Shown here piece after piece: positions 1 to 42,046 of a stretch of DNA of 42,046 nt. Within the stretch, counting starts at the first letter, position 1. Each line of letters begins with the position of its first letter. Origin of the DNA: Actinomycetes bacterium (lineage in GTDB: Bacteria; Actinomycetota; Acidimicrobiia; Acidimicrobiales; Palsa-688); contig JAKCDU010000028.1 of NCBI GenBank assembly GCA_021838445.1, positions 1 to 42,046 on the forward strand, written 5' to 3'. A program made the position numbers and the translations under genes. The notes beneath the pieces were generated by a model, which was not told the DNA's origin, did not search any database, and was given only the letters and a program-made list of their open reading frames with translations.

Positions 1-379
1 CGGAACCGCCTACTGCCGAAAGCGTCGTCGTGGTGCGAGGAGGACCGACCAGGGCCCGGCAGCTCAGCACTCATGCCGAGAGAACGCACAAGGCCTTCCA
101 GCTCGACGGCGTCCCCCTCTGGGGAGTGTCCGTGTTCGCGGCCCTGGACGACATCGGTCCGGCTTCGCTGGACGGGCTGTTCCAGCGCCTGTGGTCCTAC
201 CGGGTGGTCCATCTCCGACCGTCGCTCAACTCGCTGACGCAGGCTTCCAGCTGCTCCCGACCTTCGCCCGGCCCCACTTCACCCTCCAACTCACCACCGT
301 CGATGAGCCCGAGATCGACCGTCTCATCGCAGCCCTCGGCCCTGAGAACCCCAACCGATATCATTGGATCAAGCGCTGA
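1..379 (+). pseudogene. Hypothetical protein, cut at left edge and frameshifted
   Basis: The reading frame is open from base 3 to about base 212 and reads as a plausible protein (FQLDGVPLWGVSVFAALDD, then LFQRLWSYRVVH). The sensible continuation (PTVAQLADAGFQLLPTFARP, ending NPNRYHWIKR) is in a different frame that closes at the TGA at 377-379. One missing base near 213-215 would join the two parts. The left end lies outside the window. It overlaps the next gene as TGATG, so the two form a translationally coupled pair. I do not recognise a named domain. Either the gene is decayed or the base is a sequence error. Confidence 0.55.
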
Positions 380-651
380 TGGAGGCAACTGTGGTCACCC
401 CGGACATCACTTGCGACCTGATGGACGTCGATGAGACCGACCTGGTATGGACCTTCGTGAGCGAAGCGCGTGCGCCCGACCTGATCGAGCCCGGCGCACT
501 CGTCCTGGCCGGAGACACCGATGCCTCCGCCGTCGCTGAAGTCGTCGATTTCGTCGACAAACCCGCTGGGAAGGTCGTCCACTTGCGGCTCCTTCCCGGT
601 CACATCGAGGCTTACGCAGCTCTGGTCCATCGGGTCCTGACCGACCAGTGA
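379..651 (+). CDS. Conserved-looking hypothetical protein, 90 aa
   Basis: The ATG at 379 shares its A with the stop codon of the preceding frame (TGATG), the usual sign of coupled translation, so I chose this start over the in-frame TTG at 364. The product is small, acidic and soluble, with no membrane segment, signal peptide or metal motif. Its middle (EARAPDLIEPGALVLAGD) and C-terminal part (GKVVHLRLLPGHIEAYAALV) look like an ordered alpha/beta domain. Codon use matches the neighbours. Function is unknown; the fixed pairing with the upstream ORF suggests a two-protein module. Confidence 0.6.
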   Translation: MEATVVTPDITCDLMDVDETDLVWTFVSEARAPDLIEPGALVLAGDTDASAVAEVVDFVDKPAGKVVHLRLLPGHIEAYAALVHRVLTDQ

Positions 652-657
652 CGTGAG

Positions 658-921
658 CTACTCGTCCGGTCTGTAGGCCCGGACGAACGGACGAGGCCCG
701 AAGATCGTCGTCGCTACCCGGTTGGCGGCCTCCGCCTGCTCACCGGGCTGCACCGGCCTCTCCAGGACCGCCCAGACCATCGTGTCGTCCGTGGATACCG
801 CCGTCCGGACCGGATGACCCAGTTGACGACCGGCGCGCCGGGCGGCCCTACGCCACCGCTCTACGCTGTCGACCTCAGCGACGTCGGCCGTGACGATCCC
901 CCGCTCACCCAGTACCGGCAC
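658..921 (-). CDS. Small hypothetical protein, 87 aa, probably frameshifted at its N terminus
   Basis: The frame is convergent with the preceding pair, ending 6 bases from it. The product is Arg/Ala-rich and soluble (VERWRRAARRAGRQLGH near the N terminus, FGPRPFVRAYRPDE at the end). The GTG at 921 has no good ribosome-binding site. The frame continues upstream to a stop near 968, and an ATG at 976 (MAVIELEA) runs into it only if one base is gained or lost near 955-960. The real gene may therefore be 658-976 with a frameshift. No family recognised. Confidence 0.4.
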   Translation of the reverse strand: MPVLGERGIVTADVAEVDSVERWRRAARRAGRQLGHPVRTAVSTDDTMVWAVLERPVQPGEQAEAANRVATTIFGPRPFVRAYRPDE

Positions 922-994
922 CAGCCGGCGGGCAATCGAACCGAGGGACCCCTGCCTCCAGCTCGATCACAGCCATAGGCGGTCGGCCCCCGAG

Positions 995-1017
995 TCGTGA
1001 TCAATCCGTGATCACGA
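995..1017. repeat. Perfect 9-bp inverted repeat beyond the tRNA-Gln 3' end
   Basis: TCGTGATCA (995-1003) and TGATCACGA (1009-1017) are exact reverse complements separated by 5 bases. The repeat lies 68 bases beyond the 3' end of tRNA-Gln in its direction of transcription. It could be a terminator stem for the gltX-tRNA transcript (no T run follows) or a protein-binding operator. Confidence 0.5.
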
Positions 1018-1084
1018 GGTTCACTTCAGGGCATCTCGCGCCGGCGTCCAAGGCTGTGACCAGCCCGAACGCCGGCGTTCGAAG

Positions 1085-1156
1085 CTCGGGGGGGAGGACT
1101 CGAACCCCCAATAACAGGGCCAGAACCTGTCGTGTTGCCGATTACACCACCCCCGA
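1085..1156 (-). tRNA. tRNA-Gln (anticodon CTG)
   Basis: The minus strand folds as a full cloverleaf: 7-bp acceptor stem (TCGGGGG with CCCCCGA), D arm with GTG/CAC pairing, anticodon arm ACAGG/CCTGT around loop TTCTGGC (anticodon CTG), and T arm GGGGG/CCTCC around TTCGAGT. Discriminator base is G; CCA is not encoded. It lies 25 bases downstream of gltX on the same strand, so both may share a transcript. Confidence 0.95.
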
Positions 1157-1181
1157 AGGTGGTCCCTGCACTGTAGCCGCG

Positions 1182-2561
1182 CTACGAGCCCGGGTGCAGC
1201 CTCGACAGGCCAGCGCGGATGCGGGCCGCGGTCCGGTCCCGGCCGAGCACCTCCAGCGACTGCCAGAGCGGCGGACCGACCGGACGACCGGTGACCGCCA
1301 GCCGGACCGGTGCCTGGGCTTTGCCCACCTGCTCCACCCCGGCGTCACGCCCGGCGTCGACCACCGCCTGCTGAATCGACTCGGCGTCCCACTCGACCTG
1401 CTCGAAGCGGGTCAGCACCCCGCTCAGTAGGGCTTCGAAGGCCGGGGTCTTGGCCACCGCCTTGTCCCACTCGGCATCGTCGATGACCGGATCGGGCCGG
1501 TAGAGGAAATCGGTCAGGGTGTAGATCTCGCCGAGAGTGCGGGCCCGCTCCTGGACCAGGCCGGCGATGGGTGCCCATCGGCCGAGCAGCCACGCCTGGG
1601 CCCGCTCCACCAGCTCGTCGGTGGGGAGGGCCCTCAGGTACTCGGAGTTGACCGACTGGAGCTTGCGCTCGTCGAATATGGCTCCGGCGCTCTTGACATC
1701 CGACAGGCGGAAGCCGGAGATCATCTCCTCGCGGGTGACGATCTCGCGCTCGGCGCCAGGTGACCACCCGAGCAGGGCCAGGTAGTTGACCATGGCCTCG
1801 GGTAGGTACCCCTCGTCGCGGTAGTCCTCCACGGCCACCTTGTCCCGCCGCTTGGACAGCTTCTTGCGCTGGTCGTTGTAGAGCAGCGGCAGGTGGGCGA
1901 ACTCAGGCCATTCGCCGTAGCCCAGGGCGTCCCAGAGCAGGAGGTACTTGTGGGTGTTGGACACGTGGTCCTCGCCGCGGATCACGTGGGTGATGGACAT
2001 GTCGGCGTCGTCGACCACGTTGGCGAGGATGAACAGGGGGTCACCGTTGGATTTGCGTACCCCGAAGTCCTCCAGGTCCTTGTTGTTCTTGGGGACCTCG
2101 CCGCGCACCAGGTCCGTGAACCCTGATTCGCCGGCGGGGACCCGGAAGCGCAGCATGCGCCCGCTGCTGGGCTCGAGGCCCCGGTCCCGGCAGAACCCGT
2201 CGTATCCGGGGGGACCGCCGCGCTCCTTGGCCCGTCTCTGGATCTCCTCGGGCGGGCAGTCGCAGGCGTACACCGCCCCTGACTCGATCAGCAAGTCGAT
2301 AGCCGAGCTGTACAGGTGTGACCTCTGCGACTGGTAGTACGGACCCTCGTCCCAGTCGAGGCCGAGCCACTCGAGCGCCCGCAGGATGCCGTCGATGTGC
2401 TCGTCGCGGTTGCGCGCCGTGTCGGTGTCCTCGATGCGCAGGATGAACGAGCCACCCTGCTGGCGGGCGAACAGCCAGTTGAACAGCGCGGTGCGCCCCG
2501 TCCCCACATGGAAATATCCGGTGGGCGACGGGGCGATGCGAACTCGTGGTGCAGAACTCAC
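1182..2561 (-). CDS. gltX: Glutamate--tRNA ligase
   Basis: This is a 459-aa class I aminoacyl-tRNA synthetase that attaches glutamate to tRNA-Glu in the cytosol. The N terminus RVRIAPSPTGYFHVGTGRTA carries the HIGH-type ATP site as HVGTGR. The KMSKS loop is KLSKRRDK, and the segments LRIEDTD and VIRGEDHV are typical of GluRS. The helical anticodon-binding domain fills the last ~150 residues. The GTG start at 2561 has a TAGGTT box 6 bases upstream, so the mRNA is probably leaderless. No glutaminyl-tRNA synthetase is in the window. Because tRNA-Gln follows directly, the enzyme may also mischarge tRNA-Gln for GatCAB amidation, as is usual in Actinomycetota (inference). Confidence 0.97.
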   Translation of the reverse strand: MSSAPRVRIAPSPTGYFHVGTGRTALFNWLFARQQGGSFILRIEDTDTARNRDEHIDGILRALEWLGLDWDEGPYYQSQRSHLYSSAIDLLIESGAVYACDCPPEEIQRRAKERGGPPGYDGFCRDRGLEPSSGRMLRFRVPAGESGFTDLVRGEVPKNNKDLEDFGVRKSNGDPLFILANVVDDADMSITHVIRGEDHVSNTHKYLLLWDALGYGEWPEFAHLPLLYNDQRKKLSKRRDKVAVEDYRDEGYLPEAMVNYLALLGWSPGAEREIVTREEMISGFRLSDVKSAGAIFDERKLQSVNSEYLRALPTDELVERAQAWLLGRWAPIAGLVQERARTLGEIYTLTDFLYRPDPVIDDAEWDKAVAKTPAFEALLSGVLTRFEQVEWDAESIQQAVVDAGRDAGVEQVGKAQAPVRLAVTGRPVGPPLWQSLEVLGRDRTAARIRAGLSRLHPGS

Positions 2562-2567
2562 CCTGTA

Positions 2568-2573
2568 AACCTA
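2568..2573 (-). promoter_or_regulatory. Putative -10 box of gltX (TAGGTT)
   Basis: TAGGTT on the minus strand, 6 bases before the GTG start. Transcription would begin at or next to the start codon, giving a leaderless mRNA. No clear -35 box is seen. Confidence 0.5.
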
Positions 2574-2631
2574 CTGCCGGCCGGGGCCGGCCCGGCCGGA
2601 CCCGAGAGATGACCGGCCGCCCCCGGTTGGG

Positions 2632-3561
2632 TCAGCTGGCGAGAAGGTCGTGGGCGTCGCCGCCGACGAGGTGGCGACGCAGCTTGGTGATGGCGTCACG
2701 CTCGATCCGGCGCACCCGCTCGGCGGTGAGCTGCAGCGCGGCGCCCACCTCACCCTGGGTGCGCGGCTCGCCCCGGTCCAGCCCGTAGCGCAGCCGCAGG
2801 ACCTGGCGCTCCTCGTCGGAGAGGCGCGCCAGGAAGCGAGCCACCTCGGCTGGCAGCAGGCTCGAAGCGACGGCCTCGAACGGCGACTCGGCAGCCCGGT
2901 TGACCACGAGGTCACCGAGGCTGGTATCGCCGTCCTCCCCGACGGCCACATCCAGGCTCATCGGGTCGCTGTCGTAGCGGAACAATTCGGCGACCCCGGC
3001 CTCGGTCGAGCCCATGGCCTCGGCCAACTCGGCCAGGGTGGCCGGGCGGCCCAGGCGGACCTCCATCTCGCCCTGGAGGCGGCGAGCACGTCGAATCTCG
3101 TCACCCACGTGGGCGGGGACCCGGACGGTGTGGGCGGTGTTCTCCACCGCCCGGCCGATGGCTTGGCGGATCCACCACGTGGCATAGGTGGAGAACTTGA
3201 AGCCCTTGCGCCAGTCGAACTTCTCCACGGCGTGGATGAGACCGAGGTTGCCCTCCTGGATCAAGTCCCCGAGGGGCAGACCGGACCACTGGTACTTGCG
3301 GGCCACCGATACCACCAGGCGCAGGTTGGAGTTGATGAACTGGGTGGTGGCGGCCTCGGCGGCGGCCACCTGCTTGCGCAGTCGGCGGCGATCAGCCGGG
3401 GTCAGGGTCGGCTCGCCGGCGAGGGTGACGGCGGCCGCCTGGCCCTCCTGGATGATCTGACCCAGGCGCATCTCGTCAGCCTTGGTGAGCAGCGGGAAGG
3501 CACCCGCCTCATCCAGGTAGAGGCCCAACAGATCAGGGGAGTATGTGGCGTTCTGATTCAT
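2632..3561 (-). CDS. RNA polymerase sigma factor, sigma-70 group 2 (HrdB/SigB-like)
   Basis: The product of about 309 aa is a primary-like sigma factor that directs RNA polymerase to -35/-10 promoters. It has region 1.2 (LLGLYLDEAGAFPLLT), region 2 (NLRLVVSVARKYQWSG, DLIQEGNLGLIHAVEKFDW, FSTYATWWIRQAI), region 3, and region 4 with its helix-turn-helix (RTQGEVGAALQLTAERVRR). It lacks the long acidic N-terminal region 1.1 of the housekeeping factor, so it looks like a group 2 paralogue used in stress or stationary phase. Start is uncertain: ATG 3561 gives MNQNATYSPD; ATG 3594 adds 11 residues; neither has a strong ribosome-binding site. An even longer frame reaches 3702 but looks non-coding. 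Confidence 0.92.
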   Translation of the reverse strand: MNQNATYSPDLLGLYLDEAGAFPLLTKADEMRLGQIIQEGQAAAVTLAGEPTLTPADRRRLRKQVAAAEAATTQFINSNLRLVVSVARKYQWSGLPLGDLIQEGNLGLIHAVEKFDWRKGFKFSTYATWWIRQAIGRAVENTAHTVRVPAHVGDEIRRARRLQGEMEVRLGRPATLAELAEAMGSTEAGVAELFRYDSDPMSLDVAVGEDGDTSLGDLVVNRAAESPFEAVASSLLPAEVARFLARLSDEERQVLRLRYGLDRGEPRTQGEVGAALQLTAERVRRIERDAITKLRRHLVGGDAHDLLAS

Positions 3562-3687
3562 TGCAGTGAGAAGTAACCCCGCCGGGCTGGACATTATGCC
3601 GTAGATGCCTACTGGATTAGTGTGACTCTCGACACATTTTGACGAAATGGGGACTTCGGCGTGGGCGTGAAGCGTCCCCCCTGCGGG

Positions 3688-3713
3688 TAGGTTGCCCCCC
3701 AACCAGAGAGGAG
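3688..3713 (+). promoter_or_regulatory. Putative -10 box and ribosome-binding site of the DUF2630 gene
   Basis: TAGGTT at 3688-3693 is followed by a strong ribosome-binding site, GAGAGGAG, at 3706-3713, 9 bases before the ATG at 3723. This is one of the few genes here with a classical leader. Confidence 0.5.
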
Positions 3714-3722
3714 AACCCCCCT

Positions 3723-3995
3723 ATGTCTGACCCCGACCGGGCGCTCTCAGAGCTTCGAGACGAGGAATTGGTCCAGCGTATCGACGCTCTGGTGACCGAG
3801 GAGCACACCCTGGAGCGGACCCATGCCGGCGACGGGCTCGACGAGGCGGGTCGCTCGCGCCTGCGTGACCTGGAGGTCAGCCTGGACCAGGCCTGGGACC
3901 TGCTCCGCCAGCGTCGGGCGCGACGCAACGCCGGCCAGGACCCCGACCAAGCGGAGGCCCGCGACCCGGCGGTGGTCGAGCACTACCAGCAGTGA
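3723..3995 (+). CDS. DUF2630 family protein
   Basis: This is a 90-aa charged, helical, soluble protein. The pattern ELVQRIDALVTEEHTLE followed by RDLEVSLDQAWDLLRQRRAR matches the DUF2630 family found across Actinomycetota, whose function is unknown. The Leu/Glu heptad spacing suggests two antiparallel helices that may self-associate. The ATG at 3723 has a strong ribosome-binding site 9 bases upstream and gives the family's usual length. Its stop codon is the first part of a long hairpin shared with the convergent phosphatase gene. Confidence 0.88.
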   Translation: MSDPDRALSELRDEELVQRIDALVTEEHTLERTHAGDGLDEAGRSRLRDLEVSLDQAWDLLRQRRARRNAGQDPDQAEARDPAVVEHYQQ

Positions 3996-4036
3996 GCCCG
4001 ACCGGGGCAGGCGTCCCCTCCTGCCCCGGTCGGGCT
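3995..4036. terminator. 17-bp perfect hairpin between convergent genes
   Basis: Arms 3995-4011 and 4020-4036 are exact reverse complements, with an 8-base loop. The stem begins at the last base of the DUF2630 stop codon and ends 32 bases before the phosphatase stop. It has no T run on either side, so it would be a T-less, bidirectional type of terminator or an mRNA 3'-end stabiliser. Confidence 0.7.
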
Positions 4037-4068
4037 GAGCCCCACCCGGCGCCCGCGCCTGGTCCGTT

Positions 4069-5109
4069 TCAGGGCGTCAGCAGGAGCTGGCGGAGCCGCT
4101 CGGGGACCTCGGCGGGGAGGCCGGCCGGTCCGGTCAGGTAGCGATCGAAGTCGCCATAGCGGTCGACCGTCTTGGTCAGAGCCGCCTCCATGGCCCACCT
4201 CGGCGAGCGCAGGATGCCGGCGACCATCTCGGCTGGGAGGTTCTCCCGGTCGCGCAGCCGCTCGGCGCTGGCGTGGACGTGCTCGTTGGTGCGGAACCGG
4301 CTCGTGAGCTCGTAGTCGTCGAGGATGTCGTCGAGGTCGACTCCGAGCACGGCCAGCAGGACGGCTGCGACCAGTCCGGTTCGGTCCTTGCCGGCGGCGC
4401 AGTGGAACACCGCCGGAAGGTCGGCCTCCGACGCCAAACCTCCCACGACCACCCCGAAGCTGGGGGCCAGATGCTCCAGGCTGAGTTCGTAGAGCTGGGC
4501 GAGGAAGTGCTCGCCGTCAGCGAGGTCCATGGCGCCCAGCGGGTTCTGCCCCTGCTCCTGTCGCACCAGCGGCACGGCCACCACCCGACTGCCACCGGAG
4601 TCGGGGAGCCGGTTGGGGTGGGTCTCGCGTTCCATGTCGGACCGCAGGTCGTAGACCGTCCGGATGCCGAGGTCGTCGAAGGCTTCCATATCCCCTTCGG
4701 CCAGCACGAGGGCGTCGGAGCGGAACACCCGCCCCCACCTGACAGTGCGGCCGCTCAGGGTGCGGTAACCGCCCAGATCCCGGAAGTTGACCGGGCCCTC
4801 GAGACCGACCCGACGCTCCCCGGCGATGGTCGCTCCGGGCCCGTCCGCGGCCCACGGGCCGGCTCCGGTCGGCGCCACAGAGACATAGATACGGGCCCGG
4901 CCCTCGTCGGCTCGACCGGTGTCGAGCACGGCCTCGCCCAAGGATGCGGGAACGGTCAGCACGTGCTGATGGTCGAGGCCGTCGGCCGAGCGACCCCAGG
5001 CCAGGTCCACGTCGTCGCACTCGCCGTTGACGCTCCACACCACCCTCAGCCGGCCGTCCGGCTGCCGTTCGAGATCCACGTCCTCTATGACGCTCACGCC
5101 CATACCCAT
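4069..5109 (-). CDS. Tyrosine-protein phosphatase, Y_phosphatase3 type, with N-terminal beta domain
   Basis: This 346-aa protein has the phosphatase signature HCAAGKDRTG (Cys nucleophile, P-loop Arg). Upstream are GPVNFRDLGGYRT and VFRSDALV, both characteristic of the Tyr/Ser and possibly lipid phosphatases of this family (mycobacterial PtpB-like). The first ~100 residues form an extra domain rich in beta strands, which may resemble fibronectin type III. There is no signal peptide, so it should be cytosolic. Its substrate cannot be told from sequence. The ATG at 5109 has no ribosome-binding site, but TAGGAT ends 7 bases upstream, suggesting a leaderless mRNA. Confidence 0.88.
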   Translation of the reverse strand: MGMGVSVIEDVDLERQPDGRLRVVWSVNGECDDVDLAWGRSADGLDHQHVLTVPASLGEAVLDTGRADEGRARIYVSVAPTGAGPWAADGPGATIAGERRVGLEGPVNFRDLGGYRTLSGRTVRWGRVFRSDALVLAEGDMEAFDDLGIRTVYDLRSDMERETHPNRLPDSGGSRVVAVPLVRQEQGQNPLGAMDLADGEHFLAQLYELSLEHLAPSFGVVVGGLASEADLPAVFHCAAGKDRTGLVAAVLLAVLGVDLDDILDDYELTSRFRTNEHVHASAERLRDRENLPAEMVAGILRSPRWAMEAALTKTVDRYGDFDRYLTGPAGLPAEVPERLRQLLLTP

Positions 5110-5116
5110 AGGAGGG

Positions 5117-5122
5117 ATCCTA
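5117..5122 (-). promoter_or_regulatory. Putative -10 box of the phosphatase gene (TAGGAT)
   Basis: TAGGAT on the minus strand, 7 bases before the ATG at 5109. The intervening bases contain no ribosome-binding site, consistent with a leaderless transcript. Confidence 0.5.
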
Positions 5123-5173
5123 CGGGCGGTTCGTCCCCCCGCCGGTCGGCCACGCCAGTCGTTTGCCCAATGT

Positions 5174-6343
5174 TCAGCCCGGCGTCATCTTCAGCGACTC
5201 GAGGAGCCCCTGTCGGAACTCCGGAGCGGCCACGGCGGCGATCCGTTCGGCCCGGACCCCGGGCGGCGCGCCTCGCAGGTCGGCCACGCCGAACTCGGTG
5301 ACGACGACGTCCACGTCGCAGCGCGGGGTCGAAACGACCTCAGGGGCGACCACGACGTTGGACCGCTCCCCCGTTCTCGCCGGCAGCGCCACGATCGACA
5401 GTCCGCCCGGCGATCGGGACGCGCCAGCCGCGAAATCCGGGTGACCGCCCGGACCCGAGACGACACGGCCGGCGACGGTCTCCACATTGGCCGCACCGTC
5501 GAGGCCCACCTGGAGGGCGGTGTTCACGGCCACGAACCGCTCGATGGCCGAAATCCGGGTGATGTCGTGGGTGACGGTCAGCTCCTCGAGTCGCAGCTGG
5601 CCTCGGCGGACCAGGTCCTGCAGTTCCGGGCCGCCCCACAGGTAGGCGGCCACCGCCGGCCCGACCAGCAGCCCCCGGCCGGCCAGCGCCACCAGCTCAT
5701 CGGTCACCAGGCCCGACCAGACCCGGACGGGACGATCGATCTGCTCCACGACCGCCGCTCCCACACTTCCCGGACCCCACTGGAGCGTGGCGTCATCGGG
5801 TATCAGCGATGCGACCAGACGGCCGATGGTCACATGCTCGGCGGTACCGCGCGACTCCGGGGCCGGGTCGGGCCCGGACTGGCGATCCAGCACTCCCAGC
5901 ACCCGGCAAGGGGGCAGGGGCGGCCCGGCAGGCGGGGCCGAGGCGGGTTCCGCCCACCTCTCCACCACTACCGCCCCGGCGGCCCTGACGGCGCTGGCCG
6001 CCCAGCCCGGGCTGCCGACCAGACGCCAGCCTCCGTCGGCGGCCTCCACCGCACCCACCACCACCACATCCGGGCGGAGGCGGCCCACCAGCAAACCGGG
6101 GATGGCCGACAGACGGGTAGGCACGGCGCCGACCGTGCCCTCGGCGCAGGCCCGCCGCAGGCCCGCCCCCAGCATGAGCGTCGTCGCCGGGACGGTGCTG
6201 GTGAAGATCCACTCCGGTCGTCGCACCACCCACCCGAGCAGAAGCTCGATGTCTCTCCCGATCAGCTCAGCCACCGCCGACGGCTCAGGCAGAGGCCCGT
6301 CGGGTCCGTCCCCGTAGGCCACCCGCGCCGGTTGGTCGCCCAT
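5174..6343 (-). CDS. Acetyl-CoA hydrolase/CoA-transferase family protein, catalytic Glu apparently missing
   Basis: The 389-aa protein matches the acetyl-CoA hydrolase / 4-hydroxybutyrate CoA-transferase family: GPGGHPDF near residues 310-320, VVTEFGVADLRG and ERIAAVAAPEFR at the C terminus. Family members move CoA through a covalent glutamyl-CoA on the Glu of an H(T/S)E(M/L)xxD motif. Here the aligned segment is VWSGLVTDELVAL, with Gly211 at the Glu position. The alignment is by eye. It is the last gene of a three-gene operon, with one base between the DUF35 stop and this ATG. It may bind CoA esters without transferring CoA, or use another residue. Confidence 0.8.
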   Translation of the reverse strand: MGDQPARVAYGDGPDGPLPEPSAVAELIGRDIELLLGWVVRRPEWIFTSTVPATTLMLGAGLRRACAEGTVGAVPTRLSAIPGLLVGRLRPDVVVVGAVEAADGGWRLVGSPGWAASAVRAAGAVVVERWAEPASAPPAGPPLPPCRVLGVLDRQSGPDPAPESRGTAEHVTIGRLVASLIPDDATLQWGPGSVGAAVVEQIDRPVRVWSGLVTDELVALAGRGLLVGPAVAAYLWGGPELQDLVRRGQLRLEELTVTHDITRISAIERFVAVNTALQVGLDGAANVETVAGRVVSGPGGHPDFAAGASRSPGGLSIVALPARTGERSNVVVAPEVVSTPRCDVDVVVTEFGVADLRGAPPGVRAERIAAVAAPEFRQGLLESLKMTPG

Positions 6344-6344
6344 C

Positions 6345-6755
6345 TCAGCCGCCGGCCACGGTCCACACCGGGACCGTCTCGCTGCCCTCCGGACGCTCGA
6401 AGGCCAATGCCAGCTCCATACCGGCCCTCAGCACCGCCGGGTCGGTGCCCACCAGGATGGTCCACCACCACGGACCTTCGTCGAGCTCCACGATGGCCGG
6501 GACCGACGGAGGTGGTGGGCTATCGGTGCCAGGGCGGGGATGCACCACGGCCCAGCTGATCAGCCGGCCCCGGCCCGAGGCCGGCTCCGGGACCAACTCG
6601 GTGCTGTCGCACTCGGCGCAGCGGGCCGCCTGCGGCCGGTTCCAGTGGCCCTGCGGGCAGCGCTGGAGGAGGAACTCGCCCCGTGCCGTGCCCTCGAAGA
6701 ACCACGCGGTGTCGTCGTTGCCCGACACCGGTCCGGCGCCGGCCACGACGCTCAT
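6345..6755 (-). CDS. DUF35 / OB-fold protein with altered zinc ribbon, partner of the thiolase homologue
   Basis: This 136-aa protein has the DUF35 layout: an N-terminal helix (TAWFFEGTARGEFLLQRC), a rubredoxin-like zinc ribbon, and an OB-fold (GRGRLISWAVVHP onward). DUF35 proteins bind SCP-x-type thiolases and aldolases and bind acyl-CoA. The usual four-Cys ribbon is incomplete: Cys33, Cys46 and Cys49 are present, but the second position of the first CxxC is Gly36, followed by His37, which could ligate. The ATG overlaps the thiolase stop as ATGA, so the two proteins are probably made together. A longer frame to 6905 lies inside the thiolase gene and is not used. Confidence 0.85.
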   Translation of the reverse strand: MSVVAGAGPVSGNDDTAWFFEGTARGEFLLQRCPQGHWNRPQAARCAECDSTELVPEPASGRGRLISWAVVHPRPGTDSPPPPSVPAIVELDEGPWWWTILVGTDPAVLRAGMELALAFERPEGSETVPVWTVAGG

Positions 6756-7951
6756 ACGGGCCCGCTCCCGAGGATCAAAGTGGCGTGATGGTCGAGGATC
6801 CCCCCGTTGCCGCTGACCAGCGCCAGGTCGTGGGGGTGCACCTGTCTCTCTCCTCCCTCGCCGCGGACCTGGATGACCGCCTCCGACAGCGGGGTCATGC
6901 CCCACATGTAGTACGCCGACAGCTGCCCCCCTCCGGTGTTCAGACGCAGCGTGCCCCCCGGGGCGGTGGCCCCGCTCGACACGAAAGCGCCGCCCTCACC
7001 CTTGGCGCAGAACCCGTAGTCCTCGAGGGAAACGAGCACGGTGAAGGTGTAGCAGTCGTAGAGCTCCACCACTTCGATATCCGAGCGCCCGACCCCGGCC
7101 ATGGCCAGGGCTTCGGGGCCGGAGCGGGCCGCTCCGGTGACCAGGCCGAAGTCGGGGTTGCGCTCCAGTGACCGTCCGGGGTGGCACTGGGCCCAGCCGA
7201 GCACGTGCACCGGGGGGCGGGCGAGCGACGCCGCCCGCTCGGCGGTCGTGACGATGACCGCCACCCCGCCGTTGCTCACCAGGCAGCAGTCCAACTTGCG
7301 GAACGGCTCGGCGATCCAGCGTGACCGGTGGTGGTCCTCGACGGTCATCGGCTCGCGGTACTGCGCCCGCGGGTTGCCCGCCGCCCATGCCCGCTGGGCG
7401 ACGGCCACCGCGGCCAGGTCCTCGGTGGTGGTGCCGAAGCGCTCCATGTGGCGGCGGGCGGCCAGGGCGTACATCGTGTTGGCCCCGTTGACCCCCGCCG
7501 AGGCGAGCAGGCCGCCCCAACCCGACGGAGGCGGGGAGCCCCCCCGGGAACTTCCCGGCCGACCCCGGCTGTAGACCTCCTGGGCGCTGCCGCCCGGGCG
7601 CAGGGGGGCGTCGGCGAACACGCAGGCCACCGTCTCGGCCATGCCTGCTTCGACGGCCATCGAGGCGTACTGGACCATGCCCGCGGCGGTCGAGCCGAAC
7701 CCCTGCATCTCGGACAGGAGCCTCAGGTCCCTCAACCCGAGGTCCCTCTGCAACCCCAGCCCGACCCCGCCCGAGATGCCGGCCGAGGTCAGCAGCCCGT
7801 CCACCGAGGTCATGGCCAGGCCGGCGTCGGCGACGGCCAGCCGTACCGCCTCCTCCGCAAGAGAAGCCGAGCTGCGCCCGTAGACCGGACCCATCTCGGT
7901 GAGCCCGAGGCCGGCGATCACCGCCCGGCGCGAATGGTTGGTACGCGTCAC
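6752..7951 (-). CDS. Thiolase-fold lipid-transfer protein (Ltp2 / SCP-x-like), likely aldolase or non-thiolytic
   Basis: The 399-aa product has the thiolase fold (VIAGLGLTEMG at the start, ELYDCYTF and LRLNTGGGQLSAYYMWGM late). True thiolases carry the nucleophilic Cys in NC(S/A)TG; here the segment is MQGFGSTAAG (residues 82-91) with no Cys. The C-terminal His of NHGG is also absent. Tyr298 and Tyr347/348 sit where Ltp2-type retro-aldolases of steroid side-chain degradation have catalytic tyrosines (alignment from memory). The coupled DUF35 gene supports an Ltp2:DUF35-like complex. A TACGTT box lies 9 bases before the GTG start. First gene of its operon. Confidence 0.87.
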   Translation of the reverse strand: MTRTNHSRRAVIAGLGLTEMGPVYGRSSASLAEEAVRLAVADAGLAMTSVDGLLTSAGISGGVGLGLQRDLGLRDLRLLSEMQGFGSTAAGMVQYASMAVEAGMAETVACVFADAPLRPGGSAQEVYSRGRPGSSRGGSPPPSGWGGLLASAGVNGANTMYALAARRHMERFGTTTEDLAAVAVAQRAWAAGNPRAQYREPMTVEDHHRSRWIAEPFRKLDCCLVSNGGVAVIVTTAERAASLARPPVHVLGWAQCHPGRSLERNPDFGLVTGAARSGPEALAMAGVGRSDIEVVELYDCYTFTVLVSLEDYGFCAKGEGGAFVSSGATAPGGTLRLNTGGGQLSAYYMWGMTPLSEAVIQVRGEGGERQVHPHDLALVSGNGGILDHHATLILGSGPV

Positions 7952-7960
7952 GATCCGCTC

Positions 7961-7966
7961 AACGTA
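7961..7966 (-). promoter_or_regulatory. Putative -10 box of the thiolase-DUF35-CoA-transferase operon (TACGTT)
   Basis: TACGTT on the minus strand, 9 bases before the GTG at 7951. No ribosome-binding site lies between. The 146 bases between this operon and egtD hold this box and otherwise nothing I can name. Confidence 0.45.
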
Positions 7967-8097
7967 GCCAAACCCGGGCCGCGGCTACGAGATGGCCGTC
8001 GCCGGATCCCGACCCGTCCCGGCGCCCCCGCGACCGGGCCAACGCCCGGCAGGTCGTCGGGCGTCGACACCCACCCCGGTGGCGGGTTCGGCGCCCC

Positions 8098-9084
8098 TTA
8101 GCGCACCGGGTGGGGCTCGAGGGCGGCGAGAGTCAGGAGGAAGTCGCCGTCGTCGTCCGACCACGCCCCCCGGACCCCGAGGCCGGCCCGGCCCAGCTCG
8201 GCGGGTACCGCGTCGGGTTGGAACTTGGTGGATATCTCGGTCAGGATCTCCTCGCCCCGGGCCAGGTGGATCACCATGTCGAGAGCGGCGACCTTCACCT
8301 GCTGGTCCTCCTTGGACCGCAGGCGCATCTCGATCCAGCCCCCGTCGGGGTTCCACACCGCCCGGTGCTCGAAGCGTCCCGGGTCGAAATCGGCGCCGAG
8401 CGTGGCGTCGAGCACTTCCAACACGTTCAGGTTGAAGCGGGCCGTCACCCCCTCGGCGTCGTCGTAGGCGGCGAGGAGCCGGTCGGTGGCCTTGCGCAGG
8501 TCGGTGCCGAGCAGGAAGGTGTCCCCAGACCCCATGGCCCGGCGGAACTGGGCCAGGAGCTCGGCGCGCGAGGTCGGCTCGAAGTTGCCGATGGTGCTCC
8601 CGAGGAAGGCCCACAGTTGGCGCCCCGGCCGGGGCAGCCGCACCAGGTCGCGGCGGAGGTCTCCCACCACGGCGTGCACCTCGACGCAGTAGCGCTCCTG
8701 GAGCTCGGCTGCCGCCTTCCTCAGGATCTCCTCGCTGATGTCGAGCAGGACGATGTGGCGCAGCGAACCCCGGGCGGCCATGGCATCGAGAAGCAGGAGG
8801 GTCTTCTCCGAGGTGCCCGAGCCGATCTCCACGAGCGTGTCGGCCTCCGAAGCGGCGGCGATCTCCTCGGAGCGGGCCTCGAGGATGGCCCGCTCGCAGC
8901 GGGTGAGGTAGTACTCGGGGAGGCGGGTGATGCGGTCGAAGAGGAGGCTGCCGGTCTCGTCGTAGAACCACACGGGGGGGATGGACCGAGGGCGCTGGGC
9001 CAGGCCCCGCCTCACGTCCTGTTCGGCCGCCCGCAACCGGTCAGCCTCGCTGACCAGAACTTCGACGGTGAAGGGGCTGGTCAC
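8098..9084 (-). CDS. egtD: L-histidine N(alpha)-methyltransferase
   Basis: EgtD trimethylates histidine with S-adenosylmethionine to make hercynine, the first step of ergothioneine synthesis, in the cytosol. The 328-aa product has the family's RSIPPVWFYDETGSLLFD, the SAM loop LVEIGSGTSEKT, the segment FLGSTIGNFEP, and the C-terminal ISTKF. The GTG at 9084 follows a good ribosome-binding site (GAGGAG, 7 bases upstream). The frame stays open far upstream to 9651, but that part is the shadow of egtB. It lies 19 bases downstream of egtB on the same strand, so the two are one operon. Confidence 0.95.
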   Translation of the reverse strand: MTSPFTVEVLVSEADRLRAAEQDVRRGLAQRPRSIPPVWFYDETGSLLFDRITRLPEYYLTRCERAILEARSEEIAAASEADTLVEIGSGTSEKTLLLLDAMAARGSLRHIVLLDISEEILRKAAAELQERYCVEVHAVVGDLRRDLVRLPRPGRQLWAFLGSTIGNFEPTSRAELLAQFRRAMGSGDTFLLGTDLRKATDRLLAAYDDAEGVTARFNLNVLEVLDATLGADFDPGRFEHRAVWNPDGGWIEMRLRSKEDQQVKVAALDMVIHLARGEEILTEISTKFQPDAVPAELGRAGLGVRGAWSDDDGDFLLTLAALEPHPVR

Positions 9085-9103
9085 GGGTCTCTCCTCGTCT
9101 CGA

Positions 9104-10360
9104 TCAGATGTCACGGGCCAGACGTAGGCCGGTGAAGGGCCAGCGGGCCGCGGCCGGGAAGAAATTCCTGTAGGTGGACCGGATGTGCCCGGGGGGCGTG
9201 GCCCGAGACCCGCCCCGCAGGACCTGCTGGTTGACCATGAACTTGCCGTTGTACTCGCCGACCGCGCCGGGGGCGGGGCGGAACCCCGGGTAGGGCAGGT
9301 AGGCCGAGGAGGTCCAGGCCCACGCCTCCCCGAGCAGCGCCGGCCCCACCTGCGGCTCCGGGTGTACCCGGTCGGGCGCCTCCAGCTGACCGGCGACCGG
9401 CCACGACCCGGCGACGGCTTCCCATTCGAACTCGGTGGGCAGTCGCGCCCCGGCCCAGGCGGCAAAGGCGTCGGCCTCGTAGTAGCTGATGTGGCAAACC
9501 GGTTCGGCGGGGTCCACGGGACGCCGACCGGCCAGGGTGAACACGCTCCACCCGTCGTCGGTGAGCTCCCAGTACAGCGGCGCCGTCCAGTCCGCCTCCC
9601 GGACCTTGCTCCAGCCATCCGACAGCCACAGTGACGGCTCCCGGTAGCCACCGGCGTCGATGAAGGCCAGCCACTCGCCGCAGGTCACCAGGCGATCGGC
9701 CACCGCGAAAGGCGCCAGGTGGACGGCGTGGCGGGGCCCCTCGTTGTCATAGGCGAAGCCGCTTCCGTGGCGGCCCACCTCGACCAGGCCGCCGTCGTGC
9801 TTCACCCAGTCGGCGGGAGACGCCCGATCCCCTACCGCCGACCCCCCGCCCGCGACTTCGGGCCTCGCCGAGCGGGGCCGGTAGGCCGGGTGGAGCGGGC
9901 TCTTGGAGAGCACATGCTTGATGTCCATGAGCAGCAGCTCCTGGTGCTGCTGCTCATGGTGGATCCCCAGCTCCACGAGCGCCGCCGCGGGCTCGTCCAG
10001 ACCGGCGGAGATGTAGGCCTGCATGGCGGCATCCACGTGGCCGCGGTATTCGGCCACCTCGGCACAGCCGGGGCGCGACACACAGCCCCGCTCCGAACGC
10101 ATGTACCGGGGGCCGGCCGCCTCGTAGTAGGAGTTGAAGAGGTAGGCGAAGTCGGGGTGGTAGTCCCGGTAGCCGGGTAGGCCGGGGCGCAGGAGGAAGG
10201 TCTCGAAGAACCAACTGGTATGGGCCCGGTGCCACTTGGTGGGGCTGACGTCGGGCATCGACTGGACCGTCTGGTCCTCGGGTGACAGCGGTTCGGCCAG
10301 CGCCTCGGTCAGGTCGCGGGTGTCCTGGTACCTCTCGAGGAGGGTGCTGGCTGCGCTCAT
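9104..10360 (-). CDS. egtB: Ergothioneine biosynthesis sulfoxide synthase
   Basis: EgtB is the non-heme iron enzyme that joins hercynine to a cysteine donor (gamma-glutamylcysteine or cysteine) as a sulfoxide, using oxygen. The 418-aa product has an N-terminal DinB-like domain with the iron ligands in HRAHTSWFFETF and HHEQQHQEL, and a C-terminal formylglycine-generating-enzyme fold (LPTEFEWEAVAG, VLRGGSRATPPGHIRSTYRN). Start ATG 10360 has GGAG 8 bases upstream. No egtA, egtC or egtE is nearby, so the donor and the final lyase cannot be deduced here. Divergent from the deacetylase gene. Confidence 0.95.
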   Translation of the reverse strand: MSAASTLLERYQDTRDLTEALAEPLSPEDQTVQSMPDVSPTKWHRAHTSWFFETFLLRPGLPGYRDYHPDFAYLFNSYYEAAGPRYMRSERGCVSRPGCAEVAEYRGHVDAAMQAYISAGLDEPAAALVELGIHHEQQHQELLLMDIKHVLSKSPLHPAYRPRSARPEVAGGGSAVGDRASPADWVKHDGGLVEVGRHGSGFAYDNEGPRHAVHLAPFAVADRLVTCGEWLAFIDAGGYREPSLWLSDGWSKVREADWTAPLYWELTDDGWSVFTLAGRRPVDPAEPVCHISYYEADAFAAWAGARLPTEFEWEAVAGSWPVAGQLEAPDRVHPEPQVGPALLGEAWAWTSSAYLPYPGFRPAPGAVGEYNGKFMVNQQVLRGGSRATPPGHIRSTYRNFFPAAARWPFTGLRLARDI

Positions 10361-10478
10361 CGGCGATCTCCATGTCGTCGGCCGCGGGTGCTGAGGGGAC
10401 GGTCGAGGGGTGCCCGGGATGATTTCCAGGTCCCGAAGCTACCCCCATACCCGCCGTGGTCAAACTCAGCCCTTCCAT

Positions 10479-10484
10479 TAGGTT
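10479..10484 (+). promoter_or_regulatory. Putative -10 box of the deacetylase gene (TAGGTT)
   Basis: TAGGTT ends 6 bases before the GTG at 10491. TGGTCA, 16 bases upstream, could serve as the -35 box. Leaderless mRNA expected. Confidence 0.55.
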
Positions 10485-10490
10485 TGGGCC

Positions 10491-11510
10491 GTGACCCCGG
10501 TGGTGGTGCTCAGCTCTGGTGTGGTGGGTGCGGGGCACGACACCGGGTGGGGTCACCCGGAGCGGGCCGAGCGCCTCCGAGCCGTCGACGAGGGCGTGGC
10601 CACGCTGGAACGGGAAGGGGCGGTCGAGCGACGCGAGGGCCGGCCGGCCACCATCGAGGAGCTGGCCCTCGTGCACGACCCGGGCTACCTCGCCCAGCTG
10701 GAGCGCTTCATCGGCTCGGGCGGGGGCCCTATCGACGCCGACACCCGCGTGTCGAGCCGATCGTGGGACGCCGCCCTCCTGGCCGCCGGAAGCGGCCTGG
10801 CGGCGACCGGCCTCCTGGAGGCGGGTGAGGCGGCGGCCGCCTTCGTGGCGGTGCGACCCCCGGGTCACCACGCCGAACGGCAGAGAGCCATGGGCTTCTG
10901 CCTGCTCAACAACGTGGCGGTCACCGCCGCCGCGCTGGCCGCCCGGGGGCGACGGGTCCTCATCGTCGACTGGGACGTCCACCATGGCAACGGGACCCAG
11001 GACATCTTCTGGGACGACCCGCGGGTCATGTACGTGTCCACCCACGAATGGCCGCTGTACCCGGGTACCGGCCGACCCGATGAGACCGGCGGAGCGATGG
11101 CCCCGGGCACGGTCATCAACGTCCCGCTACCCGAGGGCGCCACCGGCGATGTGGCCCGCTTCGCCCTCGACGACCTGGTCGCCCCCGCGGTGGAGGCCTT
11201 CGCCCCCGACTGGGTGCTCATCTCGGCCGGCTTCGACGCCCACCGCCGCGACCCCCTGGCCGGCCTGGAGTGGAGTTCGGGCGACTACGCCGACCTGGCG
11301 GCGACGGTCGCCTCCTGGGCGCCCGGTCCGGGCCGGGTGATCGCCTTCCTCGAGGGCGGCTACGACCTCGAGGCCCTGACCGGTTCCACCCGCGCCACCC
11401 TCAGCGCTCTGGCCGGGATGCCGGTCCTGGCCGAGGCCGCGACCTCTGGCGGCCCGGGGCGTCGGCAGGTCGCCGCCCAGATCGCCGGACGATCCCGCCT
11501 CGGGGAGTGA
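10491..11510 (+). CDS. Histone deacetylase family (AcuC / acetylpolyamine amidohydrolase-like) protein
   Basis: This 339-aa zinc amidohydrolase has the arginase-deacetylase fold. Signatures in order: GHPERAERL, VRPPGHHAE (catalytic His pair), GFCLLNNVA, DWDVHHGNGTQ (zinc Asp and His), SAGFDAHRRDPL (zinc Asp), and EGGYD with the transition-state Tyr. All catalytic residues are present, so it should be active. Bacterial members remove acetyl groups from polyamines, small molecules or acetyl-lysine; the substrate is not predictable here. Divergent from egtB across a 130-base gap. Confidence 0.93.
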   Translation: MTPVVVLSSGVVGAGHDTGWGHPERAERLRAVDEGVATLEREGAVERREGRPATIEELALVHDPGYLAQLERFIGSGGGPIDADTRVSSRSWDAALLAAGSGLAATGLLEAGEAAAAFVAVRPPGHHAERQRAMGFCLLNNVAVTAAALAARGRRVLIVDWDVHHGNGTQDIFWDDPRVMYVSTHEWPLYPGTGRPDETGGAMAPGTVINVPLPEGATGDVARFALDDLVAPAVEAFAPDWVLISAGFDAHRRDPLAGLEWSSGDYADLAATVASWAPGPGRVIAFLEGGYDLEALTGSTRATLSALAGMPVLAEAATSGGPGRRQVAAQIAGRSRLGE

Positions 11511-11528
11511 GCGGGCCGCCGTCGTCTC

Positions 11529-11879
11529 TCAGGCGACGCCGACCCGCAGGGCCGGCACGAAGACACCCAGAGCCGCCTCGACCTCGGCTCTGGCCGCCGG
11601 CCCGGCTCGCGGTCCGGTCAGATCCTGAGCCACCCCGTAGTAGTCGCACAACCGCACCAGGGTGATGTCGTAGGCGATGGCGGCCGCCAGCCGGCCCCCC
11701 GCATCCGAGGACCTCTCCATGCTCTCCCGCCAGGCGATGGCACTGGAGATCAGGTCTCCCACCGGTAGGTCGGGACCCTGGTCTTCGGCCAGCGCCTGGC
11801 TGAGAAGGTGGGCGTACACGGTCATTGGACCCTCACTGTCGCTCAGAGCCCACCCGCCCAACCAGAGCCGAAGGTCCAT
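11529..11879 (-). CDS. Hypothetical protein coupled to the histidine kinase, 116 aa
   Basis: The ATG at 11877-11879 immediately follows the kinase TGA, giving TGAATG, so translation is probably coupled. An internal ATG at 11825 (MTVYAHLLSQAL) is a possible shorter start. The product is helical and soluble (DLISSAIAWRESMERSSDAG, AAAIAYDITLVRLCDYYGV), with no DNA-binding, receiver or membrane motif that I recognise. Its place suggests a role linked to the kinase, but it is not a response regulator. Confidence 0.55.
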   Translation of the reverse strand: MDLRLWLGGWALSDSEGPMTVYAHLLSQALAEDQGPDLPVGDLISSAIAWRESMERSSDAGGRLAAAIAYDITLVRLCDYYGVAQDLTGPRAGPAARAEVEAALGVFVPALRVGVA

Positions 11880-13373
11880 TCAGCCCGGCAGCCTCCCGGC
11901 GCCGCCTATCGGGACCTCCCACTGCAGCAGGGTGCCGGTGGGGTGGCGCCGCCCGACCGAGCACCTCCCGCCCAGGGAAGAGGCCCGCTCCTCCATGTTG
12001 GTCAGCCCGTTGCCCGCCGCCGGCTGGCCCGACACCCCTACCCCGTCGTCGGCCACGCTGAGCGACAGGGACCCGTCGGCCACGGTGACCACGATGTCGG
12101 TGTTGCGGGCCCGGGCGTGACGGCTGACATTGGACAGCGCCTCCCGCAGCACCGCTTGGAGGTGTCCGGTCAGTTCGTCGGGCACGGCCGAGTCGACCGG
12201 GCCGCGAAAGGCCACCCGGGGGCGGAAACCGAGGGTCTCGGCCGCCTCGCCGACCAGGTCCCGTACGAGGGAGCGCACGCTCGACTCGTCGGCCCCGTCG
12301 GGGCGGTTGAGGTCGAAGATGGTCTCGCGGATTTCCCGTATGACCTCGTCTATGGCGTCGACGGTGGAACGGATCCGCTCGGCCACCGGTTCGCCGGCCA
12401 GGCGCTCGGCCGCCTGGAGACGCATGCCCAGCCCGAACAGGCGCTGGATGACGGTGTCGTGCAGGTCTCGGGCGATGCGCTCGTGCTCGGCGGTGATGCG
12501 CATGCGGTCGACCGCGGCCCGAGCCGACCCTAGGGCCAGGACGATGGCCGCCGCTGAGGCGAACACCTGGGCCGCCGAGCGCTCCCCGGCGTCGAAGGGC
12601 TCGTCCCCCTTGGCGCGGCACAGGACCAGCGCTCCGACCGGTCCGTCCTCGGCCTGCATGGGTACGTACAGTCCCGGACCGAAGCCGACCCGACGGGCCT
12701 CGGCGAGCACCGCCGGCTCGGCCTCCATGTCCAGGACCTCGACGATCTGGTTGGTACGGACGGCGCGTGCCGCCAGGCTGAACTCGGAGGAAACCGCCGC
12801 CCCCTCGAGAAAGCCCGACGCCTGACCGTCAGCTGCGGCCACCACCATGTGGTCGCCCTCCTGCACCGATACCCATGCGGCGAGCGCCCCCACCAGGGCC
12901 CGGGCCGACCGGGCCGTGTTGGTCAACAGGTCGCCGGTGGGGGCTCCGGCGATCACCACTCTGCTCACCTCGCTCACGAAGCGGAAGATGTCCTGGCCCC
13001 GCCGGCGCTCGGTGGCGTCGCGCACGAAGGCGCCGTATCGGGGCCGGCCGTCGATCACCGTCGGGGCCAGGCTCACGTCGACGGGGAACACCGAACCGTC
13101 CCGCCGGCGCCCGAAGAGGTCCTGGCCGACGCCCATGGGTCGGCTCTCCGGGGCCCGGGCGAACATCTCCCGGTGGCGGCGGTGGCGGTCCCGGTAGCCG
13201 TCGGGGAGCAGGAACTCGACGGATCGGCCCTCCACCTCCTCGGGCCGGTAGCCGAAGATGGCCTCGATGGCCGGGCTGGCCATCTCGATGACCCCGTCGG
13301 CGTCCACGATCACCAGCGCGTCGGGCGAGGCGGACAACATTTCCTCCAGGAGGCGGTTTCGATCCTCACCCAT
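11880..13373 (-). CDS. PAS-GAF sensor histidine kinase (DevS/NarL-system type)
   Basis: This 497-aa soluble kinase has a PAS domain (residues ~10-120, LVIVDADGVIEMASP), a GAF domain (~140-285), a HisKA_3 dimerisation helix with phospho-acceptor His305 in ERIARDLHDTVIQRLFG, and a HATPase_c domain (VLREALSNVSRHARA, SVADDGVGV, GNGLTNMEERA). This is the type that pairs with NarL/LuxR response regulators, but none is in the window. No transmembrane segment, so it senses something inside the cell. I chose ATG 13373 because a promoter lies just upstream; the longer frame to 14396 is the shadow of the LCP gene. Confidence 0.9.
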   Translation of the reverse strand: MGEDRNRLLEEMLSASPDALVIVDADGVIEMASPAIEAIFGYRPEEVEGRSVEFLLPDGYRDRHRRHREMFARAPESRPMGVGQDLFGRRRDGSVFPVDVSLAPTVIDGRPRYGAFVRDATERRRGQDIFRFVSEVSRVVIAGAPTGDLLTNTARSARALVGALAAWVSVQEGDHMVVAAADGQASGFLEGAAVSSEFSLAARAVRTNQIVEVLDMEAEPAVLAEARRVGFGPGLYVPMQAEDGPVGALVLCRAKGDEPFDAGERSAAQVFASAAAIVLALGSARAAVDRMRITAEHERIARDLHDTVIQRLFGLGMRLQAAERLAGEPVAERIRSTVDAIDEVIREIRETIFDLNRPDGADESSVRSLVRDLVGEAAETLGFRPRVAFRGPVDSAVPDELTGHLQAVLREALSNVSRHARARNTDIVVTVADGSLSLSVADDGVGVSGQPAAGNGLTNMEERASSLGGRCSVGRRHPTGTLLQWEVPIGGAGRLPG

Positions 13374-13382
13374 GCCCTGAGC

Positions 13383-13411
13383 AGTGTAAGCACCCCCGGT
13401 CGGGGACTGAA
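13383..13411 (-). promoter_or_regulatory. Promoter of the histidine kinase (TTCAGT, 17 bp, TACACT)
   Basis: On the minus strand a -35-like TTCAGT (13411-13406) and a -10 TACACT (13388-13383) are separated by exactly 17 bases. The ATG at 13373 begins 9 bases after the -10 box. Confidence 0.6.
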
Positions 13412-13434
13412 GCCCGAGCGCCGCCGACCTCCGG

Positions 13435-13471
13435 TAGTCTCCGCCGGCTAATGGGGACCTGCCATGCCTGA
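13435..13471 (+). promoter_or_regulatory. -10 box and a 6-codon upstream ORF at the LCP gene start
   Basis: TAGTCT (13435-13440) is followed after 10 bases by ATG 13451, which opens MGTCHA and stops at the TGA 13469-13471. This overlaps the LCP start codon (13464) in another frame. GGGGA within it could be the LCP ribosome-binding site. Confidence 0.35.
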
Positions 13472-15110
13472 GGACACCCTCGAGGGGTTGCGCAAGCTGA
13501 GCCGTCGGGCCGCCGAGGACAGGGGTCCCGGCCGCAGGGGCCGGCATCGGCGCGCCAAGCGCATCAAGCGGCGCTGGCCCCGGCGCACCCTGATCACGGC
13601 CAACATCTTGACCGCCGTCTCCCTCGTCGGCGCCGGGGGCGCCTACGGCTACGTTCACTGGCGTCTCGGCCAGATCAAGCGGATCGCCGTCAAAGGCCTC
13701 CACGACGTCGGTACGAGCGTTCAGAGCCCCAGCTCGCCTGGAGCCTCGATACCGCCCTTCACCCTCCTCGTGATCGGGTCCGACACCCGCAACCTCGGTT
13801 CGGCCTCCAACGCCGCATTCGGCAGCGACACCCAGGTGCAGGGCCAGCGTTCCGACAGCATCATCCTGGTCCGGGTGGTGCCCAAGACCCGCTCCCTGGC
13901 CCTGCTGTCCATACCCCGCGACACCCTCGAGCCCATCCCGGGGATGGGCACGCAGCGTATCAACGCCGCATTCGACACCGGCAATCCGTCCCTCCTCGTG
14001 ACCGTGCTCCAGCAGGACTTCGGGATCGAGGTGAACCACGTGGTGGAGTTCAACTTCGCCACCTTCGAGCAGATAGCCAACGCCGTGGGCGGGGTGCAGC
14101 AGTGGTTCCCGACCCCGGCTCGGGACGCCTTCTCTCTGCTCAACGTGCCCGCCGCCGGCTGCGTGAACCTGGTCGGCGCCCAAGCCCTCGGGTTCGTTCG
14201 CTCCCGCGAGTACCAGTACTACCTGAACGGGCAGTGGAACTACCAGTACTACCCCGAGAGCGACCTGGCCCGCATCCAGCGTCAGCAGGCCTTCGCCCGG
14301 GACCTGCTCCACAAGGCCAAGAAGATCGCCCCGACCAACATCTTGGAGCTGAACAACCTGGTCGGCAGCGTCACCCAGAACCTGACCCTCGACCACGGGT
14401 TCAGCAATTCACTTCTCCTGTCACTAGCCCAGGACTACCGTTCGGCGTCGCTGGCGAACATCCCCTCCTACACCTACCCCGCGGTCAACTCCCAGGCCCA
14501 GCCGGGAGCTTTGGACCCCCAGGTCTCGCAGGGTCAGGCCGTCATCACGGAGTGGCTCGCCGTAGGCCAGCCCGCTCCGAGCAGCCCGACCACGACCGTC
14601 CCCACCTCGGCGGCCACGTCGACGCCGCCCACCACCGTCGTGGCCCCGTACGCGGTGAGCATCGAGGTGCAGAACGGCAGCGGCGAGGCGAATCAGGCCT
14701 CGACCGTCGGCCAGCAGCTGAGCGCCGCCGGTTACCGGGTGACGGTATCGGGTGACCTACCCAACTCCGGCCTGGCCATCACCGAGATTCGGTACGCCCC
14801 CGACTCACAGGCCGCCGCCGAGCAGCTGCAGAGCGAGCTGGAGGGCCCTTCGACGCTGGTCGAGGCGTCCTCCCTGACACCCACTCCTTACAACCTCGAT
14901 GTCATCACCGGCCGGAACTTCACGGGGTTCACGGCACCGGCTCAGGCCCAGACCGCGCCCTCGACGACCACCTCCACCTCCACTACGGTCGCAGCCGCCC
15001 CCTACGCCGGTACAGCCACGGTGAACCCCCAGTCGTCGTCGCTCTACCATGGCGTTTACGTGCCGCCGGGCCTGGTTGCGGGACAGCAGCCGCAAACCTG
15101 CGGGGAGTAG
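13464..15110 (+). CDS. LytR-CpsA-Psr (LCP) family protein with C-terminal LytR_C domain
   Basis: LCP proteins transfer lipid-linked wall polymers (in Actinomycetota, arabinogalactan-like or teichoic polymers) onto peptidoglycan outside the membrane. The 548-aa product has a very basic cytosolic tail (residues 1-42), one membrane segment (~43-66), the LCP catalytic domain (FTLLVIGSDTR, GQRSDSIILVRVVP, LSIPRDTL, ALGFVRSREY), a Thr/Pro/Ser-rich linker (~370-393), and a LytR_C domain (VQNGSGEANQASTVGQQL). Arg and Asp residues that bind the pyrophosphate are present. A second Thr/Ser-rich tail closes the protein. Start ATG 13464 is supported by GGGGA 7 bases upstream. Confidence 0.93.
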   Translation: MPEDTLEGLRKLSRRAAEDRGPGRRGRHRRAKRIKRRWPRRTLITANILTAVSLVGAGGAYGYVHWRLGQIKRIAVKGLHDVGTSVQSPSSPGASIPPFTLLVIGSDTRNLGSASNAAFGSDTQVQGQRSDSIILVRVVPKTRSLALLSIPRDTLEPIPGMGTQRINAAFDTGNPSLLVTVLQQDFGIEVNHVVEFNFATFEQIANAVGGVQQWFPTPARDAFSLLNVPAAGCVNLVGAQALGFVRSREYQYYLNGQWNYQYYPESDLARIQRQQAFARDLLHKAKKIAPTNILELNNLVGSVTQNLTLDHGFSNSLLLSLAQDYRSASLANIPSYTYPAVNSQAQPGALDPQVSQGQAVITEWLAVGQPAPSSPTTTVPTSAATSTPPTTVVAPYAVSIEVQNGSGEANQASTVGQQLSAAGYRVTVSGDLPNSGLAITEIRYAPDSQAAAEQLQSELEGPSTLVEASSLTPTPYNLDVITGRNFTGFTAPAQAQTAPSTTTSTSTTVAAAPYAGTATVNPQSSSLYHGVYVPPGLVAGQQPQTCGE

Positions 15111-15131
15111 CGTTCTGGCCTCTACGGTGCC

Positions 15132-15154
15132 AGATTTCCCGAATCTACTAGACT
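15132..15154 (+). promoter_or_regulatory. TetR gene promoter with overlapping inverted repeat
   Basis: AGATT (15132-15136) and AATCT (15142-15146) form an inverted repeat with a 5-base spacer, just in front of the -10 box TAGACT (15149-15154), which is 7 bases before the ATG. The repeat sits between the -35 and -10 positions, where an autorepressor would bind. Confidence 0.45.
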
Positions 15155-15161
15155 GGGCGAT

Positions 15162-15752
15162 ATGACGGGAACAGTGGATGGACGGACGGCGAGACGGGAC
15201 CGCAACCGCAACGAAGTGGTGGAGGCCGCCCTCGCGCTGGTCGAGGAGGGAGTGGTCGACCCGTCGGTCGATCAGCTCACGGCCCGCTCGGGACTTTCGG
15301 CGCGCTCGATCTTCCGGTACTTCGAGGGCCTCGACGACCTGCGCAGGGCCGTCATCCGGAGCCATTTCGAGCGCCTGAGGCCGCTGCTGGAAGCTCCCAA
15401 CGCCGGGGAGGGAGACCTCGACAGCCGCATCAAGCGCTTCGTCGACTCCCGCCTCAAGTTCAATGAGGCCGCCGCCGGTCCGGCCCGTACCGCGCAGGTC
15501 CGGGCCCATGTGGCTCCCTTCATCGCCGAGGACATCCAGGCCTTCCGCCAGGAGCTCGACGCGTCGGTGCGCCAGCATTTCGCCCCTGAGCTGAAGGCCA
15601 GGGGACGGGCCGAGGCCGAGGACCTGACCATCCTGATCAACGTGCTGGTCTCGTTCGAGGGCTGGGACCTGATGGTCCGCGACCACCAGCGGTCCCGGAC
15701 CCAAATTCGCCGGGCCTGGACCCTGGCCCTCCATTCGCTACTGACCCGCTGA
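15162..15752 (+). CDS. TetR/AcrR family transcriptional regulator
   Basis: This 196-aa protein has an N-terminal TetR helix-turn-helix (residues ~12-58): NEVVEAALALVEEG, then DQLTARSGLSARSIFRYFEGLDDL with the recognition helix. The rest is a helical ligand-binding and dimerisation domain (RFVDSRLKFNEAAAG, ILINVLVSFEGWDLMV). The ligand is unknown. The ATG at 15162 has no ribosome-binding site but a TAGACT box 7 bases upstream. The inverted repeat over its promoter suggests self-repression. Possible other targets are the LCP gene before it and the ABC-F gene after it (convergent). Confidence 0.92.
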   Translation: MTGTVDGRTARRDRNRNEVVEAALALVEEGVVDPSVDQLTARSGLSARSIFRYFEGLDDLRRAVIRSHFERLRPLLEAPNAGEGDLDSRIKRFVDSRLKFNEAAAGPARTAQVRAHVAPFIAEDIQAFRQELDASVRQHFAPELKARGRAEAEDLTILINVLVSFEGWDLMVRDHQRSRTQIRRAWTLALHSLLTR

Positions 15753-15790
15753 AGCCCCGCCGGACCCGCCCCGGCCGGCCGTCGCCGCGC

Positions 15791-17578
15791 TCAGCGCGAC
15801 GACTCCGCTTCTTCGGCCACCTCCAGCCAGCGCTCCTCGGCCGCCTCGAGCTGCTCCTGGGCCACCGCCAGCTCGCGGCTGGCCCGGGCCAGGGCCTCGT
15901 GGCCCGAGGCCGCCTCGAGCGCCTGGAGGAGACGGTCGCGCTCCCGGGTCAGGCGGGCCATCTCCTTGTCGAGGCGCCGCAGCTCGAAGCCGACGGTGGT
16001 GGCCGACCGCCCCGGTGACGACGACCGGCCCGAAGGACCGCCCTTCCCCGGGCCCGACGGGGACGATTGACCGTCCCCGCCGGGCCCGGGGGTGCCGGCC
16101 GGTCCTGACGCCGGCTCGCCCACCGACGCCGTGGCCTCGGCGATCCACACCGGCAGGCCCCCGGCCATCGCCGCCAGGCGACCACTTCGGCAGGCCACCA
16201 GGCGGTCGGTGACCCGGTCGAGGAACGTGCGGTCGTGGCTGACCGTCACCACCGCACCCGGCCAGCCGTCGAGGAACTCCTCGAGCGACCGCAGCGTGTC
16301 GAGGTCGAGGTCGTTGGTCGGCTCGTCCAGCAGCAGGACGTTGGGCCGCGACGCCAGGACCAGCAGCAGCTGGAGCCGGCGCCGCTCCCCACCCGACAGG
16401 GTACCGACGGTGGCCCACGGCAGCTCGCCGGTGAACCAGAACCGCTCCATGAGCCGGATGTCGACGGGGTCACCCGGAGCCCGGAAGGGACCGGCCACCA
16501 GGTCGCGCACCCGGGCCCCTGGGTCGAGCTCGCGGCTGTGCTGGCTGTAGTGGCCGGTTACGACGGTGTCACCCCTATCGACCGACCCCGCCGTCGGGCT
16601 GAGCGCGCCGTCCAATATCTGCAGCAGCGTGGTCTTGCCCGAGCCATTGGCACCCACCACGGCCAGGCGCTCCTGGCGGTCGATCGACAGCGAAACGCCC
16701 GCCAGTACCGGCCCCGAGGCGCCCTCGTAGGAATAGGAGACGCCATCCAACTCGATCACCTTGGAGCCCAGGCGAGGGGTCCCGAAGGAGAGGTCCAGCG
16801 CGCCGGCTCGGGCCTCGGCCTCCGGGCGCCCCGAGACCAAGCGGCGGGCCGCCTCGACGCGGGCCTGCGGCTTGCGGGTACGGGCCGGGGCCCCCCGGCG
16901 CAGCCAGGCCAGCTCGGAGCGGGCCAGGTTGCGTCGGACCGACTCGGCCTCGACCGCTTTCTCCTCGCGCTCGGCGCGCCCTTCCAGGTACCGGGCGTAG
17001 CCCCCTTCGTGGACGTAGGCCCGGCCCCGGTCCAGCTCGATCATGCGGGTGGTGACCCGATCGAGCAGGTGCCGGTCGTGGCTGACCATCACCACTCCCC
17101 CGGCGAAGCGCGCCAGCCACGCCTCCAGCCACGCCACCGCGCCCAGGTCGAGATGGTTGGTGGGCTCGTCGAGGACCAGCATCTCGGCCGGGGTGGCCAG
17201 CACGCCCGCCAGCGCCACGCGCTTGGCCTGACCGCCCGACAGCTCGGCCACCGGCCGCTCCAGCTGGCGGCCCATGCCGAGGCGGTCCAAGATGGCCTCC
17301 CCCTCCCATCCCCCACCGACGCAGTGGCCGACCGTGCCGGAGGACAGAGCAGCGTCCTGGTCGAGGACCCCCACTCGGACCCCGCGGCCCCGCCGGACCA
17401 CCCCGGTATCGGGCTCGATCCGTCCCGACAGCACCCGGAGCAGGGTCGACTTCCCGGTGCCGTTGATGCCGACCACACCGACCCGGTCGCCATCCGACAC
17501 GGTGAGGGACAGGCCTGAGAAGAGGACCCGGTCCGAGCGCGACACGCCCACCCCTGCCGCATCGACCAGCACCGTCAC
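15791..17578 (-). CDS. ABC-F family ATPase with C-terminal coiled coil (Uup-like)
   Basis: The 595-aa product has two ABC ATPase domains and no membrane segments, the ABC-F layout. Domain 1: GINGTGKST, LSGGQAKR, LVLDEPTNHLDL. The interdomain linker is Arg/Glu-rich (residues ~215-265). Domain 2: GANGSGKTT, LSGGERRR, LLLDEPTNDLDL. A Gly/Ser/Pro-rich stretch (~475-520) leads to a coiled coil (~525-590, ELRRLDKEMARLTRERDRLL) like the nucleic-acid-binding tail of Uup. ABC-F proteins act on ribosomes, in translation quality control or antibiotic protection. The GTG at 17578 is the best start; the frame to 18016 is a shadow. Confidence 0.92.
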   Translation of the reverse strand: MTVLVDAAGVGVSRSDRVLFSGLSLTVSDGDRVGVVGINGTGKSTLLRVLSGRIEPDTGVVRRGRGVRVGVLDQDAALSSGTVGHCVGGGWEGEAILDRLGMGRQLERPVAELSGGQAKRVALAGVLATPAEMLVLDEPTNHLDLGAVAWLEAWLARFAGGVVMVSHDRHLLDRVTTRMIELDRGRAYVHEGGYARYLEGRAEREEKAVEAESVRRNLARSELAWLRRGAPARTRKPQARVEAARRLVSGRPEAEARAGALDLSFGTPRLGSKVIELDGVSYSYEGASGPVLAGVSLSIDRQERLAVVGANGSGKTTLLQILDGALSPTAGSVDRGDTVVTGHYSQHSRELDPGARVRDLVAGPFRAPGDPVDIRLMERFWFTGELPWATVGTLSGGERRRLQLLLVLASRPNVLLLDEPTNDLDLDTLRSLEEFLDGWPGAVVTVSHDRTFLDRVTDRLVACRSGRLAAMAGGLPVWIAEATASVGEPASGPAGTPGPGGDGQSSPSGPGKGGPSGRSSSPGRSATTVGFELRRLDKEMARLTRERDRLLQALEAASGHEALARASRELAVAQEQLEAAEERWLEVAEEAESSR

Positions 17579-17600
17579 CCGATCACCGCCTGGCAACCTA
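17575..17600 (-). promoter_or_regulatory. -10 box and 3-codon ORF overlapping the ABC-F start
   Basis: TAGGTT (17600-17595, minus strand) is 8 bases before a GTG that opens the tiny ORF GTG-ATC-GGG-TGA (17586-17575). The main GTG (17578-17576) lies inside its end. AGGCGG upstream could instead be a ribosome-binding site for the main start. Confidence 0.35.
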
Positions 17601-17649
17601 CCCCGAACCGCCGGTGCCGCGGCCCGAGGCGCACCGAGCGAGCGGCCCG

Positions 17650-17683
17650 GGGAGCACCGGCCACCCGGGAGCACCGGCGGCCC
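17650..17683. repeat. 17-bp direct repeat, two copies
   Basis: Copies 17650-17666 and 17667-17683 share GGGAGCACCGGC and differ at two later positions. They lie in the 237-base divergent gap between the ABC-F and GGDEF-EAL genes. Apart from the ABC-F promoter and this repeat, I see nothing in that gap. Confidence 0.5.
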
Positions 17684-17815
17684 GCGACCTGCCCCCCTTC
17701 CGGTTTTTCGGGGGCGGGCAGACTTGTCGAAGGACATTCCATTACGTCGGCCCGGCGGGGAGCCGTCCCGGGCGGGGCATCCGTTCAGTGCCGCAGGCCA
17801 CACGCCGAACCTCAC

Positions 17816-20050
17816 ATGGTGGTACGAGTAGCTAAAACCGGACGCGAGCGGGCGCGCAACGTCATCTTTGCGGTGGTGACCGTCGCAGTGGTCGTCAGCG
17901 AGTTCCTGCTTCTCACCTACGTCTACGACCGACCGATACCGATCCGCAACCAGGTGGCCGTGGCCAGCCGTCTCGAGGGGCAGCTGGGCCAGTCGGCCTC
18001 GGAGCCGGCCGCCCAACTGCAGGCCACGCTGCAGGGCGGAATCACCGAGCTGGCCGGTGCCGGAGCCGGGGCATCCGATCTACGCGGGCTGCGCCAGGCG
18101 GCCGCCCAGCTCCCCTCTGGTTCCGCCCCCGTATCGGCCCAGCCCGCCCGGGCCGCAGCCGAGCAGCTCCTCGCCCGGCTGGCCCAGCACCAGCGCAGCA
18201 CCGACGCCCGGGCCAAGCTCATCTTCGCCGGTCTATTGTTGGTCGCGTCTACCGGCTGGATGATCTGGTTCCGCCTACTGGTCGCCCGCCACCGGCGCCT
18301 GCAGGAGCGCATCACCGGCCAGGAGGCCCGGATGGAAGGGGACCGCCGCCTGGCCGCACTGGTGCAGAACTCGGCCGACGCCGTCTTCATCTGCGATCTG
18401 GATCTGGTCATCTCGTTCGTCACCCCGTCAGCTCGCCTCGTCAGCGGCTACGACGCTGCCGATCTGGTCGGCCGGAACCTCGGAGCGCTCGTCGTGGAGG
18501 CCGACGCCCCGACGTTCCGCCAGCGGCTCAGCTCCCTATCCGACGGTTCCGAGGCCAGGATCTCGGTGTCGCTCGAGCACGCCAACGGCCGCCATGTCAA
18601 CGCCGAGGGTACGGTGGCCAACCTGACCGGCGACCCGGCGGTGGGGGGCCTGGTCGTTACCCTGCGCGACGTCACCGACCGGGTGCAGCTCGAGCAGGAG
18701 CTGCGCCGGCAGGCCTTCCACGACTCCCTCACCTCTCTGGCCAACCGCCAGCTCTTCGCCGACCGCCTGGCCCACGCCCTAACCCGATCCGAACGGACCG
18801 GCTCCCAGCTGGTCGTGCTGTTCTGCGACCTGGACGAGTTCAAGAACGTCAACGACAGCCTGGGCCACAGCGCCGGGGACCAGGTCCTGGTCGAGATCGC
18901 CCGGCGGGCCAAGGAAGCCCTGCGCTCGTCGGACACCATCGCCCGCCTGGGCGGTGACGAGTTCGCCATCCTCCTGGAGGACACCGACCTGGCGGTGGCT
19001 CACGGCATCGCCACCAAGCTGCTCGACGCCATCGCCCGACCCATGACCGTCGACGGGAGCGAGCTCACCATCCGGGCCAGCATCGGATTGGCCGGCAACG
19101 ACGGCAGTGCAACTACCAACGAGGACCTGCTGCGCAACGCCGACGTGGCCATGTACCTCGCCAAGGACCGCGGCAAGGGGACCACGGCCGTGTACCAGCC
19201 CCAGCTGCACGCCGCCGCCCTCGAACGCCTGCAGGTGCGCGCCGAGCTACAGAGAGCCATCAGGAACGACGAGCTGGTGTTGCACTATCAGCCGACCGTC
19301 GAGCTGCGCAACGGGCAGGTCTCGGGCTTCGAGGCCCTGGTGCGCTGGAGCCACCCCACGCGCGGCCTGCTCGGACCGGGCGAGTTCATCCCGGTGGCCG
19401 AGCAGTCGGGCCTGATCCACCCCCTCGGGAGCTGGGTGCTGCGCGAAGCGTGCGAGGCCGCCGCCCGCATGTTCCCCAAAGCCCCGGCCGGACGCCGCCT
19501 GACCATGTCGGTGAACGTGGCCACTCCACAGCTCGGGCGGCGCGACTTCGTCGACGAGGTCATGGGCGTCCTGTCCGACAGCGGGCTTCCACCGGCCCAG
19601 CTGACCCTCGAGATCACCGAGAGCGCCCTCCTGCGGGACCTCGATCTGATCGTCCACCGCCTCGAAGCGCTCAGGGGCGCCGGGGTGCGGATCTCCATCG
19701 ACGACTTCGGCACCGGATACAGTTCGCTGGCCTACCTGCGCAATCTCCCCGTCGACATCTTGAAGGTGGACAAAGCCTTCGTGGACCGTCTCACCACCGA
19801 CTCCAAGGACGCCGCCCTCACCTCGGCCATCCTCGCCATGAGCTCCAGCCTCAACCTGGCGACAGTGGCCGAAGGAGTGGAGGATTCCTCCCAGGCCAAG
19901 TGGCTCTCCGACGCCCGCTGCCAGTACGGGCAGGGCTACCTCTGGTCGCGGCCGGTCCCCTTCGAGCAGGCCCAGGACCTGCTGCGCCAGAACGGTTCAT
20001 CTGTCATCGCCGAGGCCGTGCCCCACAGCCGCGTCAGGGCGGCGTCGTGA
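17816..20050 (+). CDS. Membrane PAS-GGDEF-EAL protein (cyclic di-GMP turnover)
   Basis: The 744-aa protein has two membrane segments (residues ~16-38 and ~135-158) around a ~95-residue extracellular helical sensor, then a PAS domain (~175-295), GGDEF (~305-460) and EAL (~480-735). The diguanylate cyclase motif RLGGDEF is intact, and an RSSD inhibitory site lies five residues before it. The phosphodiesterase motifs are also complete: FEALVRW, LEITESALL, IDDFGTGYSSL, KVDKAF, VAEGVE. Both activities are therefore possible, and the net direction cannot be told. No ribosome-binding site or TANNNT box is evident at ATG 17816, and no cyclic di-GMP riboswitch. Confidence 0.95.
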   Translation: MVVRVAKTGRERARNVIFAVVTVAVVVSEFLLLTYVYDRPIPIRNQVAVASRLEGQLGQSASEPAAQLQATLQGGITELAGAGAGASDLRGLRQAAAQLPSGSAPVSAQPARAAAEQLLARLAQHQRSTDARAKLIFAGLLLVASTGWMIWFRLLVARHRRLQERITGQEARMEGDRRLAALVQNSADAVFICDLDLVISFVTPSARLVSGYDAADLVGRNLGALVVEADAPTFRQRLSSLSDGSEARISVSLEHANGRHVNAEGTVANLTGDPAVGGLVVTLRDVTDRVQLEQELRRQAFHDSLTSLANRQLFADRLAHALTRSERTGSQLVVLFCDLDEFKNVNDSLGHSAGDQVLVEIARRAKEALRSSDTIARLGGDEFAILLEDTDLAVAHGIATKLLDAIARPMTVDGSELTIRASIGLAGNDGSATTNEDLLRNADVAMYLAKDRGKGTTAVYQPQLHAAALERLQVRAELQRAIRNDELVLHYQPTVELRNGQVSGFEALVRWSHPTRGLLGPGEFIPVAEQSGLIHPLGSWVLREACEAAARMFPKAPAGRRLTMSVNVATPQLGRRDFVDEVMGVLSDSGLPPAQLTLEITESALLRDLDLIVHRLEALRGAGVRISIDDFGTGYSSLAYLRNLPVDILKVDKAFVDRLTTDSKDAALTSAILAMSSSLNLATVAEGVEDSSQAKWLSDARCQYGQGYLWSRPVPFEQAQDLLRQNGSSVIAEAVPHSRVRAAS

Positions 20051-20167
20051 GCACACGACCGTCCCTTTAGAACCGGATCTCCCGGCGACCCCGTCGACGC
20101 GGCCTCCCCGCCGGCACAGGACGTAGCCCCGCCCCACCGCCCGACCGGCGCGGTAGAAAGGTTACCC

Positions 20168-21517
20168 GTGCGAAAGATGTGGTCGGCTCTCATCCCCGAC
20201 TGGGCGAACCGCAATTTGCGGTTGATCCTGGCCGCCCGGGTGGCCATGAGCGTGGCCCGGGCCGTCTCTTCGATCGTCACCGCCCTGTACCTCGCGGACA
20301 TCGGCTTCTCAGGTCTCGAGATCGGCGCCCTCTTCGTGGGCGTGACCGTGTTCTCCGCCCTCGTCAGCACCGCCGTCGGACTCCTGGCCGACCGCCGGGG
20401 GCGTAAACCGTTCCTCGTGGTCGTGCCCCTGGTCACCGCCGCCTCCGCCGTGGCCTATGCCGAGACCAGGATCACTGCCCTCCTGTTCGCAGCGGCCGCC
20501 CTGGGCTCGTTCGGACGGGGCTCGGGCGCCGGAGCGGGCAACGTCGGCCCCTACCAGCCAGCCGAGTCGGCCCTGGTCGCCGACAGCACCGCCAGTGACC
20601 ACCGGGCTGCGGCGTTCGGCCGGATCGCCTTTGCCTCCACGGTTGGAGCGCTCGTCGGGGGTCTGCTCGCCGGGCTGGTGCACACCTCCCGCCACATGGG
20701 CGCAGCCGCCGCCACCGCCGCCTTCCGACCGGCTTACCTCTTGGCCGCCGCCCTGGCCGTCGTGGCCGGTGTCGTCGCCATGTTCGTCGAGGAGCCGTCT
20801 CAGTCCCCGGTCGGTGCGGGAGCCCGTCCCGGCTTCCGCTGGCCCCGGCGGTCGTGGCCGGCCCTCTGGCGGTTCTGGGTGACCAACGCAGTCAACGGCG
20901 CCGGCATCGGCCTGTTCGGACCTTTCATCAGCTACTGGTTGTACCGCCGCTACAGCGCCACACCGGGAGCCATCGGTGTGCTGTTCTCCGTCGTCAACCT
21001 CGGCTCGCTCGCGTCCACCCTCGCCGCGGCGCGCATCGCCCGTTTCATCGGAACGGTGCGGGCCATCACGACGGTGCGCGCCCTCGGCGGTGTCCTCCTC
21101 GTCCCGATGGTCGTGGCCCCGACGTTCTGGCTGGCCGGCCTGGTGTACCTGGCGAGGATGATGGTGCAGCGCGTCGGGCTGCCACTCCGCCTGTCCTTCA
21201 CCCAGGACATGGCCCACCCCGACGAGCGGGCCAGCTTCGCCGCCCTCGCCAGCCTTCCCGCCCAGGCGACCATGGCCGGGAGCCAGGCCTTCGCCGGCTA
21301 TCTCTTCGACGACGTCAGCCTCACCGCCCCGTTCGAGTTGGCCGCCGCCTTCCAGGTGCTCAACGCCATCCTCTACACCGTGCTGTTCTCCCGGCGGCCA
21401 CCGCGCCCGATGGACGACGCCCGGGAGGATCATCCCCCCACGACCCCCTCCGGTCCGCGACCCCGATCCTCCACGACGCCGGACCTGCTTTACTCGCCCC
21501 CAGCGCCTGTGACCTGA
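20168..21517 (+). CDS. Major facilitator superfamily transporter
   Basis: This 449-aa membrane protein has about 12 hydrophobic segments. The MFS loop 2-3 motif is LLADRRGRKPFLVV (residues ~73-86). A long cytosolic loop lies mid-protein (EEPSQSPVGAGARPGFRWPRRSW). The C-terminal ~45 residues are Pro/Arg-rich and hydrophilic. It is probably a drug- or metabolite-proton antiporter, but the substrate is unknown. The GTG at 20168 follows AAAGG by 6 bases. It starts 117 bases after the GGDEF-EAL gene; the aldo/keto reductase follows after 23 bases and is probably co-transcribed. Confidence 0.9.
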   Translation: MRKMWSALIPDWANRNLRLILAARVAMSVARAVSSIVTALYLADIGFSGLEIGALFVGVTVFSALVSTAVGLLADRRGRKPFLVVVPLVTAASAVAYAETRITALLFAAAALGSFGRGSGAGAGNVGPYQPAESALVADSTASDHRAAAFGRIAFASTVGALVGGLLAGLVHTSRHMGAAAATAAFRPAYLLAAALAVVAGVVAMFVEEPSQSPVGAGARPGFRWPRRSWPALWRFWVTNAVNGAGIGLFGPFISYWLYRRYSATPGAIGVLFSVVNLGSLASTLAAARIARFIGTVRAITTVRALGGVLLVPMVVAPTFWLAGLVYLARMMVQRVGLPLRLSFTQDMAHPDERASFAALASLPAQATMAGSQAFAGYLFDDVSLTAPFELAAAFQVLNAILYTVLFSRRPPRPMDDAREDHPPTTPSGPRPRSSTTPDLLYSPPAPVT

Positions 21518-21540
21518 ACCGGGCACAACTGGAGAGAGCC

Positions 21541-22542
21541 ATGCAGTTCACCCATCTCGGCCGTACCGGCCTCACCGTCAGCCGACTGTGCCTCGGCACC
21601 ATGAACTTCGGCCCGCTCACCACTCCCGAGGAGTCCTGGGCGGTCATGGACCGCGCCCACGAGATGGGCATCAACTTCTTCGACACGGCCAACCGCTACG
21701 GCGGGGCCATGACCCCTCCCGGGCAGGTCGGAGGGGTCAGCGGAGCGCACCCGGGTTGGACCGAGGAGATCATCGGCGAGTGGTTCGCCCAGGGGGGCGG
21801 CCGCCGAGAGCGCACCGTGCTGGCCACCAAGGTGTACGGAGCCATGGGCGACTGGCCCAACCACGGAAAGCTGTCGGCTCTGAGCATCCGGCGCAACTGC
21901 GAGGACTCGCTACGGCGCCTGCAGACCGATCACATCGACCTCTACCAGATGCACCACGTGGACCGGGACACCCCCTGGGAGGAGATCTGGCAGGCCATGG
22001 GCCAGTTGGTCGACCAGGGCAAGGTGCTCTACGTGGGCTCCTCCAACTTCGCCGGTTGGGACATCGCGGCGGCCAACGAGGCGGCCGCCTCCCGTCACCT
22101 CCTCGGCCTGGTCAGCGAGCAGTCGATATACAACCTGCTCACCCGGGAGATCGAGCTCGAGGTCCTGCCCGCGGCCCGTCACTACGGTGTGGGCGTGATC
22201 CCCTGGAGTCCCCTCGGGGGCGGCCTCCTCGGGGGCGTCCTCGCCGAGGAAGGGCGGCGCCGGCGGGCCGGGCGGGCCCAGGCCCAGGTCGAAGCCAACC
22301 GCGAGAGAATCGCCGCCTACGAGGAGCTCTGCCGCTCCGTCGGGGGGAGGCCGGCCGAAGTGGCCCTGGCCTGGCTCCTGCACCAGCCCGGGGTTACCGC
22401 CCCGATCATCGGCCCGCGCACCCTGGATCAACTCGACCAGTCGGAGAGAGCCGTGGATGTCACCCTCGATGGGGCCACCCTGGAGGAGCTGGACCGCATC
22501 TTCCCCGGCTACAAGCCCGCTCCCGAGCACTACGCCTGGTGA
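21541..22542 (+). CDS. Aldo/keto reductase
   Basis: The 333-aa NADPH-dependent oxidoreductase has a TIM-barrel fold. The catalytic tetrad is in place: Asp and Tyr in FFDTANRYGG, Lys in LATKVYG, His in YQMHHVDR. The cofactor-binding C-terminal part includes IPWSPLGGGLLGG and TAPIIGPRTLDQLDQS. It resembles the YajO/Tas/IolS subgroup of potassium-channel beta-subunit-like AKRs. ATG 21541 has GGAGAG 5 bases upstream. The frame is open well upstream but overlaps the transporter gene and is not used. Confidence 0.93.
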   Translation: MQFTHLGRTGLTVSRLCLGTMNFGPLTTPEESWAVMDRAHEMGINFFDTANRYGGAMTPPGQVGGVSGAHPGWTEEIIGEWFAQGGGRRERTVLATKVYGAMGDWPNHGKLSALSIRRNCEDSLRRLQTDHIDLYQMHHVDRDTPWEEIWQAMGQLVDQGKVLYVGSSNFAGWDIAAANEAAASRHLLGLVSEQSIYNLLTREIELEVLPAARHYGVGVIPWSPLGGGLLGGVLAEEGRRRRAGRAQAQVEANRERIAAYEELCRSVGGRPAEVALAWLLHQPGVTAPIIGPRTLDQLDQSERAVDVTLDGATLEELDRIFPGYKPAPEHYAW

Positions 22543-22572
22543 CCCCGGCCTCGGGCCACCGGGAGAGAACCC

Positions 22573-23721
22573 CTACTGGGCGAGCAGGTTCCGGGCGATC
22601 ACGATGCGCTGGATCTGGTTGGTGCCCTCATAGATCTGGGTGATCTTGGCGTCGCGCATCATCCGCTCGACCGGGAAGTCGGTGGTGTAGCCGTTGCCGC
22701 CGAGCAACTGCACGGCGTCGACGGTCACCTGCATGGCCGTGTCGGAGGCGAAGCACTTGGCCATGGCCCCGATGGTGTTGAGCTCCCCATCGGGATCACC
22801 GTCGTCGATCAGGGCGCACGCCCGGTAGGTCAGGGTGCGGGCCGCTTCGGTCTTCATGGCCATGTCGGCCAGCATGAACTGCAGTCCCTGGTACTCGGCG
22901 ATGGGCTTGCCGAAGGTCTGCCGCTGCTTCATGTAGGTCCGGGCCACGTCGATGGCCCCTTGGGCGATCCCGACCGCCTGGGCGGCGATGGCCGGCCGGG
23001 TCCGGTCCAGCGTGTGCATGGCGATCGTGAACCCCTGGCCCTCCCGACCCAGCAGGTTGGCGGCGGGTACCCGCACGTCATCGAGGATGACCTCCCCGGT
23101 GGGGCTGCCGTGGATGCCGAGCTTGTGCTCCAGCTTGCCTATCTGCAGGCCCATGCGCTTCTCGACGATGAACGCGCTCACGCCGCGCGCTCCGGCCGTG
23201 GGGTCGGTCTTGGCGAAGACGACGTACACGTCGGATATCCCGGCGTTGGTGATCCACTGCTTGCGGCCGTTGAGCACGTAGAAGTCCCCATCCCGGACCG
23301 CCCGGGTGGTCATGGCGGCCACGTCGCTGCCGGCGTCGACCTCCGAGAGGCAGTAGCTGCCCTGGCTCTCCCCCCGGGCGATGGGCGCCAGATAGCGGGC
23401 CTTCTGCTCCTCGTTACCCCAGTTCACCACCGGGGTGGTGGACAGCCCGTTGATGCCCATCATCAGGCTCGTCGACGCGCAGACCCGGGCCAACTCCTCG
23501 ACCATGATGGCCTGGGTCACGTGGTCGGCCCCCGAGCCGCCGTAGGCCTCCGGAATGTTCATCCCGGGGAGGTCCATGGACAGGCAGTCCTTGAAATTGT
23601 CCCAACTGAATTCGCCGGTAGCGTCCACCTCGGCGGCGCGGGGGGCGATGCGCGTCTCGGCGAGGTGGCGGATGGCCGTCCGGAAGGACTTCTGCTCTTC
23701 ACTCAGGGTGATCGACTGCAC
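22573..23721 (-). CDS. Acyl-CoA dehydrogenase, short/medium-chain type
   Basis: The 382-aa FAD enzyme makes the alpha,beta double bond in acyl-CoA, passing electrons to an electron-transfer flavoprotein. Signatures: [11 protein letters not shown] (FAD binding), [46 protein letters not shown], and catalytic Glu in [10 protein letters not shown]. Length and motifs fit butyryl-CoA dehydrogenase-like enzymes. GTG 23721 has TAGAAT 6 bases upstream, so the mRNA is probably leaderless. Divergent from fabD across an 81-base gap with a 12-bp palindrome, so fatty-acid breakdown and synthesis genes share one control region. Confidence 0.95.
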
Positions 23722-23727
23722 GCCCCT

Positions 23728-23743
23728 ATTCTAGGACGTCCTA
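23728..23743. promoter_or_regulatory. Acyl-CoA dehydrogenase -10 box with overlapping palindrome
   Basis: TAGGACGTCCTA (23732-23743) is a perfect 12-bp palindrome. It overlaps the minus-strand -10 box TAGAAT (23733-23728), whose gene starts 6 bases on at 23721. A protein bound here would block the promoter. Confidence 0.5.
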
Positions 23744-23789
23744 CGAAATTTCCCGGTTCTTCGGGATTCCACCGCCGGGACCGGACCAT

Positions 23790-23795
23790 TAGGGT
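23790..23795 (+). promoter_or_regulatory. Putative -10 box of fabD (TAGGGT)
   Basis: TAGGGT ends 7 bases before the ATG at 23803, with no ribosome-binding site between them. The gene is probably leaderless. Confidence 0.45.
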
Positions 23796-23802
23796 CATCC
23801 GG

Positions 23803-24729
23803 ATGCTCGCTCTCCTTTTTCCCGGACAGGGTTCGCAACGGGCGCAGATGGGCGTCCCCTGGACCGGCCACCCGGCCTGGGCCCTGGTCCAACGGCTGTC
23901 GGAGGCCACCGGGCGGGACGTGGCCGGCCTGCTCACCGAGGCCGACGCCGACACCCTGAAAGCCACCCGCAACGCCCAGCTGGCCGCCTTCGCGCTGAGC
24001 CTGGTCGCGCTCCACGCGGCCCGCATCTCCGGGCTGGCGTACGTGCCGGTGGCCGCCGTCGCCGGCCACAGCCTGGGCGAGTACAGCGCCCTGGTGGCCG
24101 CCGAGGCCATCCCCGCCGACGCCGCCGCCCAGCTCGTCGCCGCCCGCGGCGAGGCCATGCAGGCCGCCGCGGACGCCGCTCCGGGCACCATGGCCGCGGT
24201 GCTCGGGTTGGACACCGACCTGGTCCGCCAGGCCTGCGAAGGTGTGGAGGGGGCGTGGCCGGCCAATGACAATGCGCCGGGTCAGGTGGTCATCGCCGGC
24301 ACCGCCGCAGGAGTCGAGCGGGCCGGCGAGGCCGCCAAGGCCCTCGGGGCCAAGCGGGTCATGGCCCTGCCCGTCGGCGGCGCCTTCCACTCGCCCCTGA
24401 TGGCCCCGGCCCAGGATCTCCTCGACGCCGCCCTCGACGCGGCCCATTTCCACGACAGCACCGTCGATGTGGTCGCCAACGTCGACGCCGCCGCCCACCG
24501 AAACGGCTTCGCCGCGCTCCTGTCGCGTCAGCTGGTCGCCCCGGTGCGCTGGCGGGAATCGCTCGAAACCCTGTCCCGGGCTGGTGTCACCCACTTCCTC
24601 GAGCTCGGTCCCGGCGCTGAGCTGTCGGGCATGGTCAAGCGCACCGTGGACGGCGCGCACCGGGCCAACGTGGCGACCCCCGACGACCTCGAGAACCTGA
24701 CCTCGTTCCTCGAGGCGGTGCCGCGCTGA
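23803..24729 (+). CDS. fabD: Malonyl-CoA:ACP S-malonyltransferase
   Basis: FabD moves malonyl from CoA to acyl carrier protein for fatty-acid synthesis. The 308-aa product has LLFPGQGSQ at the N terminus, the nucleophile Ser in AGHSLGEYSAL, and GGAFHSPLM with the catalytic His. The C-terminal FLELGPGAELSGMVKR is typical. The family's usual length is about 300-310 aa. It stands alone: no fabH, acpP or fabF follows, and the next gene is convergent. A much longer upstream frame overlaps the acyl-CoA dehydrogenase gene and is not used. Confidence 0.95.
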   Translation: MLALLFPGQGSQRAQMGVPWTGHPAWALVQRLSEATGRDVAGLLTEADADTLKATRNAQLAAFALSLVALHAARISGLAYVPVAAVAGHSLGEYSALVAAEAIPADAAAQLVAARGEAMQAAADAAPGTMAAVLGLDTDLVRQACEGVEGAWPANDNAPGQVVIAGTAAGVERAGEAAKALGAKRVMALPVGGAFHSPLMAPAQDLLDAALDAAHFHDSTVDVVANVDAAAHRNGFAALLSRQLVAPVRWRESLETLSRAGVTHFLELGPGAELSGMVKRTVDGAHRANVATPDDLENLTSFLEAVPR

Positions 24730-24766
24730 CCCAGTCGGCCGCTCCAGCCGCTGGGGGCTCGGCCCT

Positions 24767-26464
24767 TCAGGAGGGGATGAGACCCTCGCGCAGATCTCGC
24801 TTGAGCACCTTGCCAGCCGGGTTGCGGGGCAGTTCGCCCTCGTAGAACCACACCTTGACGGGAACCTTGAAGGCGGCCAGCCGGGAGCCCACGAACTCCT
24901 GCAGCTCCTTCTCGGTCACCTCCTTGCCGGGCAGGAGGCTCACCACCGCGCCGACCTCCTCGCCCAGGGTGGGGTGGGGTATCCCGATGACAGCCGCTTC
25001 GGCTACCGCCGGATGCTCGTAGAGCACCCCTTCGATCTCCACGCAGTAGACGTTCTCTCCGCCCCGGATGAGCATGTCCTTGGCCCGGTCGACGATGTAG
25101 ACGAATCCCTCCTCGTCGAGGCGGGCCACGTCGCCGGTGTGAAGCCACCCGTCGGTGAACACCGCGGCGGTCGCCTCGGGCTTGTTCCAGTAGCCCTTTA
25201 CGACGTTGGGACCCTTGATCCACAGCTCCCCCACCTCGCCGGTGGGCACCTCCCGGCCGTCGGGATCGACCACTTTCACCGTCACCACCGGCACCGGCGG
25301 CCCCACGCTGTCGGGCTTGGCCAGATAGTCCTCACCGGAGTTCATGGTCGAAAGCGACGAGGTCTCGGTCAGCCCGTAGCCGTTGGACGCGGGGCTCGAG
25401 TTGAAGTGCTCCTTGATCCGCTTCACCAGCTCCGGCGGGGCGGGCGCCCCGCCGTAGCCCACCGATCTGACACTCGAAGTATCACGATTGGCGAAGTCGG
25501 GATGGTCCAGGACCTGCAGCACCATCGTCGGCACCCCGCCGAAGGTGGTGATGCGCTCCCTTTCGATCAGCTCGAGAGCCCGACCCGGATCCCAGCGGTA
25601 CATCATCACCAGCTTCCCCCCGGAGAGGATGTTGCCGACCAGGACGGAGTGGCAGCCCGTGGCGTGGAACAGCGGAACCGACAGGAGATAGGCGTTCTGG
25701 TCACCGTCGCCGGGCGCCCCCGCCGGTCGGCCGCTACGCAGGGCACCCCGGGCGTTCACGTAGTAGAGGCTGATGGGGTTGGTGCAGATGTTGCGGTGGG
25801 TGCCGAGGGCCCCTTTCGGTCGTCCCGTGGTGCCCGAGGTGTAGAAGATGGTGGCGTCGTCGTCGGTGGCGACCGTCACGGTGGGCAGCTCCACCGCATC
25901 TGGCACCGCCCCCATCACATCGGCCCACAGCAGGCAGTCCTCGGGCCCGTCCGCGGCGTCGGTCCGGGCCACCACCACGGCCTGGAGGTCTCCGAGCGAA
26001 GCCCGGTAGGGAGCGATGCTGGCCGCCCTCGGGCCGTCGGCGAAGAGCACTTTGGTCCCGGAGTCGGACAGGCCGTACTGCAACTCGTCGCCGGTCCACC
26101 ACGAGTTCAGGGGGACGATGACCGCCCCTGCCGCGGCGGCCGCCCAGAAGGCCACCGACCATTCCGGGAAGTTGCGCATGGCGATGGCCACCCGGTCGCC
26201 CTCGCGCACCCCGAAACGGTCCCGGAGGACGTGGGCCAGGTGGGCGGCCCGGCGGAAATGCTCCTCGAAGGTGATCTGCTCGTCCTCGTAGACCAGGAAC
26301 ACCCGCTCGCCGTGGGCCCGCGACGCCTGGAGGATGGCCCCCAGGGTGGGCGGGCAGTTCTTCCACACCTTGGTCTGCACGCCCCGGATGTCGACCTCGG
26401 CGGTCTCGAACATCTGGCCCGGGGCGGTCAGCTGGGCATCGGCTTCGGCCACCGACATGGTCAT
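24767..26464 (-). CDS. Class I adenylate-forming acyl-CoA synthetase
   Basis: This 565-aa enzyme activates a carboxylic acid with ATP and then joins it to CoA. Motifs: the P-loop FYTSGTTGRPKG, the core NGYGLTETSS, the hinge region LHTGDVARLDEEGFVYIVDRAKD, and the catalytic Lys in PRNPAGKVLKRDL. The substrate is not predictable; it groups with the medium- to long-chain fatty-acid or aromatic-acid ligases. I chose ATG 26464 because GGGAG lies 8 bases upstream. An extended frame to 26518 would be translated from tandem-repeat DNA. Confidence 0.93.
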   Translation of the reverse strand: MTMSVAEADAQLTAPGQMFETAEVDIRGVQTKVWKNCPPTLGAILQASRAHGERVFLVYEDEQITFEEHFRRAAHLAHVLRDRFGVREGDRVAIAMRNFPEWSVAFWAAAAAGAVIVPLNSWWTGDELQYGLSDSGTKVLFADGPRAASIAPYRASLGDLQAVVVARTDAADGPEDCLLWADVMGAVPDAVELPTVTVATDDDATIFYTSGTTGRPKGALGTHRNICTNPISLYYVNARGALRSGRPAGAPGDGDQNAYLLSVPLFHATGCHSVLVGNILSGGKLVMMYRWDPGRALELIERERITTFGGVPTMVLQVLDHPDFANRDTSSVRSVGYGGAPAPPELVKRIKEHFNSSPASNGYGLTETSSLSTMNSGEDYLAKPDSVGPPVPVVTVKVVDPDGREVPTGEVGELWIKGPNVVKGYWNKPEATAAVFTDGWLHTGDVARLDEEGFVYIVDRAKDMLIRGGENVYCVEIEGVLYEHPAVAEAAVIGIPHPTLGEEVGAVVSLLPGKEVTEKELQEFVGSRLAAFKVPVKVWFYEGELPRNPAGKVLKRDLREGLIPS

Positions 26465-26475
26465 GGTGCAACTCC

Positions 26476-26601
26476 CATCCGGCTCACACAGCCACTCCGG
26501 CCCACACAGCCAGTCCAACCCACACGACCAGCCCGGCCCATGCGACCAGCCCGGCCCATGCGACCGGCCCGGCCCATACGATCAGCCCGACTCATACGAT
26601 C
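26476..26601. repeat. Seven tandem 18-bp repeats between two genes
   Basis: Units start at 26476, 26494, 26512, 26530, 26548, 26566 and 26584. Units 4 and 5 (26530, 26548) are identical (AGCCCGGCCCATGCGACC); the others vary at several positions, with a stepwise drift toward both ends. The array fills the gap between the unknown gene and the acyl-CoA synthetase and covers the last codons of the unknown gene. There are no spacers, so it is a minisatellite, not CRISPR. Confidence 0.9.
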
Positions 26602-27101
26602 AGATAGTCCTTCCAGCGGCCGGTCGCCTCGCGGGCCTGGGCCGGGGTCAACTTGAGGGCATCGACTTTCACCGCGTCGACGATCTCCCGCTGATCCCAG
26701 TAGTGCTCGGCCGCCCCGCGGAACAGCGGGCCCCGCCACTCGATCAGCTCGGCCGGCGCCCCCCCGAGATAACCCCACAGGCCGAAAGCCCACTCCATGT
26801 CGTAGATGACCGGAGCCCGCCCGAAATGGGCCGCTCTCCGGCTGCCACACCCGAAGCCCCCCGCCACCACGTCCTCGACGTGCTCGCCGGGGGCCAGCTC
26901 CAGACGCTTCTCCATGCGGCGGGCCAGCTTCAGCCCGTAGCCCAGGTCGGGACCGGTGGAGCCGAAGCGGGGCCCGGTGGGCGGCTCCAGGTCGGTCTGC
27001 TCGCCGGGACGGTCCAGCACCCACCGTCCGGGCGCCGGGAGGAGCGACGAGGGACGGATCCGGTCGGTGTCGGCGTGGGGTACCTGCGCGGGCTGGGTCA
27101 T
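26592..27101 (-). CDS. Hypothetical protein coupled to cimA, 169 aa
   Basis: The ATG overlaps the cimA stop as ATGA (27101-27098), so it belongs to the leuB-ilvE-cimA operon. The protein is soluble and rich in Trp, Gly and Arg. Recognisable stretches are VVAGGFGCGSRRAAHFGRAP, YDMEWAFGLWGYLGGAPAEL and HYWDQREIVDAVKVDALKLT near the C terminus. Cys in GFGCGSRR may be functional. I do not recognise the family. Its place suggests a role tied to isoleucine/leucine synthesis or use, but this is inference. Confidence 0.7.
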   Translation of the reverse strand: MTQPAQVPHADTDRIRPSSLLPAPGRWVLDRPGEQTDLEPPTGPRFGSTGPDLGYGLKLARRMEKRLELAPGEHVEDVVAGGFGCGSRRAAHFGRAPVIYDMEWAFGLWGYLGGAPAELIEWRGPLFRGAAEHYWDQREIVDAVKVDALKLTPAQAREATGRWKDYLIV

Positions 27102-28735
27102 CGCAGGGAAGTCTGGTGGTCGGCCCCCAGGTGGAGCAACCCGAACACGACGGAGTCCTCGAGCGCCGACCACGACGCTTCGATGACGTTCTCCGACACC
27201 CCGATGGTGGTCCACGTCCGATCACCGTCGCTGGAGTCGATGAGTACCCGGGTCACCGCCCCGGTCCCCCGGGAGGTGTCGAGCACCCTCACCTTGAAGT
27301 CGGTCAGATGGACCTGGGCGAGCTGCGGGTACACCGGACCGACCGCCTGCCGCAGGGCCGCATCGAGCGCGTTGACCGGGCCGTTGCCCTCGGCGGTGGC
27401 GATCACCCGGTCGTCGCCGACGATGACCTTCACCGTGGCCTCGGTGACGAAGCTGCCGTCCTCGCGCAACTCGGTGATGACCCGGTGGGACTCCAAGCTG
27501 AAGAAGCCCTGCTTCCAGCCGGTCGCCGCCCTCATCAGCAGCTCGAGCGATCCGTCCGCCACCTCGAAGTGGTAACCCCGGTGCTCGAGCTCCTTGAGAC
27601 GCTCGACCACCGCCGCCATGGCCGCGTCGTCCATGGCCAGACCGACCTGCTCGGCCTTCAAGGCAATGGTCGACCGGCCGGCCATCTCGCTCACCACGAA
27701 CCGGGTCCCGTTCCCCACCGAGTCGGGCTCGACGTGCTCGTAGGCCTGCCGGGAGCGGGCGATGGCGCTCGTATGGAGGCCCGCCTTGTGGGCGAAGGCC
27801 GACTGGCCGACGAAGGGCTGATGGGCGTCGGGGGCCACGTTGACCAGCTCGGCGATGTGGTGGGCGACGGGCGTGAGGAGCCGGATGCGCTCCCGCTCGA
27901 TGGTGCGCACCCCCATCTTCAACGTCAGATCGGGGATGGCCGAGGTCAGGTCGGCGTTACCGGTGCGCTCGCCGTAACCGTTGACACAACCCTGGACCTG
28001 CGTGGCTCCCATGCGCACCGCGGCGAGCGAGTTGGCCACGGCGCAGCCCGAGTCGTTGTGGAAATGGCCCCCGACGCCGATACCGGTGTTGAACCGATCG
28101 CGAACCTGGCCCACCACCCGCTCCACCTCGAAAGGCAGGCTCCCCCCGTTGGTGTCGCAGAGCACCAGGACCTCGGCCCCCGCGTCGGCCGCGGCGCCCA
28201 GCACGTCGGTACTGAACCCGGGGTTCTGGCCGAAGCCGTCGAAGAAGTGCTCGGCGTCGAGGAACACCCGCTTGCCCTGCCCGACCAGGAACCCGACCGA
28301 GTCGGCCACCATGTCGACGGCCTCGGTGAGCGTCGTGCGCAACGTCTCGGTCACGTGCCACTCCGCCGACTTGGCGACCAGGCACACCACCGACGTCTGC
28401 GCCGCCAGCATGTCGGCCAGGACCGGGTCGGTCTCAGCCCGGCCCCCGGCCTTGCGGGTCGATCCGAAGGCGACCAGGGTGGCCCGGTGGAGATGCAGGT
28501 CCCCCGCCGCGGCCCGCCGGAAGAACTCGGCGTCCTTGGGGTTGGCGCCCGGCCAGCCGCCCTCGATGTACTGGACGCCAAGGTGGTCGAGCTGCTCGGC
28601 TACCCGCAGCTTGTCGTCGACGGTGAGCGACAGTCCCTCCTGCTGGCTGCCGTCGCGCAGGGTCGTGTCGTAGATGTCGACCGCGTCGGGGATCCGGGCG
28701 CTCTCCAGCTCGGCGTGGGCGTGGTCACCCGACAT
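27098..28735 (-). CDS. cimA: (R)-citramalate synthase
   Basis: CimA condenses pyruvate with acetyl-CoA to citramalate, starting the threonine-independent isoleucine pathway. The 545-aa product has the DRE-TIM motif YDTTLRDGSQQEG, GHFHNDSGCAVANSL (metal His pair), CVNGYGERTGNADL, and a C-terminal regulatory domain of about 130 residues. Length and motifs fit the long actinobacterial CimA rather than LeuA (2-isopropylmalate synthase), though only assay could exclude a LeuA-like specificity. Its start overlaps the ilvE end by 11 bases. Confidence 0.93.
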   Translation of the reverse strand: MSGDHAHAELESARIPDAVDIYDTTLRDGSQQEGLSLTVDDKLRVAEQLDHLGVQYIEGGWPGANPKDAEFFRRAAAGDLHLHRATLVAFGSTRKAGGRAETDPVLADMLAAQTSVVCLVAKSAEWHVTETLRTTLTEAVDMVADSVGFLVGQGKRVFLDAEHFFDGFGQNPGFSTDVLGAAADAGAEVLVLCDTNGGSLPFEVERVVGQVRDRFNTGIGVGGHFHNDSGCAVANSLAAVRMGATQVQGCVNGYGERTGNADLTSAIPDLTLKMGVRTIERERIRLLTPVAHHIAELVNVAPDAHQPFVGQSAFAHKAGLHTSAIARSRQAYEHVEPDSVGNGTRFVVSEMAGRSTIALKAEQVGLAMDDAAMAAVVERLKELEHRGYHFEVADGSLELLMRAATGWKQGFFSLESHRVITELREDGSFVTEATVKVIVGDDRVIATAEGNGPVNALDAALRQAVGPVYPQLAQVHLTDFKVRVLDTSRGTGAVTRVLIDSSDGDRTWTTIGVSENVIEASWSALEDSVVFGLLHLGADHQTSLR

Positions 28736-29648
28736 GTTCCACCCAGTCCTTGTACCGGTCCACCTGGCCGCGCACCGCAGCGTGGTAGAGCTCCTGGACC
28801 CGACGGGTGATCGGCCCGGGCCGGCCGTCGCCCACCACCCGGTCGTCGACGGAGGCGATGGGCACCACCTCGGCCGCGGTGCCCGTGAGGAAGGCCTCCT
28901 CGCAGGTGTACAGGTCGGAGCGCAGGATGTTGCCGAACTCCACCTCGTAGCCGAGATCCCGGGCGATGGTGATCACCGAGTCCTGGGTGATGCCCTCGAG
29001 CGCGCCGGCCGCCAACGGCGGCGTGACGATCCGCCCGCGGCGCACGACGAACAGGTTCTCTCCGGTGCACTCGCTGACGTAACCCTGGGGTGAGAGCAGT
29101 ATGGCCTCGTCGTAGCCGGCCTTGAGCGCCTCGATCTTGGCCATCGACGAGTTGATGTACATGCCCGTCCCCTTGGCCGCCGGGGGCATGGCATTGGGGT
29201 CGTGACGCTGCCAGGAGCTGATCTTCATCCTCACCCCGTTGGCCACGCCCTCGTCACCTAGGTAGGCGCCCCACGGCCACACGGCGATGGCCACATTGAC
29301 CGGGCAGGGCAGAGGATTGAGTCCCATCTCGCCGTAGCCGAGGTAGACGATGGGTCGGATGTAGCACTGATCCAAGCCGTTGACCCGCACCGTGGTCTTG
29401 GTCGCTTCGACGATCTGGTCGGCCCCGAAGGGTACGTCGATCATGAAGATCTTGGCCGAGTTGAACAGGCGGGTGATGTGGTCGGTGAGGCGGAACACCG
29501 CCGGCCCCGCCTCGGTGGGATAGGCCCGGATTCCCTCGAAGACCCCGCAGCCGTAGTGCAGGGTGTGGGTGAGGATGTGGATGCGGGCGGACTCCCAGTC
29601 GACCAGCTCCCCGTCCATCCAGATCTTCTCGGTGGGGGTGATGGGCAT
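28725..29648 (-). CDS. ilvE: Branched-chain amino acid aminotransferase
   Basis: IlvE is a fold-type IV PLP enzyme that makes the last step to leucine, isoleucine and valine. The 307-aa product has HTLHYGCGVFEGIRAY at the N terminus, catalytic Lys in YINSSMAKIEALKAGYDEA, and SECTGENLFVV and GTAAEVVPI for PLP and substrate binding. Start ATG 29648 lies 4 bases after the leuB stop, so it is in one operon with leuB. GAGAAG just upstream and AAAGGG are possible ribosome-binding sites. Confidence 0.96.
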   Translation of the reverse strand: MPITPTEKIWMDGELVDWESARIHILTHTLHYGCGVFEGIRAYPTEAGPAVFRLTDHITRLFNSAKIFMIDVPFGADQIVEATKTTVRVNGLDQCYIRPIVYLGYGEMGLNPLPCPVNVAIAVWPWGAYLGDEGVANGVRMKISSWQRHDPNAMPPAAKGTGMYINSSMAKIEALKAGYDEAILLSPQGYVSECTGENLFVVRRGRIVTPPLAAGALEGITQDSVITIARDLGYEVEFGNILRSDLYTCEEAFLTGTAAEVVPIASVDDRVVGDGRPGPITRRVQELYHAAVRGQVDRYKDWVEHVG

Positions 29649-29652
29649 CTTC

Positions 29653-30654
29653 TCAGACCCTTTCTGCGACGGCGTCGCCGCTTTGACTGGTGGAACTGCC
29701 GGCGGTCGGGGTGAACCCGGCGACCGCCTTGCGGATACGAGCGGCCGCGTCGCTGGACCCGAGGAAGTCGAGCATCATCGCCGCCGAAATTATGGCGGCG
29801 GTGGGATCAGCGCGCCCGGTTCCGGCAATGTCGGGGGCCGAGCCGTGGACCGGTTCGAACATGGAGGGCGCGGTCCGCTCGGGATTGATGTTGCCCGACG
29901 CAGCGCGGCCGATCCCGCCGGCGATGGCCCCGCCGAGGTCGGTGAGGATGTCTCCGAAGAGATTGTCGGTGACCACCACGTCGTAGCGGTCCGGGCGTTC
30001 CATGAAGTGGATGCAGGCCGCGTCGATGTGGTTGTACCAGGTCTCGACATCGGGGTACTCGGCGGCCACCAGATCGAAGGTCCGCTGCCACAGGTCCCCG
30101 GAGAAGGTGAGCACGTTGGTCTTGTGCACCAGCGTCAGGTGCCTCCGGGTCCGGCTCTGGGCCAGCTCGAAGGCGTAACGGATGCAGCGCTCCACCCCGA
30201 AGCGGGTGTTGACCGAGCCCTGGGTGGCGATCTCCTGGGCCGTCCCCTTGCGCAGGAAGCCACCCTCGCCGGCGTAAGTGCCCTCGGTGTTCTCCCGGAT
30301 CACCTGGAAGTCGATGGGGACACCGGCCCCGAGGCTGGCCGGGGAGCTGAACGGACGCAGGTTGATGTACTGGTCGAGCTCGAAGCGCATCTTGAGCAGC
30401 AGGCCCCGCTCGAGTACCCCGGGCGGCACCTCCGGGGTCCCTATGGCTCCGAGCAGAATGGCGTCGAAGCGGCGCAGCTCGTCGAGCACCGAGTCGGGCA
30501 GCACCTCTCCGGTGGCCAGGTAGCGTCGCCCGCCGAGGTCGTAGTCGGCGGTGTCGAGGTCGGCGCCGGCCGCCCTCGCCACCTTGAGGGCCTCGGCGAT
30601 CACCTCGGAGCCGATGCCGTCACCGGCGATAACTGCGATCTTGTGGTTGCTCAA
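29653..30654 (-). CDS. leuB: 3-isopropylmalate dehydrogenase
   Basis: LeuB oxidises and decarboxylates 3-isopropylmalate with NAD in leucine synthesis, and homologous steps serve isoleucine synthesis from citramalate. The product (333 aa) has [13 protein letters not shown], the substrate Arg region [45 protein letters not shown] and [14 protein letters not shown] chose the TTG at 30654: AGGAG lies 9 bases upstream and the N terminus then matches the family length. A GTG at 30723 would extend it through two hairpins and looks wrong. A leader with an attenuator-like structure precedes it. Confidence 0.93.
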
Positions 30655-30678
30655 AGCAGGCAGCTCCTGAAATGAAAT

Positions 30679-30702
30679 GACCGCCCCCTCCCGGGGACGG
30701 CC
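30679..30702 (-). promoter_or_regulatory. Second hairpin in the leuB leader
   Basis: In the RNA, arms of 10 bases (30702-30693 and 30688-30679) pair with two G-U wobbles around a GGGA loop. It stands between the terminator-like hairpin and the leuB ribosome-binding site (30668-30664). Confidence 0.5.
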
Positions 30703-30706
30703 AGAA

Positions 30707-30732
30707 AGCGCATCGGTGGACACCGATGCGCT
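30707..30732 (-). terminator. 12-bp perfect hairpin after the leader ORF, attenuator candidate
   Basis: AGCGCATCGGTG and CACCGATGCGCT (minus strand) pair perfectly with a 2-base spacer and are followed by TTTCT. The 5' arm overlaps the last bases of the leader-ORF stop codon. An upstream segment (30773-30764, CACCGGAGCG) can pair with the 5' arm (30730-30721) at 9 of 10 positions, giving a mutually exclusive alternative. Confidence 0.65.
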
Positions 30733-30778
30733 AGTCCATAATTACGGTTCCGGCGACGTGCACCGCTCCGGTGATCAC
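30731..30778 (-). CDS. Putative leader peptide of the leuB-ilvE-cimA operon, 15 aa
   Basis: GTG 30778 to TAG 30731 encodes [15 protein letters not shown]. Five of 14 codons after the start are Val or Ile (ATC, GTG, GTC, GTA, ATT). The adjacent GTA-ATT pair uses A/T-ending codons that are rare in this GC-rich sequence, a mark of attenuation leader peptides. A TACACT -10 box ends 6 bases before the GTG, the same leaderless layout seen at other genes here. The stop codon abuts a 12-bp hairpin. Starved ribosomes pausing at GTA-ATT would hide the hairpin's 5' arm and allow readthrough into leuB. Supported by layout only. Confidence 0.65.
30761..30773 (-). promoter_or_regulatory. Short hairpin within the leader ORF
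   Basis: CACCG-GAG-CGGTG in the RNA, within codons 2-6 of the leader peptide. Its 5' part is the segment that can also pair with the 5' arm of the downstream terminator-like hairpin. Confidence 0.45.
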
Positions 30779-30784
30779 GGGGCC

Positions 30785-30813
30785 AGTGTATCCGCCGGTA
30801 GCCTCTGATGGAA
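30785..30813 (-). promoter_or_regulatory. Promoter of the leuB leader (TTCCAT, 17 bp, TACACT)
   Basis: On the minus strand TTCCAT (30813-30808) and TACACT (30790-30785) are 17 bases apart. The greA -10 box (TAGCCT, 30799-30804) lies between them on the other strand, so the two promoters overlap and should compete. Confidence 0.45.
30799..30804 (+). promoter_or_regulatory. Putative -10 box of greA (TAGCCT)
   Basis: TAGCCT ends 10 bases before the ATG at 30815. It overlaps the oppositely directed leuB leader promoter. Confidence 0.4.
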
Positions 30814-30814
30814 T

Positions 30815-31291
30815 ATGGCTGCTTCGACCCGTCTTACCACCGAAACCTTCGAGCGCCTCCGCACCGAGATGGAGGATCTGAAGACCCGTGGCCGAATCGA
30901 GATCGCCAAAGCCATCGAGGCGGCCCGGGCCCTCGGGGACCTCTCCGAGAACGGTGACTACCACGCCGCCAAGGACGCCCAGGGCAAGATGGAAGCCCGC
31001 ATCCGCCAGCTCGAGGCCACCCTGAGAGACGCCCAGGTGGTCAAAGGCGACGTGGGCTCCGACGGGGTGGTGGACGTCGGCGTGGTGGTGTCGCTGCGCT
31101 ACGAGGGCGACGACGAGGAGGAGCGGTTCCTGATCGGCTCCATCGAGGAACGTCAGGAGGGGGTGTCGGTCATCTCCCCCGATTCCGCCCTGGGACAGGC
31201 CCTGAAGGGCCACAAGCAGGGTGACCGGGTGCAGTACGAGACGCCGACCGGAGTCAAATTGACCGTCGAGGTAATCAAGGTCGGAGCCTGA
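30815..31291 (+). CDS. greA: Transcription elongation factor GreA
   Basis: GreA enters the secondary channel of RNA polymerase and stimulates cleavage of backtracked RNA. The 158-aa product has the N-terminal coiled coil (residues ~10-80) with the acidic tip LGDLSENGDYHAAKD (Asp and Glu needed for cleavage), and the C-terminal FKBP-like domain (ISPDSALGQALKGHKQGD). Length is the family's usual. It is divergent from the leuB leader and is followed by the GH15-like gene after 34 bases. Confidence 0.96.
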   Translation: MAASTRLTTETFERLRTEMEDLKTRGRIEIAKAIEAARALGDLSENGDYHAAKDAQGKMEARIRQLEATLRDAQVVKGDVGSDGVVDVGVVVSLRYEGDDEEERFLIGSIEERQEGVSVISPDSALGQALKGHKQGDRVQYETPTGVKLTVEVIKVGA

Positions 31292-31302
31292 CCGGGCGTC
31301 GG

Positions 31303-31320
31303 GGTCCCGGCGTCGGGACC
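31303..31320. repeat. 7-bp inverted repeat between greA and the GH15-like gene
   Basis: GGTCCCG and CGGGACC are exact reverse complements around a 4-base loop, 11 bases after the greA stop and 5 before the next GTG. It could be a weak terminator or could limit translation of the next gene. Confidence 0.4.
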
Positions 31321-31325
31321 TCACC

Positions 31326-33212
31326 GTGCTGACCGATCCCGGCCGCGTCCCGATCGGGCGGCGGGCGTGGCTGGGCAACGGCGGCCATGGGGCGACCCTC
31401 GCCCCCGACGGCACCGTGGACTGGTACGCGTCCGGCGGGGTGGGCACACCCCCCGACCTATGGCGCCTCCTCGACGACTCGGGCCCGGCCGTGAGAGTCG
31501 GGCCCCGCCGGGACGGGCCCGGCAGCCGCCGCCATCTGCCCGACACCGACATGGCCTACGTGGCGGGCACGGCCGTGGTCCACACGGTCGCCACCGGGCC
31601 CGGGGGGCGACGGGTCTCGACCACCGATTTCCTGCCCTGGGACGGGCGGGGACCGGGCGAGGGCAGCATCTTCGGCGGTTTCCCGGCCCTGGGAGGAGGC
31701 CCCGGTTCGGGGGATCCGACCGGCTCGGTCGTGCGGCTGGTGCGAGCCCTCAGCGGACCCGTCGAGGTGGAGGTCGAGGTGATGTGCGGAGCGGACCGTC
31801 GACCGGGCGGCGGCCGCCGGACGGTGACACCCACCGCGACAGGGCTGCTCCTCGACGGCCTGGCCGTCACCGCGGCCGAACCCTTCACCCCGGCGCCGCT
31901 CGAGCGCGACACCGCCCGTTGGCGGTCGATCACGCGCCTCGACGATGGCGAGGAGATGGTGGTGGTCATCGGTCCCGGCGACCCCATGGGCCCCGACGCC
32001 GCCCACCGGCTGCTCGACCGGACCGTCGCCGCGTGGCGTTCCTGGGTCAACCGGGTGGTCTACGCCGGTCCCCACCGCCACGCCGTCGAGCGGGCCCTCA
32101 TAACCGTCAGATCCCTCACCGCGCCTTCCGGGGCGCCCGTCGCCGCGGGCACCACCTCACTTCCCCGCCGGGTCGGCAGCGAGCGGTCCTCGGACTCCCG
32201 CTGGGTCCACCTGCGCAATGTGACGGCGGCGGTGCCGGTACTGGCCGATGCGGGGCTGGCCGACGACGCCCGGGCGGCCGAGACCTGGCTGCGTCACACC
32301 CTCTCCAACGCCCATCTGCCCTGGCCGGCCTGGTTCGACGCTGACGGCCAGCCGGTACCCGAACCGGAGGAGGTCCCCTACGCCGGCTGGAGGGGATCCC
32401 AACCGGTGGTTCTCGGGCGGCCGGGCGGGATCGACCTCGGCCTGCTCGGCGGCGTCGTCGGGGCGGTGGGCGCCTCGGGGCGCGGGCTGGGCGGCCGAGC
32501 CGACGACCCCGGTCCCCTCTCGGCGGCATCGGGTGTCCTGGCCGACGCCGCCGACTGGGTTACCGACCACTGGCGCGAGCCCGACCACGGGCGCTGGGGT
32601 ATTCCCAAGCCTCCCCGCCTGTACAGCGCCGGCCGGGTCGAGGCGTGGCGGGCCCTGACCGGCTCGGCCTCCCGGGCCCGGCAGGCCAACCCCCTCGACC
32701 TGAGAGCGGCGGTCTGGCACCAAGAAGCGCGCCAGATCCTCCGCTGGCTGGAGGAGCAGGCCCGCAGCGGTGACGGTGGCCTGCGCATGGACGGCGCCCT
32801 CGGGGCTCCCGACGAACCCGACGCCGCCCTGCTCGCCGTGGCCCACGACGGACCGTGGCCGGCGTCTCACCCGGTGGTGGCCACCACAGTGGACCGCATC
32901 CTCGAGAGACTCTCCTCGGGGGGTCTGCTGCACCGCTATTCCGAGCGGGTGTCCGACGAAGCGGCCGGTCCCGACCTCGCCGACCTCGAAGCGTCGCTGC
33001 TCACCGTCCGGGCGCTCAGCGCGCTCGAACGCTGGGACGAGGCCCACGAGCGGCTCGAGCGGGTGACCGGCCTGGTCGGGGCGGCGGGGCCGGGCCTGCT
33101 CAGCGAGACCGCCGATCCGGTGTCGGGGGAGCTGTTCGGCAACCTCCCGTCGGTGGGAGCGTCCCTCGCCCTCGTCGACGCCGCCGGGGCCCTGCTGGCC
33201 GGACCGCGCTGA
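31326..33212 (+). CDS. GH15-like glycosidase homologue with changed catalytic residues
   Basis: The 628-aa product follows the GH15 glucoamylase/trehalase plan throughout: N-terminal IGRRAWLGNGGHGATLAPDG, a beta-sandwich, then the (alpha/alpha)6 barrel ending LLSETADPVSGELFGNLP. Two key positions differ by eye. The sugar-binding R-D of W-x-x-RDA is RN (Asn298). The general acid in the GIWE motif is GRWG (Gly425). The general-base Glu in LSE is kept. It may be inactive or act on a different substrate. No signal peptide. GTG 31326 has no clear ribosome-binding site; it probably depends on greA transcription. Confidence 0.8.
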   Translation: MLTDPGRVPIGRRAWLGNGGHGATLAPDGTVDWYASGGVGTPPDLWRLLDDSGPAVRVGPRRDGPGSRRHLPDTDMAYVAGTAVVHTVATGPGGRRVSTTDFLPWDGRGPGEGSIFGGFPALGGGPGSGDPTGSVVRLVRALSGPVEVEVEVMCGADRRPGGGRRTVTPTATGLLLDGLAVTAAEPFTPAPLERDTARWRSITRLDDGEEMVVVIGPGDPMGPDAAHRLLDRTVAAWRSWVNRVVYAGPHRHAVERALITVRSLTAPSGAPVAAGTTSLPRRVGSERSSDSRWVHLRNVTAAVPVLADAGLADDARAAETWLRHTLSNAHLPWPAWFDADGQPVPEPEEVPYAGWRGSQPVVLGRPGGIDLGLLGGVVGAVGASGRGLGGRADDPGPLSAASGVLADAADWVTDHWREPDHGRWGIPKPPRLYSAGRVEAWRALTGSASRARQANPLDLRAAVWHQEARQILRWLEEQARSGDGGLRMDGALGAPDEPDAALLAVAHDGPWPASHPVVATTVDRILERLSSGGLLHRYSERVSDEAAGPDLADLEASLLTVRALSALERWDEAHERLERVTGLVGAAGPGLLSETADPVSGELFGNLPSVGASLALVDAAGALLAGPR

Positions 33213-33228
33213 GCGTCGGCGGCCGCCC

Positions 33229-33234
33229 TACGGT
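33229..33234 (+). promoter_or_regulatory. Putative -10 box of tldD (TACGGT)
   Basis: TACGGT ends 9 bases before the ATG at 33244. It lies in the 31-base gap after the GH15-like gene, so tldD may have its own leaderless transcript. Confidence 0.4.
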
Positions 33235-33243
33235 GTAGGCACC

Positions 33244-34749
33244 ATGAGCGGATCGGTCGACCCAGCCTTCCTGGCCCTGCCTTTGGACCGCCTCGCCGAC
33301 GCCGCCCTGTCGGTGGTGGAGCAGGCCGCGGTCACCCACGCCGAGTTCCGCCTCGAGCGCACCCGGGCGGCTCACGCGTCGGCCCGTGACGGTCACATCG
33401 AGTCCGACTCCGACGGTCTGAGCACCGGGCTCTCGGTGAGGGTGCTGCGCGATGGCACGTGGGGGTTCGCGGCGACCAGCCGCATCTCGGTCGAAGACGC
33501 CGCGGCCGTCGCCGGGGAGGCCCTGGAAGTGGCCCGCACCGCGGCCGCTCTCAGCACCGAGCGCGTCGAGCTGGCGCCTGAGCCGGTGCACGTGGCCATG
33601 TGGACCAGCCCCTACGAGACGAACCCGTTCGCGCTGGCCCCCGACGAGCGCGCCGCCGTCATGATCGACTGGACCGCCCGCCTGCTCTCCGACCCGAGGG
33701 TCGCCCACGCCGACGCCCGGGTGCTGGCCGTCCAGGAGGACAAATTTTACGCCGATGCGGCCGGCACGCGCACCACCCAGGAGCGGGTTCGCGTCCACCC
33801 GGCCGCCACCGCGGTGGCCGTCGACGACCGCAGCGGGGCTTTCGAGACCATGCGCAGCGTCGCCCCGCCCTGCGGGAGGGGATGGGAGTACGTGCTCGGC
33901 ACCGGATGGGACTGGGACGAGGAGCTGGCCCGCCTACCGGAGCTGCTCGACGAGAAGCTGCGGGCGCAGAGCCTCGAGCCCGGACCCTACGACGTCGTCA
34001 TCGACCCCACCAACCTGTGGCTGACCATCCACGAGTCGATAGGTCACGCCACTGAGCTGGACCGGGCTCTCGGCTACGAGGCCGCCTACGCCGGCACCTC
34101 CTTCGCCACCTTCGACCGGCTGGGCTCTCTGCGCTACGGCTCGCCGGTGATGCACGTGACCGGTGACCGGACCGTCGAGCACGGACTGGCGACGGTCGCT
34201 TTCGACGACGAAGGCGTCGAGAGCCAGGAGTGGGACCTGGTCCGCGACGGCGTCCTGGTCGGCTACCAGCTCAACCGGGCCATGGCCGCCCGACAGGGTT
34301 TCTCCCGCTCCAACGGGTGCGCCTTCGCCGACTCGGCCGGGCGGGTGCCCCTGCAGCGGATGGCCAACGTCTCGCTCCGCCCGGCGCCGGGCGGCCCCAC
34401 CACGCAGGAGCTGATCGCGGCCGTGGAGGACGGCCTCTACATCGTCGGTGACCGGAGCTGGTCCATCGACATGCAGCGCTACAACTTCCAGTTCACCGGC
34501 CAGCGCTTCTACCGCATCCGCCACGGCCGTCTGGTCGGCCAGTGCAAGGACCTGGCCTACCAGGGGGTGACCACGGAGTTCTGGGGCTCGATGGAGGCGG
34601 TCGGCGGCGAGGAGACCTACCTCCTCGGGGGGGCCTTCAACTGCGGCAAGGGCCAGCCGGGGCAGGTGGCGGCGGTGAGCCACGGCAGCCCTTCTGCTCT
34701 GTTCCGCCAGGTGCGCATTCTGAACACCTCGGCCGAGGCCGGCCGGTGA
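33244..34749 (+). CDS. tldD: TldD family metalloprotease
   Basis: TldD is the zinc-bearing half of the TldD/TldE protease, which trims unfolded peptides and, in some bacteria, removes leaders from peptide antibiotics. The 501-aa product has the zinc motif HESIGHATELD (residues ~262-272) and the family C-terminal block (YIVGDRSWSIDMQRYNFQF, GGAFNCGKGQPGQ). Its stop overlaps the tldE GTG as GTGA. No small precursor-peptide gene is evident near the pair. Confidence 0.94.
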   Translation: MSGSVDPAFLALPLDRLADAALSVVEQAAVTHAEFRLERTRAAHASARDGHIESDSDGLSTGLSVRVLRDGTWGFAATSRISVEDAAAVAGEALEVARTAAALSTERVELAPEPVHVAMWTSPYETNPFALAPDERAAVMIDWTARLLSDPRVAHADARVLAVQEDKFYADAAGTRTTQERVRVHPAATAVAVDDRSGAFETMRSVAPPCGRGWEYVLGTGWDWDEELARLPELLDEKLRAQSLEPGPYDVVIDPTNLWLTIHESIGHATELDRALGYEAAYAGTSFATFDRLGSLRYGSPVMHVTGDRTVEHGLATVAFDDEGVESQEWDLVRDGVLVGYQLNRAMAARQGFSRSNGCAFADSAGRVPLQRMANVSLRPAPGGPTTQELIAAVEDGLYIVGDRSWSIDMQRYNFQFTGQRFYRIRHGRLVGQCKDLAYQGVTTEFWGSMEAVGGEETYLLGGAFNCGKGQPGQVAAVSHGSPSALFRQVRILNTSAEAGR

Positions 34750-36122
34750 TCACCCCCCAGGTCCTGGTCGAGGCGGCGCTCGAGGCGAGCCGGGCCGACG
34801 GCTGCCTGGTGCTGGTGGAGGAGTCCACCGAAGCCAACCTGCGCTGGGCCAACAACACGCTGACCACCAACGGCGTGGCCCGCGCCCGCAACCTGACGGT
34901 CATCTCGGTGGTCGGCTCCTCCGTGGCGGTCGTGAGTCGCCAGGGGGTGTCGAAGCTCGACGAGGCCGCCGAGGTGGTGGCCGCCGCCGACGCCTCGGCC
35001 CGGCGCGCCGCCCCCGCCGAGGACGCCGCTCCCCTGCTCGGCCCCGACGTGTCGTCGGGTGACTGGGCGGCCCCGGCGGCGGAGACGGGCATCGGCGTGT
35101 TCGAGTCCTTCGCCGCCGACCTCGGCGCCTCGCTGCGCCGGGCGGCGGCCAACCGGCAGGTTCTCTACGGCTACGCCACCTACGACCTGACCACGACGTT
35201 TCTGGCCTCCTCGAGCGGCTTGCGGTGCCGCTACGACCAGCCCACCGGCCACGTCGAGATCAACGCCAAGTCCGCCGACCTGTCCCGCTCCACCTGGGTC
35301 GGCAGGCCCAGCGCGGACTTCTCCGACGTGGACGTGTCGTCCCTCCACGACGACCTCGACCGGCGCCTGGCCTGGGCCGAGCGGCGGGTGGACCTCGCCG
35401 CCGGACGCTACGAGACCATCCTCCCCCCCAGCGCGGTGGCCGACCTGATGATCCCGCTGTACTGGGCCGCCGCCGCCCGCGACGCCGCCGACGGGCGCAC
35501 CGCGTTCAGCCGCGGAGGCGGGGCCACCCGTGTCGGTGAACGGCTGAGCCACACACCCCTGACCCTGCGCAGCGATCCGACCGCCCCCGGCCTGGGCTGC
35601 GCACCGTTCCTGGCTACCGCCTCCTCAGGCTCGACGGTCTCGGTGTTCGATAACGGCTCGGCCCTGCAGCCGGTCTCTTGGATCTCGGACGGGGTGCTGC
35701 GCGCCTTGGTGCAGACCCGGCACAGCGCGGTGCGGACGGGACTGGCCTTCACTCCCTACGTGGACAACCTGATCCTCGACTCGTCGGAACCGGCCGGCGA
35801 CCTGGAGCACCTGGTGGCCGCCACCGATCGGGGTCTGCTGCTCACCTGCCTTTGGTACATCCGGGAAGTCGAGCCTCAGACCCTCCTGCTGACCGGCTTG
35901 ACCCGAGACGGCGTCTACCTCGTCGAAGGCGGGGAGGTCACCGCCGCAGTGAACAACTTCCGCTTCAACGAGAGCCCCCTCGACGTACTCGACCGGGCCG
36001 ATCTGGTGGGCGGCACCGAGCGGTCCCTGCCGCGCGAGTGGAGCGACTACTTCACCCGGACGGCCATGCCGCCCATGCGGGTGCGCGACTTCAACATGTC
36101 CTCGGTCAGCCAGGCGTCCTGA
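34746..36122 (+). CDS. tldE: TldE/PmbA family protein, partner of TldD
   Basis: TldE (PmbA) is the non-catalytic partner that completes the TldD heterodimer. The 458-aa product lacks the HExxxH motif, as expected. It has the shared fold: LRWANNTLTTNGVARARNLT near the N terminus, LASSSGLRCRY in the middle, and VDNLILDSS and VNNFRFNESPLDVL toward the end. The GTG at 34746 overlaps the tldD stop, so the two are made in step. Its end is 13 bases from the convergent pepA end. Confidence 0.93.
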   Translation: MITPQVLVEAALEASRADGCLVLVEESTEANLRWANNTLTTNGVARARNLTVISVVGSSVAVVSRQGVSKLDEAAEVVAAADASARRAAPAEDAAPLLGPDVSSGDWAAPAAETGIGVFESFAADLGASLRRAAANRQVLYGYATYDLTTTFLASSSGLRCRYDQPTGHVEINAKSADLSRSTWVGRPSADFSDVDVSSLHDDLDRRLAWAERRVDLAAGRYETILPPSAVADLMIPLYWAAAARDAADGRTAFSRGGGATRVGERLSHTPLTLRSDPTAPGLGCAPFLATASSGSTVSVFDNGSALQPVSWISDGVLRALVQTRHSAVRTGLAFTPYVDNLILDSSEPAGDLEHLVAATDRGLLLTCLWYIREVEPQTLLLTGLTRDGVYLVEGGEVTAAVNNFRFNESPLDVLDRADLVGGTERSLPREWSDYFTRTAMPPMRVRDFNMSSVSQAS

Positions 36123-36135
36123 CCGTCGATGGGCG

Positions 36136-37659
36136 CTACCAGCCCTCCACCAGGTGCATGAGGGTCCGGGTACCCCAGCCGGTCGCCCCCTTGGTCAGCC
36201 AGCCGTCGTCGGAGTCGAGGAACGCCGGTCCGGCGATGTCCAGGTGGGCCCAGGGCACGTCGCCGACGAAATCCTGGAGGAACAGGCCGGCCATGATGCT
36301 GCCCGCCGCCCCTCCGCTCGCCACGTTCTTGATGTCGGCCACTTCCGAGTCGAGCATCTTGCGGTAGGACCGCACCAGGGGAAGTTCCCAGAACGGCTCG
36401 CCGGCCGTAGCTCCGGCCGCGACCACCCGACCCACGAGCCCTGAGTCGTTGCCCATCACGGCCGCCACCCCGTCGCCCAGGGCGACCCTCTGCGCCCCCG
36501 TCAGGGTGGCCACGTCGACGATGGCCCCGGCCTTCTCCTCGACCGCCAGCGAGAGGGCGTCGGCCAGTACCAGGCGGCCCTCGGCGTCGGTGTTGAGCAC
36601 TTCGATGGTCCGCCCGTTGCGAGCCGTCAGCACGTCGCCGGGGTGTATGGCCGTCCCGCTCGGCATGTTCTCCGTGGCCGCCACCCAGCCGACCACGTGC
36701 ACCGGCGCCCCGGCCCGGGCCAGCCCGAGGATGGCGTTTATGACCGCCGCGGCCCCGCCCATGTCGCACTTCATGGTCATCATCGACGCCGGTGGCTTGA
36801 GCGACAGGCCACCCGAATCGAAAGTGATGCCTTTGCCCACCAGATGCACGCACGGCGCCCCCCGGCGGCCCCGCCCCCGGCGCGACGCCGCCCCGGCGCC
36901 GCCTGGCGGCGCTCCGCCGTATTCGAGCCGGATCAGCCGTGGCGGTTCGGCCGCCCCGGCGGCCACGCCGGCCAGGCCGCCCAGGCCCTCACGCCCGATG
37001 CGGTTCTCGTCCCAGACCTCGACGTTCACCCCGACCGAGCGAGCCGCGACCGTCGTGAGGCGGGCCAGTTCCCGGGGAGTGAGGTCACGCGGCGGCCGGT
37101 TCACCCAGTCCCGGGCCCGGCAGGTCGCCTCCACGCCGGCCACGGCCCGGCGGACCACCGCGCTGCGGGCCCCGACGATGGTGTAGCGCGACGGGGCCGA
37201 TCCGGCCACGTCGGCTTTGCGCCGGGGGGCCCCGGCGTAGACGTAGGCACCCAGACCGAGGCCCTCCACGATGGCCCGGGCCGCCTCGTCGCGGGCCTCC
37301 GGGCCGTTGACGGCGTGCACCAGGGTCGTGGCGAGGTGGGTCGCCCGGCCGGACTGCCGGGCCACCGCGGCGGCCGCCCGGCGGAGGTCGTCGGGGCCCA
37401 CGGACCCTTTCGGGCCCACACCTACGGCCAGCACCGTCGTGCCGTCGTCGGCCAGGAGCCCCTGGACCTCCCCCAGCTTGCCATCGAAGCGCCGCTGGCG
37501 CAGGTAGGCGGCGTCCACCGTCGCCCCCGACCCATCGGGTGAGCTGAGGTCGCCAAAGACCGGGACGGCGAGCACATCGGCCCGGGCCGGCACGGTGTCG
37601 GCCGCCACGAAGGAGGCGATAGTGGTGTCGTCGGGCAGACGGGCTCCGTTTCGGGTCAT
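36136..37659 (-). CDS. pepA: Leucyl aminopeptidase (M17 family)
   Basis: This M17 enzyme uses two metal ions to remove N-terminal residues from peptides in the cytosol. The 507-aa product has GKGITFDSGGLSLKP (metal Lys/Asp), MKCDMGGAAAV, NTDAEGRLVLADAL (metal Asp and Glu) and a variable N-terminal domain. An Arg/Gly/Pro-rich insertion (APPGGAGAASRRGRGRRGAP, residues ~250-270) is unusual. ATG 37659 overlaps the adenosyltransferase stop as ATGA, with AAAGG upstream. It may help recycle peptides released by TldD/TldE (inference). Confidence 0.93.
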   Translation of the reverse strand: MTRNGARLPDDTTIASFVAADTVPARADVLAVPVFGDLSSPDGSGATVDAAYLRQRRFDGKLGEVQGLLADDGTTVLAVGVGPKGSVGPDDLRRAAAAVARQSGRATHLATTLVHAVNGPEARDEAARAIVEGLGLGAYVYAGAPRRKADVAGSAPSRYTIVGARSAVVRRAVAGVEATCRARDWVNRPPRDLTPRELARLTTVAARSVGVNVEVWDENRIGREGLGGLAGVAAGAAEPPRLIRLEYGGAPPGGAGAASRRGRGRRGAPCVHLVGKGITFDSGGLSLKPPASMMTMKCDMGGAAAVINAILGLARAGAPVHVVGWVAATENMPSGTAIHPGDVLTARNGRTIEVLNTDAEGRLVLADALSLAVEEKAGAIVDVATLTGAQRVALGDGVAAVMGNDSGLVGRVVAAGATAGEPFWELPLVRSYRKMLDSEVADIKNVASGGAAGSIMAGLFLQDFVGDVPWAHLDIAGPAFLDSDDGWLTKGATGWGTRTLMHLVEGW

Positions 37660-38246
37660 GGCTGGGCCTTTCCAGGTGCTCGTGGGTCGGTCAGCCGCCT
37701 CGAGAGGAGAGAATCCCCCTGCTCCTGCCAGCGGGCCATGGTCCACAGGAGGTCGGACAGCCGGTTGAGGTACCTGCCCACCAGGGAACCGTCGGGGCCC
37801 CCATCGGCGGGGTCGAAGACGGCCAGCGCTGCTCGCTCGGCCCGGCGCACCACCGTGCGGGCCACGTCCAGGCCGGCCGACACCCGGTCGTGGCCGGGGA
37901 TGACGAAATCCTTGATGGGAGGGAAGCGGCCCGAAAGCTGGTCGATGAGGGACTCGAGCCCGTCGACCATCTGCTCGGTGGCCAGGCTCACCCCCGGCTT
38001 CAGCTTGAGGCGGTTGGACCCATCGGTGGCCACTTCGGCCATCAGGACGTACAGGTCTCGCTCCAGGCCGACCAGGATGTCGTCCAGCTCCGACCCTGGC
38101 TCGGTCTCGGCCCGGACCACGCCCAGGGCGGCCTGGGCCTCGTCGATGGCGCCATTGGCCTCGATGACGGACGAATCCTTGGCGACCCGGCCTCCAAAGA
38201 GCAGGCCGGTCGTCCCATCGTCGCCGGTGCGTGTGTAGATCTTCAT
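37656..38246 (-). CDS. Cob(I)alamin adenosyltransferase, PduO type
   Basis: The enzyme moves the adenosyl group of ATP onto cob(I)alamin to make adenosylcobalamin. The 196-aa product has the ATP loop YTRTGDDGTTGL, the segment ANGAIDEAQAALG, the Arg-rich helix TVVRRAERAAL, and YLNRLSDLLWTMAR. Length fits the family. The C-terminal tail is short and basic. It is divergent from metH, so two cobalamin genes share one control region. TAGGCT lies 12 bases before the ATG. Confidence 0.95.
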   Translation of the reverse strand: MKIYTRTGDDGTTGLLFGGRVAKDSSVIEANGAIDEAQAALGVVRAETEPGSELDDILVGLERDLYVLMAEVATDGSNRLKLKPGVSLATEQMVDGLESLIDQLSGRFPPIKDFVIPGHDRVSAGLDVARTVVRRAERAALAVFDPADGGPDGSLVGRYLNRLSDLLWTMARWQEQGDSLLSRRLTDPRAPGKAQP

Positions 38247-38258
38247 GTCGAAGGTCGG

Positions 38259-38264
38259 AGCCTA
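38259..38264 (-). promoter_or_regulatory. Putative -10 box of the adenosyltransferase gene (TAGGCT)
   Basis: TAGGCT on the minus strand, 12 bases before the ATG at 38246. The same divergent gap holds a run of eight T at 38321-38328, notable in this GC-rich DNA, but no riboswitch. Confidence 0.4.
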
Positions 38265-38367
38265 CCGGCCCGACCGGGCTCGAACGAGGTATCCAGGCAG
38301 GCACGGCGTGACGCGGCCCATTTTTTTTCGGCCGGCATATGGAACGGGGCTCGAGGGTCGCTACCGG

Positions 38368-38373
38368 TACCCT
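38368..38373 (+). promoter_or_regulatory. Putative -10 box of metH (TACCCT)
   Basis: TACCCT ends 8 bases before the GTG at 38382. No cobalamin riboswitch or B12 box is seen in the 135-base gap. Confidence 0.4.
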
Positions 38374-38381
38374 TGGGAGCG

Positions 38382-41300
38382 GTGAGTACCCAGTCCGAAT
38401 ATCTCGACGCGGTCCGGGAGAGGGTCGTGATCTTCGACGGCGCGACCGGCACCAACCTGCAGTTGCGCCAGCTCGGCCCCGAGGACTTCGGAGGGGCCGC
38501 CCTCGAAGGCTGCAACGAGATACTGGTCGATACCCGCCCCGACGTCATCGCCGACCTGCACCGCAGCTTCTTCGATGTCGGCTCCGACGTGGTCGAGACC
38601 GACAGCTTCGGTTCGCTCCCGTGGGTGCTGGCCGAGTACGGGATCGAGTCGCGCACCCTCGAGCTGGCCACCAAGGCGGCACGCCTGGCCCGTCGAGAAG
38701 CCGACGTCGCGGCGGCTCGTAGCGGCACCACCAAGTGGGTTGCCGGATCACTCGGTCCGGGCACCAAGATCGCGTCTTTGGGCCAGATCACCTTCGCCGA
38801 ACAGCGCGATGGGTACCAGCTGGCTGCCCGCGGGCTGCTCGACGGGGGCGTCGACCTGTTCATCATCGAGACCGTCCAGGACCTGCTGCAGGCCAAGGCC
38901 GCCATCATCGGCTGCCGGCGGGCCATGGCCGAAGCCGGCCGGCAGGTGCCCCTGCAGGTACAGGTGACCATCGAGACCACCGGCCGCATGCTCATGGGCA
39001 CCGAGATCGGGGCCGCACTCACCACCCTCGACGCCCTGCGCCCCGACGTCATCGGGCTGAACTGCGCGACCGGTCCCGCCGAGATGAGCGAGCACCTGCG
39101 CTACCTCTCCCGCTACTGCCGGGTACCCATCTCGGTGCTGCCCAACGCCGGCCTGCCCTCCGTCGTCGACGGCCGCATGCACTACGACCTCACCCCTGAC
39201 CAGCTCGCCGAGCACCTGGCCCGTTTCGTGTCCGAGTACGGCGTCACCGTGGTGGGGGGCTGCTGCGGCACGTCACCCGACCACCTGAGGGCCGTCGTGG
39301 ATGCGTGCCGGGACCGGCGACCGGCGGCGCGCACCCCCGAGAAGGACCCGGGTGTGGCGTCGATCTACAGCCACGTTCCCTACGACCAGTCCCCGTCGTT
39401 CCTCGTCGTGGGTGAGCGGACCAACGCCAACGGCTCCAAGAAGTTCCGCGAGGCCATGCTCGCCGACGATTGGGACACCTGCGTGGCCATGGCCCGCGAC
39501 GCCGTCAGGGACGGGGCCCACGTGCTCGACGTCTGCGTCGACTACACCGGCGAGGACGGGGTCGCCGACATGCACGAGGTGGCCAGCCGGTTCGCCACCC
39601 AGGCCACTCTGCCGATCATGCTCGACTCCACCGAGCCGGCGGTCATCGAGACGGGCCTGCAGCTGATCGCCGGCAAACCCCTGCTGAACTCGGTCAACCT
39701 CGAGGACGGCGACGCCGTCGGCACCAGGCTCGACCGGTTCCTGACCCTCGCCCGCGACTACGGGGCGGCCGTCGTGTGCACCTGCATCGACACCGAGGGC
39801 CAGGCGCGGACGGCCGAATGGAAGCTACGGGCGGCCCGAGCCATATACGACCTGGCCGTCGACCGCTACGGACTGGCCCCCGAGGATCTGCTCTTCGACC
39901 CACTCGTCCTGCCCATCAGCACCGGCATGGAGGAGAGCCGGCGCGACGGCATCGAGACGATAGAAGGCATCCGTCTCATCAAAGAGGCGATGCCCGGAGT
40001 GGGAACCATCGTCGGTCTGTCGAACGTCAGTTTCGGCCTGTCCCCGGCCGCCCGCCACGCCCTGAACTCGGTCTTCCTCCACGAGTGCCAGAACGCCGGT
40101 CTCGACGCCGCCATCGTCCACGCGGCCCGGATCGTTCCCCTCAACCAGCTCGACCAACGCGTCGTGGAGGTCTGCCTGGACCTCATCTACGACCGCCGCG
40201 ATCCCGCCGCCGGCTACGACCCCCTCGCCGAGCTCCTGCAGCTGTTCGAAGGTGTCGCGGCAGCCGGCGTGCAGCGCGAGGACCGCAGCGGCTGGTCGGT
40301 CGAACGACGCCTGGAGCAGCGCATCATCGACGGCGACCGGGACGGGCTCGAAGCCGATCTCGATGCTGCACTGGGCGAAGGTTGGGCCGCCCTCGACGTG
40401 ATCAACGGACCTCTCCTCGGTGGCATGAAGACCGTGGGCGAACTGTTCGGCTCAGGACAGATGCAGCTCCCGTTCGTCCTGCAGTCGGCCGAGACCATGA
40501 AGACCGCGGTCGCCCACCTCGAGCCGCACATGGACAAGACCGACGACGGGGGCAAGGGTCGCATTGTGCTGGCCACGGTCAAAGGTGACGTCCACGACAT
40601 CGGCAAGAACCTGGTGGACATCATCTTCACCAACAACGGTTACGAGGTCCACAACCTCGGCATCAAGGTGTCCCTGACCGAGATGATCGAAGCCGCCCAG
40701 AAGGTCCGCGCCGACGCCATTGGCATGTCCGGCCTCCTCGTCAAGAGCACGCTCATCATGCGGGAGAACCTGCTGGAGCTCAACGAGCGGGGACTTGCGG
40801 CCACCACCCCTGTCATCCTGGGCGGGGCTGCCCTCACCCGGACCTACGTCGAGCGGGACCTGCGCAGCGAGTACGCGGGAAAGCTCTTCTACGGCAAGGA
40901 CGCCTTCGAGGGTCTGCACACCATGGACCGCCTGATGGAGCTCAAGCGCTCCGGGATCGACGATCCCGACTTCGGTCGGGAGCTACCCGAAGGCCGCTCG
41001 GGCGCCGAAGTCGGATCACGGGCCGTGCGGGCCGCCAGACGCTCGGCGGCAGCCGTCGCCGACGCGCCCCCGAGGGCCCCGTCCGTGACCACCGATAACG
41101 AACTGTTTACTCCTCCCTTCGTCGGCAGCCGGGTCGAGCGCGGTATCCCCCTGGACGACATCGCCACCTTTGTGAACGAAACGGCGCTGTTCCGCGGTCA
41201 GTGGGGCTACCGACCCGACAAGTCCGTGGGCGAGACCGACGACGGGTTCCGGGTCCGCTTGCGGGCCGAGTTGCGCGCCCAGTTGGCCGCAGCGCGCAGC

Positions 41301-41900
41301 TCCGGCATCCTCGAGCCGGCGGTCGCCTACGGCTACTTCGCGGTGAACAGCGAAGGCGACGACCTCGTCGTGTGGAAGGACGAGACCCGGACCGCCGAAT
41401 GGCTGAGGTTCCGTTTTCCCCGACAGTCGGCCGATCCGTGGCTGTCGGTGGCCGACTTCTTCCGATCCGTCGACTCCGGCGAGCGCGACTACGCGGCCTT
41501 CCACGTGGTCACCATGGGTGCCAAGGTGTCGGAGGAGGCCGCCCTCCTCTTCGCCGCGGACCGCTATCAGGACTACCTCCACCTGCACGGCCTCGGGGTG
41601 GAGATGACCGAGGCTCTCGCCGAGTACTGGCACCTGCGGATCAGGACCGAGTGGGGTTTCGCCTCCGAGGACGGTCCGAGCCTCGGCGGACTGTTCCGCC
41701 AGCAGTACCGCGGCGGACGCTATTCGTGGGGCTACCCCGCCTGCCCCGATCTCGAGGACAATTCCAAGTGCGCCGAGTTGGTCGGGGCCGATCGCGTAGG
41801 GGTCGCGGTCAGCGAGGAGACCTCGTGGCAGTTCCACCCCGAGCAAACGACGGCGGCCATCATCTGCCACCACCCCCAGGCCAAGTATTTCGTCGTCTGA
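38382..41900 (+). CDS. metH: Methionine synthase, cobalamin-dependent
   Basis: MetH moves a methyl group from 5-methyltetrahydrofolate through cobalamin to homocysteine. The 1172-aa product has all four modules: homocysteine-binding barrel (residues ~1-310; zinc Cys in NCATGP and GGCCGT), pterin-binding domain (~330-610, VGERTNANGSKKF), cobalamin domain (~640-880; cap, then GDVHDIGKN at ~734 with the cobalt-ligand His), and the reactivation domain (~900-1172, binds SAM). GTG 38382 is supported by the TACCCT box 8 bases upstream and by the N-terminal length. The longer frame to 37890 is the shadow of the adenosyltransferase gene. Confidence 0.97.
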   Translation: MSTQSEYLDAVRERVVIFDGATGTNLQLRQLGPEDFGGAALEGCNEILVDTRPDVIADLHRSFFDVGSDVVETDSFGSLPWVLAEYGIESRTLELATKAARLARREADVAAARSGTTKWVAGSLGPGTKIASLGQITFAEQRDGYQLAARGLLDGGVDLFIIETVQDLLQAKAAIIGCRRAMAEAGRQVPLQVQVTIETTGRMLMGTEIGAALTTLDALRPDVIGLNCATGPAEMSEHLRYLSRYCRVPISVLPNAGLPSVVDGRMHYDLTPDQLAEHLARFVSEYGVTVVGGCCGTSPDHLRAVVDACRDRRPAARTPEKDPGVASIYSHVPYDQSPSFLVVGERTNANGSKKFREAMLADDWDTCVAMARDAVRDGAHVLDVCVDYTGEDGVADMHEVASRFATQATLPIMLDSTEPAVIETGLQLIAGKPLLNSVNLEDGDAVGTRLDRFLTLARDYGAAVVCTCIDTEGQARTAEWKLRAARAIYDLAVDRYGLAPEDLLFDPLVLPISTGMEESRRDGIETIEGIRLIKEAMPGVGTIVGLSNVSFGLSPAARHALNSVFLHECQNAGLDAAIVHAARIVPLNQLDQRVVEVCLDLIYDRRDPAAGYDPLAELLQLFEGVAAAGVQREDRSGWSVERRLEQRIIDGDRDGLEADLDAALGEGWAALDVINGPLLGGMKTVGELFGSGQMQLPFVLQSAETMKTAVAHLEPHMDKTDDGGKGRIVLATVKGDVHDIGKNLVDIIFTNNGYEVHNLGIKVSLTEMIEAAQKVRADAIGMSGLLVKSTLIMRENLLELNERGLAATTPVILGGAALTRTYVERDLRSEYAGKLFYGKDAFEGLHTMDRLMELKRSGIDDPDFGRELPEGRSGAEVGSRAVRAARRSAAAVADAPPRAPSVTTDNELFTPPFVGSRVERGIPLDDIATFVNETALFRGQWGYRPDKSVGETDDGFRVRLRAELRAQLAAARSSGILEPAVAYGYFAVNSEGDDLVVWKDETRTAEWLRFRFPRQSADPWLSVADFFRSVDSGERDYAAFHVVTMGAKVSEEAALLFAADRYQDYLHLHGLGVEMTEALAEYWHLRIRTEWGFASEDGPSLGGLFRQQYRGGRYSWGYPACPDLEDNSKCAELVGADRVGVAVSEETSWQFHPEQTTAAIICHHPQAKYFVV

Positions 41901-41924
41901 CCCCGTTCGGGGCCGGAGGCGCCG

Positions 41925-41963
41925 GTTGCGGCCGCGGGTTGCGGCCGCGGGTTGCGGCCGCGG
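41925..41963. repeat. Three tandem 13-bp GC-rich repeats after metH
   Basis: GTTGCGGCCGCGG is repeated exactly at 41925, 41938 and 41951, followed by a scrambled partial copy to about 41980. They begin 25 bases after the metH stop. Confidence 0.85.
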
Positions 41964-41986
41964 CCGGCGGCCGCGGGTTGGCCCGC

Positions 41987-42040
41987 GAACGGTTCTGAAT
42001 CTACGAACGGTTCTGAATCTACGAACGGTTGTGAATCTAC
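41987..42040. repeat. Three tandem 18-bp repeats at the right edge
   Basis: GAACGGTTCTGAATCTAC occurs at 41987 and 42005 exactly, and at 42023 with one change (C to G). The units are AT-richer than the surroundings. The window ends 6 bases later. The unit length equals that of the array at 26476, but the sequences are unrelated. Confidence 0.9.
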
Positions 42041-42046
42041 GGTCCC

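Follow-up and report, generated by a model that had tools for sequence, protein, structure and literature searches.

The window, by which we mean the whole 42,046-nucleotide stretch of DNA analyzed, carries leuB, ilvE and cimA on its reverse strand, preceded by a leader from which greA is divergent (Table 1). The leader ORF reads GTG ATC ACC GGA GCG GTG CAC GTC GCC GGA ACC GTA ATT ATG GAC TAG, and leuB begins with a TTG codon at 30654 of the reverse strand. The sequence-only reading of this DNA had placed a TACACT box 6 nt ahead of a 15-codon ORF containing five Val/Ile codons, among them an adjacent GTA-ATT; both points were confirmed, with the coordinates lying on the reverse strand and the start codon not counted among the five. 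The second hairpin (T) and the leuB ribosome-binding site were also found after the first hairpin (H1) as described (30703-30678, and AGGAG from 30668). The account of H1 itself needed correction: its two 12-nt arms do match perfectly as inverted repeats, yet the 4-nt loop leaves room for only 11 pairs, and the stem does not abut the stop codon, since it contains two bases of TAG and hence overlaps it.

Table 1. Features of the leuB-ilvE-cimA leader and operon (window positions)
Feature	Position	Strand	Remark
-10 box TACACT	30785..30790	-	ends 6 nt 5' of leader GTG
Leader ORF GTG...TAG, 15 codons	30731..30778	-	TAG at 30733-30731
Control codons GTA-ATT (codons -4, -3)	30740..30745	-	
Hairpin H1, 11 bp, 4-nt loop	30707..30732	-	stem begins in stop codon
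Hairpin T, predicted intrinsic terminator	30678..30703	-	terminator-like in consensus scan; 99% cells paired
T-rich tail of T, TTTCATTTC	30669..30677	-	
leuB ribosome-binding site AGGAG	30664..30668	-	
leuB, 3-isopropylmalate dehydrogenase	29653..30654	-	NF002898 508 bits (cut-off 393)
ilvE, branched-chain aminotransferase	28725..29648	-	TIGR01122 above cut-off
cimA, (R)-citramalate synthase	27098..28735	-	TIGR00977 643 bits (cut-off 450)

Adjoining cimA, a 207-aa ORF (window 26592-27215, reverse strand) had no Pfam or NCBIfam match. Proteins sharing its core (..GPDQGYALKLA..) come after cimA at four other loci (L147, L149, L153 and L155), and judging from this arrangement the ORF appears to be a conserved citramalate-operon gene without known function.

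The 22 close leuB orthologs for which upstream DNA was available belong to the source family and were taken without preselection for a leader; all of them carried its parts, namely a short ORF ending in Val/Ile codons, H1 and T, and in each of them the 5' arm of H1 began at the stop codon. The typical ORF end in this set was ATC GTA ATT ATC GTG TAG, and much of the variation consisted of synonymous changes or exchanges among Val, Ile and Leu. The leader also stood above chance in folding (z -3.1). R1, a covariance model based on 28 leuB leaders, matched 214 of 298 genomes of the order (E<=0.01) and 154 of 296 genomes of the class (E<=0.001), while a sample drawn across the phylum gave matches in just 5 genomes outside the class. 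Named relatives carrying the leader were Acidimicrobiia, including Ilumatobacteraceae and Microthrixaceae MAGs. Aligning the leader in relatives, the check suggested along with the sequence-only reading, found the short ORF, its Val/Ile codons and covarying stems all conserved, and on this comparative evidence the leader is real and conserved. Several contigs titled as 'Bifidobacterium breve' MAGs (L031, L034, L038 and L060) contained acidimicrobial-like leuB regions with 67-72% LeuB identity; L038 also carries the attenuator, and these record titles look wrong.

The source genome holds a second R1 match (G000:C108:84644-84724, 46.6 bits) at the head of an ilvB-ilvN-ilvC operon, where the ORF ends ...CTC GTA GTA ATC ACC TGA, encoding LVVIT before the stop. 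Pairs of a leuB-type and an ilvB-type copy occur in many relatives. Because the arm of T differs by target, being of the CCGTCC type before leuB and mostly of the CCTCCC type before ilvB, the two copies give the impression, as far as sequence can tell, of ancient paralogs that have each been maintained on their own. The leader studied here lies upstream of leuB, not ilvB, and is a sister of the ilvB leaders rather than one of them.

Both types differed markedly in their control codons. Ile occupied codon -2 in 63 of 64 leuB-type versus 11 of 24 ilvB-type leaders, and Leu was present at codons -6 to -2 in 6 of 64 versus 23 of 24 (Fisher p 1e-14), counts that are somewhat inflated because the leaders beyond the first 22 were gathered by a model containing the codon columns. 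Variation at the control codons of leuB-type leaders stays within Val/Ile; at codon -2 the source species carries ATG, as against ATC in its two congeners. Sites that sense ribosome stalling are expected to use rare codons, and in the leuB-type control region GTA made up 54% of the Val codons (3% in the window genes) and ATT 37% of the Ile codons (5% in the window genes). The control codons thus appear, from codon content, to follow the product of the target operon, with Val/Ile in leuB-type and Leu/Val/Ile in ilvB-type leaders. Around the stop codon, which was TAG in 87 of 94 leaders, the base on the 3' side was C in 83 of 94; this C is partly imposed by H1 and could also be a context able to slow termination.

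The MAFFT alignment (A1) misaligned H1 in divergent members, and the model-based alignments A2 and A3 were used. In A2, compensatory double changes were present at 11 of 11 pairs of H1 and 6 of 10 pairs of T across 80 leaders, with 150 double-change cells versus 33.5 in shuffled data and at most 42 in sliding controls, values to be read with the fact that A2 and A3 were fitted to the model and lean somewhat toward its structure. Together with its T-rich tail, T was among the most conserved parts of the 80 leaders, and it was the only terminator-like site in the region in the consensus scan. H1 was tried as the terminator and rejected, as it has no conserved T run behind it and the terminator scan picks T; the earlier assignment of the terminator to the hairpin at the stop codon accordingly gives way to the second hairpin, which has the conserved T tail. 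The two helices share no bases and are separated by a short spacer, and the leuB ribosome-binding site lies outside both, only ~10 nt after T. A U-G wobble in the T stem (A2 columns 59 and 78) was kept in 70 of 80 leuB-type terminators, with U-A and C-G also occurring, and may tune terminator strength.

A mutual-information scan of the 80 leaders for a further helix returned only isolated pairs, so that no third helix covaries. The best alternative pairing, between the 3' arm of H1 and the 5' arm of T, was not better than swapped arms (permutation p 0.18). The sequence-only reading had instead paired an upstream segment (30773-30764) with the 5' arm of H1; the 9 of 10 match, including one G-U, does exist in the source genome, but the pairing is not conserved beyond the genus level. 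Over 93 leaders pairing of this type scored 6.05 of 10 versus 6.17 in shuffled sequence, leaders of 10-12 codons offer it hardly any space, and on these comparisons it is a genus-level coincidence. H1 occupies the place of known antiterminators, yet it does not overlap T. Since no conserved mutually exclusive antiterminator was found, a role of H1 in attenuation is one that we infer.

Among the 65 leaders with one possible start codon, which form the promoter-spacing set, a -10 motif of the form nAnnnT mostly ended 6-9 nt ahead of that codon, and T-rich sequence ~38 nt upstream was consistent with a TTGAC-like -35. Shine-Dalgarno-like (SD-like) motifs before the leader ORF were at chance level in the same set (14 versus 12 expected). 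Because of this spacing and the chance level of SD motifs, the transcription start is probably the leader start codon itself or a position no more than about 3 nt away, and the leader peptide is probably translated from a leaderless transcript. Such a template had been called unusual, a view that the literature on Actinobacteria overturns: in S. lividans leuL1, leuL2, ilvL and trpL are leaderless, as are most of the leader peptides described there (PMC8079986), and the ilvL start codon of C. glutamicum is a single nucleotide away from the transcription start (PMC11857589).

Taken together, the leader is very probably a ribosome-mediated transcription attenuator of leuB-ilvE-cimA tuned to Val/Ile, and conservation, codon choice and covariation support the earlier proposal of a leader-peptide attenuator with Val/Ile codons. 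RNA polymerase would start at or a few bases from the leader GTG, and a ribosome would load on the RNA end and translate about 15 codons. With ample Val/Ile it would reach the stop codon in the base of H1 and hold H1 open, T would form and transcription would end before leuB. With charged Val/Ile tRNA in short supply, the ribosome would stall on the rare codons GTA-ATT(-ATC), H1 would form ahead of it and the polymerase would read through T. Comparison of sequences shows the conserved parts, the choice of codons, helices H1 and T and the geometry; that starvation turns the genes on is what we infer from homology to ilvB attenuators that have been tested. In M. tuberculosis, changing LVVI to AAAA in the ilvB1 leader abolishes induction, removal of the terminator relieves the effect, and the proposed logic is that a stall on LVVI leads to readthrough and completion to termination (PMC13236596). 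Points that count against an attenuator include the classical antiterminator that was not seen, the S. coelicolor ilvB leader, where changes to candidate control codons were without effect (reported in PMC1262725), and the source copy itself, with ATG at codon -2 and a tail of T (TTTCATTTC) weaker than the GTTTTGTGTC of relatives.

When RNA was masked by the ribosome up to 13 nt from the A-site, the predicted energy of H1 was -20 kcal/mol with the A-site at codon -5 or -4, -14 at -3, -6.6 at -2 and -1.8 kcal/mol at the stop codon. On these values a ribosome completing the peptide would hold H1 open and one stalled early would let it form. The sign of the response is blurred because a ribosome stalled at codon -2, where leuB-type leaders are most conserved, would already sit on half of H1. 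As a rival, H1 might be an anti-antiterminator that promotes termination, with a ribosome stalled at -3 to -1 or lingering at the stop covering its 5' arm, freeing its 3' arm for the 5' arm of T and so causing readthrough. In favor of this arrangement, placing the A-site at -2, a codon that is almost always Ile, is predicted to cost H1 about two thirds of its stability, a weak alternative hairpin (-3 to -11 kcal/mol) is present in every leader, and C. glutamicum ilvBNC has a hairpin called antiantiterminator (PMC11857589). However, the alternative hairpin does not outperform swapped or shuffled arms and shows no covariation, and stalls at the first control codons (-5/-4) leave H1 intact, so that we regard an anti-antiterminator as rather unlikely.

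An action of the upstream ORF and hairpins on translation of leuB or on RNA stability, instead of transcription termination, is less probable still and in our estimate improbable. It would agree with the ribosome-binding site lying so close behind T in the source and with cimA leaders in another actinobacterial group that combine an ORF containing an Ile run with an H1-like hairpin but lack a T-rich terminator; in the 80 leaders, however, T and its tail are highly conserved and the ribosome-binding site stays outside both hairpins. The reading of the hairpins as a common terminator pair, or as inverted repeats that arose by chance, beside an untranslated ORF can practically be dismissed: taken singly, a 15-codon ORF is no surprise in GC-rich DNA and about one chance match to the T motif is expected in the window, but the codon pattern, rare codons and compensatory changes are conserved across the class and, because greA is divergent, there is no upstream gene for a terminator to serve.

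In other actinobacteria and in Ilumatobacteraceae, R1 matches were located directly before cimA and not leuB. The peptides encoded there, given up to the stop codon, included IIIIR, IIIIS and IIIIP (Ilumatobacteraceae and related MAGs), LVIIGWRAGD (Actinomadura), LLIIGRRAG (Acrocarpospora, Herbidospora and Nonomuraea), VIIP (Kribbella), LIIGT (Phytohabitans) and SIIIDRRAGH (Aeromicrobium), and the cimA leaders of Streptomyces, found by reading upstream, end in MIIGSRRAGPQ and similar. In several genomes where cimA closely follows ilvE no leader of its own was seen before it, and a strict ORF-plus-terminator test was passed by none of 40 high-scoring cimA genes sampled from further groups of the phylum, so that not every cimA there has such a leader. 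The cimA leaders of one of these actinobacterial groups (L321, L333, L334, L340 and L346 of family f129, and L342) have runs of II/III codons and a strong H1-like hairpin around the stop codon without a T-rich terminator, and these are possibly a translational or Rho-type version. Because Ile-rich leaders precede cimA elsewhere in actinobacteria, the leuB leader belongs to a group of leaders, tuned to Ile, that guard the citramalate route. More doubtful, and put forward tentatively, is an unreported isoleucine attenuator family (IVII and IIII directly before the stop, LLII, MII) that is widespread in citramalate operons of Actinomycetota and acts by adjacency of hairpin and terminator alone, without a mutually exclusive antiterminator, the hairpin being opened by a ribosome on arrival at the stop codon.

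The mechanism is of the known actinobacterial ilvB kind. With the ilvB attenuator (PMC1262725, PMC8079986, PMC13236596) the leuB leader shares a leader ORF with branched-chain codons near its end, a stop-codon hairpin and an adjacent terminator, and in Streptomyces and Corynebacterium the ilvB leader ORF has little or no untranslated RNA ahead of it; the leuB leader differs, beyond the arm of T, in preceding leuB-ilvE-cimA and in having Val/Ile with almost no Leu. By eye, the ilvB leaders of Streptomyces, Jiangella and Mycobacterium seem to follow the same plan with the stop placed elsewhere relative to the hairpin. The ilvBNC or ilvB-II leader of C. glutamicum (PMC11857589, PMC10272879) features the transcription start one nucleotide from the start codon and translation-affected hairpins upstream of T; its terminator was tested by mutation, and its antiterminator and terminator share a few bases, whereas H1 and T share none. 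The LEU element before leuA (PMC1262725) is likewise an actinobacterial leader ORF ahead of a leucine-pathway gene, but it has a run of Leu codons pairing with the leuA SD and a pseudoknot, whereas the leuB leader contains no Leu codon, its predicted hairpins exclude the SD and it has a terminator. The actinobacterial attenuators named in the publications consulted cover trp, ilvB, leuA, leuS, cys, trpS, thrS, alaS and metN, and the Rfam 15 covariance models (T-box, riboswitches, any family) gave no match at gathering score in the leader, the best weak match being Atu_C8 (25.8 bits versus 50 needed). Judged by title, an open-access literature collection contained no relevant report of citramalate attenuation or a citramalate leader peptide, the one paper combining citramalate with leader peptide concerning valine production in Methanothermobacter; nor did it contain a paper on leader-peptide attenuation in acidimicrobial bacteria. 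Within that collection, what appears new is the citramalate operon as target, the class, and codon sets matched to the product, and the target, rightly singled out as unusual at the outset, holds across the class. Classical enterobacterial trp/ilv attenuators carry their control codons a few codons before the stop and the position of the ribosome chooses the hairpin; compared with them, the leuB leader showed no conserved overlapping antiterminator and an SD is probably absent.

An attenuator at this operon would add the citramalate (threonine-independent) route to isoleucine to the pathways attenuated through leader peptides, and would do so in a mostly uncultured class. Strong conservation of H1 without overlap with T makes the question of how such attenuators antiterminate directly testable. 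The paralogous leaders within one genome constitute a natural experiment in which the same RNA plan carries product-matched codons, Leu/Val/Ile for ilvBNC, Val/Ile for leuB-ilvE-cimA and runs of Ile for cimA alone, and the cimA leaders are potential isoleucine control points for metabolic engineering.
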